Translations under genes and position numbers: made by a program | Part shown: in pieces, positions 1 through 64,000 of the stretch | Layout: each line of letters opens with the position of its first letter | Numbering within the stretch: the first letter of the stretch is position 1 | Notes under the pieces: generated by a model | What the model was told of the DNA's origin: nothing | The model's input: only the letters and a program-made list of their open reading frames with translations | Databases searched by the model: none | NCBI GenBank assembly: GCA_025060325.1 | Contig: JANXBW010000004.1 | Location: 62,001-126,000 of the forward strand | Direction of reading: 5' to 3' | Source: Thermoguttaceae bacterium | GTDB lineage: Bacteria; Planctomycetota; Planctomycetia; Pirellulales; Thermoguttaceae | Length of the DNA stretch: 64,000 bases

Positions 1-1135
1 TGTAGTAATCGCGGCCCACCTCCAACTCGTGAGCAAGAAGAACCGTGGGCTGCAGGGAAGTTCTTTCTTCGACGGGAATAAATTCGAAGAAATGATGGCA
101 GTACTCCAAGATGCCGCTGCTTGAATGATCCTCATAAGGAACGGTCATATGACCTTCGCTAGCAGAAAGTCCGTGGTCGCGGATAGCCTGCTTGCCGTAG
201 TATTTTTCAACAAGCGGCAAGAAGATTCGTACTGGGCCCCCGGTCCAGACGGCAATCACCGACAGCTCTGGCCAAGCGCGCGAAAGATCAAGCCGACCAA
301 TTTGCTCAACAATTCTCTCCAATTGACGGGCACGCGCCGGGTCGCGTCGACGGAAATATGGGCGGAGTTTCTGCCGAATATTCCACGGGATGCTCAAATC
401 TGCGCGAAGTGAACCGTTGTAAATGTCGCGGATAAGATGCTCAGCCTCTCTCTGGGCCAACCGAGCAAACTCGACAAGCGTGCTCGGATTGGCAGTGCCA
501 ATTAACCCGATTCTCGGGCACGCTAGACCCAACCTCAAAGCGACGTAGTGTTTGGCATCGGCGGAGTGAATCTCCGTAACACATTGAGGAAGAGCGAACC
601 GAAGGCGCGCAAGAAACGGAGCCGTGTGGCCCACGAGCCCACTGATAGCGCCGCAGGGAGTTCCCCCGGGGGTATAAAATTGCCGCCAATCACTCGCAAG
701 CTTAAGAGTTTTCTTGTAAACTAAATCTTTGTGATCCCAGTAAAGCTTTACCCCCCACAGCTGCCAACCACGGCAATACTCTCGGAAAAAATGGTTGGTG
801 ATGGGGATGTACTTTGGCTGACCAGTGGTCCCGGATGTGAGCGCAAACATAAGTACTTTCGTCCCGGGACCGTACATAGCGTCCCACTTGCCAGCTTTTA
901 ACTTTTCGATCCAAGGCCGATAGTATTCGTAGTCGGTAATCGGCACCTGTTTGCGAAAATCACTCACGGTGCGAATGTGGGCAAATCCATGCGCTCGGCC
1001 AAATTCGCTACTTGCGTGCCGACGAACTTTGCGCAAAAGTACTTGTTCTTGATACCATCGCCCTCGACGAGCGTTGTTGACAAAAGCCCGAAAAGCTTGG
1101 TACTTCCAAAAAAGGTAGGCGTAGCGCTCCACCAT
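1..1135 (-). CDS. GH3-family acyl-acid amido synthetase (partial, 3' end outside window)
   Basis: I translated this reading frame by hand; it starts with ATG at 1135 and stays open to the window edge (about 378 residues). Residues 100-113 carry the adenylating-enzyme phosphate loop in its GH3 form (TSGTTGQPKYIPIT), and the N-terminal pattern (YQAFRAFVNNARR..., VPITDYEYYRPWIEKL) is that of the GH3 superfamily. GH3 enzymes adenylate a carboxylic acid and transfer the acyl group to an amino acid or another nucleophile; plant members conjugate auxin or jasmonate. The start lies 4 bases after the stop of the ketopantoate-reductase-like gene, with AAAGGAG eight bases ahead, so the two are co-transcribed. 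Inferred role: joining the fatty or polyketide acid made by this cluster to an amine or alcohol. The family call is strong; the substrate is unknown. Confidence 0.85.
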   Translation of the reverse strand, partial: MVERYAYLFWKYQAFRAFVNNARRGRWYQEQVLLRKVRRHASSEFGRAHGFAHIRTVSDFRKQVPITDYEYYRPWIEKLKAGKWDAMYGPGTKVLMFALTSGTTGQPKYIPITNHFFREYCRGWQLWGVKLYWDHKDLVYKKTLKLASDWRQFYTPGGTPCGAISGLVGHTAPFLARLRFALPQCVTEIHSADAKHYVALRLGLACPRIGLIGTANPSTLVEFARLAQREAEHLIRDIYNGSLRADLSIPWNIRQKLRPYFRRRDPARARQLERIVEQIGRLDLSRAWPELSVIAVWTGGPVRIFLPLVEKYYGKQAIRDHGLSASEGHMTVPYEDHSSSGILEYCHHFFEFIPVEERTSLQPTVLLAHELEVGRDYY

Positions 1136-1139
1136 GGCC

Positions 1140-2225
1140 TTAACTCCTTTCCACGCCGATGGTGGTTGGTTCGAATCGCCTAACCTGCAAACGTTCCTTG
1201 AAGCGGTGAATTACTTCATCCCGGGCTAAAAAGGTGCGGGGGTTTTTTTGTTCCAACTCGTGCGTTAACTCCAGGACAAGCTCGTTAAGCGGGCACGGGG
1301 TTTGGTGTTCGCTACCTAATCTAACGATTTCTCCGTTTATAAAGTCGACCTCGGTCTTCTTCCCGGAGACCAAGTCCTGATAGAGCGAAAACACGATGGG
1401 CCGGCGGTTGAAACCAAAACGCATTAGGCCCCCGAGCAGCTGCCCGACTATGGGGAAGCCAAGAAGATGACAGATGGTACGAAAATGGCGGATTCCTGGT
1501 CGGCCCGGGATGGCACGATGGTGAATGCCCGCCGCCCGATAAACACGCTCGATTTCCCTAAAAAGCGGAATCGCCACCCAGCGCCGCCACGGATGATGAA
1601 GTAGACATTCGGTAATAAAGTTGGAGGCCGACAGGCACGATACGTAGCCCACCGCGTTGATGCCTAATTTAGTGTAACGTAATCCCTGAATTTCCCGTGT
1701 GTATTTAATGGGCATCCCCGTTTTACTGAGGATGGCGGCTGCTTTCCTAGCAGCGGCTTCGGCATCCGGGAACATGGGGCCCACTGCGGTCAGACCACCT
1801 AACTGGAGAGAGATATGTCCCGGAGCGGTGACGGCCACGTTTATTGTTGTTACAGCGGCCACGAGCTGCGAAGGAGGCAACCACCGCTGGAAGATTTGAT
1901 CGCAAATCCCATTTTGAATAACCACAACCGTTGCCTGGCGGATAAACGGAGCGGCTTGGCTTAGTGCCTCCTCGGTTCCGTGTGATTTGACGCAGAAAAG
2001 CACAAACTCGCTACCTGCAAGTGCTGCTGGCTCAAGTTCCATGCGGGCCGGCACTTCGGCCCGATAACGCTGGCTAGCGACAGCAAGCCGCCCGGTGCGA
2101 CGGACAAACTCGGCGTGAGGCCCCCGTCCCACGAGCACGATGCGATCAGGGCCAAGCTCGCGGGCAAGTAATGCTCCGAAAAAGGATCCAATTGCCCCCG
2201 CGCCTAAGACACCGATCGTGGCCAC
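1140..2225 (-). CDS. Ketopantoate reductase (ApbA/PanE) family NADPH-dependent reductase
   Basis: The predicted protein has 361 residues. It opens with a Rossmann dinucleotide motif (GVLGAGAIGSFFG, residues 5-17). Lys186 and Asn190 in the segment YTKLGINAV and Glu292 in KKTEVDFINGEIVRLG match the catalytic Lys, Asn and Glu of ketopantoate reductases. The start chosen is GTG at 2225, just before the Rossmann strand; an upstream TTG at 2324 would add 33 residues of low-complexity sequence with no ribosome site. Family members reduce 2-oxo acids such as ketopantoate to 2-hydroxy acids. The gene lies between the polyketide synthase and the GH3 gene. It may be a housekeeping panE, but its place in this operon suggests a tailoring reductase acting on a keto intermediate. 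Confidence 0.85.
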   Translation of the reverse strand: MATIGVLGAGAIGSFFGALLARELGPDRIVLVGRGPHAEFVRRTGRLAVASQRYRAEVPARMELEPAALAGSEFVLFCVKSHGTEEALSQAAPFIRQATVVVIQNGICDQIFQRWLPPSQLVAAVTTINVAVTAPGHISLQLGGLTAVGPMFPDAEAAARKAAAILSKTGMPIKYTREIQGLRYTKLGINAVGYVSCLSASNFITECLLHHPWRRWVAIPLFREIERVYRAAGIHHRAIPGRPGIRHFRTICHLLGFPIVGQLLGGLMRFGFNRRPIVFSLYQDLVSGKKTEVDFINGEIVRLGSEHQTPCPLNELVLELTHELEQKNPRTFLARDEVIHRFKERLQVRRFEPTTIGVERS

Positions 2226-2462
2226 TGTCGATCTCTTGTTTGGGCCTTTTTGGGCATTTCTCTGTTTAAGCCCCGCGGACAGCGAAGCAACCTCTCCCCG
2301 AAACGGTAAATCGCCCGATGTCAATGGCGGGAAACCGGTGTGTTTTTCGGAACCCGCGGAATTTGGCGCCCCTCTTTCGGCAACCAGCTCCTGAGGATAA
2401 ACATTTGTGTTGACAGCGGCGGGCAGGGGTCCCGCCCAGAACCCCCAGGGTTACTTCGGCGT

Positions 2463-5400
2463 CTACGTTACCGAGCTTACTTTCTCCGCCACTTGCGAAG
2501 CTTTCTCAAGTTCGGCCAACAAGGCCGTGGCCAGGGCAGAAACATGCGGCGGTTCAAGCATTGAGAAATGATCGCCCGGCACTTCAATGATCCGGAACTT
2601 TTGCCCTTCGACAGTGCTCCAGCCTAAATCCGGCCGAAGTTCCTGCCCAGACATTTCCGAAAGCCGACCACGCTCTGCGGGCAAAAACATGGCGATTTCC
2701 AAGTCAATCGGCCGCAGGCGATAGTTCTTGATAAAAGTGACATTGTTTCGACCGACGTCGCACAATCGGCGAATAAATTGCGGCGAGGCCTCTGGCGGCA
2801 CGGCCCCTTGCCGTTTGGCCTCCTGAAGGGCGGCTTCGAAGACCTTTTCACGGGGCAGGTGTCTCAGGGCCTCATAAGACAACTGAATGGGAGCCGCAGA
2901 AAAATGACTTGTAAACTCTACAAGATCGCAGAGGAATTTGGCTTCATCACTTAGATCCACGCTGTCGTAAATCGAGGGCAAAGGCGTGTCTATGAAAGCA
3001 AGCAGGCCCACAGAGTTGCCGCTATCGCGAAGACGCCGGGCTAGCTCCAACGCGATGATCCCGCCGGCGGACCACCCTGCCAACAAATAGGGTCCGGATG
3101 GATTCACACGGCGGATCGCCGCTAAGTAATCCTGAAGCATTTCCTCGCCGTCGGAGTACGGATCCCGCCGTCCGTCAGCCCCTCGAGCCTCCAAAGCATA
3201 AATTGGCCAACGACCGTTTAGCTCGCGGGCAAGGTGCAGATAACACCGAGAGTCACCTGCCAAGGGATGTAGGCAAAAAAGCGGGGGGCGCTCCGGCCCA
3301 CGGCAAAGAGTGACAATCGGCGTCCACGACTCGGCTCTACCCGGCTCTGCGTGCTCCGGCGTAACTTGCTTTTCCGAAAGAACTGCCGCCGCTGCCACTG
3401 CCAACGAGCGGATGCTTGGATTCTCCACAAAGCTTGCCATGGGCAAGCTGAAGTTCAGTCGCGCCTCCAGGTTGTTTTTGAGCTCCATTGCCATGAGGGA
3501 GTCAAGTCCCAAGGCGCTTAATGGCAACTCCGGATCTACGTTGCCTGCCTCCAAGCCCATGATGCGGGCAAGCTCCCGGGCAAAGTATTGCTCAAGAAGC
3601 CGAACCCGTTCGGTCTCATCGTGCTCACGTAAGGTGGCCAGGAACTCCCGGTCAACTTCTTCCTTTGTCGCAGGATGGGGTTGGGCGGTTTTGGCGACCA
3701 CCTCTTGGAGAATTGGCAGTCGACGCCCACCCAACGCTTGCTGTAACCGGTCCCAGTCAAAATCGCCCACAATGGCTTGGGTAGCTTGAGAAGTTAGCAG
3801 CCTATCAAGGGCCTCAAGCGCGATAGCCGGGAAAAGCAGCCGGAGGCCGCGTGCCTCGAGGCTTCGAGCCATAGCATCTCCGGCGGCCATACCCCCATCC
3901 GCCCATGGACCCCAGTTGACAACAAGTGCCGGGATGCCCTTTTCAACCAACCAGTGGGCCAAGCCATCGAGGAACGCATTGCCCGCTGCATAGTTAGTCT
4001 GACCAGGCGAACCCAGAACACTCGCAACGGAAGAGAAAAAGATCCAAAAGTCAACGCGGTCACCTAGGCATTCCCAAAGGTTCCACGCGCCATCGACCTT
4101 CGGCGCAAGTGGCCGGGCCAGTGAATCCTCGTTTAGATCCCGTAGCCAGCAATCCTCAAGGACTCCTGCGGCATGAATCACTCCGGCAATCGGCGGGAAA
4201 TCTTTTGGCAAGGCCGCAAGGGCAGCCTCCAGCGACTGTCGATCGGTAACATCACCCTGCAATACTGCCACCCGGGTGCCACGGGCCTCCAGTTGATGAA
4301 TCTGCTGGCGGGCTTCCGGTGAGGGTGACCGCCGCGCAAGGAGAGCCAAAAAGGTTGCTCCCCGGTCAGCCAGGAACTGTGCCACCTGCAGTCCCAACGC
4401 CCCTAAACCGCCGGTGATGAGGTACGTGGCATCACCCCGGATACGCGGCCGGGCACACGTTGACTCCGAGATTGCCTCTGCCGCCAATTCTTGTTCTGGC
4501 CCACGTTTGCCCGAGGGCGTCGGGGTAGTGTCAACAGAGTGCTTGCTTTCGGGGGAAGTAAGGCCGATTTGTTGCCAGTCGGACGGGGAGGCCGTTTGGC
4601 CTTCCGACTCGCTTTTCATGCGGATGACGATTTTGCCGATATTCTTCCGCTGGGCCATAAAGCGGAAGGCATTTGGCAACTCTTCTGCCGGAAATTCGGT
4701 AATCGGCAGTGGTCGATAGTGGCCAGCTTGGAAATGCTCTAACACCTCGGCCAAAAGTTTACGCACAAGTTCCGGCCGTTGACGAAGAAGCCGGTCAAGA
4801 TCAATAGCGAAATAGGAGAGGTTATCTTTAAACGGAGCAAGACCGATCATCCGATTTTGGTAAATGTCGATCTTGCCAATCTCCAAGAACCGTCCATACG
4901 CCCGTAGCACTCCGAGGCTGGCCGTCATCATTTCGCCCGGCAGCGAATTGAGCACTACATCCACGCCTTCAAACCCGGTGAGCCGGCGGATTTCGTCGGC
5001 GAAGGCCGTGCTCCGCGAATCGAGCACATGCCGCACACCAAGCTCCCGGAGGAACTGGCGTTTACGCTCGCTACCGGCCGTGGCAAAGATTTCGGCGCCA
5101 ATGTGCTGGGCGATTTGAATGGCGGCCAAACCTACACCACCAGCTCCAGCATGAATTAGCACTCGTTCGCCAGGTTGAAGTCGCGCTAAATAGACAAGTG
5201 CATAGTAAGCAGTAAGGAAGGTTATAGGAATCGTCGCCGCTTCCACGTGGCTTAGATGTTTGGGCTTGTGAGCAAGGGCATATTCGGCGGAAAGCGCGTG
5301 AGAAGCAAAACTAAACGGTGCGACGCCGAAAACTTCGTCTCCCTCGGAGAAGCGTTCCACACCTTCGCCGACGGCGGTGACCACCCCGGAGCACTCGATA

Positions 5401-8400
5401 CCAAGGGGCACCACGGGGTCGCTAATTCCGGGATAAAGCCCCAGCGCTTTGAGCACGTCGCTGAAATTAAGCCCGGCGGCATGAACCTCGATTTCAACTT
5501 GTCCCGGACCAGGGGACTGCCGAGAGAAGGTCTCCCACCGCAAGCCGTCAAAGGTGCCCGTTTTTTGCAGCCGAATTCGGAACGGACCACGCCTCGGCGG
5601 AACAATTCCGTCACCTGTTATTTTTTTACCCCATTCCGGCGCAGGTACAATCCGCGGAACAAGTCCCTTATCCCCACGAATGACCAATTGAGGTTCCTCG
5701 CCAAAGGCGAGCCTTTGGAGGAAGATATCCGATGCCTCGCCAGGCACAACCGCCGGATCGATGTCGACAATGGTGCAGTTGAGGTTTGGATACTCAAGGG
5801 AGGCTGACCGCACAAATCCCCAAACTGCCGCATGAAGCAATTTCTGAACGTCTGCACCGGATTGCTGACAAGCTGTTTGACGGGTGGACACCCCTTGAGT
5901 AGTAGAAGATTGGAATGATCCCCGTGGACCGGCCGTGGCTTCAACCGGACACTCCGTAACGCCAGTATGGCCGTCCCCTTCTGCCGCTCCCGTTGCCACC
6001 CAGGGGACACCGGTAGTGACAATCGCAAGTTGGTCGATTCGTATCTCGCTTGAGGTAGCCGCTTGGAAGAGTGCCAAGATTTGTTCTGAGATCTTCTTTC
6101 GCGCCTTTGCGATGCTTGAAGGGGCGGGCGCCCCTAGAGTGTCAACGAGCCGCGGCGGTAAATAGAGGACGCGAACCTGTTTCCCTCCCGACGTCTCGGC
6201 CGCCTTCCGCAGAAGAGTGGTTAACTCGGATCGATTACCTGCCCAGACGTGCTTGCTTAGTGTTTCGGGGGACAAGCGCGCATCCGCGACGTCCTTACCC
6301 ATGCGGGTGGTTTGGGTCGCTTCGGCCTCCTCCCTGGTCTCGGCGATTGGGATGAAGAACCAATTGGCTTCCTGCCGACTTAGGCTATCGATCAACGCCG
6401 AGGCAAGGGGCGATCTTTCGGCTATGAGTACCCAAAAGCTATCCTGGAACGAAGGCAGCGCCCGTTCTTTTCTCGCCTGCGATCGATCCGGCTCCTCGAC
6501 CGGTTTCCACTCGAGCCGATAAATGAATTCGCTGGGATCGCGCTCTTTGGCGACCTTGTCAACCCGGCCCAAACGCTCGACTCGGAAGCCCTCGATTTGA
6601 ACCACCACCCGGCCCGACTGATCAAGCCAGTAAACGTCCGCTTCCACTACCGGCGGCGAGGGGTGAGTGTCGGTCGATCGGCGAATTGCGTAGGTATAAA
6701 CGGCCTGTGACGGGTCTCCAAGAATCCGCAGTGCTCGCACGAAGGTCGGCAAGTATGTATGGGGGGAATAAGAGCCGTCTGGCTCCGGTGGTACAACACC
6801 ACTGACAATGTGGAACGAAGCGTCCAACCAGGCAGGATGAAGAATATAGGCCGAATTGTCCCGGCGAACCTCTTCGGTCGGGGCAAGCACTGCTAACGCG
6901 TCTTGCTCACGTCGCCGGACGTGGTCGATTCCCTGAAAGGCCGGACCGTACTGCAGCTTCCGCGCAGCAATTAGTTGATAAAATTCTTCCCGCGACTTGC
7001 GATCAATGACACCTTGCTCAAGGCGAGCCAAGTCCACGGGGGGAGGTTCATTGAGTAAACTGGCCTTGGCTTCGGCAACAACTTTTCCGCTTGCGTGCAG
7101 TACCCATTCAAACTTCCCGTCGTTACCTGCCGGCGTGCCGCCGTAGACTTCGAAGAAGGCTTCGGCACCTGCGTCGGCTGAGACGGTCACCTGGAGTGTC
7201 CTTTTCGTCCCCTCCGGAAGACCCAAAGCCTGATGCAAAGCTAGGTTCTCAACGGCGTGACGGCCTGGGCCAAATAATTCGCGGGCCACTGCCAAGCCAA
7301 TCTCGAGGAATCCGGCCGCCGGAAACACCACCGTACCTTCAACTTTGTGATCACCGAGATAGGCGGGCTGACGGGAGCTAATCTGAACCTCATAGATGCG
7401 CTGGCTTAACGGGGTAGGAACCCGGCTCCCCAAGAGTGGATGTACCGTCGGGCCGAGGGACCGCCCAGCAGATAGCCGCGCCGGGCTTTTGGCTTCAAAC
7501 CAATATCGTCCACGGTCGAAGGGGTAGGAGGGCGCCTCCAGTCGCCGTCGCGGCCAATCTCGGTCGAATGCTCGCCAGTCGATTTGGGCACCGGCGATAT
7601 AAAGCTCAGCAATGGTGCCGAGAAGAACTTCCCAATCATCATGTCCACGCCGGAGTGATGGACCCGCCACCCCTCGCCAGTTGGCTACGCAGCGGCGTGC
7701 CATGCCGAGAAGAACAGGAGCCGGCCCCACCTCAAGCCAGATGTCAGGTTTTTCTTCAGCCAGTGTTGCTATTTGTCGGGCAAATAGAACGGGCCGACGA
7801 ATGTGCTCTCGCCAATATCCGGCATCCGGAATGGTGTCCAAAATCTTCCCGGTAACGTTGGACACAAGCGGTATATTTGGCGGGTGGTACTGAATCTCTC
7901 GGGCGACCGCTTCAAAGCGATCGAGGATGGGTTCCATCAACGGGCTATGAAACGCATGCGAAACCGCAAGGGGATGAACACCAATCCCCTTTCCTTGGAA
8001 TTGGCGGACCAATTCTTCGACAACACTGGCCCGACCGGAGAGGACTGTGTTTTCCGGCCCGTTGACCGCCGCGATTGCCACCTCTGCTTCAAGTCCCCGA
8101 GTCGCTTCGCGGACATTTGCTTCGTTTGTAAAAAGGACTGCCATCATGCCATCGCGCGGTAGCTCCGCCATCAGGCGCGCCCGATGAGCGATGAGCTTCA
8201 GCCCATCCTCAAGCGGAAAGACCCCAGCTACGCAAGCAGCTACATATTCGCCCACGCTATGGCCTAGCACGTAGTCCGGTTCGATGCCCCACGACATCCA
8301 CAGGCGGGCCAAGGCGTATTCGAGCGCAAAAAGCGCTGGTTGCGTGTATAAAGTCTCATCAATCAGCGAGGGATCGGTCTTACCTCCGTCACCAAATTTT

Positions 8401-10235
8401 TGAGGATAAATAACACTTAAAAGCCGGCGGGGTAGAAATTCACGGAGGATTTCATCACACTTGTCAAGCGCTTCTCTGAAGGTGGGGCTTGTCTCATAAA
8501 GCTGAAGCCCCATGTCTACATATTGGGAACCTTGACCAGTGAACAGGAAAACGATCTTGGGCCGGCCAAGTAACCGAACCTGCGCGGAACGAATGGAGGG
8601 ATTCCTCCGCCCCGCCAAAAAATCGTCTAGCCTCTGAGCTAGTTGATCGACACTGCTTGCGACGATCGCCAGGCGATGGTTAAAGTGGGACCGGCCCGCC
8701 GTCACCGTATGGCAAAGGTCTGCGAGAGACGAGTCCTGTTGCGACTTTAGGTAGTCCTTGAAGCGTCCTGCTAGCTTTTGTAAACTGGCACTACTTTTGG
8801 CCGAAAGTGTAAACACATGTGTGGGGCGATCGGGAGTCGCTTGCGCCCGGCTAGGGGCGACGTAATCTTGCATGACGATGTGGACATTTGTCCCCCCAAA
8901 ACCGTAGGAGCTAACTCCTGCGACCCGGCTGCCTGGCGGAGCCGACCACCGTGAAGGCTCGCGGGGAATCACCAGCCGCGTGCCATCCAATCGAATGTTA
9001 GGATTCAGCTCCCGCAGATGGAGTTGTCCCGGAATCATCCCATGGCGCATCATGAGCGCCACTTTGATCACGCCGGCAATTCCCGAGGCAGTTTCCGTGT
9101 GACCGATATTTGCTTTAACCGAAGTAAGGTAACAAGGTGGGTCCGAATCGTTCTGCCGGCGAAAGATCGGCGAAAGCCCTTGGATTTCGATGGGATCGCC
9201 AAGCGGCGTGCCTGTGCCGTGGGCTTCGATATAAGTGACATCCCGGGGGCTGATCCCCGCATTGGCTAAAGCGGCCCGAATGACCTCCTGCTGCGAGCGG
9301 GCGTTCGGAGCGGTGATCCCTGAGGTCCGTCCGTCTTGATTCGTGGCACTTCCTTTAAGAACTGCCCAGATGTTGTCGCCGTCTCGCAATGCGTCGCTCA
9401 GCCGTTTGAGGACGATAATCCCACAACCCTCGCCGCGGACATAACCGTCGGCCGCCGCGTCAAAAGGCCGACACTTCCCCGTGGGCGAAAGCATGCGGGC
9501 TTTGGAAAAGGCGATCATCACCTCCGGAGAGAGAATAAGGTTCACTCCGCCGGCAAGCGCTAGATGGCACTCTCGCAGCCGCAGGCTTTGGATAGCCAAG
9601 TGGACCGCAAGCAGCGCCGAAGAGCACGCCGTGTCGACGATAAAGCTGGGGCCACGTAGATCCAGGACATAAGAAATGCGGTTAGCCGCAATGCTTAGTG
9701 CATTACCCGTTCCGACATGGGCGTCAATGTAGTCGAAGTGATTCTCGAAGTGGGTAGGGATTTTCGAATAGTCGGTCCCGCCAATTCCGACAAAAACGCC
9801 GGTTAAGCTCCCTGCTAAACGATCGGCGGCAATTCCGGCATTTTCTAGTGCCTCCCAAGCAACTTCCAAAAGAACGCGTTGCTGCGGATCCATTCGGGAG
9901 GCTTCCCGCGGGGCGATACCAAAGAAGAGCGGATCGAATTGGTCCACGCCGTCAATAAACCCGCCCCATCGGGTGTACATTTTCCCCGGTGCCTCGGGGT
10001 CGGGGTCGTAAAAAGCCTCTACATCCCACCGCTCAGGCGGAATCTCCCCCGTTGCGTCAACGCCATCGATGATGATCCGCCAATAATCGTCTAACGTGGG
10101 AGCTTTGGGAAATCGACAAGCCATCCCCACAATGGCAATTGGCTCCGCCACGTCGGCCACTTTGGCAAGCCGCTCTTCCAGCAAACGGCGCTGGGCGGGC
10201 GTCAGCCGGGCCAGTCTTTCCGAAATATCCCGCAT
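2463..10235 (-). CDS. Type I modular polyketide synthase, KS-AT-DH-ER-KR-ACP-TE
   Basis: A complete single-module, fully reducing synthase of 2590 residues. Ketosynthase about 31-455 has Cys204 (DTACSS), His339 (HGTGT) and His379 (NIGHTE). Acyltransferase about 560-870 has Ser660 (GHSVGEY) and the HAFH motif at 760-763, which predicts malonyl-CoA. Dehydratase about 930-1225 has His963-x3-Gly-x4-Pro and Asp1138. After a structural linker, enoyl reductase about 1555-1872 has the NADPH loop HAGAGGVG. Ketoreductase about 1935-2165 has TGGLGALG, Ser2068 and Tyr2082, with an LED in place of the B-type LDD signature. ACP Ser2246 lies in LGLDSL. Thioesterase about 2305-2575 has Ser2389 (GWSAGG), Asp2416 and His2556. 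All key residues are present. The start ATG follows GAGGGA by 11 bases and the FAAL stop by 25. Product: an acyl chain lengthened by a saturated two-carbon unit, once or iteratively; chain length cannot be read from sequence. Confidence 0.97.
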   Translation of the reverse strand: MRDISERLARLTPAQRRLLEERLAKVADVAEPIAIVGMACRFPKAPTLDDYWRIIIDGVDATGEIPPERWDVEAFYDPDPEAPGKMYTRWGGFIDGVDQFDPLFFGIAPREASRMDPQQRVLLEVAWEALENAGIAADRLAGSLTGVFVGIGGTDYSKIPTHFENHFDYIDAHVGTGNALSIAANRISYVLDLRGPSFIVDTACSSALLAVHLAIQSLRLRECHLALAGGVNLILSPEVMIAFSKARMLSPTGKCRPFDAAADGYVRGEGCGIIVLKRLSDALRDGDNIWAVLKGSATNQDGRTSGITAPNARSQQEVIRAALANAGISPRDVTYIEAHGTGTPLGDPIEIQGLSPIFRRQNDSDPPCYLTSVKANIGHTETASGIAGVIKVALMMRHGMIPGQLHLRELNPNIRLDGTRLVIPREPSRWSAPPGSRVAGVSSYGFGGTNVHIVMQDYVAPSRAQATPDRPTHVFTLSAKSSASLQKLAGRFKDYLKSQQDSSLADLCHTVTAGRSHFNHRLAIVASSVDQLAQRLDDFLAGRRNPSIRSAQVRLLGRPKIVFLFTGQGSQYVDMGLQLYETSPTFREALDKCDEILREFLPRRLLSVIYPQKFGDGGKTDPSLIDETLYTQPALFALEYALARLWMSWGIEPDYVLGHSVGEYVAACVAGVFPLEDGLKLIAHRARLMAELPRDGMMAVLFTNEANVREATRGLEAEVAIAAVNGPENTVLSGRASVVEELVRQFQGKGIGVHPLAVSHAFHSPLMEPILDRFEAVAREIQYHPPNIPLVSNVTGKILDTIPDAGYWREHIRRPVLFARQIATLAEEKPDIWLEVGPAPVLLGMARRCVANWRGVAGPSLRRGHDDWEVLLGTIAELYIAGAQIDWRAFDRDWPRRRLEAPSYPFDRGRYWFEAKSPARLSAGRSLGPTVHPLLGSRVPTPLSQRIYEVQISSRQPAYLGDHKVEGTVVFPAAGFLEIGLAVARELFGPGRHAVENLALHQALGLPEGTKRTLQVTVSADAGAEAFFEVYGGTPAGNDGKFEWVLHASGKVVAEAKASLLNEPPPVDLARLEQGVIDRKSREEFYQLIAARKLQYGPAFQGIDHVRRREQDALAVLAPTEEVRRDNSAYILHPAWLDASFHIVSGVVPPEPDGSYSPHTYLPTFVRALRILGDPSQAVYTYAIRRSTDTHPSPPVVEADVYWLDQSGRVVVQIEGFRVERLGRVDKVAKERDPSEFIYRLEWKPVEEPDRSQARKERALPSFQDSFWVLIAERSPLASALIDSLSRQEANWFFIPIAETREEAEATQTTRMGKDVADARLSPETLSKHVWAGNRSELTTLLRKAAETSGGKQVRVLYLPPRLVDTLGAPAPSSIAKARKKISEQILALFQAATSSEIRIDQLAIVTTGVPWVATGAAEGDGHTGVTECPVEATAGPRGSFQSSTTQGVSTRQTACQQSGADVQKLLHAAVWGFVRSASLEYPNLNCTIVDIDPAVVPGEASDIFLQRLAFGEEPQLVIRGDKGLVPRIVPAPEWGKKITGDGIVPPRRGPFRIRLQKTGTFDGLRWETFSRQSPGPGQVEIEVHAAGLNFSDVLKALGLYPGISDPVVPLGIECSGVVTAVGEGVERFSEGDEVFGVAPFSFASHALSAEYALAHKPKHLSHVEAATIPITFLTAYYALVYLARLQPGERVLIHAGAGGVGLAAIQIAQHIGAEIFATAGSERKRQFLRELGVRHVLDSRSTAFADEIRRLTGFEGVDVVLNSLPGEMMTASLGVLRAYGRFLEIGKIDIYQNRMIGLAPFKDNLSYFAIDLDRLLRQRPELVRKLLAEVLEHFQAGHYRPLPITEFPAEELPNAFRFMAQRKNIGKIVIRMKSESEGQTASPSDWQQIGLTSPESKHSVDTTPTPSGKRGPEQELAAEAISESTCARPRIRGDATYLITGGLGALGLQVAQFLADRGATFLALLARRSPSPEARQQIHQLEARGTRVAVLQGDVTDRQSLEAALAALPKDFPPIAGVIHAAGVLEDCWLRDLNEDSLARPLAPKVDGAWNLWECLGDRVDFWIFFSSVASVLGSPGQTNYAAGNAFLDGLAHWLVEKGIPALVVNWGPWADGGMAAGDAMARSLEARGLRLLFPAIALEALDRLLTSQATQAIVGDFDWDRLQQALGGRRLPILQEVVAKTAQPHPATKEEVDREFLATLREHDETERVRLLEQYFARELARIMGLEAGNVDPELPLSALGLDSLMAMELKNNLEARLNFSLPMASFVENPSIRSLAVAAAAVLSEKQVTPEHAEPGRAESWTPIVTLCRGPERPPLFCLHPLAGDSRCYLHLARELNGRWPIYALEARGADGRRDPYSDGEEMLQDYLAAIRRVNPSGPYLLAGWSAGGIIALELARRLRDSGNSVGLLAFIDTPLPSIYDSVDLSDEAKFLCDLVEFTSHFSAAPIQLSYEALRHLPREKVFEAALQEAKRQGAVPPEASPQFIRRLCDVGRNNVTFIKNYRLRPIDLEIAMFLPAERGRLSEMSGQELRPDLGWSTVEGQKFRIIEVPGDHFSMLEPPHVSALATALLAELEKASQVAEKVSSVT

Positions 10236-10260
10236 GAGAGATCCGTTCCCTCATCCATCC

Positions 10261-12666
10261 TTAAGCCGTGCTATCTTGCTGGCGGCCGTTTTCCAAAGCG
10301 GCGGAGGTCTCTCCCTCCGCTAGACTTTCCACGTCTCGGAGGAGTTTCTCAAGTTCGTCGTTAAACAGATCACTTTCGGCCCCGCCGAGCTCCTCTTGGT
10401 CTGTTCTTCCCCCGATTAGATTGGCCAAATATTCAGCGAGGCTGGCTGGAGTCGGATAATTCCAGGCGATTGTCGGCGTCAGCCGGACGTTAAGCATTTG
10501 TTCAAGACGCTCGGTCAGTTCAACAGCGGTGAGCGAGTCTAGGCCATATTCAGCAAATGGTCGGCTCCGATCGATCTCTGCTGCGTCCACACCGCCCTTC
10601 TCCACAAGCCATCCTAAGAGCGTTTCTTCAATTTGCCGGGCCAAGCGCCGCACTTCAGGGTCACTCATTACCCGCTTGTGAGGTAAAGGGAGCTTCAGTT
10701 TGCCGTTCCCGTCGCCGTCGCCTTCGCGGAGTGGCTCTTCCCGTCTTGACGCCAGGGCCGTTTCTCCGCCAGAGGTCCGGGAAACCGCATCCTCCACAAC
10801 CCAGGGCAATTCCGGGTCGTGACCGTCACTTCGTCCGCCGGGGGTAGCAAACTCAGAACGGGAAGCAACCCGACCACGCACCGAACCAGTAACCGAAAGC
10901 TCTTTCCGCCGCCATTCGAAAACGACTTTTAGTTGACCGGTGAGGAACTTTTCCCGGCAAAGAAGCCTTTGGATCTTGCCACTAGTGGTACGCGGAAGGC
11001 TGGCCGGCCGGATCAATACCACCGCATAAACATCCAGGTCATGTTCCTCCGCCACCGACCGGCGGATCTGCCGAACAACCTCCCGTAAATCAACGTCGCG
11101 GTAAGTTCGATCGACCTCCTGGACGACAACCAACCGCTCTTCCCCGTCGACGTCGATCGAAAATGCAGCACCCCCACCAGAAACCAAAACGGGACTAGCA
11201 TGCTGCACGGTAAGCTCGATGTCTTGGGGGTAATAATTTCGCCCGCGAATGATAATCACCTCTTTCAACCGGCCGGTCACATACAACTCTCCCCCGTGGA
11301 GAAAGCCGAGGTCACCTGTTCGCAAGAATGGCCCTTCACCCGTTGGCTGTAGACGGGCCTGAAAGACTCGGCGGTTGGTCTCGGCTTTGTTCCAGTAGCC
11401 GGCCGCCACATTTGGACCTTTTATCCAGATTTCGCCGATTGTCCCTGGCGGAACCTCTCGGCAAGTGTGAGGATCAACGATGCGGATTTCTTCCCGAAGC
11501 AGGGTGTGCCCACAGCCGACAAGAGGCTGCGCATGTTCGGTCTCACTCTCCCCAACAGGCACGGCAACGCCCTCGGCGAGCTTTTCGCGATTAACGTGCA
11601 GGATGCGCGGCTCGCGGGGACCGATCGAGCCGGTCGCAAGAAGCGTCGCTTCCGCTAGTCCATAGCAGGGGTAAAACGCGGAAGGCCGGAAGCCAAACGG
11701 CCCAAACGTCTCGGCAAATCGGGCTAGGGTTTCCGCCCTGATTGGCTCGGCACCGCAAAAAGCCAGTTGCCAGCAGCTCAGATCCAGCCCCTCTTTCTCG
11801 GCCGGGGAAATCTTCCGACAGCAAAGCTCATAACCGAAATTCGGTCCCCCGCTGACCAAGGCCCGGTACCGAGAGATGGCTCGAAGCCACCGAACCGGCC
11901 GCTGGAGAAAGCTGGTGGGGGCCATCAAAACACTGTGCCCTCCAGTGTACAAGGGGCTCAAAATGCCGCCGATAAGGCCCATATCGTGATAGGCGGGGAG
12001 CCAAAAAACGCCAATTCCTGGTTGAGCAGGGGGATCCACCCACGGGATGGCGAATCCCTCGCGAATCATTTCCAGGTTAAATAGCAGATTGCGATGGGTG
12101 ACAACTACCCCTTTCGGCTGGCTTGTGGACCCAGATGTGTATTGCAAGAAAAGGGGACTTTCCGCGGTGATGTCAGGCCTTTTCCAGAGGGTGGCTTCGC
12201 CGGGATCGACAGCATCAACGCAAATCCACGTAAGTGAGGCCAGCTCCGGGGCCACCCGGGGTAGATCTAAGGTGGAAAGGGTTTGCGAACTGGTTAGGGC
12301 AACTCGCGCTCCACAATCTGCGGCAATCGCCGTCAACCGAGGCATGGGGCGCTTAGGCTTCGGATACGTAGCGGGAACCCCAAGGGCCCCCGCGGCCACA
12401 CACCCGAAAAACCCGACCACGAAGTCCAACCCGGGCGGGAATACCAAAAGAACTCGATCAAAAGGGGAGACCAATGCCTGGAGTCGGGCCGCTGTAGCTT
12501 TGGCGCGCCGTGCCAGCTCCGCAAACGTTAGCGACTGGCCCGTTCCATCCTCCAGTTCAAATGTGAACACGGGCAAGTCGGAGCGAACATCGGCCTGCCA
12601 CTCGAGGATGTCGAGAAGTGTGGAGAACTGCGGTCGTTGCCGATCGTTACCTTTGCTATCCGACAT
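10261..12666 (-). CDS. Fatty acyl-AMP ligase fused to an acyl carrier protein (FAAL-ACP)
   Basis: A protein of 801 residues. Residues about 15-590 form an AMP-forming ligase of the FAAL type: the phosphate loop YTSGSTSQPKG at 176-186, the AYHDMG and GGPNFGYELC segments, RTGDLGF at 449-455 and the GRLKEVIIIRGRNYYPQDIE-type hinge. FAALs activate free fatty acids as acyl-adenylates and pass them to a carrier protein instead of CoA. Residues about 665-750 are the carrier protein, with its attachment Ser711 in YGLDSLTAVEL. An acidic tail helix (FNDELEKLLRDVESL) follows, a possible docking element. ATG at 12666, five bases after AGAGG, is preferred to an upstream TTG at 12732 with no ribosome site. 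This is the first gene of the operon; it would load the starter acid on to the downstream synthase. Confidence 0.95.
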   Translation of the reverse strand: MSDSKGNDRQRPQFSTLLDILEWQADVRSDLPVFTFELEDGTGQSLTFAELARRAKATAARLQALVSPFDRVLLVFPPGLDFVVGFFGCVAAGALGVPATYPKPKRPMPRLTAIAADCGARVALTSSQTLSTLDLPRVAPELASLTWICVDAVDPGEATLWKRPDITAESPLFLQYTSGSTSQPKGVVVTHRNLLFNLEMIREGFAIPWVDPPAQPGIGVFWLPAYHDMGLIGGILSPLYTGGHSVLMAPTSFLQRPVRWLRAISRYRALVSGGPNFGYELCCRKISPAEKEGLDLSCWQLAFCGAEPIRAETLARFAETFGPFGFRPSAFYPCYGLAEATLLATGSIGPREPRILHVNREKLAEGVAVPVGESETEHAQPLVGCGHTLLREEIRIVDPHTCREVPPGTIGEIWIKGPNVAAGYWNKAETNRRVFQARLQPTGEGPFLRTGDLGFLHGGELYVTGRLKEVIIIRGRNYYPQDIELTVQHASPVLVSGGGAAFSIDVDGEERLVVVQEVDRTYRDVDLREVVRQIRRSVAEEHDLDVYAVVLIRPASLPRTTSGKIQRLLCREKFLTGQLKVVFEWRRKELSVTGSVRGRVASRSEFATPGGRSDGHDPELPWVVEDAVSRTSGGETALASRREEPLREGDGDGNGKLKLPLPHKRVMSDPEVRRLARQIEETLLGWLVEKGGVDAAEIDRSRPFAEYGLDSLTAVELTERLEQMLNVRLTPTIAWNYPTPASLAEYLANLIGGRTDQEELGGAESDLFNDELEKLLRDVESLAEGETSAALENGRQQDSTA

Positions 12667-13896
12667 GTTGCCTCTATCCTCGTTCGCCCTTTCGAAGGAG
12701 TTCCGGGCACACGGTGAGGGCGACTTTTTCAAAATTCCTGGTTCGCTGCTTGTCCGGAACGAGTTGGTCGACTTTCATTCCGGACGACGTCCATGGGTTC
12801 GCCTGGTGCCGGCACTCCGGAAAACGCGCAGCATCAGTGTAGGAACCTCGGCCCAACAACATAAAGATTAATTCGGGTCTGGTAAGCTCTGAATTCCTTT
12901 CCCCTTTCGCGGCCACCTAGCTGGTTACGCCATTTTCTCTAAACTGCCAGGGGAAAAACGTAAACGAAAAATCAGAACAATGTCGGGACCCGTCCAATCG
13001 GGCAAGTCGGCTCAGCCAGCAATCCTTAGCTCCGAGTCCAAGTCTGATACCGGGGTCCTCCGGAATTCGGATTTCGGCACCCTGAACCTGCCAAAATTAA
13101 GTGATCGCTCTTTCTCTTCGCCTAAGGGTTAATCAACCGCAGGTTTTGGGGTCCGTCGGGGTTATTCTTTGCGGACTTGCAAATCTAGGCATTATAAGGT
13201 GAGTAGGGGATCCAGTTAGGTCAAATGGACGAACTTAAATTTTCTGGGGAATCAGGTCATTCTACGGTTGCCGTGAGAAACTCGCAAAGCTAACTTTGCG
13301 CCCCAACTTAGAAAAGATCACTCCTTAGACTAGGAATGGAGGTTACGCGCCGAAATCTGCAGGCGACAAAACGAGAAGATCGGGAGGATAGCATGTTCGC
13401 CTCGGGATTTAACGCCCGAGCGCTAGCTTTTTTGTTCGGGTCTTCCGCTGACCGTTAGCCGGGATTTGAAGACGGACGGTGCCGGGGGTCGGGAATCGAG
13501 AGGTTTCCCTGGGACGTGGAATTGGCACGTAGTTTCGACGTACGGCCCCCAAGAATGAGTGGTAGATGCTAGGGGCGAATCCCTCCGAGATCCGACCACG
13601 AGGGAATCTCGGCACCGCTCTGGGCAGTGTCGCTGGTTCAAACCGCCCTATACCCCTTTTGTCGCCACAAAGCGGGGCTATTGGTGCCTCGTGGCTGGCC
13701 GCAACGCAGGCGGTAGGAAGCCCTTTCAGACCAAAGCTTTAGCGACGCTTCGCTTCCCCCCAGGGGTAGGGTAAACCCGACGAAGGCATTTGGGTTGTCT
13801 ACTTTAAAATTAGGGGCTTGGCACTAGCGCGCGTTGGCCTCTCCAGGGTTTCCCGGTCAGTAAACCTCCTAAACCCGAAAAAGGACCACACCAGCC
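12667..13896. other. Long divergent intergenic region of the biosynthetic locus
   Basis: About 1.2 kb separates the FAAL-PKS operon (minus) from the thioesterase gene (plus). No reading frame here looks like a protein. It must hold the promoters of both arms, but I could not pick convincing -35/-10 pairs. It contains a perfect hairpin at 13283-13300 and a smaller inverted repeat at 13401-13420. Confidence 0.6.
13283..13300. repeat. Perfect inverted repeat in the divergent control region
   Basis: CGCAAAG at 13283-13289 and CTTTGCG at 13294-13300 pair over 7 bases around a CTAA loop. There is no U-tract. It could be an operator half-site pair or an RNA stem; function unknown. Confidence 0.4.
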
Positions 13897-14661
13897 GTGC
13901 CTTGTAAGCCGGAAGACTGGCTCCCATGGCTCCGTCAGCCTTTAACCCCGGATAAGCCCCGGTTGCTATGCTTTCCGTACGCCGGGGGTGGGAGCTGGAT
14001 TTTCGGGCGCTGGCCCAGCTTTTTGGATGGGGAGATCCAGGTGCTACCGGTCGTTCCCCCAGGCCGTGAGCACCGGCTCAAGGAGCCGCCTCTTGAGTGT
14101 GTCCAGGAAATGGCCCGCCAGATGATGCAAAGTGTCAAAGGTATTTTGGGCGGCGCGCCGTACGCTTTATTCGGGCATAGTTTAGGGGCCCTGGTGGCGT
14201 TCGAACTTTGTCGCGAAATTGAGCGATCGGATTGCCCTCTGCCCCAGCTTTTGGTGGTTAGTGGGTGTCGGGCGCCTCACCTTCCGCGCACTTGGGTACC
14301 CATTCACTCACTGCCGCCGCGTGAGTTCGAAAAAGCTGTGGAGGATCGCTTTGGACCTTTGCCCCTCCCGTTGCGGCGCGACAAGCGAACGCTGGAGGTC
14401 TATCTCCGAATTTTGCGAGCCGACATGAAAGCCGTGGAGACGTACGGTTTTGAGCGCTCCACACCGCTTCGAACACCCGTGTTGGTATGCGGAGGGCGGG
14501 AGGATCCCTTTGTCCCTGTGGGTGACCTTTTCCCCTGGGTGGATCTGTGCGGGAGCCGGTTTGTTATCGAGCTATTTCCCGGGGGACACTTTTTCTTGCG
14601 GGAAAACCCCCGCGACTTCTTAAAAGCCTTAAAGCAGCATTTGCTAAAAATGGGGTCTTGA
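13897..14661 (+). CDS. Type II thioesterase (alpha/beta hydrolase, GrsT-like)
   Basis: A 254-residue stand-alone thioesterase. The N-terminal KPRLLCFPYAGGGSWIF is the family hallmark, the nucleophile Ser95 sits in GHSLGALVAFEL, and a C-terminal FPGGHFFLRE supplies the catalytic His. Type II thioesterases accompany polyketide and peptide synthases; they remove stalled or wrongly primed acyl groups from carrier proteins. The start is GTG at 13897, with AAAAGGA about 12 bases upstream; no in-frame ATG fits the start of the family fold better. It is transcribed away from the FAAL-PKS operon and is followed 126 bases later by the phosphopantetheinyl transferase, so the two plus-strand genes likely form a support unit of the cluster. 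Confidence 0.92.
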   Translation: MPCKPEDWLPWLRQPLTPDKPRLLCFPYAGGGSWIFGRWPSFLDGEIQVLPVVPPGREHRLKEPPLECVQEMARQMMQSVKGILGGAPYALFGHSLGALVAFELCREIERSDCPLPQLLVVSGCRAPHLPRTWVPIHSLPPREFEKAVEDRFGPLPLPLRRDKRTLEVYLRILRADMKAVETYGFERSTPLRTPVLVCGGREDPFVPVGDLFPWVDLCGSRFVIELFPGGHFFLRENPRDFLKALKQHLLKMGS

Positions 14662-14787
14662 ATACCGCGATACCACCAGTGGGGAAAGCGCCCGGCAGGA
14701 AAGGCGAGGCTATTTTCCCAACGGATCTTGCTGCGGATACGGTTGCCTTTCAAGATTCCCCTCCGGATCCCAAAGGTCTTCACCCTA

Positions 14788-15588
14788 ATGAGAACATCGC
14801 AATATAGATTGGCCCCCGAAGAGCTCCACATATGGCTATGGGAGACAGAAAACCCTGTCTTGGCAGAGAAGGCCTGGGGGGTCATTTCCGGTGAAGAATC
14901 AGAGCGTGCCCGGCGGTTCAGGCACCAAGCGCATCGTATACGATTCTTATGTACACGGGTTGGGTTGCGAAGCATTCTCTCCGAATATCTACGCTGTGCA
15001 CCGGCTGAGATCCGTTTTGCTGCTAGGCGCGGGGGCAAGCCAGTCTTGGAACCAGAGACTCATTCGCATTCGCTTCGGTTCAACCTGGCACATTCTGCCG
15101 GTCTGGCGGCGTTAGCTCTCCGCGTTGACGCAGAGGTCGGAATAGACCTGGAAGCAATCCGCCCGATGCCTAATGCCTTGGCCTTGGCTGAACGATTTTT
15201 CAGCCCGGCTGAGGCCGCCGCGCTTCGGTCAAGGCCAAATGGAGAGCAGGAGGAGCTTTTCTTTCGTTTGTGGACTTGCAAGGAAGCTGTGCTCAAGGGC
15301 CTTGGTTTTGGCCTGACGTACCCTCTTGACCAGGTCGAAATCCCTTGGCTTATCGGTGACCCGGTGCCGCCAGTAAATGGTCCGGTCGTCGAGAGTACAT
15401 TGTGCGTTGACATAAAGGGCATTCATGATTTTAAACTAACACCCAATGCCGAAAGTGGAGGTGTCGAACCGCAGGATATACCGAAAAAATGGTGGGTTTG
15501 GGAATTCAAGCCGCACGTTGATTTTTTTGCCGCGGTTGCCTCTTCAAGCTCTTGGAATTCTGTCTCAATCCGCCATTTGGGGGTCTAG
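14788..15588 (+). CDS. 4'-phosphopantetheinyl transferase, Sfp type
   Basis: A 266-residue protein with the signature blocks of Sfp-type transferases: FNLAHS at about 98-103, GIDLEAI with the metal ligands Asp120 and Glu122, and WTCKEAVLKG at 162-171 with Glu and Lys. It transfers phosphopantetheine from CoA to the active serine of carrier proteins, here presumably the ACP of the FAAL and that of the polyketide synthase. The ATG at 14788 is preferred; an in-frame TTG at 14728 would add 20 residues in front of the conserved region. The C-terminal part after about residue 185 is variable, as is usual. It belongs with the preceding thioesterase gene and completes the set needed for a working cluster. 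Confidence 0.92.
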   Translation: MRTSQYRLAPEELHIWLWETENPVLAEKAWGVISGEESERARRFRHQAHRIRFLCTRVGLRSILSEYLRCAPAEIRFAARRGGKPVLEPETHSHSLRFNLAHSAGLAALALRVDAEVGIDLEAIRPMPNALALAERFFSPAEAAALRSRPNGEQEELFFRLWTCKEAVLKGLGFGLTYPLDQVEIPWLIGDPVPPVNGPVVESTLCVDIKGIHDFKLTPNAESGGVEPQDIPKKWWVWEFKPHVDFFAAVASSSSWNSVSIRHLGV

Positions 15589-15747
15589 CGGGCTATCGGC
15601 GAATAAGCAGCTGATTCCCCTCCGGGCGCACTGACAAGTTGAAAGCTTGCGGCAAGCCGGCCGAATCAAGAGCCCCAACGGCCGTTAACAAAACCGGTGC
15701 AAGCTGCCGGCTGCCAGCTTATGACAAAACGGCAGCCAGCAAATCTT

Positions 15748-18700
15748 TCAGCGAGGGGCCCCAACGAGCACAAAAGGTGCCCAGAAGTAGGGACGTTGCC
15801 ATTCGGATCTTTTCATAAGATGAAGCTGGGCTTTTCGTAAAGCCACATGAGCCCCCAGGGAGCTGCCTGTGGGAGAGTGCGTTGAGTTTCCGGTTTGTCC
15901 AGGCAGATTAAGCTCGCTGGCCAAGTGCCCCATTAGCTCCCGGGTGGCCTGACTTTCGACGGACCACAGAGTCGCCACGGTCTGACGCGCACCGGCGGCC
16001 AAGAAACCACGAGCCACGGCCCAAATTCCTTCCCCCTCCAGCTCGACCCCGGAATAAGTAAGGCAGGCCGAGAGTAGAACAAGCTCCGTTGACTCAAGCG
16101 GCAGCCGGTAGATTTCCGGCAAGGTGAGGATCCCAGTGTACGGATCATCACCTTCGGACGCGGAAAAAAGCAAACAGCCTCCCCACTCGCCGTGCTCTTC
16201 CCCTCCCAGACCGTGGGTAACAAGATGAACAAGCTGCGCCCCTGCAACAAGCTGCTGGAGAGCCGCCTTAGTGACCTGCCGCTGCTCGCGGGATTCATCC
16301 ACGACACGAATCACTTTAAGTCCCTTCTCCTCTAAAGCTCGGCTGACCCACGCGCATTCGTACACGGCATCCGGGAGGGGAGGGAGGCGGTTGCCGAAAA
16401 TGGGTTGATATTCCGTAAAGGCTGCCTTACCTAGGCATAAAGCCGCGCGGACTTCTGGCCGCGTTGAAGTATCCAACCGGTAACCCACCGTAAGGGAGGG
16501 AGCGTAAACAATCGGGTTGGCTACTTCGACAACAAATTTGTCCTCTACACCGTAGGGGATTATGAGCGCCTGGAAGGGAAACCGCGCCAGGGGGCCATCG
16601 GCTATCACGAGCAGTGTTTCGTAAGCTCTCGTGTCCAGGAGTCTTTCTTGAGCTGGTGAGGGGATCAAGATCTCCCCGAGGGATTGCAAGACTCTTTGGG
16701 GTACGGTGGCTTGGGCATCGGAAAGGACCGCCAATAATCCGCTTAATGGATTAAGCAGGATCTGGAAGACGTGCCGAGGTAAGGCCCCAGCAGACAATTT
16801 TGTGAAAGCCACCGAGATCGCCGGTTGATTTGGCTTGGTCTGCGCGGCCCAGGCGGTTAGGGCAGCATTAAGGATGTCGGCATGATCTTGCGTCATCTGA
16901 AGTTCCAGGAGCTTCCAATTGGTCCGCGCTTCGTGCGGCGGGATAATTAAGAGGAAACTCCGGTCGCGGTCAACAAGATAGTAAAGAACAAGCAGCTTCC
17001 TGTCCTCAATCCACCGAAGAATGTCGTCAACGCGTTGGGAATTCATTTCTTCAAGCAGTTCCCCCGCAAATCGCGGCCCCCCGGTCTCGGTCCACATTCG
17101 CCGCAGCAGGTCCTGGTAGCGTGCCTCCCACGCGCGGAGTTCCTGTGCGAGGGCTTCGGCATTCTTGCCTTGTACAGAGCGGAGCTTAAATGAGACCTCG
17201 GCCAACTTAGGCTGAGCGTTTTGAAGCTCTTCAAGTAAACCAGCAAGCGCTCCCGCCCGATTGGAGCCTTCCCGAGTCGCCCGGACCATGGCCATTTCCT
17301 CAAGAAGGGACTGGGCCCGAGAAAGTTCGAAAACGCTCAGCACGTCGGCCAGCTGGACCTCTTCGCCACTGGCCAAAAGAGCTTCGTACCAGGAGACCAG
17401 AGTACCCTCAATTCGCCCCCAAAGGGTCTGTCGAGCACGACCGCGCCGGAAAGGATCCCCGATAACTTGACGCAGTTGCTGCCGCACACACTCTAGGGCT
17501 TGGGTGGCAAAGGTAATAGCTTCTTTCCTCCGCATCGGATCCCCCCCGGCCAACTCCCATGTAGCGCGGGCGCGAAGTAGAAGAGCGTTTCGCCGCAATT
17601 CGTAATTGGCAGATATTTCCGCAAGCGATCGAAGCTGCTCAAGCGCCATGCTTGCCATGCGATCTGCTTCTTCAGGTCGACCAGTCTCCAGGAAGAGTAA
17701 ACCGAGCGAATTGTAGGTGTGAGCCAAATCCTGAGGAGCCGGAGCAGTCATTTGTAAACATATTTTTTCTGCCTGCCGAAGTTCACTTTCTGCCTTCGCA
17801 AGCGATTCTCGATCCGGCGGTGCGGAAAGCTTTGCCCACTCGTGGTAACAAATGCCTAAATTCCGGCGGCACGAGGCCTGAAGCGCCATGCTTAATTGCG
17901 ACTTGTTTGTGCCAAAAGAGGCTAAGGCCTCTTCGTAGTAACTTTTGGCTCTTGCGTAGTCCTCCTTTGCCGTTTGTGGGTTAACTTGGGCCAAGTCGTA
18001 ATGGCAGAGGGCCAGGCCGACCGTAACAGTACTTTCAATCGCTTGCAATTCCGCAATGAGACCCTCGTTTCCGGTCGTTTTCCGCAACAGGCTAATCGAT
18101 TTCTTAACAAGAGCTTTAGCTTCTTGGCATGCCTTTAATGCCCTGTCCAGGTCGGCCTCAATGCGACTCAACTCTCCATCAAGATAGAGTGCGGCTATAC
18201 GCGGTGCCCAAAACAAGGGTGTCACCTGTTCCCAAGCGGTGGCGGGGCTGGTTTCCGCGGTTATCGCGTCCAGAAGCCCCCAGTAAGTTCGCGCCCGGCC
18301 AGGCTGATTTAGCTCCCGGTAGAACTCCGTAGCGTCAACAAGGGCATCACAGTAGGTTCTCGTTAAGTCCCGCTCCATCGAAGTCAACTGGAAGGGGATT
18401 CTTCTTCGGAACCTTTCAACCACCTGTTGGGCTTCGGGAATAAGCGACTTATAGGTCGCTTCCGCCTCGGTGAACGAACCTAACCTTCGTTGGAGGCGAG
18501 CAATTTTGATCCGGGTCGTCAGCTTAAGTAGGCGGGCCAGCTCGCGGTTTTGTGGATCAGGTGGGACTTTTTCCGAAAGGTCCACTGCGCTTTCATACTC
18601 GGCTAAGGCCTCCTTGAGGCGACCCTCAAATTCGAGTTTTTCCCCCGTTCGTCGATTTTGAATAGCCCGTTGGAGGATGGTCTGCTGGAAAGCAATCGGG

Positions 18701-18924
18701 CGAAACGACCCTAGCCAGAAATCACCAGGTCGAACTTCGGCCCGCTTGTCAGCGCCGATAGACAACTTGGCATCCGGCCCTGTTACTGGGAGTAGCGGAA
18801 ATATGACCAAAGCTCCGCCGATAGCGAGCCAAAATGGTCTTTTGCGGCGGAAAGCCGATTGGTCAACACGAGAGGCAGAGTCAAGGACGAGACCAGCTAA
18901 GGAGCGAAAACGCATTCCCCCCAT
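15748..18924 (-). CDS. TPR-repeat protein with C-terminal CHAT caspase-like protease domain
   Basis: A protein of 1058 residues. A basic N-terminus is followed by one membrane-spanning segment (about 28-48, PFWLAIGGALVIFPLLPV). Residues about 95-600 are helical with TPR-like repeats (for example EGRLKEALAEYESAVDL, AHTYNSLGLLFLETGRPEEAD). The C-terminal 250 residues form a CHAT domain with the expected dyad: His904 in LVTHG and Cys954 in LLSACLTYSG, then GFLAAGARQTVATLWSV. CHAT proteins are caspase/separase-like peptidases often controlled by their repeat region. The start ATG follows a perfect AGGAGG by seven bases. The neighbours (a phosphopantetheinyl transferase on the other strand and a secreted protein) do not suggest a substrate. 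The signal anchor implies membrane attachment. Confidence 0.93.
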   Translation of the reverse strand: MGGMRFRSLAGLVLDSASRVDQSAFRRKRPFWLAIGGALVIFPLLPVTGPDAKLSIGADKRAEVRPGDFWLGSFRPIAFQQTILQRAIQNRRTGEKLEFEGRLKEALAEYESAVDLSEKVPPDPQNRELARLLKLTTRIKIARLQRRLGSFTEAEATYKSLIPEAQQVVERFRRRIPFQLTSMERDLTRTYCDALVDATEFYRELNQPGRARTYWGLLDAITAETSPATAWEQVTPLFWAPRIAALYLDGELSRIEADLDRALKACQEAKALVKKSISLLRKTTGNEGLIAELQAIESTVTVGLALCHYDLAQVNPQTAKEDYARAKSYYEEALASFGTNKSQLSMALQASCRRNLGICYHEWAKLSAPPDRESLAKAESELRQAEKICLQMTAPAPQDLAHTYNSLGLLFLETGRPEEADRMASMALEQLRSLAEISANYELRRNALLLRARATWELAGGDPMRRKEAITFATQALECVRQQLRQVIGDPFRRGRARQTLWGRIEGTLVSWYEALLASGEEVQLADVLSVFELSRAQSLLEEMAMVRATREGSNRAGALAGLLEELQNAQPKLAEVSFKLRSVQGKNAEALAQELRAWEARYQDLLRRMWTETGGPRFAGELLEEMNSQRVDDILRWIEDRKLLVLYYLVDRDRSFLLIIPPHEARTNWKLLELQMTQDHADILNAALTAWAAQTKPNQPAISVAFTKLSAGALPRHVFQILLNPLSGLLAVLSDAQATVPQRVLQSLGEILIPSPAQERLLDTRAYETLLVIADGPLARFPFQALIIPYGVEDKFVVEVANPIVYAPSLTVGYRLDTSTRPEVRAALCLGKAAFTEYQPIFGNRLPPLPDAVYECAWVSRALEEKGLKVIRVVDESREQRQVTKAALQQLVAGAQLVHLVTHGLGGEEHGEWGGCLLFSASEGDDPYTGILTLPEIYRLPLESTELVLLSACLTYSGVELEGEGIWAVARGFLAAGARQTVATLWSVESQATRELMGHLASELNLPGQTGNSTHSPTGSSLGAHVALRKAQLHLMKRSEWQRPYFWAPFVLVGAPR

Positions 18925-19431
18925 CGCCTACCCTCCTGACCTTTCACCTTTCCTCCGGTTAGCCGTTAAGAGCGGTATGCACTTAACGATGCCCGACGCC
19001 GGCTAGCTCTCCGCGGCAAGGTTTTCACCTCTTAGATTGAAAAGCGCCTGCACCACCGCTAGTTTACGAGGGGGCCGGCCAAGCTCCAAGCGGGGGATTT
19101 TTACGCATGAGCAAGCTGCTCTTGGGCAGGGTAGCTTTACCTAATGGCGGAGCTTACAGCTCTAAGCGTCGATGACTTTAGAAAGAGGGCAAACTTCTGC
19201 GAGTGATAACGCGATACTGTTTATTTTCGGTGGGGACGCTTAACTAATAGTTGTTCAATCGATTCGTGGTTGAGATAAGCCGGGGTTGAACAAAAAAGGC
19301 GGCCCGAAGAAAGGCCGCCTCACAGCAGCTTCTTGCACGCAACCGGTGCGTGCACTCGGGTTCCCGGGTAAGGAAGGCTTTGTCTTAAAGCCCTGGTTAT
19401 CGCGTTGAAAGGCAGGGTTAGACAACAGTTT
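18925..19431. other. Intergenic region with a terminator
   Basis: This stretch lies upstream of the CHAT gene and downstream of the secreted-protein gene; both are on the minus strand. It holds the terminator at 19292-19319 and presumably the CHAT promoter. No coding potential was seen. Confidence 0.6.
19292..19319 (-). terminator. Rho-independent terminator of the secreted-protein gene
   Basis: Read on the minus strand, GGCGGCC (19319-19313) pairs with GGCCGCC (19304-19298) around an 8-base loop and is followed directly by six T residues (19297-19292). It lies about 110 bases past the stop of the upstream gene at 19432. Confidence 0.85.
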
Positions 19432-20505
19432 TCAGTAGCGGTTAGTATCTGCCCGTCCGCCGCCCACGGACACCCCCGCAAGCAGGCTTGTGGGGTTGTC
19501 GGCCCCGTCGGCCCCACCGACTTTGCCGTCAGTGAACACGGCGATATTCTCGGTAAGCCATGCCCTAGCCCCAAGGCCTAGGACGCCCGCATCGGACTGT
19601 CCGGAGAAACCAAGCATGGCGGTCAAGTCGAAGATGCCGATGGGATACCGCACATAAGGACCGACCACACTGCCACCCGTGGACAAAAATGTGGGACCTC
19701 CAACCGGTATCAGGAAGTAATCTCCAGGCTCATCTAGGGAAACACTAAAAGCCAACCCGGCCTCGCCCCCGCCTGGACCAACTAGACCAATATTGAACCG
19801 AAGTTGCTGGAAATGCGTTTCGTCGCCGTCCAAGGTGTCGGCACAATTGTCCCAAAACATCCAGAACGAGACTCGATCAACCAAGCTCGCTCCTACCGGG
19901 TTTCCAAACCGCTGAATTCCCACTGTGCCCAGAAAAGCGGTTAATTCCTCGTCGTGGAGGAACGCAATTGAGCCATAAACCCCTAAATTGTGCGTGAGGC
20001 GATATCCGCTAACGATACCCTCGGCTACACCGAAGCGAGAGTCATCGACGCCGGTTATCGCTCCGGAGGCGTACATCGGAGCTACCCACAACCAGGTGCT
20101 GCCGCGGGCTGAGGGATCGACCCAGCCTGTTCGCCCGGGGAAAAGTACCCGCGGACCAATCGCGGCTTCTTGGGCCCACGCCCAAGACGGATCCGGCGGA
20201 AGCGGACCAAGCAAGCCACCCTGTCCAATTCCCCCGCCGAATAAACCAGTGGTGCCGTTTCCTGCGCATGGGTCGCAAGCCGAGCCGGCCGATGTTCCCA
20301 TTTCGTCCTCGCTAATATCCGAAACACGCGCAACCTGGCCGGCGGAAGTGGCGGACTGAGAATAGCTACAAAGCGTGATATCAGACCAGCATCCGTTAGT
20401 GTCTACAAGGCTTGCCAACCCCTGCCACACTTCCGCCGACTGAAGTGGGCAGGCAGTAGCTGCGACGATCAGTAAAGCAGTTGCCAGAGGTGCCTTCCGT
20501 AGCAT
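19432..20505 (-). CDS. Secreted glycine-rich beta-type protein, possible outer-membrane barrel
   Basis: A protein of 357 residues with a clear signal peptide (MLRKAPLATALLIVAATACPLQSA, cleavage after about residue 22). The mature part is rich in Gly, Asp and aromatic residues, with alternating beta-like stretches (STWLWVAPMYASGAITGVDDSRFGVAEG, LGLGARAWLTENIAVFTDGKVGG). This resembles the planctomycete secreted families described as beta-barrel-like, but I do not recognise a named domain. ATG at 20505 is chosen because AAGGAGA stands just upstream and the signal peptide begins there; a reading frame extending to 20607 adds an unconvincing leader. The gene stands alone and ends at a good terminator. 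Several cysteines near the N-terminus (CW, CS, CDPCAGNG) could form disulphides. Function unknown. Confidence 0.75.
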   Translation of the reverse strand: MLRKAPLATALLIVAATACPLQSAEVWQGLASLVDTNGCWSDITLCSYSQSATSAGQVARVSDISEDEMGTSAGSACDPCAGNGTTGLFGGGIGQGGLLGPLPPDPSWAWAQEAAIGPRVLFPGRTGWVDPSARGSTWLWVAPMYASGAITGVDDSRFGVAEGIVSGYRLTHNLGVYGSIAFLHDEELTAFLGTVGIQRFGNPVGASLVDRVSFWMFWDNCADTLDGDETHFQQLRFNIGLVGPGGGEAGLAFSVSLDEPGDYFLIPVGGPTFLSTGGSVVGPYVRYPIGIFDLTAMLGFSGQSDAGVLGLGARAWLTENIAVFTDGKVGGADGADNPTSLLAGVSVGGGRADTNRY

Positions 20506-20810
20506 ATCTATCTCCTTAGCGTTGATATTTACCTGCTGGAACCGAAAACTTTTCGGGGAAAATCGTGTAACGGTGGGGGCGAACAACGATTTCAGGGGTA
20601 CGGGCATGGGGCGAAGAAGTCCCGCTTAGTTGTTGCTTCGGTGAGGTTTGGAGCAAATGATTAAAATTTCCCTCTCTTAGGTGGGGACACACCCAAACCA
20701 CGGAGGACCGCCGCGATAACCAGGGCTACCCCATAGGACGCTAAAACGAACCGAACGTTTGGGTAGTTTCCTCGGGATTCGCACTGCGCGGCGGGGTTGG
20801 AGGTCTTAAG
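20506..20810. other. Divergent intergenic region
   Basis: About 300 bases between the secreted-protein gene (minus) and the methyltransferase gene (plus). It must carry both promoters; no clear elements were recognised beyond the ribosome sites described with those genes. Confidence 0.5.
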
Positions 20811-21644
20811 TTGCAGGGTTTTTCGTCGATGTGGCGGAGAATCGCTAGTCCCCACAATCCGCGAGTCAAAGCGGTTCAGAAACTCCTTGAGCGTTCAGGC
20901 CGAAGCCAGGCTCATGCGACGGTGGCTCAGGGTGTCACCGAGATTGCGAGGGCTGGGGACGGCCAATTTCAAGGAGACCAGTTGTTCTTTTGCCCTGAGT
21001 GGTGCAGCCGGGAACTTGCCGAAGAATGCGCCCGGCGGCTAAGGGTTCCCCCGTCCGGAGTGTTTGAAGTAACACCGGAGGTCTATGAGAGGTTAGCGTT
21101 CGGCGACAGAAGAGACGGAATCCTGGCAGTTATCCAGACGAGGCAGCTTCCACTCGCCGAGTTGGAACCGAGGGGAGACCAACTTTTCCTTGTGGTGGAG
21201 GGAATCGAAAAGCCCGGAAATTTAGGTGCGATTTTTCGCTCGGCCGATGCGGCAGGCGCCGACGGGATAATCATCGCAAGCGGACGATGTGATCCCTGGG
21301 GACCTAATGTAATACGCGCTAGCTTGGGAACTATCTTTACGGTCCCTTTTTACCTCGTTGACACCGCGGAGGCGGTCCAGTGGGTAAGACGAGCCGCGAT
21401 ACGAGTTGTCGCTGCTGAGCCGGAAGCCACAGCGCTTTTCTGGGATGTCGACTTGTCGCCGCCGGTGGCCATCGTATTGGGGGCCGAACATGAGGGATTG
21501 ACGGAGGTGTGGCGGACCGTGGCCACCACCTCCGCGCGGATACCAATGCTTGGCCGTGCCGACAGTCTCAACGTGTCCGTTGCAGCCGCGTTGTTCTTGT
21601 ACGAGGCCGTTCGGCAAAAATTGGCGTCGGGCAAATGCCGCTGA
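20811..21644 (+). CDS. TrmH/SpoU-family RNA 2'-O-ribose methyltransferase
   Basis: A 277-residue SPOUT methyltransferase. All three SpoU motifs are present: EGIEKPGNLGAIFRSADAAG (motif 1), VLGAEHEGL (motif 2) and the knot loop IPMLGRADSLNVSVAAALFLYEA (motif 3). The N-terminal region (HNPRVKAVQKLLERSGRSQAH) resembles the substrate-binding domain of rRNA methylases such as RlmB and TsnR. It would methylate a ribose 2'-OH in rRNA or tRNA using S-adenosylmethionine; which site cannot be told. The TTG at 20811 is the better start: GGAGG stands exactly seven bases before it, while the next ATG at 20829 has a poorer site. Monocistronic. Confidence 0.92.
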   Translation: MQGFSSMWRRIASPHNPRVKAVQKLLERSGRSQAHATVAQGVTEIARAGDGQFQGDQLFFCPEWCSRELAEECARRLRVPPSGVFEVTPEVYERLAFGDRRDGILAVIQTRQLPLAELEPRGDQLFLVVEGIEKPGNLGAIFRSADAAGADGIIIASGRCDPWGPNVIRASLGTIFTVPFYLVDTAEAVQWVRRAAIRVVAAEPEATALFWDVDLSPPVAIVLGAEHEGLTEVWRTVATTSARIPMLGRADSLNVSVAAALFLYEAVRQKLASGKCR

Positions 21645-22008
21645 ATGTAGCCCTTCGCAGGACTGGCGGATTGGTTCTCGGCGACTCTCTTTACGATTGG
21701 CCGAAGAAGAATCTTGAACGATTACCCCTGAGGGGTCTCTGCGCAGCTCGCTTATTCAGCCTAAGGCACGGGCAAGCTCAACTCGGGAGGTCCCTTTTCT
21801 TAAATTCTTGAAAAAGGGGAGTAGTCACGGACGGTGCCAAAAAAGAAAAAGGGCTCACGAACGGAGCCCAGAAGGATTGATAGCGGTTTAAAAGGGCTTG
21901 CGAATCTCCCCAAATTTACCCGGTTGCCTAGGGTCGAGTTGGGGGCTATGGATTGGTAGGGCTATTAAGGCGAGGTGAGGGGTAAAGGGTTCCCAATGCT
22001 AACCTTGC
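21645..22008. other. Convergent intergenic region
   Basis: The stretch lies between the methyltransferase gene (plus) and the regulatory-domain protein gene (minus). It holds the minus-strand terminator at 21839-21869 and a weaker stem at 21791-21820 (TCCCTTTT against AAAAGGGGA) without a U-tract. Confidence 0.55.
21839..21869 (-). terminator. Rho-independent terminator of the carboxypeptidase-regulatory-like gene
   Basis: On the minus strand GGGCTC (21869-21864) pairs with GAGCCC (21856-21851) around a 7-base loop and is followed by TTTTTCTTTTTT. It lies about 140 bases after the stop at 22009. Confidence 0.85.
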
Positions 22009-22539
22009 TCACGGAGTAGCCGGGGCCTCTTCCTCCTCCTCGGAGACAGCAATTGCAACCGGGATTGCGATCGCAGCTGCCACGACACCGGCCACCACAA
22101 GAGGCCGGCTGAGAAACATTCCCAGACAACCTCCGATCTGCCCGCGTGTCAGGTCTTGATTGGCAACGACCAAAGCTCCCTGGCCCGCGCCCGGCGGAGC
22201 TAAGTTCGGCTGCCAAACCCGATAGCTAGCAACTCCGTTGGCTGCCGCTACTTGGTAAACGCCTCCTTTCAGTCCCTTGAAGGCAAAATATCCTTGCTCG
22301 TTGGTTTTGGCATTGCCGACTACCCGTCCGTTGTGCATTAGGGTTACCGGGACCTCACGCTGCGGTACCCCTTGAGCGTCGACGACTTGGCCTAGAAGAA
22401 TTCCGTCCTTGGTCAGCGCTACGTCACGGGGAGCCAGCTGATTGGCGGTTCCGGCAGCCAGAATTGGGGATTTTGGAAGGCAAAAACCCAGCACCAGGAG
22501 GATTACGAGCACACGCGAAACGCAGGAGTTAGCTCTCAT
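22009..22539 (-). CDS. Secreted carboxypeptidase-regulatory-like domain protein with C-terminal hydrophobic segment
   Basis: A 176-residue protein. Residues 1-29 form a signal peptide (VLVILLVLGFCLPKSPILAA). Residues about 42-125 form a single Ig-like/CarboxypepD_reg repeat (GILLGQVVDAQGVPQREVPVTL, NEQGYFAFKGLKGGVYQVAA), a fold used as a surface or transport accessory module. A hydrophobic segment (PLVVAGVVAAAIAIPVAIAV) and an acidic tail close the protein. ATG at 22539 with GAGGA just upstream is chosen; the frame is open to 22692 but that leader is polar and unlikely. Small proteins of this architecture are common in planctomycetes; the function is not known. The gene stands alone and has its own terminator. 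Confidence 0.8.
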   Translation of the reverse strand: MRANSCVSRVLVILLVLGFCLPKSPILAAGTANQLAPRDVALTKDGILLGQVVDAQGVPQREVPVTLMHNGRVVGNAKTNEQGYFAFKGLKGGVYQVAAANGVASYRVWQPNLAPPGAGQGALVVANQDLTRGQIGGCLGMFLSRPLVVAGVVAAAIAIPVAIAVSEEEEEAPATP

Positions 22540-23071
22540 TTTTTCGTCCTCGCCGTCCGTGGAAAAAAACGACCTTTTTGGTTTATTTCCGTCAACACGG
22601 GACTTTCCGCCCCCTGGGACATTCAGGCTGCTATTGCCGATATCGTCCGATCCATCGACAGACTTTACGCGCAATGAAAGGGATCGGCACAAATGATTGC
22701 GAATTCAAGCTGCTAGGTTGACTGAGCACGTCAGAATGGCGAATATAAGGGAGTCAGATAAAGCTTGAACCCGCGTTTGGTTTAACTGGGGAGCGGAGGG
22801 AAGGGAAAGCTATAAACGAGTGAAACTTATTAAGCTTTGTTAGATCCACTAAAGCTTAGGTGGGCGTGCGGGAGTCACTGAATTGGGGTCGAGGCTTTAC
22901 TGCAAGAAATGGATCGGACGCGGAGGGTTTGTGGAACTCGTGGGCCATTGAAAATGCCCCAGGCTATGCGCTAGGGCTACGCTGCGGGATGGCCTGGCGA
23001 TTAACCGGAGCGGCTAAAGCCGCCGGGTAATAAAAAAGGCGGTTCGGATAATTGGTGGGGATCCGTAGTCC
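22540..23071. other. Divergent intergenic region
   Basis: About 530 bases between the regulatory-domain gene (minus) and the P-II gene (plus). No gene, repeat or RNA was recognised. Confidence 0.5.
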
Positions 23072-23416
23072 ATGAAGCTTGTCGTGGCGATTATTCCTCC
23101 TGATCGTCTCGAGGCCGTCAAGGCTGCCTTGGCCGAGGCGGAAGTGTTTCGCCTTACCGTGATGGACGTCCAGGGATCTGGGCGTGATCAATTGGCTGCC
23201 GCATCGCGCGCCGGGGATGTGGGAGCCGGCCTCTTCCGTAAGGTGCAGCTGATGATAGGGGTCAATGACGATTTTTTGGAACCGACGGTGGATGCGATCA
23301 TGCGGGCATGCCGACCCACCGGCCCCGGCCAGACGGGGAATGGAAAGATCTTTATTTTGCCGCTTGAGGATTGCATCCGGATTCGCACGGGAGAGCGTGG
23401 CCCTGCCGCCATCTAG
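23072..23416 (+). CDS. P-II family nitrogen regulatory protein, atypical T-loop
   Basis: A 114-residue protein that aligns end to end with GlnB/GlnK. The start MKLVVAIIPPDRLEAVKAAL, the strand around residue 31 and the C-terminal GNGKIFILPLEDCIRIRTGERG (B- and C-loops with the nucleotide-binding Gly, Lys and Arg residues) are all canonical. The T-loop is not. Where GlnB has a GHTELYRGAEY-type sequence, this protein has DQLAAASRAGDVGAGLF, with neither the uridylylated Tyr51 nor the flanking pattern. P-II proteins bind ATP/ADP and 2-oxoglutarate and control nitrogen transport and enzymes. No ammonium transporter or glutamine synthetase gene adjoins. Signalling without uridylylation is inferred. 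The ribosome site is weak (GGTGGGG). Confidence 0.88.
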   Translation: MKLVVAIIPPDRLEAVKAALAEAEVFRLTVMDVQGSGRDQLAAASRAGDVGAGLFRKVQLMIGVNDDFLEPTVDAIMRACRPTGPGQTGNGKIFILPLEDCIRIRTGERGPAAI

Positions 23417-24177
23417 TGCCAGTCCAACTATGATCGCTCATTTGTAACGGGCACCAGTTTTTTTCGATTCCGGCGCCGGTCCTGAGGAGAGCTCCGTCGT
23501 ACGCGGCTTACTTGCGGGTGGGTCACTCACATGCCGTCCAACCGTGATTAAAGGCGCAAGCTCCTGCCTTTGCGCTCAACCTTCTCCTCTTGCATAGTGT
23601 GCGCCCGCCAGAATTGACGGAGCGCCGCATGGCGTACGGCGTTAAGAGCCACTGAACAAGCAAAGCTCATCAGGTTTGCGTCGTCAATTTTTTCGGTAGG
23701 GTCTTGCCGCATCCCTTTCTTACTCCGAGAGGAGGCAGGCGGCCGACAGCCGCGTACCCCCCGCGGGGACTTTGGTGGATTTGCGATTTCCTCGACAAAA
23801 ACTAAGCGGCGGAGGCGTTCGGCCGCTTTGATGGAGGAAACGTCGGCCGGCGAGACATGGGTGGCGCTAATCGTGGCGAAGGCATGTGGGCAAGCCCCGA
23901 CCGATTCAGTGGAGCCACCCCCGGGATTTTACGGGCCAGACCGTGGGCACTCGCGTCTCCAAACGAGCCAAACGGCGCTTCGGCCCTATCGGGCCAGGGC
24001 GTGGCCGGCCCTTCATACCCTGGCCCTACGCGGTTAAACTCAACTGGTAGGAGAGCCGGCTCAAATAAAGCGATGAGGCAGCGGAGTATCCTGAAATGAA
24101 GGATCGAATGATTTCCTAGGATGCCTGGGGGTTCCGGGAACCGTCGGTCAGGTCGGGGATGTCCGAGGTTTCTCACT
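23417..24177. other. Intergenic region
   Basis: About 760 bases between the P-II gene and the PRPP synthetase gene, both on the plus strand. A weak stem near 23553-23573 (GCGCAAG with TTTGCGC) followed by a pyrimidine stretch could end the P-II transcript. A 124-codon minus-strand frame at 23802-24176 looks non-coding. Confidence 0.5.
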
Positions 24178-25170
24178 ATGATGAGTGACGAGCTAAAGGT
24201 TTTTTGGGGGCGGGCTAATGAGCCCCTTGCGCGAAAGGTTTGTCAGTTCCTGGATGAGGATCTCAACAGGGGGTGTTTGCACCGCAAGACGTGCGTAGGT
24301 CGGGTCATCATTACGGACTTTCCCGACGGCGAGGTCCACTGCAAGATCGAAAACAACGTGCGTGGCCGCGACGTTTTTATTATTCAGCCTACCTGTCCGC
24401 CGGTGAATCAGAACTTGATGGAACTCCTCATCATGATTGACTCGTTTCGGCGGGCAAGTGCGGGCCGGATCACAGCCGTTATTCCGTATTTTGGCTACGC
24501 CCGCCAAGACCGAAAAGACGCCGGTCGGGTGCCGATTACAGCAAAGCTCGTTGCCAATTTGATTAGTCAAGCTGGCGCTGACCGGATTCTAACGATGGAT
24601 TTGCACAGCCCACAAATTCAGGGGTTTTTCGACATCCCTGTGGATCATCTGTATGCCGCTCCCGTCTTTCATCGGTACTTTCAGGAAATGGGGCTTCAGG
24701 CAAGCGACATAGTTGTTGTCAGTCCTGACGAAGGCAGCATTAAACGGGCGTTGATGCATGCCACCTACCTGGGAGCGCCTTTGGCGGTAATCGATAAGCG
24801 TCGACACGGCGACAATGTGACCCAGGCCAACCTTATCGGCGGTCCCATTGCCGGGAAGGTAGCCCTTCTTTTCGACGACATGATCAGCACGGCAAAATCC
24901 ATCTGCGGGGCCGCAGAGGTTGTTCACGCAGCCGGTGCCCGCGAAATTTACCTAGCAGCTACCCATGGGGTTCTCTGCAAGGGTGCGGCGGAAAGGCTTA
25001 GGCAGTCGCCAGCACGAAAAGTGCTTATCACCGATACCATTCCGCTTACGCCGGACCGCCAAACACCGCATATGGAGGTTCTAAGCGTAGCCCGACTTTT
25101 GGCGGAGGCAATTAAGCGCATTCACCATAATGAATCGGTCAGTCATCTGTTTGAGACTTCCTTCGCGTAG
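24178..25170 (+). CDS. prs: Ribose-phosphate pyrophosphokinase (PRPP synthetase)
   Basis: A 330-residue enzyme that transfers pyrophosphate from ATP to ribose 5-phosphate to make PRPP for nucleotide, histidine and tryptophan synthesis. Family blocks seen: FPDGEVHCKIENNVRGRDVFIIQ near residue 45, YFGYARQDRK at about 103, MDLHSPQIQGFFDIPVDHLYA at about 140 and the ribose-phosphate loop LLFDDMISTAKSI at about 230. The loop deviates from the usual DDMIDTAGT: Ser replaces Asp and Lys-Ser replaces Gly-Thr. VVSPDEGSIKRA likewise differs from the common SPDVGGVxRA. ATG at 24178 with GAGG nine bases ahead is the likely start; an upstream ATG at 24121 has no such site. The gene is monocistronic and followed at once by a hairpin. 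Confidence 0.93.
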   Translation: MMSDELKVFWGRANEPLARKVCQFLDEDLNRGCLHRKTCVGRVIITDFPDGEVHCKIENNVRGRDVFIIQPTCPPVNQNLMELLIMIDSFRRASAGRITAVIPYFGYARQDRKDAGRVPITAKLVANLISQAGADRILTMDLHSPQIQGFFDIPVDHLYAAPVFHRYFQEMGLQASDIVVVSPDEGSIKRALMHATYLGAPLAVIDKRRHGDNVTQANLIGGPIAGKVALLFDDMISTAKSICGAAEVVHAAGAREIYLAATHGVLCKGAAERLRQSPARKVLITDTIPLTPDRQTPHMEVLSVARLLAEAIKRIHHNESVSHLFETSFA

Positions 25171-25176
25171 CAAAGA

Positions 25177-25194
25177 CGCCCGGCTAAGCGGGCG
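25177..25194. repeat. Hairpin just after prs
   Basis: CGCCCG (25177-25182) and CGGGCG (25189-25194) pair around a 6-base loop, starting 7 bases after the prs stop. There is no U-tract, so it may protect or end the transcript in a non-classical way. Confidence 0.4.
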
Positions 25195-25345
25195 CAAGGC
25201 GGCAGTAGAACCGCCGGCACTCACGCCCGCTGGGATGGCCCTTATAGTTGATGGAGGCTAATTAATCGCTCGCGGAGGGACTGTCAGCCCGTTCCAACCT
25301 TTTTGCGCCATCGGCGTTGCTATTTCGAGGTTAGATGAGAGACGT

Positions 25346-26776
25346 TTAGCCCTCCTCGATCACGTTAAACTTCATTAAGTGGGCCAGATGCCGCACGCTT
25401 TGTGCATGGTCGCCGAAGAAGACCACGCGGTGCAAAAGTGTCATCATATCTCCTTCAAGAACGCCGCCACCCCAGTTGAACATCATCTTGGCTGCGTCTT
25501 TCACCCGGGTGACGATTTGACTCCGGCATGCACGAACTGACTTTTCTGGTACTTCGATAATCTCGGCCGTCGACAGCAAGATGGTGTCGAGATTAATCAG
25601 CTTCATTCGCGTCACGGACTGTCCCACGGGGTATTGAACCTCCGGTACACAGCCGCTTCCGCCAACCTCCGAGTGGCCACGGAGGAGGTACGGATACTCC
25701 GGCCCATTGGCCCCGTTCATCTTCAGCGGTGCCGTGCAGTGGGCGGTCCACACAGCATTCTTTGCCGTGTCAAAGGTGGCATTCCCCTGAAAGCCCGGCA
25801 AATCAAAGGCATATTGCATGATGACCATTGTCAGCAGGGAGTCCATGTCGCCCTCGCAAGCAGCGGGCAAACCTTTATCACGAAGCCGCGTAAATCCCAG
25901 GCACGGGAATCCTCGCGACAACCAGCCCATGCAAGTTCCTACGGCCAAAGCGTCGGCTTGCTCTTCCTCCATGAGTTGCTGGAGGGCGATGCTCACCCGA
26001 GCGGCTTTGAGGATATCCTCCTGAGTCGGCTCGATGATGGCCTTGGCATTCTTTGTCCACCGCTCAGCTTCCGCCTGAACAAGCCCTTCGTCTACTTTAG
26101 TTAACATCTCGTCGAAGCGCTCGTGCTGTACGGCGACAACTTCAGCACCCAGCCGGGCTTTGACTTGCTCCGGCGAGCAAGCAGGAGGCGTCCCCCGAGC
26201 AGGTGGGAACAGAAGGATGCGGGTTTGCTGGAGCAGCGGAATTACGCGCAGCAGGCGAATGGCCCGCTCGAGTTCGCTCCAGTCGCTGCTTGCCAGGAGG
26301 GTCATCGGATGGCCTTCTCGCTGCCAACGAGGCGGATACATCCAGTCATGGCCACTTGCAGGCAGAGAGAACACAACCGTCGGGTGTCCGCCCTTTAACA
26401 CAGGTTCGATCATCCGCAAAAGTGCCCCGATATGCATGTTGAGGATAAGCACGGGGCACCCAGGTCCCGTTCGTTCAAGAAGGGCGGTGGTTTCCTCCGG
26501 TCCCCGGGATTGCCCGATGACCAGTTCCACATTGCCTAAGCGCTGCTGGATCTCCTCTAAGCAAGAGCGAGCTGTTTCCATCTGCTGGGCGTCCATGTTC
26601 CAGCCTCTGTCAGCCGGCCCCGGATTCCCGGCGAAAATCACGCAAATCTTAGCTTTTTCCCGTTTTCGGGGAGGGCTTTCCTGCGCCCAGACGTAGGAGC
26701 CCGTAAACGAAGTCAAGAGAAGACTTCCCAAACCGCTCACTTCCAAGAATTCACGCCGATTGCAATGTTCACACAT
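25346..26776 (-). CDS. Tat-exported L-fucose/L-arabinose isomerase-like protein
   Basis: A protein of 476 residues with a twin-arginine signal (Arg7-Arg8 in NRREFLEVSGLGSLLL) and a signal cleavage region after YVWA. The rest follows the fucose-isomerase fold: an N-terminal Rossmann-like half, then AACEGDMDSLLTM with a Glu and an Asp that match the metal ligands of FucI, and a C-terminal half with DTAKNAVWTAHCTAP carrying the His. True FucI is cytoplasmic and about 590 residues; this shorter, exported version is a planctomycete-type relative whose substrate is unknown. The start has AGGAGG eight bases ahead. It is followed upstream by the Gfo/Idh/MocA gene on the same strand, 133 bases away, so co-transcription is possible. 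Isomerase activity in the periplasm is inferred only. Confidence 0.82.
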   Translation of the reverse strand: MCEHCNRREFLEVSGLGSLLLTSFTGSYVWAQESPPRKREKAKICVIFAGNPGPADRGWNMDAQQMETARSCLEEIQQRLGNVELVIGQSRGPEETTALLERTGPGCPVLILNMHIGALLRMIEPVLKGGHPTVVFSLPASGHDWMYPPRWQREGHPMTLLASSDWSELERAIRLLRVIPLLQQTRILLFPPARGTPPACSPEQVKARLGAEVVAVQHERFDEMLTKVDEGLVQAEAERWTKNAKAIIEPTQEDILKAARVSIALQQLMEEEQADALAVGTCMGWLSRGFPCLGFTRLRDKGLPAACEGDMDSLLTMVIMQYAFDLPGFQGNATFDTAKNAVWTAHCTAPLKMNGANGPEYPYLLRGHSEVGGSGCVPEVQYPVGQSVTRMKLINLDTILLSTAEIIEVPEKSVRACRSQIVTRVKDAAKMMFNWGGGVLEGDMMTLLHRVVFFGDHAQSVRHLAHLMKFNVIEEG

Positions 26777-26909
26777 CGGACCAGCCTCCTAAACGTTTGG
26801 GCCTATTTTTGCCGCGTCAACACATTCCGCCGAATTACCAGTTTGTCATTCTCTTAATGGGTCGCCACCTGCACTCGAAGGACGAAAACGTTTACACCGC
26901 GGCCCATTC

Positions 26910-28265
26910 TCAACGGAGCGGTGTGGTACCCGGCATGGCCACGGGATAGCGGCCGTCTGGCCCAGGGACTGTGGGCGGCTTGCCCTCCCACGAGTATTCG
27001 GAAGGCACAAGCGCTTCCTGCGAGTTAATCGCCTCTTCCCAAGAGATTAGCTTGCCGGTGTATGTAGCCATGCGACCCATAATCGCTAGCATGGTACTAA
27101 GCGCCATATACCACCCGTTGTTGATAGGCTCACCTTTGCGGATCGATTGAAAGAGGGCTTTGTGTTCCTCTTCGTACATGTTGCAAGATGGTCCTTCATA
27201 CCGCCAGTTGACTTTCCCTGTGATGCGGAAGCCATTCAGCACGTTACAAGTTCCCTCCGTGCCGAAGAACCAATCTTCCGTGTTATTCCAGCACCCAGGC
27301 ATCTGCCGGCAATAAGAGTAGAGCCGAGTCCCGTCTTCGTATTCGTAGACGACAGCATGGTGATCGTAAATGTCGCCAAACTTCGGATCAGTTCGGACTT
27401 GCCGGCCCCCCATCCCCCAAGCCCGAACAGGCGGCTTGTCCCCCATAGCCCAAGAAGCTTTGTCCAAACTGTGGACATGCTGTTCGACATTGTGGTCGCC
27501 GGACAGCCAGGTAAAGAAATACCAGTTGCGAATCTGGTATTCCATTTCCGACCAGCCCGGCTGTCGCGGCACCGAGCGTCCAGTGGGGCCTGTGTTATAT
27601 GTTTCCTGCATAGCAACAATCTTGCCGATAGCCCCGTCCAGCACGCGCTTCATCGTTTCCTGCACGGCAAAGTGGTAGCGCCAACACAGGCCAGAGACAA
27701 TGCTTAGCCCCTTCTTTTTTGCCAGCTCGGTCGATTCCAACACAGAGCGAATTCCAGGAGCGTCAACGGCTACCGGCTTTTCGCAAAACACATGCTTTCC
27801 CGCTTCAATGCAGGCCCGCAGGTGTTTTGGCCGGAAGTGCGGCACCTCACAGAGTAGGACGACATCAACCCCGCTGTCGATGAGCTTTTGGTAACAATCG
27901 AAACCGGAGAAACAATGATCCCTGTCGACCAACACGCGCTGGGGATCGAGCTTCTTTACCCGTTCCCAGCAGCTTAGCACATGATCCTCGAAGATATCCG
28001 CCAAGGCGGTGATCTGAATATTGGGATCGGCAGCCAGGGCATTCGCTACCGCCCCCGTTCCCCGTCCCCCGCATCCAATCAAGCCCACTTTCAAAATTTC
28101 ACTCCCGCCGGCATGAACGGCCCTCGCCAACGGCAATGTTGTGGTGGCAGTGACCGTTCCGGCAACTAGCGACACACCGCGCCCCAGGAAGAGGCGCCGA
28201 TTGTGGGCTTGTGGGGGTTTGCGGTTCTCACGAAGGTGGGCTTTCTCAGGCTGCAGATGGCGCAT
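26910..28265 (-). CDS. Tat-exported Gfo/Idh/MocA-family oxidoreductase
   Basis: A protein of 451 residues. A twin-arginine signal (NRRLFLGRGVSLVAGTVTAT, Arg23-Arg24) precedes a Rossmann domain starting VGLIGCGGRGTG at about residue 60. The family motif CEKPVAVD is present, and the C-terminal half carries the alpha/beta substrate domain (NWYFFTWLSGDHNVEQHVHSLDKASWAMGD), with His residues typical of this branch. Such enzymes oxidise or reduce sugars and polyols with tightly bound NAD(P). The ATG at 28265 is chosen because GGAGGAG stands eight bases before it; the open frame to 28493 adds an arginine-rich leader that is not protein-like. Its neighbour is a second Tat-exported sugar-type enzyme. 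Confidence 0.93.
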   Translation of the reverse strand: MRHLQPEKAHLRENRKPPQAHNRRLFLGRGVSLVAGTVTATTTLPLARAVHAGGSEILKVGLIGCGGRGTGAVANALAADPNIQITALADIFEDHVLSCWERVKKLDPQRVLVDRDHCFSGFDCYQKLIDSGVDVVLLCEVPHFRPKHLRACIEAGKHVFCEKPVAVDAPGIRSVLESTELAKKKGLSIVSGLCWRYHFAVQETMKRVLDGAIGKIVAMQETYNTGPTGRSVPRQPGWSEMEYQIRNWYFFTWLSGDHNVEQHVHSLDKASWAMGDKPPVRAWGMGGRQVRTDPKFGDIYDHHAVVYEYEDGTRLYSYCRQMPGCWNNTEDWFFGTEGTCNVLNGFRITGKVNWRYEGPSCNMYEEEHKALFQSIRKGEPINNGWYMALSTMLAIMGRMATYTGKLISWEEAINSQEALVPSEYSWEGKPPTVPGPDGRYPVAMPGTTPLR

Positions 28266-28851
28266 CGAGTGCTCTCCTCCGAGTTGTTTACGCACCTTAA
28301 CCACCTTTCCCTGAAGCCTCTTTGCGGGGGAAATCCGGCGGGGAAGCCACGTGGCTTCTTTCCAGACTCGATAGCGGCGCGGCCGACGACGGGACACGCT
28401 GGCAGCACCACCGGTCTCCTTCGCAAGCACCAAATGAACCGGCGGGCACAGCTGCCCGTGGTAACCAACTCCTCCACGCGAAACGGTTTTCAATCTACCG
28501 GCGGGTGGGGAGAATTTCCAGCTTTTTGCTAAAAAATTTCCCGAAGATGGATGCCGGCCCCATCGCCGGGTGGCGGTCTGCTACTTCCAAGGCTAGGCTA
28601 ACCAACACAAGGTGGCGCCACCGTAACAAGACGCTGTGCTCACTAAACAGCTCATCTGGCCAAGCAGCCACAGGCTTTCCAAATCGTATGCTGCCCACTC
28701 CTCGCCGGTAGAATTAGACAAAGTGTTTTGCCGGCGAATATCGCTTTGTGAGGCGCTGATTCGTTTATTAGGCACCTGCAGACTGGAGCGGAAGGAACCT
28801 CGTGACTACTCCCAGGCATACATTCCAAGCTCGAACAAGAGGTGGATCTCA
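28266..28851. other. Divergent intergenic region
   Basis: About 590 bases between the oxidoreductase gene (minus) and the thioredoxin/NHL gene (plus). No gene recognised; promoters for both must lie here. Confidence 0.5.
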
Positions 28852-30936
28852 ATGAAGCATGCAAGCCCGCTTGCCCCGCGTGGACTAGCTTTACGGCTCC
28901 GGTGGGTACTTCGGTTTCTAACGTGCGGTTTGTTAATAATTCTCCTTGTCGGGGAGTGCAAGCTAATGGCGCAAGGTGTTCCTTTTCGGCAGCGGGTACG
29001 GGTGCCACCACTTCCGAGCGGCTTGGAATGGTTAAACACTGGGGGACCGATATCTTTAGAGAGTTTGCGGGGAAAATTTGTCCTGCTTGACTTTTGGACC
29101 TACTGTTGCATCAACTGCATGCATATCCTGCCAGAACTTGAAAAGCTCGAGCGGGCTTACCCGCGCGAACTTGTCGTGATTGGTGTACACACTGCGAAGT
29201 TCGACGCAGAGCGAGAGGCGGAAAGAATTGCGGAGGCAATCCGCCGGTACGGGATTCGACATCCGGTCGTCAACGACAAGGACCGAATCTTGTGGAATAT
29301 TTTCGGTGTCAATGCCTGGCCAACCCTTATCCTTATCGATCCAGAGGGCTATGTGGTCTGGGGCACAAGTGGCGAGACGCCGTTTGAAGTGCTGGACGAT
29401 ATCTTGCGAAGAGCTTTACCATACTACCGCCAGCGGGGTCTTGTTGACGAAACTCCGCTAGCGTTCGCTTTGGAGCTACGGCGACCGCGGGAATCACCGC
29501 TCTACTATCCTGGGAAGGTTTTGGCGGACCCCTCTAGCGAGCGACTTTTCATTGCCGATAGTGGGCATAATCGGATCGTAGTGACGAACTTTGCCGGGAA
29601 AGTGCTCGATGTCATTGGAAGTGGTGGACGGGGGCTAATAGACGGCCCGTTTGCCGAGGCACAATTCAACGATCCGCAAGGGATGGCGCTTCGTGGATCT
29701 ATTCTGTACGTCGCGGACACAAAAAATCACGCAATCCGCAAAGTGGATTTGGAAAGCAAAACGGTAATCACAATTGCAGGAACGGGGAGACAACTCCAAC
29801 GGCCTGGCCCGGTAAGAACCTCACAGCCCAGGGCCCAACGCTTAGCAAGCCCTTGGGACCTATGTATCCACGGCGAATACCTTTATATTGCAATGGCCGG
29901 CACACACCAGATCTGGCGGTTATCGCTGAACGAAGATATCCTTGAGCTTTTTGCCGGCAATGGCCGGGAGGATATTGTCGACGGTCCGGTGCGGCCCAAT
30001 CGTCCATTTGAGCTTGGCTACGCCTCCTTTGCCCAACCTAGTGGTCTTGCAAGCGACGGAACTTGGCTCTTCGTGGCGGATAGCGAGGGAAGTTCCATAC
30101 GGGCAGTGCCTCTCAGCGGCCGAGGGGAGGTGCGGACAGTGGCCGGTACTGCCCACTTGCCATATGCCCGGCTGTTTACCTTCGGCGATGTGGACGGATC
30201 GGGGCGAGAGGCTCGCTTCCAGCACCCTCTGGGGCTTGCGCTCTGGGAGGGAACCCTTTTTGTGGCAGACACTTACAACAACAAGATCCGGAGGGTGGAC
30301 CCGCAGACTGGCATGACCCAAAGCTTTGTGGGTGGGCCAGGGCGAGGATTTTCTGATAATCCGCCCTTATTCTTTGAGCCAGGCGGCATTAGTGCGGCCG
30401 CCGGCAAGCTGTTTGTCGCCGACACAAACAATCATGCCATTCGTGTAATTGATCTACAAACAAGGGCGGTCCAGACTTTAGAGCTAGTGGGCCTCAGTCC
30501 GGTTGAACCGGCGAGCTATGTGGAAGAAAACGAGGTGGCCAACCGCCGCGAAATTTCGTTGACCCAAACGATTCGGCGGTCCGCGCCGGAGGGCACTTTA
30601 ACGTTGCAGATCGACCTGCCCATTCGGCCGGGCTGGAAACTCAATCCACAAGCCCCCATTAGCTACCTCGTTGAAGAGCAACCTAGTAGCCAATCGCTTT
30701 TCGATAAGGCAGCTGTGGGACGCGAACGGGTGATAAAAGACGCCAAGGACCCGTTGGAGGTTAAGCTGGCTCTGAGTGAGGGACAGGGGAAATCCACGGT
30801 CAAAATCACGGTGAATTACTTCGTCTGCACCGAAGGAAAAGAAGGGCTTTGCCGAATTGAGTCGGCCACCTGGATCGCACCCATTGAAATTGCTCCCGAC
30901 GCAGAGGCCGTGCCCATAACACTGGCAGCTGAGTGA
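28852..30936 (+). CDS. Thioredoxin-like domain plus NHL-repeat protein, NHLRC2-like
   Basis: A protein of 694 residues. An N-terminal membrane or signal segment (WVLRFLTCGLLIILLVGECKLMA) is followed by a thioredoxin fold at about 55-200 with the NHLRC2-type active site FWTYCCINCMH (Cys86 and Cys89 as the CxxC pair). Residues about 225-560 hold NHL beta-propeller repeats (ERLFIADSGHNRIVV, SILYVADTKNHAIRKVDL, GTLFVADTYNNKIRRVDP, GKLFVADTNNHAIRVIDL). The last 130 residues form a beta domain. The whole order matches animal NHLRC2 and its bacterial relatives. It is probably exported and acts as a disulphide oxidoreductase with a protein- or ligand-binding propeller. ATG at 28852 follows GAGGTGG by six bases; the frame is open further up but without a better start. 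Confidence 0.92.
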   Translation: MKHASPLAPRGLALRLRWVLRFLTCGLLIILLVGECKLMAQGVPFRQRVRVPPLPSGLEWLNTGGPISLESLRGKFVLLDFWTYCCINCMHILPELEKLERAYPRELVVIGVHTAKFDAEREAERIAEAIRRYGIRHPVVNDKDRILWNIFGVNAWPTLILIDPEGYVVWGTSGETPFEVLDDILRRALPYYRQRGLVDETPLAFALELRRPRESPLYYPGKVLADPSSERLFIADSGHNRIVVTNFAGKVLDVIGSGGRGLIDGPFAEAQFNDPQGMALRGSILYVADTKNHAIRKVDLESKTVITIAGTGRQLQRPGPVRTSQPRAQRLASPWDLCIHGEYLYIAMAGTHQIWRLSLNEDILELFAGNGREDIVDGPVRPNRPFELGYASFAQPSGLASDGTWLFVADSEGSSIRAVPLSGRGEVRTVAGTAHLPYARLFTFGDVDGSGREARFQHPLGLALWEGTLFVADTYNNKIRRVDPQTGMTQSFVGGPGRGFSDNPPLFFEPGGISAAAGKLFVADTNNHAIRVIDLQTRAVQTLELVGLSPVEPASYVEENEVANRREISLTQTIRRSAPEGTLTLQIDLPIRPGWKLNPQAPISYLVEEQPSSQSLFDKAAVGRERVIKDAKDPLEVKLALSEGQGKSTVKITVNYFVCTEGKEGLCRIESATWIAPIEIAPDAEAVPITLAAE

Positions 30937-31288
30937 TTCGCTTATCCAGAATTGTTGTTCGTTAAAATCAGCCAGGCCCAGGCGCTTGGATTAAGCGCGA
31001 ACATAGTCAGCGACACACTCAATGTTGCCGTCGATGCTTTTACGGTGGGTGTCGCGGGCAATCTTATTGTTTGTGGAGCTTTGAGGAGTCCCTTTGCAGT
31101 TGTGGACTTCCTTCGCCATTATCGATGCGTTCACAAAGGAGCAGGCGGCTCAGTAACCACACAAAGCAAGCTTTGTCACCAGACGACTGGCCAACATCTT
31201 GAGCGGATTGATGTTGAGAAGGGACCTGCGTGCGGGAAAGGGGGAGCAGCTGTTAGCCAACGCGATTCCCATCTCCCAGGGTCGATTT
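30937..31288. other. Convergent intergenic region
   Basis: About 350 bases between the NHL protein gene (plus) and the kinase operon (minus). No terminator with a U-tract was found. A plus-strand frame from 30952 overlaps the real gene on the other strand and is discounted. Confidence 0.5.
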
Positions 31289-32674
31289 CTAGCCAACGAA
31301 CGCTCGGATTGCCCCTAATGCACACAAGGCGCAACCGAGGGCGATCGCCGTCCAAAGGAGGCGCCGCTTTTTTCCACCTAGCCGCCGTTCGCTCCGCACA
31401 CCCACATAGCAAAGCGCGAAGGTTCCAGTAAGAGCCGCCATAACTTGAGCCAATCGCGCCACACGGTCCCGGACTTTAAGCTGCCGGAGAAAATCGGCGA
31501 GGGCGTTTCGCGCCTCCCGGTCGAACCCTAGCAGAACATGCACACGAAACCGCACCGGCTCACCCTCCAGGGCGAGGCCCGCCCCGGCTGCTTCCGCAGG
31601 GTCCAGCACTACAGGCCGGGAAGTCCCAGTCGGTTGCAAGACTTCCCAATACATGTCGCGAACGAGGTTTTCGGCAATCCAGTTAGGATCCGGTAAATGG
31701 GTCAGGGATTTGCCAAACTCTTCTTTCGCGTACCGGGCGATAGCTTCCTGGCTAGCTTTGACTAGGTCTTCCCAAAGTTCTGGGGGGAACCAGCGGATTC
31801 TGCGTTCCCAAGGCCGTTCCTTGCCGGTTTCTTTCGGCCAGGAAAAGAGGGTCGGACCTAGGTCTGGGGAGGTCCGTTTCGGGGCCTCTTCGACAAGCCA
31901 GTAGAACCAAGCCCCGGACAGCTTCCGCCGCAACTCCCCGATCGATACAGGGTCCGTTGACTCGATATAAGGGCCAAGCACAAGTGGCCAGGCAAGGGCC
32001 TGCCCGTCTTCCAGGTAAAATGGGCGTTTTTCCATCCAATCGGCCCGCTGAAATTTATCCCATTGGGTGGCTTGGGATTTCTCCTTCCTTTTCCCGTCTG
32101 ACTCCGCAACCACCGCGGTAGCGGTGCCGGTGGCCGCGGCCGACTCCCTCGAAGCGGCCTGCACCAAGTGCCGAGGACCAACCTCGGCGACCTGTGGCTG
32201 GCTACTTTCTTCCCGCAGGCTTGCCGGGCCAGTCGTACGGGTCTCGGTTGCTATGGAGGCATCAGGCTGGAAATCTCCGGTGCGGTTGGGCTCGGTCTGT
32301 CCGCTGGGGTTTGCGGCAGCCAAGAGATCGGCCCCAGGCTTAACGCTTTCGGCGGACCTTGGTCCCCTAATTCCGCCGGGTGCCATCAACGGCTGTAGAC
32401 CTTCGATCTTTTCTTGGGCTTCGGTCCCGATAGATGACACAGAGCGCGTCGTCGATGAGGTCGTAAGCGCTACTTCAGCCTCTTGAGATCCGGGCGGGAT
32501 TAATACGACGCGCGGTACGGTGGCGGACAAGACAAGCAGCACAACCACCGTCACCGTCACGGCAAAAATGTCACTTCGGGCCAGTAGGCGCGCTAGCCGG
32601 ATGATGCCCAGTACTGTGTAAGCAACCACCGTGCTTAGCAAAACCCCGAGGGCTAAGGCGAAAATGAATCGCAT
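31289..32674 (-). CDS. Membrane protein of unknown function in the kinase operon
   Basis: A protein of 461 residues that I do not recognise. Two hydrophobic helices at about 3-24 and 36-58 are followed by a low-complexity Ser/Thr/Ala-rich linker (about 65-205), then a more ordered domain about 215-400 rich in Trp and Pro (RRIRWFPPELWEDLVKASQEAIARYAKEEFGKSL, NWIAENLVRDMYWEVL, RFRVHVLLGFDREARNALADFL). Two further hydrophobic helices (AQVMAALTGTFALCYVGV and WTAIALGCALCALGAI) close the protein. Its ATG follows the kinase stop by three bases with GAGGA ahead, so translation is coupled. It may be a membrane partner or target of the kinase; that is inference from position alone. Confidence 0.75.
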   Translation of the reverse strand: MRFIFALALGVLLSTVVAYTVLGIIRLARLLARSDIFAVTVTVVVLLVLSATVPRVVLIPPGSQEAEVALTTSSTTRSVSSIGTEAQEKIEGLQPLMAPGGIRGPRSAESVKPGADLLAAANPSGQTEPNRTGDFQPDASIATETRTTGPASLREESSQPQVAEVGPRHLVQAASRESAAATGTATAVVAESDGKRKEKSQATQWDKFQRADWMEKRPFYLEDGQALAWPLVLGPYIESTDPVSIGELRRKLSGAWFYWLVEEAPKRTSPDLGPTLFSWPKETGKERPWERRIRWFPPELWEDLVKASQEAIARYAKEEFGKSLTHLPDPNWIAENLVRDMYWEVLQPTGTSRPVVLDPAEAAGAGLALEGEPVRFRVHVLLGFDREARNALADFLRQLKVRDRVARLAQVMAALTGTFALCYVGVRSERRLGGKKRRLLWTAIALGCALCALGAIRAFVG

Positions 32675-32677
32675 CGT

Positions 32678-34711
32678 TCACGTCCTCGACGGTGACGCTA
32701 TCGGTTGGTCGGTTGGCTTCCACGGGCTTGCAAGTTGCACCGTAACGGCCGTGGAGCAAGCGATAATCAGTGGCCATGGCTGGGGAAAAGCCCAAAGCGC
32801 AGCTACCACCCAGCCCACAAGCCCACTTAAGGCCGTGGTAAGAACACTAAGCCGACTCGGCCTATCTGGACGGGTGTACCTCCACCAGCGCAGCACCAAA
32901 AACAAAGAGCCAAAGACCGCCAGGAAAGCAGGAGCCCTGGGTTGTCCCTCCGCGTCGTAAAAGCTTGGGGGCAGCTGATAAGCCGGCAGCTCTGTAAACT
33001 GCGGGTCCAAAGGCAGGCGCAATTCGAGGAATCGGGCAAGGCCGAATGCCGTTAGTCCAAGAGCTAAACCCACCACCATGAAAAGAAATCGCGTCAAAAC
33101 GGCATCCAGTCGCGCACATCGGCAAAATGTGCTGGTGGCCAGTACCGTCCAAGCCGAGAGGATACTCACCGTAACAAGCCAAGTGGCAACTTCTAAAGGC
33201 AACACACTTTGTTGACGGAACCCAAGAGGCAGGAGCATCACCAAATTCATCACCAGCGTGATGGCGACGGCTTTCAAGAGGTTGGCCAAGAGCGACTCCA
33301 CCTCCTGCCGAACCGACACAGCAGCTGACAACCCCGGCTCTTCCCCGCGCCTAGCCCAGGGGGGAAGGCCCACTCCGAATCTCCCCGCTGCCTTCGGGCG
33401 GCCTTCACCTCCTTGGAGCTGTGTTCCGAAGCCGGAGCTGCCTGGGCCCTGCTCAAGGAGCCGGTGGGTTGAAGGCAAGGGCGGCGGTTTTAGGCCCCTA
33501 TCCTCCCCCTTGCGCCACCCCGGAATGAATAGCGCTAGTGCCCGGTGCCAAACACCCCGGACCACCGCAAGAAGACCGTAAGCAATGGCAAGCACTATCA
33601 GAAGCGGAATCCACCCGTAGGCCGTCGTGAACAAAAAGATCAGGGCACCAGCGACCAACAGAAACTTGGTGGGCGTGTCGAGGTTAGCTCGTCGCCAGGC
33701 AAGGCGGAGTTGCTGCCATAAGTCTTTGAGGCTGCCATGCCCGGTCGGTTCTTCGGGCGGACGGCCTGGCACTGGCGGCGGAGACAAACGGTGGGACTGG
33801 GCACTGCCGGAAGTCAACAAATCGCCCACTCGGGCCACCTCGGCAGCCATCTCTCGAACGCTTTGATATCGCTTTTCCGGATCTTTATCCAGAGCGCGAG
33901 CCACAATCGGGCGAAATTCTGGAAGCACGGGGCCAAGATCCGGCTGAGCCACCATATGCTTCATGAGAATTTCGCCAACACTTTCGCCATCAAAGGGCAC
34001 CCGGCCCGTCAGCATTTCGTAAAGGATCACACCGAGGGCATAAATGTCGACTTGCTTGCCGTAGCGTCCGTTGGCAATCTCGGGCGCCATGTAGTGCACG
34101 GTGCCAACGCTTTCCGTCTGGCCGCTTCGCTTTCCGGCGGAAATGAATTTGCACAGTCCGTAATCGCCAATTTTTACAATGCCTTGTTCTCGAAAGATAT
34201 TGCTCGGTTTTAAGTCTCTGTGGACGATGCCCTGGTCATGAAGGTAGGCCAAGCCGCTAGCGATCCCCTGAAACCAACTGACGATTTCCTCAACGGGGAG
34301 ACCTCCGGGAGAGGCGGCAAGACGGTCGGCCAGCTTTTCACCCGCCACGTACTCCATGATGATCCACCAGTCCCCCTTGTTGTCCTGGCGGATATCGTAT
34401 ATCGAGAGGAGATGAGGATGTTTAAGATTTAAACACTGAGCGACACCCCGCAACTCCACGTCGAGATTTCTTCGCAGCAGCTTGAGGGCCACCTCCTTGC
34501 CAGCATCGCTCACAGCATAATAGACCTCGCCGAAGCCGCCATGGTCGATGGCGAACTTGATCGTGTAGCCGTCCAGTGGCCGGTCGCCTGTGGTATAGTG
34601 AAATCCCTTAGGTCCTCCAGTACCTGCACCAGCTGGAGAATGACCGGATAAGTCGGCAGGGCTTGGATTGCTCTTTGAGAGCTCAAGCGGCGCAGTGGGC
34701 ATTTGGCCCAT
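32678..34711 (-). CDS. Serine/threonine protein kinase with multi-pass membrane tail
   Basis: A protein of 677 residues. The kinase domain covers about 48-310: glycine loop HGGFGEVY, Lys77 in VALKLLRR, HRDLKPSN with Asp166, DYG at 183-185 in place of the usual DFG, APE at 209-211 and DIYALGVILYEMLTG. It is of the PknB/Hanks type. A proline-rich linker follows. The last 330 residues hold about six or seven membrane helices (KFLLVAGALIFLFTTAYGW, IPLLIVLAIAYGLLAVV, AITLVMNLVMLL, ATWLVTVSILSAWTVL, FLFMVVGLALGLTAFGL, PAFLAVFGSLFLVL and a last one). The kinase is therefore cytoplasmic and membrane-tethered. The start has AAGGAG seven bases upstream. It lies between an FHA-domain gene upstream and an unknown membrane-protein gene downstream; an FHA protein could read the phosphorylation. 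Confidence 0.95.
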   Translation of the reverse strand: MGQMPTAPLELSKSNPSPADLSGHSPAGAGTGGPKGFHYTTGDRPLDGYTIKFAIDHGGFGEVYYAVSDAGKEVALKLLRRNLDVELRGVAQCLNLKHPHLLSIYDIRQDNKGDWWIIMEYVAGEKLADRLAASPGGLPVEEIVSWFQGIASGLAYLHDQGIVHRDLKPSNIFREQGIVKIGDYGLCKFISAGKRSGQTESVGTVHYMAPEIANGRYGKQVDIYALGVILYEMLTGRVPFDGESVGEILMKHMVAQPDLGPVLPEFRPIVARALDKDPEKRYQSVREMAAEVARVGDLLTSGSAQSHRLSPPPVPGRPPEEPTGHGSLKDLWQQLRLAWRRANLDTPTKFLLVAGALIFLFTTAYGWIPLLIVLAIAYGLLAVVRGVWHRALALFIPGWRKGEDRGLKPPPLPSTHRLLEQGPGSSGFGTQLQGGEGRPKAAGRFGVGLPPWARRGEEPGLSAAVSVRQEVESLLANLLKAVAITLVMNLVMLLPLGFRQQSVLPLEVATWLVTVSILSAWTVLATSTFCRCARLDAVLTRFLFMVVGLALGLTAFGLARFLELRLPLDPQFTELPAYQLPPSFYDAEGQPRAPAFLAVFGSLFLVLRWWRYTRPDRPSRLSVLTTALSGLVGWVVAALWAFPQPWPLIIACSTAVTVQLASPWKPTDQPIASPSRT

Positions 34712-34763
34712 CGTGGCGCTCCTTATCGAAACCTACCTTCAGTTCCAACTGCATCCCGAGGCT

Positions 34764-35363
34764 TTACACAAGAGGCTCCGCGAAAAACGAAAAACCAGGG
34801 CCCTCCACCCGACAAGGCGGATTAAGCGGCCTATCCTCAGCCCACACTTGCCCATTGACAGCAAATTTCCTCGGGAAGCGTAAACGCAATCCATTGGGGA
34901 ACCGGAGCAAGACTACCTCTGCCGTCCACATTGGCACCACAACGTGCGCACAACCGCGAGGCCCCAGCATGCACCACCGATCCATTAACACTACTGCGTG
35001 TGAGCGTGGCCAAGTCGTGCTGCCGCCAAAAGGCTCTATCCTCAGAGAATGACTCAACGGATGTGGACAGCGGAAGCGAAGGCGGACCGTCTCCCCTAGT
35101 TGAACCTCATCCCCCTCCGCCAGGACCTGAGGGGTGTGGACAGGCTTCCGGTTAAGACGTACTGGTCCAGAGGGAGCCAGCACATACCAGTCACTGTCGC
35201 GACGGATACGCGCGTGCTCTGGCAGAAGATCGCCCATGAACGGGATGTAATTCGCCGCGGCGTGGCCCCCGCTACCCAGAATGACCTCATCGGAAAAACT
35301 CAGCCAAATTCCCCCAACACCATCAATCCACAGCATCCAAGGGTATTGAGGCGTTTCATCCAT
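34764..35363 (-). CDS. FHA-domain protein
   Basis: A 199-residue protein. Residues about 14-90 fit the forkhead-associated fold, which binds phosphothreonine: VILGSGG, then LPEHARIRRDSDWYVLAPSGPVRLNRKPV and LAEGDEVQLGETVRLRF. The second half repeats a similar pattern less clearly (RFPNGLRLRFPRKFAVNGQV, ending in GPGFSFFAEPLV) and may be a second degenerate FHA-like unit. ATG at 35363 is chosen; a GTG at 35396 is also possible and neither has a strong ribosome site. The gene lies 52 bases upstream of the kinase and reads the same way, so it likely forms a kinase-plus-reader unit. Kinase binding is inferred. Confidence 0.75.
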   Translation of the reverse strand: MDETPQYPWMLWIDGVGGIWLSFSDEVILGSGGHAAANYIPFMGDLLPEHARIRRDSDWYVLAPSGPVRLNRKPVHTPQVLAEGDEVQLGETVRLRFRCPHPLSHSLRIEPFGGSTTWPRSHAVVLMDRWCMLGPRGCAHVVVPMWTAEVVLLRFPNGLRLRFPRKFAVNGQVWAEDRPLNPPCRVEGPGFSFFAEPLV

Positions 35364-36576
35364 GGGCCAACTCTCGAGCTGCGAGGTGCCACACACCCAC
35401 CGCCGTTGCGTTCCAGCCCACGGCCATTTTCATTATTTGGTCAGCGATTTTCTGGAGATAGGCAGGCACTTCAAATTGCCACCTCCCTGGGGTTGACAGG
35501 CTTACTGGCCAGGTCTCCACTTCGGCCGGGGCCCGCACCGAAAACCCAGGGGCACTACCTTAACGAACCCTCGCTGTTGGCAGCGGGGGATAGCTCCCTG
35601 GTCCGAGCCTTCTGCGACCGCCACGGCAAACATTACTAACCGAATGGCGAATCTTTTCCGCCTTCGGCACTAAGACTCCTTTCTCGTGACCCAAAACCCT
35701 TGAGATATTCGAATCCCGCGTCTGCGGATTGGAAATCCGGAATTCGCCTACCGAGCGAGACAACCCGCCGATGGCCACTTAGCCTTTGATGGCCGATGGG
35801 TTTGCCGCCACGTGTCGGATGACCCAGCTACAGGGGAGACCTCCTTTCACAAAGCAGCGATTTGCGCGCAACCGGCTTGAGAAGAGAGCACAATAAGCAG
35901 GCAGAGGGATTTCACAAACCTTTACCGGCAGCCGAGGTGGGAAGCCCATAGGCACGATGGGCGAGGAGATCAGCAGAGCATTGCTCAGCAAGCAGGGCCA
36001 AAAGAGTCAACTTTTTAGCGGAGGACGCCTACGGCAAGCCCGCGCGAATAGCGCCCAGTTCAAAACAAGAAGTGGCGTTAAAGATCCCTCCCTCGGTCTT
36101 CCGGAGGTTGAGGATCCCAGTTCATTGCCCGGGCAGCCCAAAAAGCGAACCGACGCAGGAATATCCCCCTTACGACTGCTCCACTGTGCCTACCCGGAGA
36201 CTTCGGATCCGCGCTTCGACACCGACGCGGAAAAACATCGCCTAACTCTTGACAAGCCAGTTCAAATAAAAGCCCCGCACCCGCCAAGAGGCACCGCTCA
36301 GACCTCTCGCTCCCAGACAACACAACGGTTGGTGGGGGAAACGCCCCGAGTAGGACCCGCAATCGGCTCCAAGAAAGACTCAAGCTAAAGCTTCGTCAGG
36401 GAGTTCCGGCCTTGGAAGGGATTGATCAATAACCGGGGACAGGAGCGGGTTCCCGAACCTCCGCGTGCTAACTGGAGTTCCAGCTATCCTTTTTCAATTG
36501 TGGGATCTTTGGGAAGCATCCCCTACCGTCAACGGTACGAAACACCGGGGGTTCGGGAGTAACTGGCCGGCCTTTG
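35364..36576. other. 1.2-kb intergenic region
   Basis: Between the FHA gene and the coiled-coil protein gene, both on the minus strand. Frames on both strands (for example 35957-36388 plus and 36078-36383 minus) are proline/arginine-rich and not protein-like. A small stem CGGATT/AATCCG with a 3-base loop lies near 35730-35745. The kinase operon promoter must be at its left end. Confidence 0.5.
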
Positions 36577-37776
36577 CTACGGTTGCGCTGAGGCCATCTG
36601 CTGAATACGCGCTTCGACGGCCCGAATAGCCTCGGCCTGGATCCGGGCCAATTCGCCCGCCATCCGCCTATTTTCCGCAAGGATCCTCTGGATTTCGGCC
36701 CGATCTTGATTGAGCCGGTCCTCAACGCTCTGCCTGAAGCTGGCCACCAGGTCCCGCTCGGCAGTTTCCCGAGCTTTTTCCTGGCGGAAATAATCAACAT
36801 CGCGTTGCCGGAACTGTTGCTGCAAAGTAGCATCCGCCGTTACACGCTTTAGGTAGTTACCCGTTCTTTGGGCTACGGCCAATCGGTCACGCCACTCCGC
36901 CCGCTGCCGGTGGTACCACCCAATAAGCGATTCGTAAGCTCGCAATTGCCGAACAAAAATACCCTTCCCGCTGTCAAGCGGTTTGGGCAGGCCCTCTTCC
37001 AGCACGATGTTACCCCGTTCGTCGGTGGCGGCCACGATCCCCCGCAATCCTTTTAGTCGTGCTTCCTCCACCGTCAACGGCTTGCCGTCAAATTCGTACT
37101 CGCTGATGATCCGCTGCCGTTCTTCCGGCCGGGGGAAGGCAGTTGCAGGGAACAGTTGTTCCAATTCGGCCGTGCTCAAACCTGCGAAAATCTGCGGCTG
37201 ATCTGGCGGTAAGAGTTGCCGCAAGGTCCACATAGTGGGGGCGGCGGCGCTTTGTTGCAGCCGCTGAATTTCACCCGGTTCCATGGATAAAAGCGGTGTC
37301 AACTGTAGTTCTCGGTTTTCTTCTCCTCCAATGCCGGCGACTTCAAAAACGCCCAAGAAAGCACCACCTTGGTTCAAAGGACGCTCGTCAAAGACCCAAA
37401 AGACATTGCGAGGCTGAATCTGGTGGTTCGGCACCGGCACTACCACCCGGACGGCTCCGTTTGCGGGGTCCACCCCTCGAGGTTGGCAGCCGTACCAAAC
37501 CGGTCCCCGGCGAAGCATGATGTCGTGAACGGCCGTTTCAATTTCGGGCAGAGTATACGTGATAAGACCTTTTTCCCGGGCCTGTTGAATTTCTTCGAGA
37601 GGAGCAAGCCCCAGCAAAATCCGCCGTAACCGCTGCTGCTCTTTAAGCTCTTGTTCCAGGCGTAGGGCAATCTGCCGCCAATATTGGTGAGTCTTTAACG
37701 CCCTGGCGCCCAAAATCAACATCACTAGCGACAGGAGACCAACAACACCTAAGAGAACCCGATTCCAAATATACAT
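36577..37776 (-). CDS. Membrane-anchored coiled-coil protein of unknown function
   Basis: A protein of 399 residues. One hydrophobic helix (about 6-25, RVLLGVVGLLSLVMLILGAR) is followed by a Glu/Gln/Arg-rich coil (LRLEQELKEQQRLRRILLGL), a central domain about 60-250 (VWYGCQPRGVDPANGAVRVVVPVPNHQIQPRNVFWVFDE, GAFLGVFEVAGIGG) and a long C-terminal coil about 290-399 (NQDRAEIQRILAENRRMAGELARIQAEAIRAVEARIQQM). Proteins of this layout are conserved in planctomycetes without a known function. The central part has the look of a small beta domain. The ribosome site is weak. It is monocistronic. I do not assign a role. Confidence 0.8.
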   Translation of the reverse strand: MYIWNRVLLGVVGLLSLVMLILGARALKTHQYWRQIALRLEQELKEQQRLRRILLGLAPLEEIQQAREKGLITYTLPEIETAVHDIMLRRGPVWYGCQPRGVDPANGAVRVVVPVPNHQIQPRNVFWVFDERPLNQGGAFLGVFEVAGIGGEENRELQLTPLLSMEPGEIQRLQQSAAAPTMWTLRQLLPPDQPQIFAGLSTAELEQLFPATAFPRPEERQRIISEYEFDGKPLTVEEARLKGLRGIVAATDERGNIVLEEGLPKPLDSGKGIFVRQLRAYESLIGWYHRQRAEWRDRLAVAQRTGNYLKRVTADATLQQQFRQRDVDYFRQEKARETAERDLVASFRQSVEDRLNQDRAEIQRILAENRRMAGELARIQAEAIRAVEARIQQMASAQP

Positions 37777-38409
37777 GTCTGCTCTGCCGTCCGGTTGAAT
37801 TTTCCCTACGGCTTAGCCAACACCGTTGATTATTTCACCCACGGCACCAGTCGCCCCACGAGTCGCGCCCGCACCGTGTGAGCGGTGACGATAAGATTTG
37901 ATCGCAAAGAACACTTTGTGCAAACGATATACCTACCTCGGCCAGATCATCTAAGCCGAATGAAGAACTCACCTTTCACAAAGCCGGGTTAAAGCCGCGG
38001 GAATGTTAAGTAAGCAACTTCCCTATATTGATCACCAAGCTTCGATGGTATTTGCCGGAAGAGGGGTTGTCAAGCAGCGGCACCCGCAAACTCCCTGTGG
38101 CTGATAAAGCCGGCGTCATTTAGCCCAGCTCGGTGGGATCCGCCTAAGAAAGGGTGAGAAGCTCAGAACACCATTGGCAGCTGGCTAAGGGCTTGATAAC
38201 AAATTCGCCCGGTCCAACAACCGCGGCATCCAGCGCGGGAATGCCGAGGCCATCGAGAGGGATAAGGGTGACACGCGTCTCACGTCAGCTGCCGCCGGCG
38301 GAGAGCACTTGCTCCCGGTGATGTGAGGAGAACCATTCTTGCGCGCCGCCCAGCATGGTGTGATAAGGCAGTTTTTCAGTCCTCAAGCTCGCTTGCGTCC
38401 AGCCGGGCG

Positions 38410-38447
38410 GCTAGCCGTGGGTTCTAACGCTAGCCTTGGGTTCTAAC
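38410..38447. repeat. 19-base tandem repeat, two copies
   Basis: GCTAGCCGTGGGTTCTAAC (38410-38428) is followed directly by a second copy (38429-38447) that differs at one base (T for G at the eighth position). It lies in the long gene-free stretch. Confidence 0.85.
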
Positions 38448-39305
38448 GTGACTTCCTCGGTTTGCGTTGGGCCCGCCGTTGGTGTGGGCCTCTCACGCTT
38501 ACAGTCGGGCCAACCCTCCGGCGCAAAGAGCCTTGCTGCAGGACCCCTCCTGCTAGGGTAAATTGCTGGCCAACTCGGTGGGTAAGGAATGGGTGGAATT
38601 GTTTTGGCTGGCCGCTTTGTCGACCTGTTCCCGGCCTGGGAAAAGGTAAGTAAGGTCCAACCAAAGGATGTGGCTGCCTGCCGCCTTAGAGGGGTCAGAT
38701 ACTTTTCGGAAAGAGGGGACGTGAAGACTAAAAGCCGGAGAAGTTACCGCCACCGGACCCGTACCGTGGGGCCGCTGGGCGAGTCTTGATCTAAAGCTAG
38801 GTCTCCCAAACTCTGACCAGTTCTTCGTTTGGGGGCGGGAGAAAACTTTTCTGCATGCGGCCACTATGAGGGAGGGAACCGCAGCCGCGACACGCCAAAC
38901 GGGGCCACACCGGACATTTTGAGACGTGGAACAGAAAAACGAGCAAGCGTCCTCCCTTCTCCGTGGGCCACGTAGATAGCTACGTTGCTGGCTTGGCCTA
39001 AACCGCCTCAGGGGGTGGCCGTTTCCTGTTTGTTAACGCCCACGGCTTGCGAAGGGATGACGCTTTGCGTTGAGTGTACAAACAGAGCAGCTCTCGGCTG
39101 CAGACCACAGCGTCGGATTGTTGGAACGACTCGACTCTTCGCGCCTCCTGTCAAAAGGGACTACAGCTACCACTTCAACCAGCCTAGCGCCGGCTAGCCG
39201 GATCGATTCCTCCGTTGGTTAGAGATCACCTCACGTTGTTAAAGCCTTGGGCGGGTTTCCGAACGTAACCCCGGGTATTTCCGCACCGATACTAAATTTG
39301 CGCCT

Positions 39306-39518
39306 TTACGACGGCGGTCTCCCCCGAAGCGGATACGGGGGGCATGCCAGATAGTCTCTTGCCCCAGCCTGCAAACGAATTTGCTGAGCCTCCAGTTTGT
39401 GTCGCCGAATGACCGCCTCCCACATTCCATCCCGGTCAATCAAGAAAGGCACGTCTCGGGCCAGTTGGGCATAGGAGCGGATCCACAGCGGTCTCGGTGC
39501 TACTGAAATTTCGTTCAT
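39306..39518 (-). CDS. Possible small protein, 70 residues (doubtful)
   Basis: A frame starting MNEISVAPRPLWIRSYAQLA, with GAGAGG six bases before the ATG. The middle (RDGMWEAVIRRHKLEAQQIRLQ) could form a helix, and its composition is more protein-like than any other frame in this gene-poor stretch. No family is recognised. It could be spurious. Confidence 0.3.
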   Translation of the reverse strand: MNEISVAPRPLWIRSYAQLARDVPFLIDRDGMWEAVIRRHKLEAQQIRLQAGARDYLACPPYPLRGRPPS

Positions 39519-40413
39519 AACTGGCCTCTCAAGGGACGATGCAATTTAAGGACAGATCAACAACAATTTGCAGGCCGGCACGACAGTGGGGACAAGGCTC
39601 CTTGGTCAAGTCCACGCCCTGTAATGGCCGGGGAGGCCTTTGTCCCCGCATTACGTAAATGCCCCACGATTAGGCAAAGTCAAAGAAAAAACTGGTCCGC
39701 CGCGGAGTTTTTGCCGAAAAAAGAACCATATCTCAGGTAAACAAGGATCAGCTTCTGAGACACTCACGGTTTGGCTCTGCGGATTAGTTGACTAAGCCGG
39801 AACAGCTTCGCTGGCCCATACTGCAGGGGCTAATTTGCTTGCCCAAAACACGTAAGCCTTCTCTTCCGGTTAATCAATAAGTGCTTTTCACGAAACCTTC
39901 TTGAGTTTTCTGCAGGTTCAGAGTGGAGACCCGGTGTAAAATCCCTTCTACCCCCCAGGGCAAGCAGTCCAAGGTCTGCGGTCGGTAGAAAGCTGCATGA
40001 TGAAGCGAATTCCGGAAATTCGGGACGCAAGCGCCCGTACCGCTCGGAGAAAATGTTGTGAAATGGTAAACGATAGTGGACTAATCGACTCGGACCAGTC
40101 GGCTTAGTCCTCCGAGCGTGTGCGGGCAATTGAGAATCGAAGACCGCGGAAAAGTTAAATCACAAACGAATACCAATCCTTACGCGCCTACCAAGGCCCC
40201 TCAACTCGTGCAGATGAGCAAAATTGTTTTTAAAACCCGGGATACGAGGTCGGCTATCCCACTTTCGGCGTGGAGTTCGGGAGCATTTGCCGTCTGCGAA
40301 ATTTATTCCGCAGGGGCAAACCTTCCGGATGCTGCCTTGGAAAGAACTAATCCGACGGCCGTGGGGGCGACAACATTTAGGCCACTGGGGCCAGTAACCG
40401 GCAGTTCGAAAGA

Positions 40414-40434
40414 GGGGCGCTCGGCTAGCGCCCC
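40414..40434 (-). terminator. GC-rich hairpin overlapping the trmB stop
   Basis: On the minus strand GGGGCGCT (40434-40427) pairs with AGCGCCCC (40421-40414) around a 5-base loop and is followed by TCTTTC. The stem includes part of the trmB stop codon (40425-40427). It is a candidate terminator with a poor U-tract. Confidence 0.5.
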
Positions 40435-41243
40435 CTGTTTCGCTTAGGTTTGAGCGGGCGGTTCCGGCTTGTGTCCACGCGCGGAAAATCATCCTCCTCA
40501 TCAGGCGGGCTTGATTCGAAGTCCGGCGGCGGCAGCGTGCTTGCCAAGTTTTTCGCTTCCTCGTCAGATAAGTCTGTTCGCGCGTAGCCGTATCCGCGGA
40601 AAATGGGCAAACCTTTCCGCTGAGCGTAAATTTCCCGACGCGTTCGCCCTTCGGGCATGTCCGGCCAGGGGCCAATCTGTTCCTCGAATTCAAAAAACAC
40701 CGGCAGTACACGGACGAGGTACCGCCAGTACGCTTCATTGTCCGTTTGAATGACAAATAGTCCCCGGGGAAGAAGCGATCGATGCACTAGGGCGATGAAC
40801 TCCGGCGTAAGCAAACGCCGATGTCGCTCCGCGGGATCGTGATAGGGCTGGGGATGGTAAACATGGATTTCCGCTACCGAGTGAGGGGGCACGTACTTCT
40901 CGAGAAATTCGTGGCCCCCGCAGACGGCAAAGCGAACATTTTTTAGCCCACGTTGGTTCGCCCGGCGAGTTGCGTAGCGGATCACAACCGGCAAAATGTC
41001 GATCCCCAGGTGGTTGAGCTCCGGCCGGCGCAGTGCGCTCCCCAAGATGAACCGGCCGTTCCCACACCCAATGTCCAAAACCAGGGGCGCCTCCCGGCCG
41101 AATATGCTGGCAAAGTCAAGCGGTCCCTCCGGCGGCAATTTTTTTAAACCAGTCTTCGTCCACAGGTGAGGGGGCAAAATTCGGCCGGGGATGGGGACTC
41201 CGAACTCAAATTCTCGGTCGCCACGCCGTTCGTTTATGGCCAT
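40425..41243 (-). CDS. trmB: tRNA (guanine-N7-)-methyltransferase
   Basis: A protein of 272 residues. The AdoMet loop LVLDIGCGNGRFI at about 54-66, the acidic second strand HLGIDILP, the segment FVIQTDNEAYWRYL and the C-terminal TRREIYAQRKG with its Thr-Arg-Arg-Glu match TrmB, which makes 7-methylguanosine at position 46 of tRNA. The substrate motif that is normally PDPWPKxRH reads VYHPQPYHDPAERHRRL: the Asp and Trp are replaced by Gln and Tyr. A C-terminal acidic/basic tail of about 50 residues after the core is longer than usual. The ribosome site is weak. Monocistronic, and it ends in a hairpin. Confidence 0.9.
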   Translation of the reverse strand: MAINERRGDREFEFGVPIPGRILPPHLWTKTGLKKLPPEGPLDFASIFGREAPLVLDIGCGNGRFILGSALRRPELNHLGIDILPVVIRYATRRANQRGLKNVRFAVCGGHEFLEKYVPPHSVAEIHVYHPQPYHDPAERHRRLLTPEFIALVHRSLLPRGLFVIQTDNEAYWRYLVRVLPVFFEFEEQIGPWPDMPEGRTRREIYAQRKGLPIFRGYGYARTDLSDEEAKNLASTLPPPDFESSPPDEEDDFPRVDTSRNRPLKPKRNRGR

Positions 41244-41800
41244 AGGCCCGTGGAACTACTGACTTCAAAATAATTCGTCAACATAACAAGGAAACGAAAC
41301 TTCCTTTTTAAGCACCAGAGTATACTTTTCGTGGCTTTTGGACAATCAGGTCAAAAGCGCTGCGCCCCGACAACGTTCGGCCGACGCCCCTCCGGGATGG
41401 CGGATCGCTTCGTACGATTAAACAGCAGAGCCGACTTGCCTTGCGACCCAAAGGTAGCCTCGCCGGCGGCGAAAGTCGCCTAACCAAGCTAACCGATGCA
41501 CTCGAGTTTGGCCGCGCGATCCAGGCGCTTAGGCGCCGCTGCCAGCACGTCCGCTCAAAGTTCGCGGTCATCCGTTTCCTCGGGTTTCCTCCTGAGCTGG
41601 TTTCCAACAAGCCGATTTGCTGACCACCTGTCGAAGGTCCATAATGAAAGGTACCCCTGCTTAATATTATCCGCCCGCGGCTTACCGGATCGAAAGTACC
41701 AACGAAGAAGGATGGCCGAAGCCAAACTCGTTGGCCAAAGCTTTCAGGCCATGTTGACAGCTCAACCGTGGTCTCTTGCAACTAATTGACGGGGATCCTC
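41244..41800. other. Divergent intergenic region
   Basis: About 560 bases between trmB (minus) and the glycosidase gene (plus). A 157-codon minus-strand frame at 41308-41781 is serine/arginine-rich and not convincing. Confidence 0.5.
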
Positions 41801-43249
41801 ATGCGAGTCCTAACCTGCCTAATCGTGTGTAGCTTCCTCGTTTGCGAGGTTTTATGCGGACGAGCCGTAGGGCTCGAGGAGCATCGCGCACTTCCGCGAT
41901 TGCGGGTGAACGGCAATAGGCTAATCGCTCCCGATGGCAAGGTGGTCGTTTTATGGGGAGTCAACTACTTTCGGCCGGGCACAGGTTGGGCCCCACAGCT
42001 GTGGCGGCAATTTGATCCGGCGGCTACGGCGAAAGATCTTCAACTTCTTCGCTCGTATGGCGTAAACTGTGTTCGTGTCTTTCTCACTTTTGGGTCCTTC
42101 TTCCAGGAACCGGACCGCTTAGCAGAGGATGGCCTTCGGAAGTGGGACGCCTTCCTCAAGCTGGCCGAGGAAGCAGGAATTTACGTGCATCCGACAGGTC
42201 CCGACCATTGGGAAGGAATACCTTCTTGGGCGCGGCGAGACCGTTTTGCCGATGAAGAAATGCTCGCCGCCCAGGAACGTTTTTGGCAGCTTTTCGCCGA
42301 GCATAACCGCGGGCGGGCAGTGGTGGTCGCTTATGACCTTTTGAATGAGCCGTCAGTTGGGTGGGACTCACCGGCCCTGAGGTTAAAATGGAATCGCTGG
42401 TTGAGGGAAAAATATGGATCAGCTCAAGCCGTTGCAGAAGCTTGGGGCCTGTCCGTAAACGAAATCCGGTGGGGCGACATCCCGCCCCCTCGCCTGGACG
42501 GTACTGCTTCCAGAAGCGCCCTGATTGATTACCAGGACTTTCGGGAAAGTGTGGCGGACGAGTGGGTTCGTCGGCAAGTGCGGGTAATTCGCCAAGCCGA
42601 CCCAGAGGCTTTGGTGACAGTGGGCCTCATCCAGTGGAGTATTCCCGTCGTCTTGCCTGATCCGCGGCAATACTCCGCTTTCCGACCGGAGCGATTGGCG
42701 CAATGGCTGGACTTTCAAGAAGTGCATTTTTATCCCCTTGCGCGCGGATTCTTCGACTACAGACGCGCTGAGGATTGGGAAGCAAACCTGGCCTATGTAC
42801 AAGCGGTCGTCCGCGAATGCGCCAAACCAGGTCAGCCGGTGGTTGTTGCGGAATTCGGCTGGTATGGGGGCGGGCAATTGACCTTTGGAAATCATCCACC
42901 AGCAGCGGAAGAGGATCAAGCCCGGTGGTGCTCCTCGCTAGTCAAGGCGACGGAGGGTCTTGCCAGCGGCTGGCTCAATTGGGGAGCTTTTGACCATCCC
43001 GAGGCAAAGGACGTTACGCAGCTTACCGGTTTATTCCGCGCGGACGGCAGGCCGAAGGCATGGGCGGAGCGATTTCGACAACTTGGACAGCAACTGGCCG
43101 AAGGCTTGCCGTCGGCAATGGATGTCCCCCAAATCGCTTTCGATTGGACGAATGCTCGTGTTGACCCGGGGGTTGGGCGGCGTTTTCTGACAAGTTATAC
43201 AGAAGAGCTTCGCCGCCTGAATGTAATTCCGGTACGCGAGGATCCGTAG
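41801..43249 (+). CDS. Secreted glycoside hydrolase, GH5-like (clan GH-A)
   Basis: A protein of 482 residues. A signal peptide (MRVLTCLIVCSFLVCEVLCG) precedes a TIM-barrel glycosidase: VNGNRLIAPDGKVVVLWGVNYF, then LRSYGVNCVRVFL, the acid/base Glu183 in YDLLNEPSVGW and the nucleophile Glu351 in VVAEFGWYGGG. The spacing and the NEP and EFG motifs are those of clan GH-A, as in GH5 cellulases and mannanases. It would cut a beta-linked polysaccharide outside the cytoplasm; the substrate is unknown. ATG at 41801 is chosen, as it begins the signal peptide; an in-frame TTG at 41786 is less likely. It converges on the sialidase-sulfatase gene, 77 bases away, and may share a substrate with it. Confidence 0.88.
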   Translation: MRVLTCLIVCSFLVCEVLCGRAVGLEEHRALPRLRVNGNRLIAPDGKVVVLWGVNYFRPGTGWAPQLWRQFDPAATAKDLQLLRSYGVNCVRVFLTFGSFFQEPDRLAEDGLRKWDAFLKLAEEAGIYVHPTGPDHWEGIPSWARRDRFADEEMLAAQERFWQLFAEHNRGRAVVVAYDLLNEPSVGWDSPALRLKWNRWLREKYGSAQAVAEAWGLSVNEIRWGDIPPPRLDGTASRSALIDYQDFRESVADEWVRRQVRVIRQADPEALVTVGLIQWSIPVVLPDPRQYSAFRPERLAQWLDFQEVHFYPLARGFFDYRRAEDWEANLAYVQAVVRECAKPGQPVVVAEFGWYGGGQLTFGNHPPAAEEDQARWCSSLVKATEGLASGWLNWGAFDHPEAKDVTQLTGLFRADGRPKAWAERFRQLGQQLAEGLPSAMDVPQIAFDWTNARVDPGVGRRFLTSYTEELRRLNVIPVREDP

Positions 43250-43326
43250 GAGTTTAGGGCAGGGGGGAATGCTGCCAGGTGCGTCTTGGTATGCCACTCG
43301 AATGGTCAGTCGGCTTCCTCCGCAGG

Positions 43327-46260
43327 CTAATTGTCGTCCCGGCGAATCATCACGTAGAAAGCTCCACACAGATCCTGCCCCTTTTCATCTTGAAACCAGC
43401 CGCGGAGTGTGGTTCTTCCGGGGTTAAGCCGCAAGGTGAAAACAGCTCCCTTTTCCTCCGGCGTGACAGAAGCGGAAATTGTCTCTCCCGCAACTTCAAG
43501 GATTGCCTTCCGTGCAGGGATAACTGTCCGCTTCGGGATCAAGCCGGTGCCAGCCCCCGGCTGTGTTACTTCACTTGCACTAAGGGGCCGGCCGGAGACT
43601 GTCCGCGTGGGACCTGCCGAGCCAATAGGTAAATCGGTGTGAAATGGCCAGCGGCGAAGCTCAATCGTATAAAGTCCCCCTCGGGTTACCTGGAGATGAA
43701 AGGTTCCTCCTCGGGGGCCCCCAGCGGCGACGGCTACGTTCCGATTGTTGTCGACATCTACCCCAGCCCAATAGTTAGAGGAGAGGATCACCGGGTTCTC
43801 GTGCTCCGTGCCCACCGGGATCGGTTGATATTCAAATACCCGAGGAGTCACACCTTCCCACCACTTCTCGTAATAGCTCCGTAACTTCGTAAGCATCCCA
43901 CTGGCCTCGTCCGAGGGAGGGGCCAACTTGGCCAAGTCCCGTTCCTGGCTGGGGTCCTGGTCGATTCGATAAAGCTCAGTCCCGTTGACCAATCGCCAGG
44001 GGCCGGCAATCACGCAACCGTCGTATTTGACGGCACCCGTGCGCCGGCCATATTGCACGACAAGAATTCGCTCCGGCAACGAGGGCGACTCAGGGTATCG
44101 AAGTGCTTGAGCCAAACTAATTCCATCAAATTGACACCGAGCCGGTTTTGGAATTCCACACAGCTCAAGGAGCGTGGGAAACAAATCTTGGACCTGGGTC
44201 GGTTCCGCCAGTACTTTTCCGCCAGCTATTCCTCCGCGAGGCCAGCGGATAACACACGGAACCCGATGGCCCCCTTCATAATAACCTCCTTTTCGACCAC
44301 GGAGACCGGCATTGTAAACGATTGTTCCCGCGGTGCCACCATTATCGGTGAGGAAGACTAAGATCGTGTCGTCTTTAAGACCAGTTGTCACTAGGAAATC
44401 CTCTAGCCGGCCGATGTTTTCGTCAATATTAGCAATCATCCCGAAGTATTGGGCCACCTCCGGCTTGGTCTTATCTTGGTAGGGCCTTGCGTCTTTTTCT
44501 TGAGCCCACCAGGGGTCGTGCGGAGCATTAGGGGCGATATAGCAGAAGAACGGTTGTCCTCTCCGCCGGCACTCATCCATCCACTCGATTGCTTTATCAA
44601 ACCACAGATCCGTGCAATATCGCTGGGACTGACAAAGTTTGGTGCCATCCAAATAGCGGGTGTTGACTGTATCGTTGTCGAATTCCACGTCGGAAGCAAT
44701 TCCCCATCCGCCCAGCCAAATTGCCTTATCAAATCCCCGATCCATGGGCCGGTTGGGATAGTGGTCGCCCAAATGCCATTTTCCGAAAAGACCGGTGGCG
44801 TAGCCGGCTTGCCGGAGGACTTCGGGCAACATGGGAATCTCGGGCCAGACCATATTCGATCCGGCAGGGACGGTCCGGGCACCGTTCCGCAGGGCATCCT
44901 GACCGGTCATAAGTTGGCCCCGAGTCGGTGTACAGACGGGCGTGACGTGAAAATCGCGCAGTAGTACGCCCTCGGCAAACAGCCGATCTAAGTGAGGGGT
45001 CCGAAGAATCGGGTTGCCAAAGTAGGAAAAATCTCCCGGCCCCTGATCGTCGGTAATAACGATCACGATATGCGGGCGGGTGGGCGACATTGATGGGGGC
45101 ACCGAGCTTTGTGTACCAAGCTCCCTCCGCAGGTTTGCCTCCTTTGGCCATTGGCCCGCTGGCATGGGAACACCTTTAAGTTTTGCCGGGTCAAGAACGA
45201 CGTGGGCAATCCGCTGGCGACGCCAAGTATACGTGATGTGCACAAGTCCGTCGGATTTTTGGATGATGGCAGGATAGCTAAATTCACCGGGCGCATCCTC
45301 GAGGAGGAGTGCTGCCTCCCAACGCCAGGCGTCCTGCGAGAACGCCACAGCCAACGGCGTCCGACCTTGAATGCTGGGATTAAAGACAAGGAGATGCCGC
45401 CCGTCTTTGAGCGTCACTCCGTCAACACCAGCGTTCGGATTGGGTAAAAGCGCCCTCTGCAACGGCGCCCATGTTTGGCCTTGGTCTGCAGAGAAGGTCC
45501 AAAAGAGGCGACCCTCCCGCGTTCGACCGACACTAATGAGTGTCCCACGGGAATCCACGAAGATCGTGGGCTGAATAGCGTTAATCGCGATCGCACCTGA
45601 TGGGACGTCAACGCGGGTCCAGGTCTGCCCACGATCGCGGGTTAGTTCAAAATGGATCGACCAGCGACTGGGACGCTCCGGTGTCTCTGTGCTAGAGGGA
45701 CAGACCCATGTGCCGTCGGAAAGTTCGATCGGCTTATTCTTAATGGGCCCCAGGATCCCATTAGGCAGCCGCGCCGGTTGGCTCCATGACCGCCCACCAT
45801 CATCACTGGTTGTCACCATTCCCCACCACCTGCTGGGACTGGGCCCCACCTTGTAGAAAAGATAAAGCCTTTCGCTGTTTCTTGGCCGGAAAAGCACCGG
45901 ATTCCAGCAGGGAAATCGGTGCCCCTCCGGTTGCTCCCCACTAGTCACCTCAACAGGAGGCGACCACCGGCCGTTCTCATGTCGACTAAGCCAGATTCCA
46001 ACGTCCGAGGCCCCCTCCCGAGTGCCGCCGAACCACGCGCAAACAAGCCCACCGGGACCCTCAACGATGGTAGACGCATGACAACTGGCAAACGGAGCTT
46101 CGTTAAAAACAAATTCGCGTAGCACGATTGCCTCGGTGTTGCCCCGCCACCATGCCCCGTCGTTGGGTTCTTGGCCTTGCAGAAAGGCTTGCGGGTGTGT
46201 AAACAACAAAACAGCAAAGGAAATGCTCATCCAATGTTTGGTTCTTAATCGGGCAGGCAT
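43327..46260 (-). CDS. Secreted sialidase-like (BNR) propeller fused to a type I sulfatase
   Basis: A 977-residue two-enzyme fusion. A signal peptide (about 11-30) is followed by a six-bladed propeller at about 45-370 with Asp-box repeats (SDDGGRSW at 152, TRDRGQTW at 207, SADQGQTW at 257) and a segment like the active-site region of exo-alpha-sialidases (CAWFGGTREGASDVGIWLSR). A sulfatase domain runs from about 395: metal ligands Asp404-Asp405, then Cys443 in CTPTRG, the formylglycine motif CxPxR, and GKWHLGDHYP. A C-terminal beta region completes it. Sulfatases hydrolyse sulfate esters on glycans once the cysteine is oxidised. The two activities on one chain suggest degradation of a sulfated glycan; the substrate is unknown. 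The start follows GGGAG by eight bases. Confidence 0.92.
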   Translation of the reverse strand: MPARLRTKHWMSISFAVLLFTHPQAFLQGQEPNDGAWWRGNTEAIVLREFVFNEAPFASCHASTIVEGPGGLVCAWFGGTREGASDVGIWLSRHENGRWSPPVEVTSGEQPEGHRFPCWNPVLFRPRNSERLYLFYKVGPSPSRWWGMVTTSDDGGRSWSQPARLPNGILGPIKNKPIELSDGTWVCPSSTETPERPSRWSIHFELTRDRGQTWTRVDVPSGAIAINAIQPTIFVDSRGTLISVGRTREGRLFWTFSADQGQTWAPLQRALLPNPNAGVDGVTLKDGRHLLVFNPSIQGRTPLAVAFSQDAWRWEAALLLEDAPGEFSYPAIIQKSDGLVHITYTWRRQRIAHVVLDPAKLKGVPMPAGQWPKEANLRRELGTQSSVPPSMSPTRPHIVIVITDDQGPGDFSYFGNPILRTPHLDRLFAEGVLLRDFHVTPVCTPTRGQLMTGQDALRNGARTVPAGSNMVWPEIPMLPEVLRQAGYATGLFGKWHLGDHYPNRPMDRGFDKAIWLGGWGIASDVEFDNDTVNTRYLDGTKLCQSQRYCTDLWFDKAIEWMDECRRRGQPFFCYIAPNAPHDPWWAQEKDARPYQDKTKPEVAQYFGMIANIDENIGRLEDFLVTTGLKDDTILVFLTDNGGTAGTIVYNAGLRGRKGGYYEGGHRVPCVIRWPRGGIAGGKVLAEPTQVQDLFPTLLELCGIPKPARCQFDGISLAQALRYPESPSLPERILVVQYGRRTGAVKYDGCVIAGPWRLVNGTELYRIDQDPSQERDLAKLAPPSDEASGMLTKLRSYYEKWWEGVTPRVFEYQPIPVGTEHENPVILSSNYWAGVDVDNNRNVAVAAGGPRGGTFHLQVTRGGLYTIELRRWPFHTDLPIGSAGPTRTVSGRPLSASEVTQPGAGTGLIPKRTVIPARKAILEVAGETISASVTPEEKGAVFTLRLNPGRTTLRGWFQDEKGQDLCGAFYVMIRRDDN

Positions 46261-46350
46261 TCTTGAGGCTCCCAGTTTATGCGGTCGTTACAAGGCCCAT
46301 CCCCTGGTACCGTTTCACAAGTGGGGAACACGCCCAAGTGTTATCAGCGC

Positions 46351-46380
46351 CACCCCGAGGTGGTCCAATCCCTCGGGGTG
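46351..46380. repeat. Perfect 10-base inverted repeat
   Basis: CACCCCGAGG (46351-46360) and CCTCGGGGTG (46371-46380) pair over ten bases around a 10-base loop. It lies after the epimerase stop and 91 bases before the sulfatase start (both minus strand), so it may end one transcript or regulate the next. No U-tract. Confidence 0.7.
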
Positions 46381-46491
46381 CTCCCTAGGCAAACATAGGC
46401 AAAGAGCCTAGCGCCTAGCTGGTATGACAGGGCAACAGGCCTTTCGTTCGGGCGTATCGCCATTCAGTTATGGAGAAGCAACCGGAGCAGA

Positions 46492-47478
46492 TCAATAGCC
46501 TGGGAATCCGCTTGTCATCCGCCCACTGAGGTAAGCCGCCACATCCCGAATGATATCATCCAACTGGTAACGGGGCTGGAAGCCAATAAGTTGTTGGACC
46601 TTGCGGAGGTCAGGGACGCGACGCTGCATGTCCTCGAAGTCGGGGCCGAAAGCCTGATCAAACGGAATGTAAACGATTTTGGAGCTACTGCCCACAATGC
46701 GGATGACGCGTTCGGCCAACTCGCGAATACTGACTTCTTCCTGGCTCCCCACGTTGAAGATCTGCCCGCGAGCCCCGGGGTGATCCATCAGCTTGACAAG
46801 TGCCCCTACCGCATCTTTCACATGGCAGAAACATCGGGTCTGCGAGCCGTCGCCGTAAACGGTCAAAGGCTCGCCGGCCAAGGCTTGACGAACAAACCGG
46901 GGAACGACCATACCGTATTGCCCGGTCTGGCGTGGGCCTACTGTGTTGAATAGCCGCACGATTACCACCGGCAACCGGGAATGGTGCCAGTAAGCCATCG
47001 CTAGGAATTCATCAAGTGCCTTCGAACAGGCATACGCCCAGCGACGCCGGAAGGCGGGGCCGATGACAAGGTCGTCGTCTTCGCTGAAGGGGACTTTGTT
47101 CGCTTTCCCGTAAACTTCGGAAGTGGATGTAAGCAACACAGGCCGTCTGTACCGAGCACATGCCTGCAGCACGACCGAGGTGCCGTGCACTATCGTCTCG
47201 ATTGTTTTCACCGGCTGCTCCACGATGAGGCGAACCCCTACCGCGGAGGCCAGGTGAAACACACGGTCCACCTGGGCTACGCATTCCCGCACAATTTGCT
47301 CATCGGTGATACTGGCGCAGACCAACGTGAACAAGGAATGGTTTTCAAGATGAGCGATGTTATCGTGGCGGCCTGTGGAGAAATCGTCGATTGCCAACAC
47401 CCGTTGCCCCTGGGCCAGAAGCCATTCGCAAAGATGTGACCCAATGAACCCCGCACCGCCAGTGATCAGATTCCGCAT
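46492..47478 (-). CDS. NAD-dependent nucleotide-sugar epimerase/dehydratase (extended SDR)
   Basis: A protein of 328 residues. The extended SDR signature is complete: TGGAGFIGSH at 6-15, the Asp31-Asp32 adenosine-binding site, the catalytic Ser/Thr around 118-120 and Tyr149-x3-Lys153 in WAYACSKALDE, then NTVGPRQTGQYGMVVPRF and the C-terminal SIRELAERV. The pattern, with GPRQTGQYGMVVPRFV and a substrate region like UDP-xylose synthase and UDP-glucose 4-epimerase, places it among UDP-sugar enzymes. It would act on a nucleotide sugar for cell-surface glycans; the exact reaction is not set by sequence. The start has GAGGGAG eight bases ahead. Monocistronic. Confidence 0.9.
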   Translation of the reverse strand: MRNLITGGAGFIGSHLCEWLLAQGQRVLAIDDFSTGRHDNIAHLENHSLFTLVCASITDEQIVRECVAQVDRVFHLASAVGVRLIVEQPVKTIETIVHGTSVVLQACARYRRPVLLTSTSEVYGKANKVPFSEDDDLVIGPAFRRRWAYACSKALDEFLAMAYWHHSRLPVVIVRLFNTVGPRQTGQYGMVVPRFVRQALAGEPLTVYGDGSQTRCFCHVKDAVGALVKLMDHPGARGQIFNVGSQEEVSIRELAERVIRIVGSSSKIVYIPFDQAFGPDFEDMQRRVPDLRKVQQLIGFQPRYQLDDIIRDVAAYLSGRMTSGFPGY

Positions 47479-47624
47479 GAATCTTGCTCCCTCGGTCGCG
47501 CTTTACTCAGTGGACCATTACCAAGGTAGGGAGAGACTGATAAACGCGGCCCACCCTTGGTCCTCTACCCCTTTATCGCCAATGGCCATTCCCGTTGCCA
47601 ATACCTGGTGTTTTTAAGACAAGT

Positions 47625-48683
47625 TTACCTCCAGGCAAGATCCGGAGGCCTCTTTCCCGGGCGGAATTTTCCGAAGCCAAAAGGTGTGGGCTCATACGGG
47701 GTGACATAATCCACTTTGGCCCGTTCGGGGATGAGATCCTCCATACCGAGGCACCAATAGGCCGCGTTGACTACTAAGCGTCGCAGATCCTCGCAGGCAA
47801 AATCGACGGCCGAGCCCATGGTGGTGCAGAACACGCGGGCCTTCTTTCCACTGGCGCTCGGGTAGAAACGGATCCACGCGAGGGGCATCATCGGATCATT
47901 TTTCGGTCCTGCCACAGGCGGATCATCAGGGTTCATCCCGGAAAGCACTTGCCCATAAAGCAAAACTTGCGCGTCTTTAGGCAGATCCCTTACCGTGTAA
48001 ACATCTGTTGGTCCCCAAACATCCTTTACCCCCCGAAGAATGGGATGCTGGGACATTCCCGGTGCAATCACACCGCGAGTGCTTTCCCTCCCATGGACGC
48101 CGTGGTGGGAAACCCAGGTTTCACCCAGGACCTGTCGGCCAAAACCCCCAGGCCACACCGTGCTTCGCCAATCATAATGAGCAAACCGGCTTTGCCGATT
48201 GCGCGTGTACGCAAAGGCGTGGGTTGCCGTTCGGATCCCAATGATCGGTTTGCCGGAATCAACATATTCGGCTATGTATTGCATCTGATCATCGGGTAAC
48301 TCGCGAAAACGCGCGCCGATAATCATCAAATCGGCCGATCGCAGCTGATCCAATCCTGGGATGTTCGTCTGGCAATTGGGGTCGATTTCGCCCGTTTCAG
48401 GATTTATCGAAAACAGCACCGTGCAAGTAAACCCATGCCACTTGGCGAGAATCTGCCCCAGCATGGGCATGTATTCTTCCGAGCGATACTCCTCGTCACC
48501 AGCAATAAGGACGATTTGCTTCCCCGCGCCAGGGCCTTCCGTGCCACGATAAGTCACCCACAAGTCTTCTGCACCCCAGGCCGGAAGACCGAGCAGAATG
48601 GCCGGCAAAACCAGGGATATTGGAACCCAACGGTAGAAAACACACAATTCGCAAGGATTGCGGCGATGCGTGGGAACAAGCAC
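47625..48683 (-). CDS. Secreted ThuA-like domain protein
   Basis: A protein of 352 residues. A hydrophobic signal (VPISLVLPAILLGLPAWGAED) precedes a ThuA/glutamine-amidotransferase-like fold: KQIVLIAGDEEYRSEEYMPMLGQIL, LRSADLMIIGARFRELPDDQM, GKPIIGIRTATHAF and FCTTMGSAVDF near the end. ThuA-type proteins are common in planctomycetes next to sugar and polyol genes, and several are predicted to act in trehalose or other sugar use; this member has no assigned activity. The GTG at 48683 with AAAGGAG eight bases ahead is a clear start. It reads towards the epimerase gene, 146 bases from it, with no terminator seen between. Confidence 0.85.
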   Translation of the reverse strand: MLVPTHRRNPCELCVFYRWVPISLVLPAILLGLPAWGAEDLWVTYRGTEGPGAGKQIVLIAGDEEYRSEEYMPMLGQILAKWHGFTCTVLFSINPETGEIDPNCQTNIPGLDQLRSADLMIIGARFRELPDDQMQYIAEYVDSGKPIIGIRTATHAFAYTRNRQSRFAHYDWRSTVWPGGFGRQVLGETWVSHHGVHGRESTRGVIAPGMSQHPILRGVKDVWGPTDVYTVRDLPKDAQVLLYGQVLSGMNPDDPPVAGPKNDPMMPLAWIRFYPSASGKKARVFCTTMGSAVDFACEDLRRLVVNAAYWCLGMEDLIPERAKVDYVTPYEPTPFGFGKFRPGKRPPDLAWR

Positions 48684-48954
48684 AGCCGGCGCTCCTTTTG
48701 TTCCGAAATTAAAGATTAGGCTTTTGGCGTACGATCGGCACGTTACGGCCGGCCGGTCGAATTACTGACCGCATTTTTCCGATTGCGCCTACGCGAAGCG
48801 GGCCTTTCTAATGTTGGGCAAATCGAGCGTCTCTCCCCCGCGACGAGAGCCGTTGCTCCCTCCACCCTGCAGGGCTAACTCCGGCCGGTGCTTTGCCCCT
48901 TGTTTTGCGTTTTCAGAGTCAACAACTCGTTGAGCTTAACAGGCAACTATTTGG

Positions 48955-49446
48955 CTAAGTTGATCCATCGGCCGGCAGGACGTCAACGATCTCCAGATGG
49001 ATCATGCCCATAGGTGCCTGAAAGCTTACCTGATCACCCTTCCGCTTACCTAGAATGGCCTGGGCCAAGGGACTTGACACCAAAATCTTGCCCTCGGCGT
49101 AGTTCTCCTCGCCTAAGCCCACCAGAGTGTAAGTTTCAAGCTCGTCGGTCTCAAGGTCCCGAAGGACCACTTTTCGGCCCATCGCCACCACATCGGGCGG
49201 ACTTTCCTCAACCTCCACAATGTAGGCCCGTCGCAGTTTTTCGTAGAGCTGCGCCAACTTCTCCTGAATCAGCGCCAGGGATTCGCGAGCCGCATGATAT
49301 TCGGCATTTTCCCTGAGGTCTCCCTCCGCACGGGCCTTGGCCACCCGTTTTTCCGCCTCGACCATTACCTCGTTTTGCAACCGATCAATCTCCGCCTTAA
49401 GCTTTTCGTAACCCTGCCGGGTCATCGGGATCCGACTAGCTTCCAC
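48955..49446 (-). CDS. greA: Transcription elongation factor GreA
   Basis: A 163-residue protein. The N-terminal coiled coil (YEKLKAEIDRLQNEVMVEAEKRVAKARAEGDLRENAEYHAARE) contains the acidic tip ARAEGDLRENAEYH that enters the RNA polymerase channel and provokes cleavage of stalled transcripts. The C-terminal FKBP-like domain (MGRKVVLRDLETDELETYTLVG ... PLAQAILGKRKGDQVSF) is complete. The length matches GreA. The start is GTG at 49446 with GGAGG just upstream. Monocistronic. Confidence 0.95.
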   Translation of the reverse strand: MEASRIPMTRQGYEKLKAEIDRLQNEVMVEAEKRVAKARAEGDLRENAEYHAARESLALIQEKLAQLYEKLRRAYIVEVEESPPDVVAMGRKVVLRDLETDELETYTLVGLGEENYAEGKILVSSPLAQAILGKRKGDQVSFQAPMGMIHLEIVDVLPADGST

Positions 49447-50384
49447 GCTGCTCTTCCTCCACTTTTGTCAAGGATGAAGAAACCTAAACTCACTAACCGA
49501 AATGGCAAGCTTTCCGGGTAAATTGTTGCCTTCGCAAGTTATTACGTGAACGAGTCACAAGGGTAGCAATCGAATTTTACTTCACCTACCAACGTCGCGG
49601 CCGAGTTCGTTCCGCAACGGTTGGAGCGATTGCGCCGCAAATTCCCTGCGACCTTAACAGGCTCAGAATGTCGGCTTTTACGCCGTAATTGTTCCAGACT
49701 CCTTCCGAAGGCTCTCCGTTCCTCACGACTCTATTGGGAAACAAGCCGAGATATTGCTCCCGGCTATCAGCCCGGGAGAAATAACCGGCGCTCTCACTAA
49801 CAGCCGGCGATAGGCACGGCTCGTTTTAGCATTACCCTCCGTTTGAGGTCGAGGGGGGAAAGTTTCGACCATTGCTTCCTGACCCTTAAAGACCACCCTC
49901 AGCGTCGGCGTTTTGTCCCCCGACCGGCCAGTGCGCCCTCCAATGGTTAGCTGGCGCTCCGGGCAGGTGCTTTGCTGCTTCTTAATGGAAGTAATTTGGG
50001 CCAGCTTTCCAGCGGAGTTTTTGACGTCAAGACGAATTACCCTTTATAGGCGGTATGATATCCTCCTTTCATCTCCGCGGCTCTGCCTGCGTGTCAAGCT
50101 ACCTGATGAACCACAAACGGCCAATCCCCCGGGAATCGGTTAGCTGTCGGAGTTGTGATTCCGCCGCGAAACCCTAGGGGGTCGGTGAAATGCTAGCGAG
50201 ACCAGTACCGGAGAGCCATCCAAGATTAAGGCGTTTAAGCCATCTCAACAATTTGGGAAATATAGATGATTCCGCAAAGACCTTTGGCCCCGGGGGTTGC
50301 CTCGCCGTCTGAGGCAACCTAGTGAGTTCGGTCTTGCCATAACTTCGAGAAGTTGCCCAGTTTGGGGGATCCGCCGCAGTTTGC
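49447..50384. other. Intergenic region with hairpins
   Basis: About 940 bases between greA and the POTRA-like gene (both minus strand). It contains a 7-base perfect stem at 49757-49778 (CTCCCGG with CCGGGAG) and the 9-base hairpin at 50295-50319. No gene was recognised; a short plus-strand frame at 49913-50143 is not convincing. Confidence 0.5.
50295..50319 (-). terminator. Perfect hairpin after the POTRA-like gene
   Basis: GGTTGCCTC (50295-50303) pairs with GAGGCAACC (50311-50319) around a 7-base loop, 66 bases past the stop at 50385. It has no U-tract, so it is a possible rather than a certain terminator. Confidence 0.5.
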
Positions 50385-51299
50385 TCACAGCTCCGTCAGA
50401 TCCAGCACAATGCCCCCCTGGTTTGGCATCTGGCCGGCTTCCTCGAGCCACCGGAGAAGAACCTCTTTTTTGCGATCAGCAGCGGCCTCACCCGGTGTCT
50501 CCCGGCCCGGCGGATGACCCCAAAAGATTTGCCGCCCATCCGATGCGACAAGAAAGAGCGTGATTTCCTCTGGGTCAATTGGGTGGATAGTCACTTCCGC
50601 CCGGATAAGCCGAAATCCCGCCTCCACCACGTCCGCGCCAAGCAGCGAAGCCAGCCGGGCTGACTCGATGAGGCGACCGTCTCGCGCTCGGCCGCCACCA
50701 ATGGAGGCAGCGACCGAATCTGGGGCGATTATTTCGAAAAGTCGGTCAAGCGCCTCGCCACATAGATCCGTGGATGGCAGCACATACCCTTCTTCGTCTA
50801 GAACGCAGATTCCGCTTGCTACCTTCCAGAAACAGACCGGCCACCGGTAGGTAAGATGCACCTCAATAGCAGCTGGGTAACGGGGCCGTGCGAACGTAAC
50901 AGCCTTCACCCAGGGGTGACGTTCTAAGAGGATGGCGGCCCTTTGGGCAAGCTCCTCGTCGATCAAATCTGCTAGCCCTGCTTGGCTGAGGGCTATTGTG
51001 AAATCGTCGCGGAGCTCTCGGCAGAGCCACGGCGGGGCGGCCGGAAGAACAAGCGACTGTTCATCAAGCTGGTATTCCGGACGAGAACTAACCTCTTCAC
51101 CGGGGAGGCTGCCGATAAGCCACACGGCTAACCCTGACATCCCGACCACGAGAGCCCAGGTCGGATCCAGCCGCCGGAAAGCCCTAAGCAAGTCCGTAAT
51201 GAACACTATCTTTCTTGATTTCGTCACGGTTTCGTGTCCGTACGTTATGGCACTGAAATTACCCTTTTCGGTTTTCCCTCCCTTTTCAGCAAGGATCAT
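50385..51299 (-). CDS. Single-pass membrane protein with POTRA-like domain, FtsQ/DivIB-like
   Basis: A protein of 304 residues with the layout of FtsQ: a cytoplasmic N-terminus of about 45 residues, one membrane helix (about 47-64, PTWALVVGMSGLAVWLIG), then an extracytoplasmic domain. The segment ERHPWVKAVTFARPRYPAAIEVHLTYRWPVCFWK followed by GICVLDEEGYVLP follows the FtsQ POTRA pattern (hpWV-x-V-x-R-x-P-x-x-I-x-V-x-x-x-x-P-V, then lvD-x-x-G-x-V). FtsQ links division proteins at the septum; planctomycetes are known to lack most classical division genes, so the similarity may mark a distant or re-used relative. The ATG at 51299 with AAAGG seven bases ahead is preferred to the GTG at 51392. The match is by pattern; a profile search would be decisive. 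Confidence 0.6.
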   Translation of the reverse strand: MILAEKGGKTEKGNFSAITYGHETVTKSRKIVFITDLLRAFRRLDPTWALVVGMSGLAVWLIGSLPGEEVSSRPEYQLDEQSLVLPAAPPWLCRELRDDFTIALSQAGLADLIDEELAQRAAILLERHPWVKAVTFARPRYPAAIEVHLTYRWPVCFWKVASGICVLDEEGYVLPSTDLCGEALDRLFEIIAPDSVAASIGGGRARDGRLIESARLASLLGADVVEAGFRLIRAEVTIHPIDPEEITLFLVASDGRQIFWGHPPGRETPGEAAADRKKEVLLRWLEEAGQMPNQGGIVLDLTEL

Positions 51300-51670
51300 C
51301 GAAAAACCTTTGTTTTCGGGCCAATCATCGAGCGTTCCCAGTAAAATTCTGCCGTATTGGATTTCTCGGTCTGCCGCCCCGCCTAAACCCACCGGCAGGT
51401 CGCCCCACGACAGCTGGCCGGCCGGCGTGCCTTAGGAGCCGGCAGCCTCGGCCGTCGTCCCCTCCGGCGGTGCCTCTGAACGCCAGTGGCTGCGTGAACC
51501 GAACTGCCTTGCTTTTTTGCCAGGGATAGTTGCCGGGCGGGGTAGCCGGGAGCCCTTGTTCAAAATAGGGCTACCGGTCATCGAAGGGAGGCCTCGGTAT
51601 AAGGTAATAGGGCCGAAAATCGTTTACTTCGGCACGAGTTGTTGCACCAGGGAGTTCTAGGTCCTTCGCC
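51300..51670. other. Divergent intergenic region
   Basis: About 370 bases between the POTRA-like gene (minus) and hisI (plus). Nothing recognised. Confidence 0.5.
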
Positions 51671-52111
51671 ATGTCTACAGCCCCGGATAGTACGCGGACA
51701 GAAGCGGCACGTTGGCCGATGCCGAATTTCGCCAAAGGTAATGGTGTTTTGCCTGCCATTGTGCAAGACGTGCGGACCAATGAGGTGTTGATGCTTGCCT
51801 ACATGAACGAAGAGAGTTTCCGTCAGACTTTGGCTACGGGGCATGCTGTGTACTACAGTCGGAGTCGGGCACGGCTGTGGCGAAAGGGAGAAGAAAGCGG
51901 TCACGTGCAGATTGTGCGGGAGATATATTTCGACTGCGATGAGGACACAATTCTCCTTCGCGTCGAACAAGTTGGAGGGGCTGCTTGTCACTTGGGTTAT
52001 CGTTCCTGTTTTTATCGCCGCGTGAGTGACCGAGGGCTGGAGACAGTCGGCGAAAAAGTCTTCGATCCAGAGGTTGTCTATAAACACAAACGGCAGGCAG
52101 AAAAGGCATAA
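51671..52111 (+). CDS. hisI: Phosphoribosyl-AMP cyclohydrolase
   Basis: A protein of 146 residues that opens the purine ring of phosphoribosyl-AMP in histidine synthesis. The core is complete: [38 protein letters not shown], then the metal-binding Asp88-Cys89-Asp90-x-Asp92 and the zinc cysteines Cys106 and Cys113 in CHLGYRSC. The length is that of the single-domain enzyme without the HisE part. The gene stands alone, away from other histidine genes, and converges with the glycosyltransferase gene. Confidence 0.95.
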
Positions 52112-52312
52112 ACACGCGGGGCGCCTTTGGGAAGCCTTTCGGGGCACCCAATGGGTGGATTAAGTCCCGGCTGATTCGCGCATTGACGTTTTGATGGCAT
52201 CGGGGCGCAGCTCCCCTTTTCCTGGAGAGCGCTAGTGGCCGGGAGACGGAGAGCCAGCGGTAGAAGCTCGTAGCCGTTTGGTGGCGATTTCCCTCCGCGA
52301 AATCCAAGTGCT

Positions 52313-53467
52313 TTACGCGGCGCGGGAAACGCTCTCGGGTCGAACATGCGCTGCAGCGGAAGCGGCATAGTCCTCCCGGCAGGAAAGTCCCGCGGGGGCA
52401 TCCTCTGCCTGCTTTCCCGGGGCAAAAGCAGCCGCCGGACTCTGGCGAGAAAGAACGGGCTCAGTGGCAAGATACACGGCACGAGGCGCGGCCGGACAAA
52501 GTTGTTCCTCGAAGTTTATGAATTTCCGGATCGCAAAGCTTGATCGGGCCCCGGCGGCATAGTAAATGCGAATGCATAGTTCCCCTAAGACACCCAGGCT
52601 TATAAACTGCACGCCCACCATGGCGGAAAGGGCGGCAAGGAGGAGCAGGGGATTTCCGGTCATGTCCACGCCATCCAAGAGCTTCATGCCGACGGTGGCA
52701 AAAGCGGCCAGGATACCCACTGCAAAGCAAACAAGGGCGATTCGGCCAAAGAATCGCATCGGGCTTGAGAGGTAGTCAACAATGAACTTGACGGTCAACA
52801 AATCCAAGAGGACGCCGAGGGTGCGCTCAAGCCCGTATTTGCTACGGCCAAATCGACGTGGATGATGATGGGTGACGATTTCCGTACTTCTCGCCCCTTT
52901 CCAGTGGGCAAGGATTGGAATGAACCTATGCATCTGACCGTATAGCTCAAGCTCTTGAGCTATTTCCCGGCGCATCACCCGAAGGGCGCAGCCCAGGTCG
53001 TGGACGGGTACCCGAGTCACATGGGTGATAAGCCGGTTAGCGATCCGCGACGGGAGCTTACGCAATAGGGTCGGATCCTGCCGATTGCGCCGCCAACCGT
53101 GTACGATGTCGTACCCGCCGGAAAGTAATTCCGCCACCATTCGGGGAAGATCTGCCGGATCATTCTGGAGATCTCCGTCGAGAGTAGCAACGAGGTCTTT
53201 GCTTGCCGATTGGATTCCTGCTGCAAGTGCGGCCGTCTGTCCATAATTACGCCGGAACTGAATAACCTTTATTCGGGGCTCAAGTTGGGCGTAGCTTTCA
53301 AGAACTGCTTGCGTGCCATCGGCTGATCCGTCGTTGACGAAAATCACTTCCCAGTCGTCTGTCATGGAGGCCAAAACGAGGACGAGCCGCTCGGTGAGGG
53401 GCGCGATATTTTGTTCCTCGTTGTAAACAGGGATCACAACCGACAAACCCACATTTGCCAAGTTCAT
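52313..53467 (-). CDS. Membrane glycosyltransferase family 2 (polyprenyl-phosphate type)
   Basis: A protein of 384 residues. The GT-A fold starts SVVIPVYNEEQNI with VNDGSADGTQ and carries the metal-binding DGDLQNDP at 97-104; VHDLGCALRVMRREI and HWKGARSTEIVTHHHPRRFGRSKYGLERT follow, as in GtrB/DPM1-type enzymes. Two membrane helices (about 239-264 and 272-302) close the catalytic part. It would transfer a sugar from a nucleotide sugar to a lipid carrier. The final 60 residues are Ala/Pro-rich and look disordered, an unusual extension. No clear ribosome site. Confidence 0.92.
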   Translation of the reverse strand: MNLANVGLSVVIPVYNEEQNIAPLTERLVLVLASMTDDWEVIFVNDGSADGTQAVLESYAQLEPRIKVIQFRRNYGQTAALAAGIQSASKDLVATLDGDLQNDPADLPRMVAELLSGGYDIVHGWRRNRQDPTLLRKLPSRIANRLITHVTRVPVHDLGCALRVMRREIAQELELYGQMHRFIPILAHWKGARSTEIVTHHHPRRFGRSKYGLERTLGVLLDLLTVKFIVDYLSSPMRFFGRIALVCFAVGILAAFATVGMKLLDGVDMTGNPLLLLAALSAMVGVQFISLGVLGELCIRIYYAAGARSSFAIRKFINFEEQLCPAAPRAVYLATEPVLSRQSPAAAFAPGKQAEDAPAGLSCREDYAASAAAHVRPESVSRAA

Positions 53468-54516
53468 GGCTCAACGATCCGTTGCGAAGTTGATTTCTTC
53501 CGGTATATGGGGAGCCGACCTTCCCACACGGTGTTCGTCACGTGAGAATGACCGGGCGAAACTTGCCCAGGGCTTTTGCTCAAGTTGCTAGGATCACCCT
53601 GGCGGGTGCCCTAAAGAAAAGTCCTCCCAGCTGTTGGACTGCGTAGATGTTGCTAGCCTTTCCCCCAGAAGGTAGACGCGTAGATGTTGCTAGCGTTTCC
53701 TCCAGGAGGTAGACCAAACCCCGACAATAATCGGCCGTCAAATTCTGCAGGGATTTCTCTTTTCCCGCGGGAGGTCGGTCCGCCCGCGGAATAGCGAGCA
53801 CAAACCATCCGCGGGGATGAGCCCAAACTAACCGGCCGGGCAACGGCAGCTTAGCCGCACAAACGACTCTGCTCCAAGGCTGTTTTGGCATTTGGCAAAA
53901 TCTTGGCTCTGAAACCGGTAAACATGCATAGAAGATGGGTACTTTGCGTGGCTTGGCGAATCTGAGCTCAAGTTCCAGGATCTTTTAAGACCTGGAAGCG
54001 AACCCGTGCGATTGCCCCCCAGCGAGATGGGAGCAACCGCCAGGATCTGATTCCCAACGGAAATAGTCGCTGCGGATCCAGTGATGCCGCCATGCGGGTT
54101 GCCAAGTGCGATTTGATGTGGCGACTCCGGGTGGTCCAGCAAATGAGCCCGAATGGGTCGACAAGTTGCCCGGCAGGGGAGGGCAGGGGAGGGGAGCGGC
54201 TTCGGGATCAGTCGGTTCAAGGGGGCATGAGTCTTCCGCTCCTTCAAGCCGCCGTTGTTAGCTCCGCCGCTGTCGGGGGCGTTTGGCGTGCATTTTCCAG
54301 AACGCCTTTGCCCGGGTCAGGTGCGCGGCTGACGGGGGGACCCTCACAAGGTGATTGGGACAGGTCGCAATAAAGGGTAGAAGGTGGCAGTCGAGGGGCC
54401 AGCGTCCAAGTGCAAAGTTGTAAGCGTCCAAGAAGATCCTGGCTAGTGCGGCGAGATGGGAAAAAGTAAGACGTTGCAGGCACCAAGAAGCTCGATTGAG
54501 GAGAAATCGTTCACAA
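53468..54516. other. Intergenic region with a 37-base tandem repeat
   Basis: About 1 kb between the glycosyltransferase gene (minus) and the dehydrogenase gene (plus). It holds the tandem repeat at 53641-53714. A 139-codon minus-strand frame at 53828-54247 is not protein-like. Confidence 0.5.
53641..53714. repeat. 37-base tandem duplication
   Basis: Two head-to-tail units, 53641-53677 and 53678-53714, begin GCGTAGATGTTGCTAGC and end AGGTAGAC. They differ at three places (unit positions 18, 24 and 29). The unit length is not a multiple of three, which speaks against coding. The second unit contains a short palindrome CCTCCAGGAGG. Confidence 0.9.
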
Positions 54517-55782
54517 ATGAATGTTGGCCTATTCAAGTCTTGGGAATTTTGCTTGCCCACTCAGATCCGGTTTGGTGCAGGACAATTCTCTGCCGCGCCC
54601 CAAGTTGTAAGTTCCTACGGCAGACGGGCTCTCCTCGTGGGTTATCGCCCCGGGTCGCCACTGGACGAACACTACTCCCAATTGGTTCGCGATCTACAAA
54701 AAAGCGGCGTAGAGGTTCTTGAGTGGTTTATGTCGGCCGGGGAGCCAGACGTGCCGGCAGCGGTACATGCGTATGAGGCAGCCGCCCAATTTCGCCCGGA
54801 AGTGGTTGTCGGGGTGGGGGGCGGGAGCGTCTTAGATCTGGCCAAGTTTGCCGCCTACCAGCTCCGCTTGGGAACGAGCTTGGACCCAGCTGTGCTTGCC
54901 GCCGGAAAGGGGGGTAAGGAACCCGCGCCAACGTTCTCTGCCGCGCTGCGAACCGCTCACGGCGGAAAGACGCCTTTTCTCATTCTCGTCCCTACGACGC
55001 CCGGCACGGGAAGCGAGGTGACGGGAGTGGCGGTCATCCGGGTCGAGATGCCCGTTTCCGCCGCAAGCCAAACCGTGCCTGTCAAGCTGGCTGTAAACTC
55101 GCCGTATTGTCGGGCGGATTTAGCGATTGTTGACCCTTCTCTCTCTCAAAGCTGCCCCCCGGCGGTGCTTGCTGCCTCGTTAATGGATGCACTAGGTCAC
55201 TCGGTGGAGGCTGTGATTAGTCGCTCGGCCAATCCGGTAGGGCTTCTTTTCGCCGGTGGGGCAATTGGCATCCTGTCGCGGCATTTGCCCCGCCTTTGCT
55301 CCGAAGGTGAAGACGGAGATGCCTGGCATGATTTATGTTTGGCGGGCCTCCTAGGCGGCCTTGCCGTTCAAGCCCGCGGCGTTGCTGTCGGTCATGCTTT
55401 GGCCCACGCGCTTGGGGCGGTACTGGGCATGCCCCATGGTCTGGCGGTGGGCCTAACCCTCCGTCCGTGCCTGGAATTTAATTTGCCTGAGACGGAAGAC
55501 CGGTTCCGACACCTGTGGACGGATAACCGGTGGCTTTTCGCGGCTTTTGGCGAAGACTGGAATTTTGACATTGCGGCCGCGGTTGACCATTGGACCTCCG
55601 CGGCGCGCCGACTTGCCTTGGAATATTTACCGAAAAGTTTTGATCAACACCTTGTGAGCACGCTTGTCGCAAGTGCTGAGGCAGGTGGCCGCCTCCTGCT
55701 CCGCCTTAACCCGCGTCGAGTAAATTCCGAGGACCTGCGGGAGCTTTTCCTCCGGATTCTTTCTCAACCCAGCAGAGGTTGA
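54517..55782 (+). CDS. Iron-containing alcohol dehydrogenase
   Basis: A protein of 421 residues of the Fe-ADH family (FucO, YqhD relatives). The NAD(P)-binding VVVGVGGGSVLDLAKFAA, the PTTPGTGSEVTG loop and the metal ligands in SLMDALGHSVEA (Asp and His) and in GHALAHALGAVLGMPHG (two His) are all present. Such enzymes interconvert alcohols and aldehydes or ketones with NAD(P)H. The substrate is not set by sequence. ATG at 54517 is chosen: a TTG at 54496 lies on the AGGAGA ribosome site itself. It reads towards the GH36-like gene 358 bases downstream; a shared transcript is possible. Confidence 0.92.
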   Translation: MNVGLFKSWEFCLPTQIRFGAGQFSAAPQVVSSYGRRALLVGYRPGSPLDEHYSQLVRDLQKSGVEVLEWFMSAGEPDVPAAVHAYEAAAQFRPEVVVGVGGGSVLDLAKFAAYQLRLGTSLDPAVLAAGKGGKEPAPTFSAALRTAHGGKTPFLILVPTTPGTGSEVTGVAVIRVEMPVSAASQTVPVKLAVNSPYCRADLAIVDPSLSQSCPPAVLAASLMDALGHSVEAVISRSANPVGLLFAGGAIGILSRHLPRLCSEGEDGDAWHDLCLAGLLGGLAVQARGVAVGHALAHALGAVLGMPHGLAVGLTLRPCLEFNLPETEDRFRHLWTDNRWLFAAFGEDWNFDIAAAVDHWTSAARRLALEYLPKSFDQHLVSTLVASAEAGGRLLLRLNPRRVNSEDLRELFLRILSQPSRG

Positions 55783-56140
55783 TGCTGGGCCGTATTACCC
55801 ACTGGCCGGTACACCCCGGAGAGAAGACAATACCGTCGCCGGTGAGCTTGCGGTGGTGCCAAAAGGCATTTTTTTCTCGGCCCTCGCCGATTCCGTTCCC
55901 CTCGGCGGAGTTACGCAAGATTCGTACGTAGGGAGGCGGGGTGGAAGTCAATCCGGTGCTCCGGTAGTATGTGCCGAGGACTTAGTGAGACTGAGCTCTG
56001 CGGTAGATCACCTTACGACTATTAGGATTGGGCACAACGCGAAAGCCGGGCGCGCTCTCTTGGCGCCGAGAGAAACTTTGGCTCGGTCAATTTTGCTCCA
56101 ACGCGTAAAGCTCGTTATGGGACTTGAGAGGGTTTGTTCT
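55783..56140. other. Intergenic region
   Basis: About 360 bases between the dehydrogenase and the GH36-like gene. A frame open from 55853 continues into the glycosidase but its sequence is not protein-like before residue 97, so it is treated as leader DNA. Confidence 0.5.
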
Positions 56141-58234
56141 ATGATCCAATCGCAGCTTCTCCCCAAGATCAGTGCTGGCTTGGCGGTCGCAATGTGGACG
56201 TTTACTGAGGCGGCCTTTATTTGTCATTTGGCAGCGGGGCAGGAAAGTTTGCGAACTTTCGAGGTTTTACTTGAAGCCCCGGACGAAGTGGGGGTCTACG
56301 CCAAGGCGGATCGAGAACAAGCAGTCCTGGGCAATGCCTGGCTTGAACTACGAGTGGTGGCTCAACCTGATGGGATTCGGATAACCCGGCTGTCCGGGCG
56401 CCGCGGGGGAGGGGAGTACTCACTTGTTGACAGCTCGCCTTTAGCTATTTTGCTTAGCGGGGAAGGGCAGGGGAGGGGGCTCTTGCCCCTGCGGCCTGCC
56501 GGGGATCTGCGGGTGGAATCATTTGCCGGCACATCAAACGCTTTGCGTAAGGCGGAACGACGTGGGGGTAAGTGCCTCACTTTACCGATTGTTCTTGCTG
56601 ACGTGGGTGTGGAGGGAGAGGTGCGATTTCAATTGCGGGAAGGCGTCCACTACGTCCGCACGGAAATCGAATTGACTCCCGCTTCACGCGTGCCCCTTCC
56701 GGCCGATGTCGTTTGGTGGGAGCTTCCCGAAGAACAAGCCAAACCGGCCGGGGTTGTGGATGGATCGCCTCTTGTGGCTGACGGGTTTTTCTTTTTCTGC
56801 GAACACCCGATGGCCCAGATTGTGAGCCAAGGCGGAAAAATTCGGCAAATAAGTCCGCTTTTCCCCCTTCCGGAAGAAGCCTCCGCTCTTGTGAGAAGTG
56901 CCGTGATCGGCGTTCTCATCCCAGGGCAAAAACGGCGGTCTTTCCAGGCTTACCTGGAGCAGGAACGGCCCCGGCCCTATCGAACTTTTGTCAACTATAA
57001 CTCCTGGTGGGATATCGCTTGGGGCGATCGGAAGATGAACGAAGGCCAATGCCTCGAGGTGATTCGGGCCTTTGGGGAGGAACTTATTCGCAAGAGGGGT
57101 ACTGCCGTTGACGCATTTGTCTTCGACGATGGTTGGGATGACAACCGAACGTTGTGGGGATTTCACACTGGGTTCCCACGAGGGTTTTCTCCGCTCCGGG
57201 AATTGGCGCAGAAGTATAGCTCCGGTGTCGGTACGTGGCTATCGCCGTTTGGCGGCTATGGGCAAGCCCGAGAAGAAAGGTTGGCTTACGGGAAAAAGGA
57301 GGGATTTGAGACCAACGAGCGCGGATTTTCTCTGGCTGGTCCACGTTATTACACCCGGTTCCGGGATGTGTGTCTGCGGATGCTAAAAGAGTATGACATC
57401 CGATATTTTAAGTTCGACGGAATTGCCGAAGGCAGCGAAGTGAAAGGGGCATCCCGGAGGTTTGGGCCGGATATCGAAGCACTTCTCCACTTGGCCCGGC
57501 AACTTCGTGAAGCGAAGCCTGACATATTCCTGAGCATCACGACCGGAACTTGGCCTTCGCCGGCATGGTTGCTTTTTGGGGATTCGGTGTGGCGGGGTGG
57601 TCATGACTGGGCAGCCCATGGCGAGGGACCTGTTCGTCAACAATGGATTACCTATCGAGACATGGAGGTATACCGAAGGATCGTGCGCCGGGCGCCCTTT
57701 TATCCGCTTAATTCGCTCATGACTGTTACTATTTGCTTCGGCCAATTGGGAACCGCCCTTAAGATGGGTCGGGAAGCCGAAGATGTCATCGACGAGATTT
57801 GGATGGCGGCGGCCTCCGGGACACAGAACTTCGAGCTTTACCTCACTCCGGGGCTTATGAGCGACAGGACCTGGCAAGCATTGGCGGAGGCGCTCGGTTG
57901 GATCCGTGCCAATCAACCGGTACTCCTTGATGTGCATTGGTACGGTGGGGATCCAGGTTCGGGAGAAGTTTACGCCTATGCCGCCTGGAGCCCTGATAAA
58001 GCGATTTTGGCTTTGCGGAACCCGGCTACTAAGCCCCAGGAATTTACCGTACGGTTTGAAGAAGCATGGCAACTGCCCGCGGAGTGGACTCGTCGTTCAT
58101 GGCGTGTCAACGCCCGGTACTGTTCTCGGCCTATGGAGGTACCCTCGATATGGCGTGCCGACCAAACTTTGACGATAACGGTACCTCCGTTGACGGCCGT
58201 GGTGCTCGAAGCTTGCCCGATTTCCGACGAATAG
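56141..58234 (+). CDS. GH36-like alpha-galactosidase-type glycosidase (clan GH-D)
   Basis: A 697-residue predicted secreted protein; residues 11-30 form a signal-like segment (SAGLAVAMWTFTEAAFIC). A beta-rich N-terminal domain (about 35-280) is followed by a TIM barrel: TFVNYNSWWDI, FVFDDGWDD at about 327-334, the nucleophile Asp426 in RYFKFDG (K-x-D as in clan GH-D) and a likely acid/base Asp489 in GDSVWRGGHDW. A small C-terminal beta domain ends it. The layout suggests removal of terminal alpha-galactose or a similar unit. The start at 56141 has GAGAGGG eight bases ahead and opens the signal. It converges with a sugar ABC importer 33 bases away, a sensible partner. Confidence 0.82.
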   Translation: MIQSQLLPKISAGLAVAMWTFTEAAFICHLAAGQESLRTFEVLLEAPDEVGVYAKADREQAVLGNAWLELRVVAQPDGIRITRLSGRRGGGEYSLVDSSPLAILLSGEGQGRGLLPLRPAGDLRVESFAGTSNALRKAERRGGKCLTLPIVLADVGVEGEVRFQLREGVHYVRTEIELTPASRVPLPADVVWWELPEEQAKPAGVVDGSPLVADGFFFFCEHPMAQIVSQGGKIRQISPLFPLPEEASALVRSAVIGVLIPGQKRRSFQAYLEQERPRPYRTFVNYNSWWDIAWGDRKMNEGQCLEVIRAFGEELIRKRGTAVDAFVFDDGWDDNRTLWGFHTGFPRGFSPLRELAQKYSSGVGTWLSPFGGYGQAREERLAYGKKEGFETNERGFSLAGPRYYTRFRDVCLRMLKEYDIRYFKFDGIAEGSEVKGASRRFGPDIEALLHLARQLREAKPDIFLSITTGTWPSPAWLLFGDSVWRGGHDWAAHGEGPVRQQWITYRDMEVYRRIVRRAPFYPLNSLMTVTICFGQLGTALKMGREAEDVIDEIWMAAASGTQNFELYLTPGLMSDRTWQALAEALGWIRANQPVLLDVHWYGGDPGSGEVYAYAAWSPDKAILALRNPATKPQEFTVRFEEAWQLPAEWTRRSWRVNARYCSRPMEVPSIWRADQTLTITVPPLTAVVLEACPISDE

Positions 58235-58266
58235 AAGCAGATTACCAGGCTTATTCGCACCGGGAA

Positions 58267-59331
58267 TTATTCGATCGGATCGCCGCCGCGATCGACATTT
58301 TCTGGCGTATAAAGCCGGGAGCCAAGCACGATCTTTTTTGGGACTTGCTCGCCGCGGAAAATTTTCATTGCCACTTCGATCGCCTCGGCTCCACCGGTGG
58401 GATAAAGAAATGTGGCGCTGAGAATCCCCTGGCGAACATAGGCGATGCCCTCGTGCGGAAGGGCATCGATCCCCACGAAGAGCATTTCCTTTTCGCGCCC
58501 CGCTGCCTTGGCGGCCAAGTACGCCCCGTGGGCACCCGGGTCATTATGCGCGTAAACGGCATCGATCTTGTCAAACCGGGCCAAAGCCGACTCCATCTCC
58601 CGACGGGCATTTGGCTCAAGCCACTTCATGTCAGCCTCAAAGATCACCTTGATCTCAGTGCCGGCGATCGCCTCGCGGAAACCCGAGTGCCGATCTTGCC
58701 CGGGCGTGGAGGTCATTAAGCCCATTAGCTCCACAACGTTACCCTTACCGCCGAGTTTTTCCACAAGCCATCGGCCTGCCGCGTAGCCTATCTTTTTATT
58801 GTCGGCGCCAATGAAGCAGGTATATTCTTCTCCAAGAACCGCCCGATCAAGCACGATAACTGGAATTCCCGCGCGATAAGCCTTGGCCACGGGTTCAGTC
58901 AACGGCTGGGCCTCCTTAGGGCTGACGATGATAAGATCGACTTTAGCGCCGATAAATTCTTCCAGATGTGCCCGCTGACGCAGCGTGTCGTTTTGCGCAT
59001 CTTTGAAGATAACACGTATATTGGGATGCTTCTTAGCAGCAGCCTCGATGTCAGCGTTCATCTGGACACGCCACGGCTCCCCGAGATTGCACTGACTCAT
59101 TCCGATAGTGAAAATCCGCTCATGCGATGCCTCCGAGGCGGAAGGTGTGTGCCCAGTGGCAGCGCCCGAGGGCCCAGCTGCAGCGGGAGGGGCCGGTCCA
59201 GTTGTTTCCGCTTCGGGGCGATAGCATCCGCTTAACGCCGTGACCATTAAGCCTACAAGTACGCTTACGTGACTTGTCCGCAGCATCATGTAACGCCAAT
59301 TGGCGACACTTGGGCAATCGTAAACAAACAT
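58267..59331 (-). CDS. Sugar ABC transporter substrate-binding lipoprotein (RbsB/YtfQ-like)
   Basis: A protein of 354 residues. The signal ends in the lipobox VTALSGC (Cys36), so it is a lipid-anchored binding protein. After a Pro/Ala linker, the periplasmic-binding fold of the ribose/galactose class follows: TIGMSQCNLGEPWRVQMNADIEAAAK, GAKVDLIIVSPKEAQPLTEPV, GIPVIVLDRAV and AVYAHNDPGAHGAYLAAKAAG. ATG at 59331 has AAGGAG seven bases ahead. It is the last gene of an ATPase-permease-binding-protein operon. The ligand is a sugar, exact identity unknown; the adjacent GH36-like enzyme suggests a galactose-type one. Confidence 0.95.
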   Translation of the reverse strand: MFVYDCPSVANWRYMMLRTSHVSVLVGLMVTALSGCYRPEAETTGPAPPAAAGPSGAATGHTPSASEASHERIFTIGMSQCNLGEPWRVQMNADIEAAAKKHPNIRVIFKDAQNDTLRQRAHLEEFIGAKVDLIIVSPKEAQPLTEPVAKAYRAGIPVIVLDRAVLGEEYTCFIGADNKKIGYAAGRWLVEKLGGKGNVVELMGLMTSTPGQDRHSGFREAIAGTEIKVIFEADMKWLEPNARREMESALARFDKIDAVYAHNDPGAHGAYLAAKAAGREKEMLFVGIDALPHEGIAYVRQGILSATFLYPTGGAEAIEVAMKIFRGEQVPKKIVLGSRLYTPENVDRGGDPIE

Positions 59332-59395
59332 GCTTGAACTCTCCTTGAAAGACTCATACGTCCAGGACTCGACCTAATTCGTCATCAGGATTACT

Positions 59396-60631
59396 TTAAG
59401 TTGTCCTTCGCCGCTGCATAAGCACAGCCGTAATGATGATAACGCCGGTAAGCATCAGACGCTGCGCCTCAGGCACGGCGTTGATACTGAGGATCTTCTC
59501 CAAGTAGCCAATAGTCAAAGTTCCGATGAGGGTCAGCCCGATCCCCCCTCGGCCCCCGGCAAGGCTGGTACCACCGATCACCACCATGGCAATGGCAGTC
59601 AGTTCGTATCCGGCACCGGCCTCAGGGTCACCTTGCTTTTCTTGTGCGGCGTGACAAATGCCGGCCACCGCGGCAAGCAGCCCACTTGCGACATAGGCCA
59701 AGACTTTTGCCCGCCCCACCGAGATACCCGACAGTCGGGCTGCCTCCTCGTTGCCCCCGATTGCGTATAGTTCACGCCCCCACCGATGCCAAGCTAACAG
59801 TATCCCGGTAATAAGTGCACAGACGAGAAAGATCACCGATACCATGCTGAGGTTGTCCCACAAGATCCGCGAGTCAATCGCCTCGAAGATCTTAGGGATG
59901 GGGACGTAGCGATACGTGCCATCGGGGTTACGGACGGCTGTGGAGATCTTCATACCTCCGCTAATCGTTTTAGCCAAACCCCGCGCGAACACCATCATGG
60001 CTAGTGTGGCGATGAAAGGCTGGATTCGAAGCCAAGCAGTGAGCACTCCAGATACGCCGCCGCAGCTTGCTCCCACCGCCACGCAAATTAAGAGGGCAAC
60101 GGCCGCCGGCCAGTTCCAGTGGATGGTCAAGATCGCAAAAAGCACGGCGGACAACGCAAGGACACTGCCAACCGAAAGGTCGATTCCACCGGCGATAATG
60201 ACTAGTGTCAGTCCGCAAGCGAGGATGCCAAACTCCGAGGCTTGCCGTAAACCGTCGCGGTGGGTGGCCAACTTATAAAAGGCCCCGTCGGCGTCAAAAA
60301 GGACGCCAAGAAGAAGAACCAAGGCAAGCGCGACCATCGCCCGGGCAAATGGCCCGGTAATGACAGTCTCCCAAGCCTTCCTCTCCGGTTTCTCGCCCGT
60401 GCGCACAAGCCAAAGGTAAACGCCGAAGAACCCAAGCCCATACCACAGCAGTACGAGCAGGTGGAACGCCACCTTGGCTGAAAAGGCAAGGCCTAGGGAA
60501 TTGCCAATCCCACGAATAGCGGTAATCAGGGGAAGGGGGGCGCCGATAAACCGCGTCAACAAGGCCAGGACCAGCCCAAAGATGCCCAACACGCCGAAAA
60601 CCGCTTCCCTTGTTAGCTTTATTCTCTTCAT
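59396..60631 (-). CDS. Sugar ABC transporter permease (RbsC/XylH-like)
   Basis: A protein of 411 residues and about ten membrane helices. The core from about residue 120 matches ribose/xylose permeases: EFGILACGLTLVIIAGGIDLSVGSVLALSA and the coupling region AIGGNEEAARLSGISVGRAKVLAYVASGLLAAVAG. The N-terminal 120 residues, with three extra hydrophobic stretches, are longer than in the usual 320-340-residue permeases. A TTG at 60652 is also possible as start; the ATG at 60631 is chosen and neither has a good ribosome site. Sits 64 bases before the binding-protein gene and 207 after the ATPase gene. Confidence 0.93.
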   Translation of the reverse strand: MKRIKLTREAVFGVLGIFGLVLALLTRFIGAPLPLITAIRGIGNSLGLAFSAKVAFHLLVLLWYGLGFFGVYLWLVRTGEKPERKAWETVITGPFARAMVALALVLLLGVLFDADGAFYKLATHRDGLRQASEFGILACGLTLVIIAGGIDLSVGSVLALSAVLFAILTIHWNWPAAVALLICVAVGASCGGVSGVLTAWLRIQPFIATLAMMVFARGLAKTISGGMKISTAVRNPDGTYRYVPIPKIFEAIDSRILWDNLSMVSVIFLVCALITGILLAWHRWGRELYAIGGNEEAARLSGISVGRAKVLAYVASGLLAAVAGICHAAQEKQGDPEAGAGYELTAIAMVVIGGTSLAGGRGGIGLTLIGTLTIGYLEKILSINAVPEAQRLMLTGVIIITAVLMQRRRTT

Positions 60632-60838
60632 GAAGCTGGCTGCGTAAGTCAAAAGCGATAGGGTGAAGACGGCGTGATTACCGACCGACCCGATTCGAAA
60701 CCGGCGGAATATCGGCCAAGCTCTTTTGGCCTAATAAACCGATTTCTGTGGCGAACTTGATTCTCCGTAGGAGTCCAATCTTGCCGGGCAACGGCATTAA
60801 TACATGACGGCTGCGGTTCCATCCAGGATTGGCCGAGT

Positions 60839-62380
60839 TTATTGGCCCAAGGTGGCCGGGGTTTGCCCCATTGCCGCCGCGATCACTCTTTCCGGAGTTG
60901 CTTCCTCCGCCGGGAATTCCGCGACCTTTTGACCCCGGTGGAGAACTAATATGCGATGGCTCAGGGCTAATAATTCCGGAAGTTCCGAAGTAGTCAGAAC
61001 CACGGCCATTCCTTCGTCGGTCCACTGGCGAATAAGCTCGTAAACATCGTGTTTTGCGCCGACATCGATCCCACGTGTTGGCTCATCCAGTAGCAGCACC
61101 CGGGGCGCAGTTCCTAACCATTTAGCCAGCACCACCTTTTGCTGATTGCCGCCGGAGAGGTGGGCGACTTCGTTTTCTAGGGAAGGGGCTTTGACGCGCA
61201 ACGCCTCCGCAAGTTGGCCTGTCCACCATCGCTCGAACCCCGGTCGGCGGAATCCCCACCGGCTTAGCCGCGCCCAGGAAGCCATTGTGACATTGTCCAA
61301 CACGGACATGGGCAATACCAATCCGGAACCTTTCCGGTCCCCGGTCGCTAGCGCAATACCGTTCCGGATCGCATCAGCAGGTCCACGAAGACTGACTGGT
61401 CGGCCGTCGATCCAGACTTCTCCACTGGCTTGACAATAACCGGGGTCGAAAATTCCGCGGAGTACCCAGCTCGTTCCAGACCCCTGAACCCCCGCCAGAC
61501 CGAGGACCTCACCTGCCCGCACATTGAAACTAAGTTGATTAACAGCCGGCCGCCCGCCCACCCCACCGCGCCGCACCGTGAGGTTACCTACCCGAAGTCG
61601 CTCCGTGTTTTTCGGTGTCCCGCGAGGCGGAAATTGTTGATCTATTTGCCGCCCCACCATCCACCGAACTATGGTATTGGCGTCAAACTCCCCTCGCAGA
61701 AGCGTCCCCACCACCCGGCCGTCGCGTAGAACCGTAATTCGATCGCCAATTTGTTCCATCTCTTCTAGCCGATGAGTGATGTAAACGATCACAAGGCCTC
61801 TCGTTTTTAACTTTTCGACCAGTCGGAAGAGCCGGCGACATTCTACCTCCGCCAAGGCGCTTGTCGGCTCGTCCATAATCAGCACCTGGGCTTGCCGGGA
61901 CACCGCCTTGGCGATTTCCACCATTTGCTGAATAGCGATGGGATATTCGCCAACGGGCCGGTTAAGATCAATTGCCAGATCGAACTCGGCGAGAATTGAG
62001 CGGGCTTCGGTTGCCAGGCGGGTGCGGTCTACAAAGTCGAACAACCCAGTGGGGAACCGCCCCAAGAAAAGGTTATCTCGCACACTCATCGAAGGAACAA
62101 GGGACAGTTCCTGGTAGATCATAGCGATGCCAAGGGCCGCCGCGTCTCGTGGATGCGTAGGCCGGACAACTTTCCCTCCCAGCTCGATCTGGCCGCGGTA
62201 ATCGTCGTAACTGCCAGCCAGAATCCGCACGAGGGTACTTTTGCCAGCGCCATTCTCCCCCGCCAGGATGTGCACTTCGCCCGGGTGGAGGTCCAAATCC
62301 ACATCGAAAAGAACTTGCACCGGCCCAAACCACTTGGAAATCTTTCTCAGACGGACAAGGGGTTCGACTGAGGAAGCCAT
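60839..62380 (-). CDS. Sugar ABC transporter ATPase, two nucleotide-binding domains (RbsA/MglA-like)
   Basis: A protein of 513 residues with two fused ABC domains, as in RbsA and MglA. The first has Walker A GENGAGKST, a degenerate signature (EYPIAIQQMVEIAKAV) and Walker B VLIMDEPTSAL. The second has a degenerate Walker A (GVQGSGTSW), a good signature LSGGNQQKVVLAKWL and Walker B VLLLDEPTRGID. It powers import through the downstream permease. ATG at 62380 is chosen over the longer frame to 62482, whose 34 extra residues are polar and unmatched. First gene of the operon. Confidence 0.95.
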   Translation of the reverse strand: MASSVEPLVRLRKISKWFGPVQVLFDVDLDLHPGEVHILAGENGAGKSTLVRILAGSYDDYRGQIELGGKVVRPTHPRDAAALGIAMIYQELSLVPSMSVRDNLFLGRFPTGLFDFVDRTRLATEARSILAEFDLAIDLNRPVGEYPIAIQQMVEIAKAVSRQAQVLIMDEPTSALAEVECRRLFRLVEKLKTRGLVIVYITHRLEEMEQIGDRITVLRDGRVVGTLLRGEFDANTIVRWMVGRQIDQQFPPRGTPKNTERLRVGNLTVRRGGVGGRPAVNQLSFNVRAGEVLGLAGVQGSGTSWVLRGIFDPGYCQASGEVWIDGRPVSLRGPADAIRNGIALATGDRKGSGLVLPMSVLDNVTMASWARLSRWGFRRPGFERWWTGQLAEALRVKAPSLENEVAHLSGGNQQKVVLAKWLGTAPRVLLLDEPTRGIDVGAKHDVYELIRQWTDEGMAVVLTTSELPELLALSHRILVLHRGQKVAEFPAEEATPERVIAAAMGQTPATLGQ

Positions 62381-62714
62381 ATGATCGTCGCTTTCTTGAG
62401 CGATGTGTTCGCGGGGACCTCGAAGCTTTTTCGATAACGCACACGGCTTAATAGGGTCGGATTTCCGCGGTTTCTCGATCAAGCCGTTATGAGAACAAAA
62501 CTGCTCGCACAGGTCAAATTCGCAAACTTTCCCCCCTGGAAGAGGCTCGCTACCAAGGCGAGGGTGCTGCCTGGGCCACTTGGATGTATTTCACTTCAAG
62601 CTTGCCAATCAAAACCGAGCCTGCAATCGCAAGCGCAGCAGGAAGAGTACGGCGCCAGAACTTGGGGGCCGCTTTTCTCACCGGTGCCTACAGAAGTCTC
62701 TAGAAGTGACCAAA
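62381..62714. other. Intergenic region upstream of the sugar importer
   Basis: About 330 bases between the pseudouridine synthase gene and the importer operon, both minus strand. Promoter presumed; nothing recognised. Confidence 0.45.
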
Positions 62715-63398
62715 TCATTCATCCTTCACCCCAAGCCGCCTCCAAACCGGGGGGACCGGGGCAGAGATTACTATCCGCTTACCTGTGCGTGGATGACTGA
62801 ATTGAAGCCTCCGCGCATGGAGGGCGATTCCCACCGGAAAATCGACTTGGGAGCCGTATTTGCGGTCTCCAAGTACCGGGTGCCCATGGAGGGAGAGCTG
62901 CCAGCGAAGTTGGTGCTTTCTCCCGGTGAGTGGACTAAGTTCGACCAAATACCAGCGACCCACAGGGCCAAGCGATTCGTACCGCGTGATAGCTTCCACG
63001 GCTACCGGGTCATCCGGGCTTCCACGCTTGACCTTCCGGTGCCGCCGGTCCAGGACGAGCCAGTCGCGCCAAGTTCCGAAGGATGGCTCTGGCTTTCGCT
63101 CAATGATCGCCCAGTACCGTTTGTCGACCTTTCTTTCGCGAAACTGCTTGCAAAGACTAGCTGCGGCTTGCCGACTTTTGGCAAAGACCAAAAGACCCGT
63201 TACCGGGGTATCCAGGCGGCTCACCACCCCCAAAAAAGGCGACGCTTGCGCCTTCTCGCGCTGTTCTAAAAACAAGCGCAATAGTCCGATCACCGTCCGG
63301 CGGTCATCTCCCACCCCCATCGTGGGCATCCCGGCCGGCTTATTAACGGCGATGAGGTCTTGGTCTTCGTATAGGATCTCGAATGGCGGAACATCCAT
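62715..63398 (-). CDS. RluA-family RNA pseudouridine synthase
   Basis: A protein of 227 residues. FEILYEDQDLIAVNKPAGMPT opens the family core, the catalytic Asp63 is in SRLDTPVTGLLVFAKS (the HRLDxxTSG motif with Ser and Pro replacements) and LSPLTGRKHQLRWQLSLHGHPVLGDRKYG closes it. It would isomerise a uridine in rRNA or tRNA. There is no S4 domain, as in RluA and TruC. ATG at 63398 is chosen; the frame is open to 63518 with other possible starts and no strong ribosome site. The exact target RNA is unknown. Confidence 0.88.
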   Translation of the reverse strand: MDVPPFEILYEDQDLIAVNKPAGMPTMGVGDDRRTVIGLLRLFLEQREKAQASPFLGVVSRLDTPVTGLLVFAKSRQAAASLCKQFRERKVDKRYWAIIERKPEPSFGTWRDWLVLDRRHRKVKRGSPDDPVAVEAITRYESLGPVGRWYLVELSPLTGRKHQLRWQLSLHGHPVLGDRKYGSQVDFPVGIALHARRLQFSHPRTGKRIVISAPVPPVWRRLGVKDE

Positions 63399-63649
63399 GC
63401 TATTGTGTAAGCACCTCAAAGGGCCCAAAGCCCCATTTGGGCTCGCTGGCGCGGGTGGCATCTCCAGCCGGCCTGCAGTAGCTCCGCTGTGTGGATACCA
63501 TACGGGCTTACCGTTCACAGTTCGTCGGGCTAGGCATCCCGCGAACTGTATCCCCGCGGCTGACCAGGGATTTAGTAGTCCCGCGATGAAAGCCGAAGTT
63601 AATTAACCAACCATCGGAGCGGTTTCGCAGATTCCAAACGTTTAAGCAG

Positions 63650-64000
63650 ATGAACCCAGGCAACGACTCCCAAAAGTTTCCCAAAAAACTAATATTAGCC
63701 AGCCGATCTCCCCGGCGAAAACAACTTTTGACGGAAGCCGGCTACGAGTTTGAGGTGCACCCGTCCGGTATCGAAGAACAGCCGGCCCGTCCGGGGGAAA
63801 GTGCGGCAGCTTATGCCATGCGGCTTGCCTACGAGAAAGCTGCTTCTGTGGTATCCGGAGGGATTGGAGGGTTGGTTTTGGGATGCGATACGGTGGTGGA
63901 ATGTGATGGGCAGATTTTCGGTACGCCGGTAGACGAAAGGGATGCCGAGCGGATCTTAAAGGCGCTTCGGGGCAAGCGCCACCGAGTTGTAACCGGCGTT
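63650..64000 (+). CDS. maf: Maf family nucleotide pyrophosphatase (partial, 3' end outside window)
   Basis: Translated by hand from ATG at 63650 to the window edge (117 residues). ILASRSPRRKQLLTEAGY is the Maf N-terminal signature, CDTVVECDGQIFGTPVDERDAERILKALRGKRHRVVTGV the second block. Maf proteins hydrolyse non-canonical nucleoside triphosphates and affect septum formation. It is separated from the pseudouridine synthase on the other strand by about 250 bases. Confidence 0.93.
   Translation, partial: MNPGNDSQKFPKKLILASRSPRRKQLLTEAGYEFEVHPSGIEEQPARPGESAAAYAMRLAYEKAASVVSGGIGGLVLGCDTVVECDGQIFGTPVDERDAERILKALRGKRHRVVTGV

Follow-up and report, generated by a model that had tools for sequence, protein, structure and literature searches.

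GH3 enzymes are known chiefly from the conjugation of plant hormones. In the FadD-Pks-MmpL lipid loci of mycobacteria, the reducing type I polyketide synthase (PKS) receives its fatty acid from a fatty acyl-AMP ligase (FAAL), and a Pap acyltransferase acts next. The cyanobacterial olefin synthase (OLS) carries a sulfotransferase domain before its thioesterase (TE). In planctomycetes, OlsH of Singulisphaera acidiphila was described in 2025 as a GH3 enzyme making N-acyl ornithine, a reaction in which a free fatty acid is coupled to an amino acid using ATP (PMC12493201). The authors call for the study of the remaining homologues (PMC12493201). Since a bacterial GH3 making N-acyl ornithine has been published, GH3 lipid synthesis is not wholly new here, and the view of the first-pass annotation that GH3 enzymes are rarely discussed in such a setting is not sustained for bacterial lipid synthesis. 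Among open-licence PMC papers, a scope in which absence weighs little, no published GH3-PKS cluster was found; the present locus may appear in the planctomycete literature as an unnamed PKS region.

The locus lies at the beginning of a 64,000-nucleotide stretch of a Thermoguttaceae genome (the window). We favour, with moderate confidence, its assignment to a GH3-centred N-acyl amino-acid lipid pathway, patchy in Pirellulales and distinct from OlsH/OlsI. The minus strand carries a FAAL-ACP (10261-12732), a type I PKS with a KS-AT-DH-ER-KR-ACP-TE architecture (2463-10235), a ketopantoate-reductase-family oxidoreductase (KPR, 1140-2324, 394 aa), and a GH3 acyl acid amido synthetase (1-1135). Beyond a divergent intergenic region (12733-13896, no strand assigned), the plus strand carries a type II thioesterase (TEII, 13897-14661, 254 aa) and a Sfp/HetI-type 4'-phosphopantetheinyl transferase (14728-15588). 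All these genes, as well as their strands, are as the first-pass annotation had described them. The GH3 gene is cut by the window edge, leaving the N-terminal 378 of its 582 residues; the whole gene is L003:9387-11135, corresponding to G000:C44:61387-63135. Past this edge, the same-strand run continues from GH3 to an SDR (C44:60145-61185) and then to an MLE-subgroup enzyme of the enolase superfamily (C44:58748-59947). The gaps are of 25 bases between FAAL and PKS, 138 between PKS and KPR, 4 between KPR and GH3, 201 between GH3 and SDR, and 197 between SDR and MLE. The divergent intergenic region contains one promoter-like site versus 0.5 expected in shuffles; the promoter and terminator scan returned no signal clearly over chance, and its regulatory evidence is not usable. 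A PHROGs scan of a 391-residue neighbour protein returned no match.

The FAAL-ACP is 823 residues long from a TTG start, although its true start is perhaps an ATG 22 codons downstream. It displays an AMP-binding domain (222 bits) and a C-terminal PP-binding domain (56 bits, both Pfam). Its closest solved structures are those of the Synechococcus olefin synthase FAAL (7r7e/f/g, 562-564 bits). FAALs make up the top 15 solved sequences (564-259 bits), several of which the depositors named differently, as polyketide synthase, acyl-CoA synthase, fatty-acid-CoA ligase, or saframycin synthetase B. The protein is therefore best described as a predicted fatty acyl-AMP ligase, nearer to FAALs than to CoA ligases and with a carrier domain present. 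The PKS, of 2590 residues, has Pfam domain scores far over chance, with ketoacyl-synt at 336 bits (cut-off 20.8). In an alignment of its catalytic motifs over 17 sequences, among them that of the window, the window protein is intact, which bears out the earlier claim on its catalytic residues. With KS, AT, DH, ER, KR, and ACP domains and their catalytic residues, it is a predicted fully reducing type I PKS. Its AT motifs point to malonyl specificity, and no part of the reductive loop is missing; the saturated, C2-extended chain proposed in the first-pass annotation fits these two features. In contrast to OLS, none of the 22 Pfam families listed for the window PKS is a sulfotransferase, and the enzyme is not classed as an olefin synthase. 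The Sfp-type transferase matches ACPS at 63 bits and the HetI model at 172 bits, below the cut-off of 370 of the latter.

The full GH3 protein scores 209.7, 77.2, and 60.4 bits with the Pfam GH3, GH3_M, and GH3_C models, respectively, each against a cut-off of 23.6; its window part alone reaches 211 bits (cut-off 23.6). Three motifs, S101-G-T-T..K108, A325-S-E327, and R389..D394, are invariant in 23/23 aligned sequences (23 rows out of 31 matches). For the model fold, plant GH3 entries fill all of the top 16 rows (Z 26.5-39.5, 12/16 at 38.3 or above), and the next families, PaaK-like and other ligases, have Z values of at most 22.3. By its domains, nucleotide-binding motifs, and modelled fold, the protein is a predicted acyl acid amido synthetase, which would form an amide and could act on the PKS product. 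Its sole NCBIfam match is OlsH (NF052613), at 102.2 bits versus a cut-off of 620. In the later GH3 tree, the 23 core GH3s group apart from OlsH in a clade with a support of 0.967, and motif 2 differs from that of OlsH. Membership in the OlsH (ornithine lipid) family was rejected on the score (102 versus 620 bits) and the separate clade. A wider group including L025, L027, and L029 has a support of 0.288; in the 10-kb flanks of L025, a relative of the subfamily with 44% identity, no partner gene and no ketosynthase is present. Several inner nodes of the first GH3 tree were poorly supported, and matched pieces no longer than 380 residues were left out of it, so that the OlsH-model loci L113-L132 as well as L020, L031, and L032 are missing. 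The later tree leaves out the duplicates L054-L057, and its "OlsH clade 45" is a rooting artefact and was not used.

KPR displays ApbA and ApbA_C domains (82 and 66 bits, Pfam) and scores 146.9 bits with TIGR00745, versus a cut-off of 141.35. Its Asn138, Lys219, Asn223, Ser313, and Glu325 are invariant in 12/12 aligned sequences (12 rows out of 17 matches), a set corresponding to the catalytic residues of E. coli PanE. Domains and residues place it as a putative ketopantoate reductase family member, and the gene context suggests a substrate other than ketopantoate. The best NCBIfam matches of SDR are OleD-type reductases and HpnA, all below their cut-offs. In the MLE enzyme, K183, K185, D215, E241, D266, and K293 are invariant in 20/20 aligned sequences (20 rows out of 20 matches); KxK, the metal ligands D-E-D, and a second Lys are the motif of MLE-subgroup racemases and epimerases. 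As for the other families, duplicates, truncated genes, and some over-long or contig-edge ORFs were omitted from the alignments. The profile's top matches are 2p88 (181 bits), an N-succinyl amino acid racemase, followed by 3jva (169), 3q45 (160), and 1jpm (154), of which 3jva and 1jpm are dipeptide epimerases. All NCBIfam scores are far below cut-offs: muconate cycloisomerase 103, racemase 75, epimerase 70, and MenC models at most 69 bits. The motif is that expected of a candidate N-acyl amino acid racemase or dipeptide epimerase, and the enzyme could have another substrate. Assignment as the menaquinone enzyme MenC is not favoured, as MenC models score lower than the others and the gene tracks the GH3 genomes.

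The distribution of these genes was surveyed in 396 genomes sampled evenly across the order Pirellulales; the GH3, PKS, ATP-grasp, and hydrolase searches are taken as one sample because their handles and counts agree. The GH3 subfamily is found in 21/396 genomes, the window's included. This set is delineated by a gap in GH3 scores, between 494 bits for the lowest best match (G369, whose gene is split across two contigs) and 240 for the next genome. In the genome stretches examined in these 21, MLE is found in 21/21, SDR in 17/21, KPR in 14/21, FAAL in 8/21, and MMPL in 4/21; KPR is below threshold in 7/21 and SDR in 4/21. In seven genomes devoid of the GH3 subfamily, MLE searches returned only distant paralogues in six (at most 78 bits) and none in one.

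Two further partners were identified with queries picked as GH3 neighbours in G128. Orthologs of an S33 hydrolase occur in 21/396 genomes (13/144 genera), identical to the 21 GH3-subfamily genomes. In 9/21, the hydrolase gene is on another contig (6) or at least 368 kb from GH3 (G041, G042, G358); in the window genome it is located on contig C4, apart from the GH3 locus. ATP-grasp orthologs are found in 18/396 genomes, all 18 within the 21, and at E <= 1e-60 were not found in G137, G161, and G369; a separate search of a few genomes returned no match in G137 and just 44 bits in G369. Both cut-offs were fixed after earlier searches of a few genomes had shown a gap in score between the orthologs and their paralogues. 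Hypergeometric values relative to GH3, which ignore relatedness, are 2.5e-35 for the hydrolase, 2.2e-28 for ATP-grasp, and 6.8e-11 for PKS; because the hydrolase and ATP-grasp queries were chosen as GH3 neighbours in G128, co-occurrence in linked genomes is partly circular. GH3 and its partner enzymes thus nearly always co-occur, with a patchy presence in Pirellulales. With VIA-align, the ATP-grasp model (alignment of 12 rows out of 13 matches) is closest to 2pn1 (Z 26.2), PurK (25.9), PylC (24.3), and the amino-acid ligase 3vot (23.8), whereas the first Foldseek match, RizA (4wd3), is absent from the best 50 VIA-align rows; the model fits several substrate classes. Matching gene profiles over such scattered loci reveals pathway members that are missed by mining centred on PKS loci.

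The pairing of a planctomycete GH3 with an alpha/beta-hydrolase resembles OlsH/OlsI of S. acidiphila (PMC12493201). The locus might accordingly be a variant of that system, its GH3 making N-acyl ornithine or a similar lyso-lipid that the S33 hydrolase would O-acylate like OlsI, yielding an acyloxyacyl membrane lipid, a reading we consider unlikely. GH3 and hydrolase are inseparable (21/21), as OlsH and OlsI are reported to be in planctomycetes (PMC12493201), and the hydrolase is related to ORFs in the OlsI position beside OlsH, with an hhalign probability of 96.5 in profile comparison. These OlsI candidates were named by position and sequence, with no family model, and the hydrolase shares with them 23-38% identity over stretches of 48-247 residues, with a best E of 7e-7, and we read this as superfamily-level kinship; that of G128 is structurally nearest to monoglyceride lipases. 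Although OlsH is the only NCBIfam match of the GH3, the score and the separate clade reported above set the two apart, and the OlsH/OlsI pathway, as published, needs no MLE, ATP-grasp, KPR, or SDR, all of which are added here, usually with a PKS. As for the operon mates OlsI and OlsG, no alpha/beta-hydrolase besides the TE domain and TEII, and no methyltransferase, was found in the run and the neighbours scanned up to window position 20607. OlsH itself is over cut-off in 30/69 class genomes, two matches passing only with neighbours in frame, and none of the 16 Pirellulales among the 69 has a match at E <= 1e-60; this class search yielded the OlsI candidates compared above, while a phylum-wide search found it over cut-off in 0/246 genomes.

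The PKS is present in 114/396 genomes, including 20 of the 21 with GH3. In 14 of these genomes, which span three families and include that of the window, no more than 4 kb separates it from GH3; it is elsewhere in 4 (G042, G128, G148, G358), absent in 1, and undecided in 2, and one MAG outside the sample has the two close together as well. The association put forward in the first-pass annotation is conserved in 14/21 genomes and in this MAG. The unlinking of the two genes, which was to count against the proposal, is seen in part: both are present but apart in four genomes, and G041 retains GH3, MLE, SDR, hydrolase, and ATP-grasp without such a PKS. That two separate pathways are merely neighbours, the FAAL-PKS freeing a long-chain acid via its TE and the GH3 set using ordinary fatty acids, is more doubtful still. 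It would agree with these unlinked genomes, with G041, and with 11 control PKS loci from genomes without the GH3 subfamily, in which searches for GH3, KPR, SDR, MLE, hydrolase, and ATP-grasp found nothing; against it stand the proximity of both genes in 14/21 genomes of three families, the 4-base KPR/GH3 gap in the window, and the frequency of the PKS in GH3-positive genomes (20/21) compared with the whole sample (114/396). Because G041 keeps the set without a PKS and four genomes have them unlinked, the PKS need not feed the GH3, and its distribution makes it an interchangeable chain supplier, not part of the core. On the best reading, the defining core is GH3, hydrolase, and MLE, accompanied in most cases by ATP-grasp and in many by SDR and KPR. 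The reading of the locus as a PKS-GH3 set holds for the linkage, but the partners that define it best (SDR, MLE, hydrolase, ATP-grasp) lay outside the first-pass view.

That the GH3 uses an alcohol, a polyamine, or some other amine in place of an amino acid, or just supplies acyl adenylate to KPR or SDR, is improbable: the 4 bases between KPR and GH3 and a motif 2 unlike that of OlsH would allow it, whereas the amides made by plant GH3 enzymes and by OlsH are formed with amino acids (PMC12493201), and the companion MLE enzyme is nearest to 2p88 and dipeptide epimerases.

The GH3-centred N-acyl amino-acid lipid pathway is directly supported by gene identities, catalytic residues, conserved linkage, and a shared phylogenetic profile; each reaction, the reaction order, the amino acid, and the product we infer. 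The Sfp enzyme would prime the carrier domains, after which a free fatty acid would be activated and loaded by the FAAL-ACP. The PKS would add at least one malonyl unit and reduce the added units fully, its TE releasing a free long-chain acid, with TEII in an editing role. GH3 would then adenylate this acid and couple it to an amino acid through the amino group of the latter, yielding an N-acyl amino acid. The MLE enzyme might epimerise the alpha-carbon of this compound or of a dipeptide, and the ATP-grasp ligase might add a further amine or amino acid. Finally, KPR and SDR may reduce keto groups, and the S33 hydrolase may transfer or remove an acyl group. In some lineages the set is joined by an MMPL exporter, by a desaturase or hydroxylase of the membrane type, or by a glycosyltransferase-FkbM protein. 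Compared with the mycobacterial loci, FAAL and a reducing type I PKS are shared, as is MMPL in 4/21 relatives; in contrast, GH3 would follow the released acid, with no Pap acyltransferase step, and no MMPL match was found in the window-genome stretches examined.

Some planctomycetes thus appear to build a long fatty chain by a PKS and to attach it to an amino acid by a GH3. A second planctomycete GH3 subfamily is defined, with a recurring set of partners and, in most genomes, a chain-building PKS; the acyl donor, the acceptor, and the later steps can therefore be tested together. Only tentatively do we suggest a new class of bacterial lipids, in which a PKS-elongated saturated chain would be joined by GH3 to an amino acid, its alpha-carbon inverted by the racemase, and extended by ATP-grasp, the result being an N-acyl (di)peptide envelope lipid of D configuration that some members would export by MMPL, the scattered genes moving or being lost as one functional unit. 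Such products would resemble the stieleriacines and other N-acyl tyrosines of Pirellulaceae in being N-acyl amino acids, and the stieleriacine producers belong to the same order as the window genome. In contrast, a term search of the main text of PMC12479983 (2025), on the biosynthesis of such compounds, found no GH3, FAAL, or polyketide. The TEII of the locus (Thioesterase PF00975, 133 bits) is also found in G001 and G002, and weakly in G231, across the stretches searched in the 21 genomes.

In the 4.78-Mb draft genome G000, which holds the window at C44:62001-126000, the gene content proposed by the first-pass annotation was confirmed. FAAL-ACP, PKS, ketopantoate-reductase-family (KPR) and GH3 genes form a minus-strand run, and a type II thioesterase (TEII) and an Sfp/HetI-type PPTase are encoded divergently on the plus strand. 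Left of the window, the run continues with an SDR and then an MLE-type enolase-superfamily enzyme. The PPTase gene is adjoined, as in G001, by minus-strand genes for a 1058-aa CHAT-TPR protein (window:15748-18924) and a 391-aa protein (window:19432-20607) with no Pfam or PHROG match. Downstream of the run, G000 and G001 carry an Aas-like gene of 1335 aa (MFS-acyltransferase-AMP-binding) and an ApbE gene; in G002, these two lie next to the hydrolase/ATP-grasp locus (see below), not the run (loci L002:9012-13019, L003:3016-4164, left of the window; L145:2704-8245). Elsewhere in the window, a minus-strand gene (window:43327-46260) encodes a protein of 977 aa in which a sulfatase domain comes after a BNR (sialidase-like) domain.

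In the window GH3, each of the three GH3 Pfam domains scores above its cut-off, and the nucleotide motifs, invariant in 23/23 aligned sequences, are retained. The top 16 structural matches of its predicted model (pLDDT 86.6) are plant GH3 entries (Z 26.5-39.5, twelve at 38.3 or more), and the next family follows at Z 22.3. Against the model of OlsH, the GH3 of the Singulisphaera ornithine-lipid pathway, it reaches 102 bits for a cut-off of 620, and the 23 core GH3s form one clade (support 0.967) separate from eight true OlsH sequences. In a search of 60 genomes taken as relatives, GH3 turned up in seven, one of which is the window genome. Among 396 genomes of the order Pirellulales, a GH3 match of any strength is present in 36, and the strong, window-type subfamily in 21.

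The window FAAL has the Synechococcus olefin synthase FAAL as its closest solved structure (564 bits). The PKS has the order KS-AT-DH-ER-KR-ACP-TE, and its catalytic residues are intact, as first annotated: in an alignment of 17 sequences, the window protein retains, in the KS, the Cys and two His residues, an AT GHSVGE with HAFH, which we take to be malonyl-specific, the DH His, ER GGVGLAAIQ, KR Ser/Tyr, the ACP Ser, and GWSAGG with the GDHF His in the TE. The TE Ser motif is found in 17/17, in altered form (GWSTAG) in L066; L077 is without the DH HxxxG and has HAMH in its AT, the second KS His pattern is unmatched in L073, and L099 ends before the TE His. From these motifs, the expected product would be a free, saturated, C2-extended acid. 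Such PKSs (E <= 1e-150) are present in 114/396 genomes, including 20 of the 21 with strong GH3.

The lipid pathway ending in GH3 conjugation, as first proposed, is partly supported, and the interpretation has been widened. PKS lies within 4 kb of GH3 in 14/21 strong-GH3 genomes (G000, G001, G002, G086, G137, G206, G231, G238, G324, G325, G350, G369, G381, G396), but the two are unlinked in G042, G128, G148 and G358, and a genome search of G041 found no such PKS; G161 and G212, where the contig ends at the locus, were counted neither way. PKS and GH3 are also adjacent in L024, from a Rubripirellula MAG outside the sample; GH3 is present in two copies there, and likewise in G350 and G381.

Clustering of neighbourhood ORFs and family scans identified recurrent partners of GH3: MLE, KPR, SDR, an S33 hydrolase, an ATP-grasp protein, MMPL, a membrane desaturase/hydroxylase-family protein, a VTT protein and a GT2-FkbM protein. 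Of the 396 genomes, 21 have the hydrolase ortholog (E <= 1e-45), exactly those of the GH3 subfamily, and 18, all within these 21, have the ATP-grasp ortholog (E <= 1e-60). In the window genus, both genes are adjacent on a contig other than that of GH3 (G000:C4:77551-79752; G001:C12; G002:C171), and G041 has GH3, hydrolase-MLE-SDR and ATP-grasp in three separate places. With thresholds set for this comparison, and counting examined stretches of the 21 genomes rather than whole genomes, MLE was found in 21, PKS in 19 (a G350 fragment fell below threshold), ATP-grasp in 18, SDR in 17, KPR in 14, FAAL in 8, desaturase and GT-FkbM in 5 each, and MMPL, TEII and PPTase in 4 each. The FA_desaturase-family protein adjoins KPR and ATP-grasp in four genomes (L064:9699-10874, L063:9624-10793, L016:1968-3110, L150:11147-12340) and lies near hydrolase-MLE-SDR in a fifth (L148:5365-6507). 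Since the best NCBIfam match of the L064 protein is the guanitoxin L-arginine hydroxylase GntB (102 bits, cut-off 380), its role could equally be amino-acid hydroxylation or chain desaturation.

Eleven PKS loci whose genomes lack strong GH3 (L161-L171) gave no GH3, KPR, SDR, MLE, hydrolase or ATP-grasp match (E <= 1e-8); a FAAL match of 397-675 bits adjoins PKS in four, and two more have a short match only. Same-type FAAL-PKS pairs without any GH3 partner genes are seen in L162, L163, L165 and L171; this chain builder is apparently used by other Pirellulales pathways as well. In seven genomes without strong GH3, MLE searches returned distant paralogues only (<=78 bits) in six and none in one. 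No partner gene was found in six weak-GH3 loci (L019, L020, L079-L082) or in the flanks of L025, a basal relative of the subfamily, and the sole partner matches in eight OlsH-model loci (L153-L160) are two distant SDRs and one AMP-binding protein.

We infer each reaction of the scheme joining GH3, PKS and partners. GH3 enzymes take a free acid as substrate, according to PMC12493201. The PKS, which ends in a TE, would hand such an acid to GH3. Alignment shows that the MLE enzyme retains its lysines and metal ligands, presumably those needed for alpha-proton exchange, and its profile is closest to dipeptide epimerases and 2p88, which we take to be the Bacillus cereus N-succinyl amino acid racemase; the GH3 product would therefore fit as its substrate. 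KPR keeps its catalytic residues, and the confident ATP-grasp model (pLDDT 91) gives a generic fold match. The hydrolase, closest to monoglyceride lipases in G128 and of a family weakly related to candidates for OlsI, the partner hydrolase of OlsH, might either transfer acyl groups or supply free fatty acid.

Searches of the open-licence literature turned up no description of a GH3-PKS cluster, and none of PMC12479983, PMC12078418 and PMC10896814 has the term GH3 in its main text. A different Pirellulales context is seen in L079, L082 and L019 (G128:C16, G170:C1, G018:C954), where a GH3 of about 210-240 bits adjoins, in similar order in the three genomes, acetyltransferase-like ORFs and two B12-binding radical SAM-like ORFs, typed by the appearance of the ORF starts. 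In two Planctomycetota MAGs (L027, L029), a GH3 about 43-44% identical to that of the window adjoins two ketosynthase-like ORFs, with an ACP and a FabA-like protein also present in L029; these neighbours resemble a chain builder of type II.
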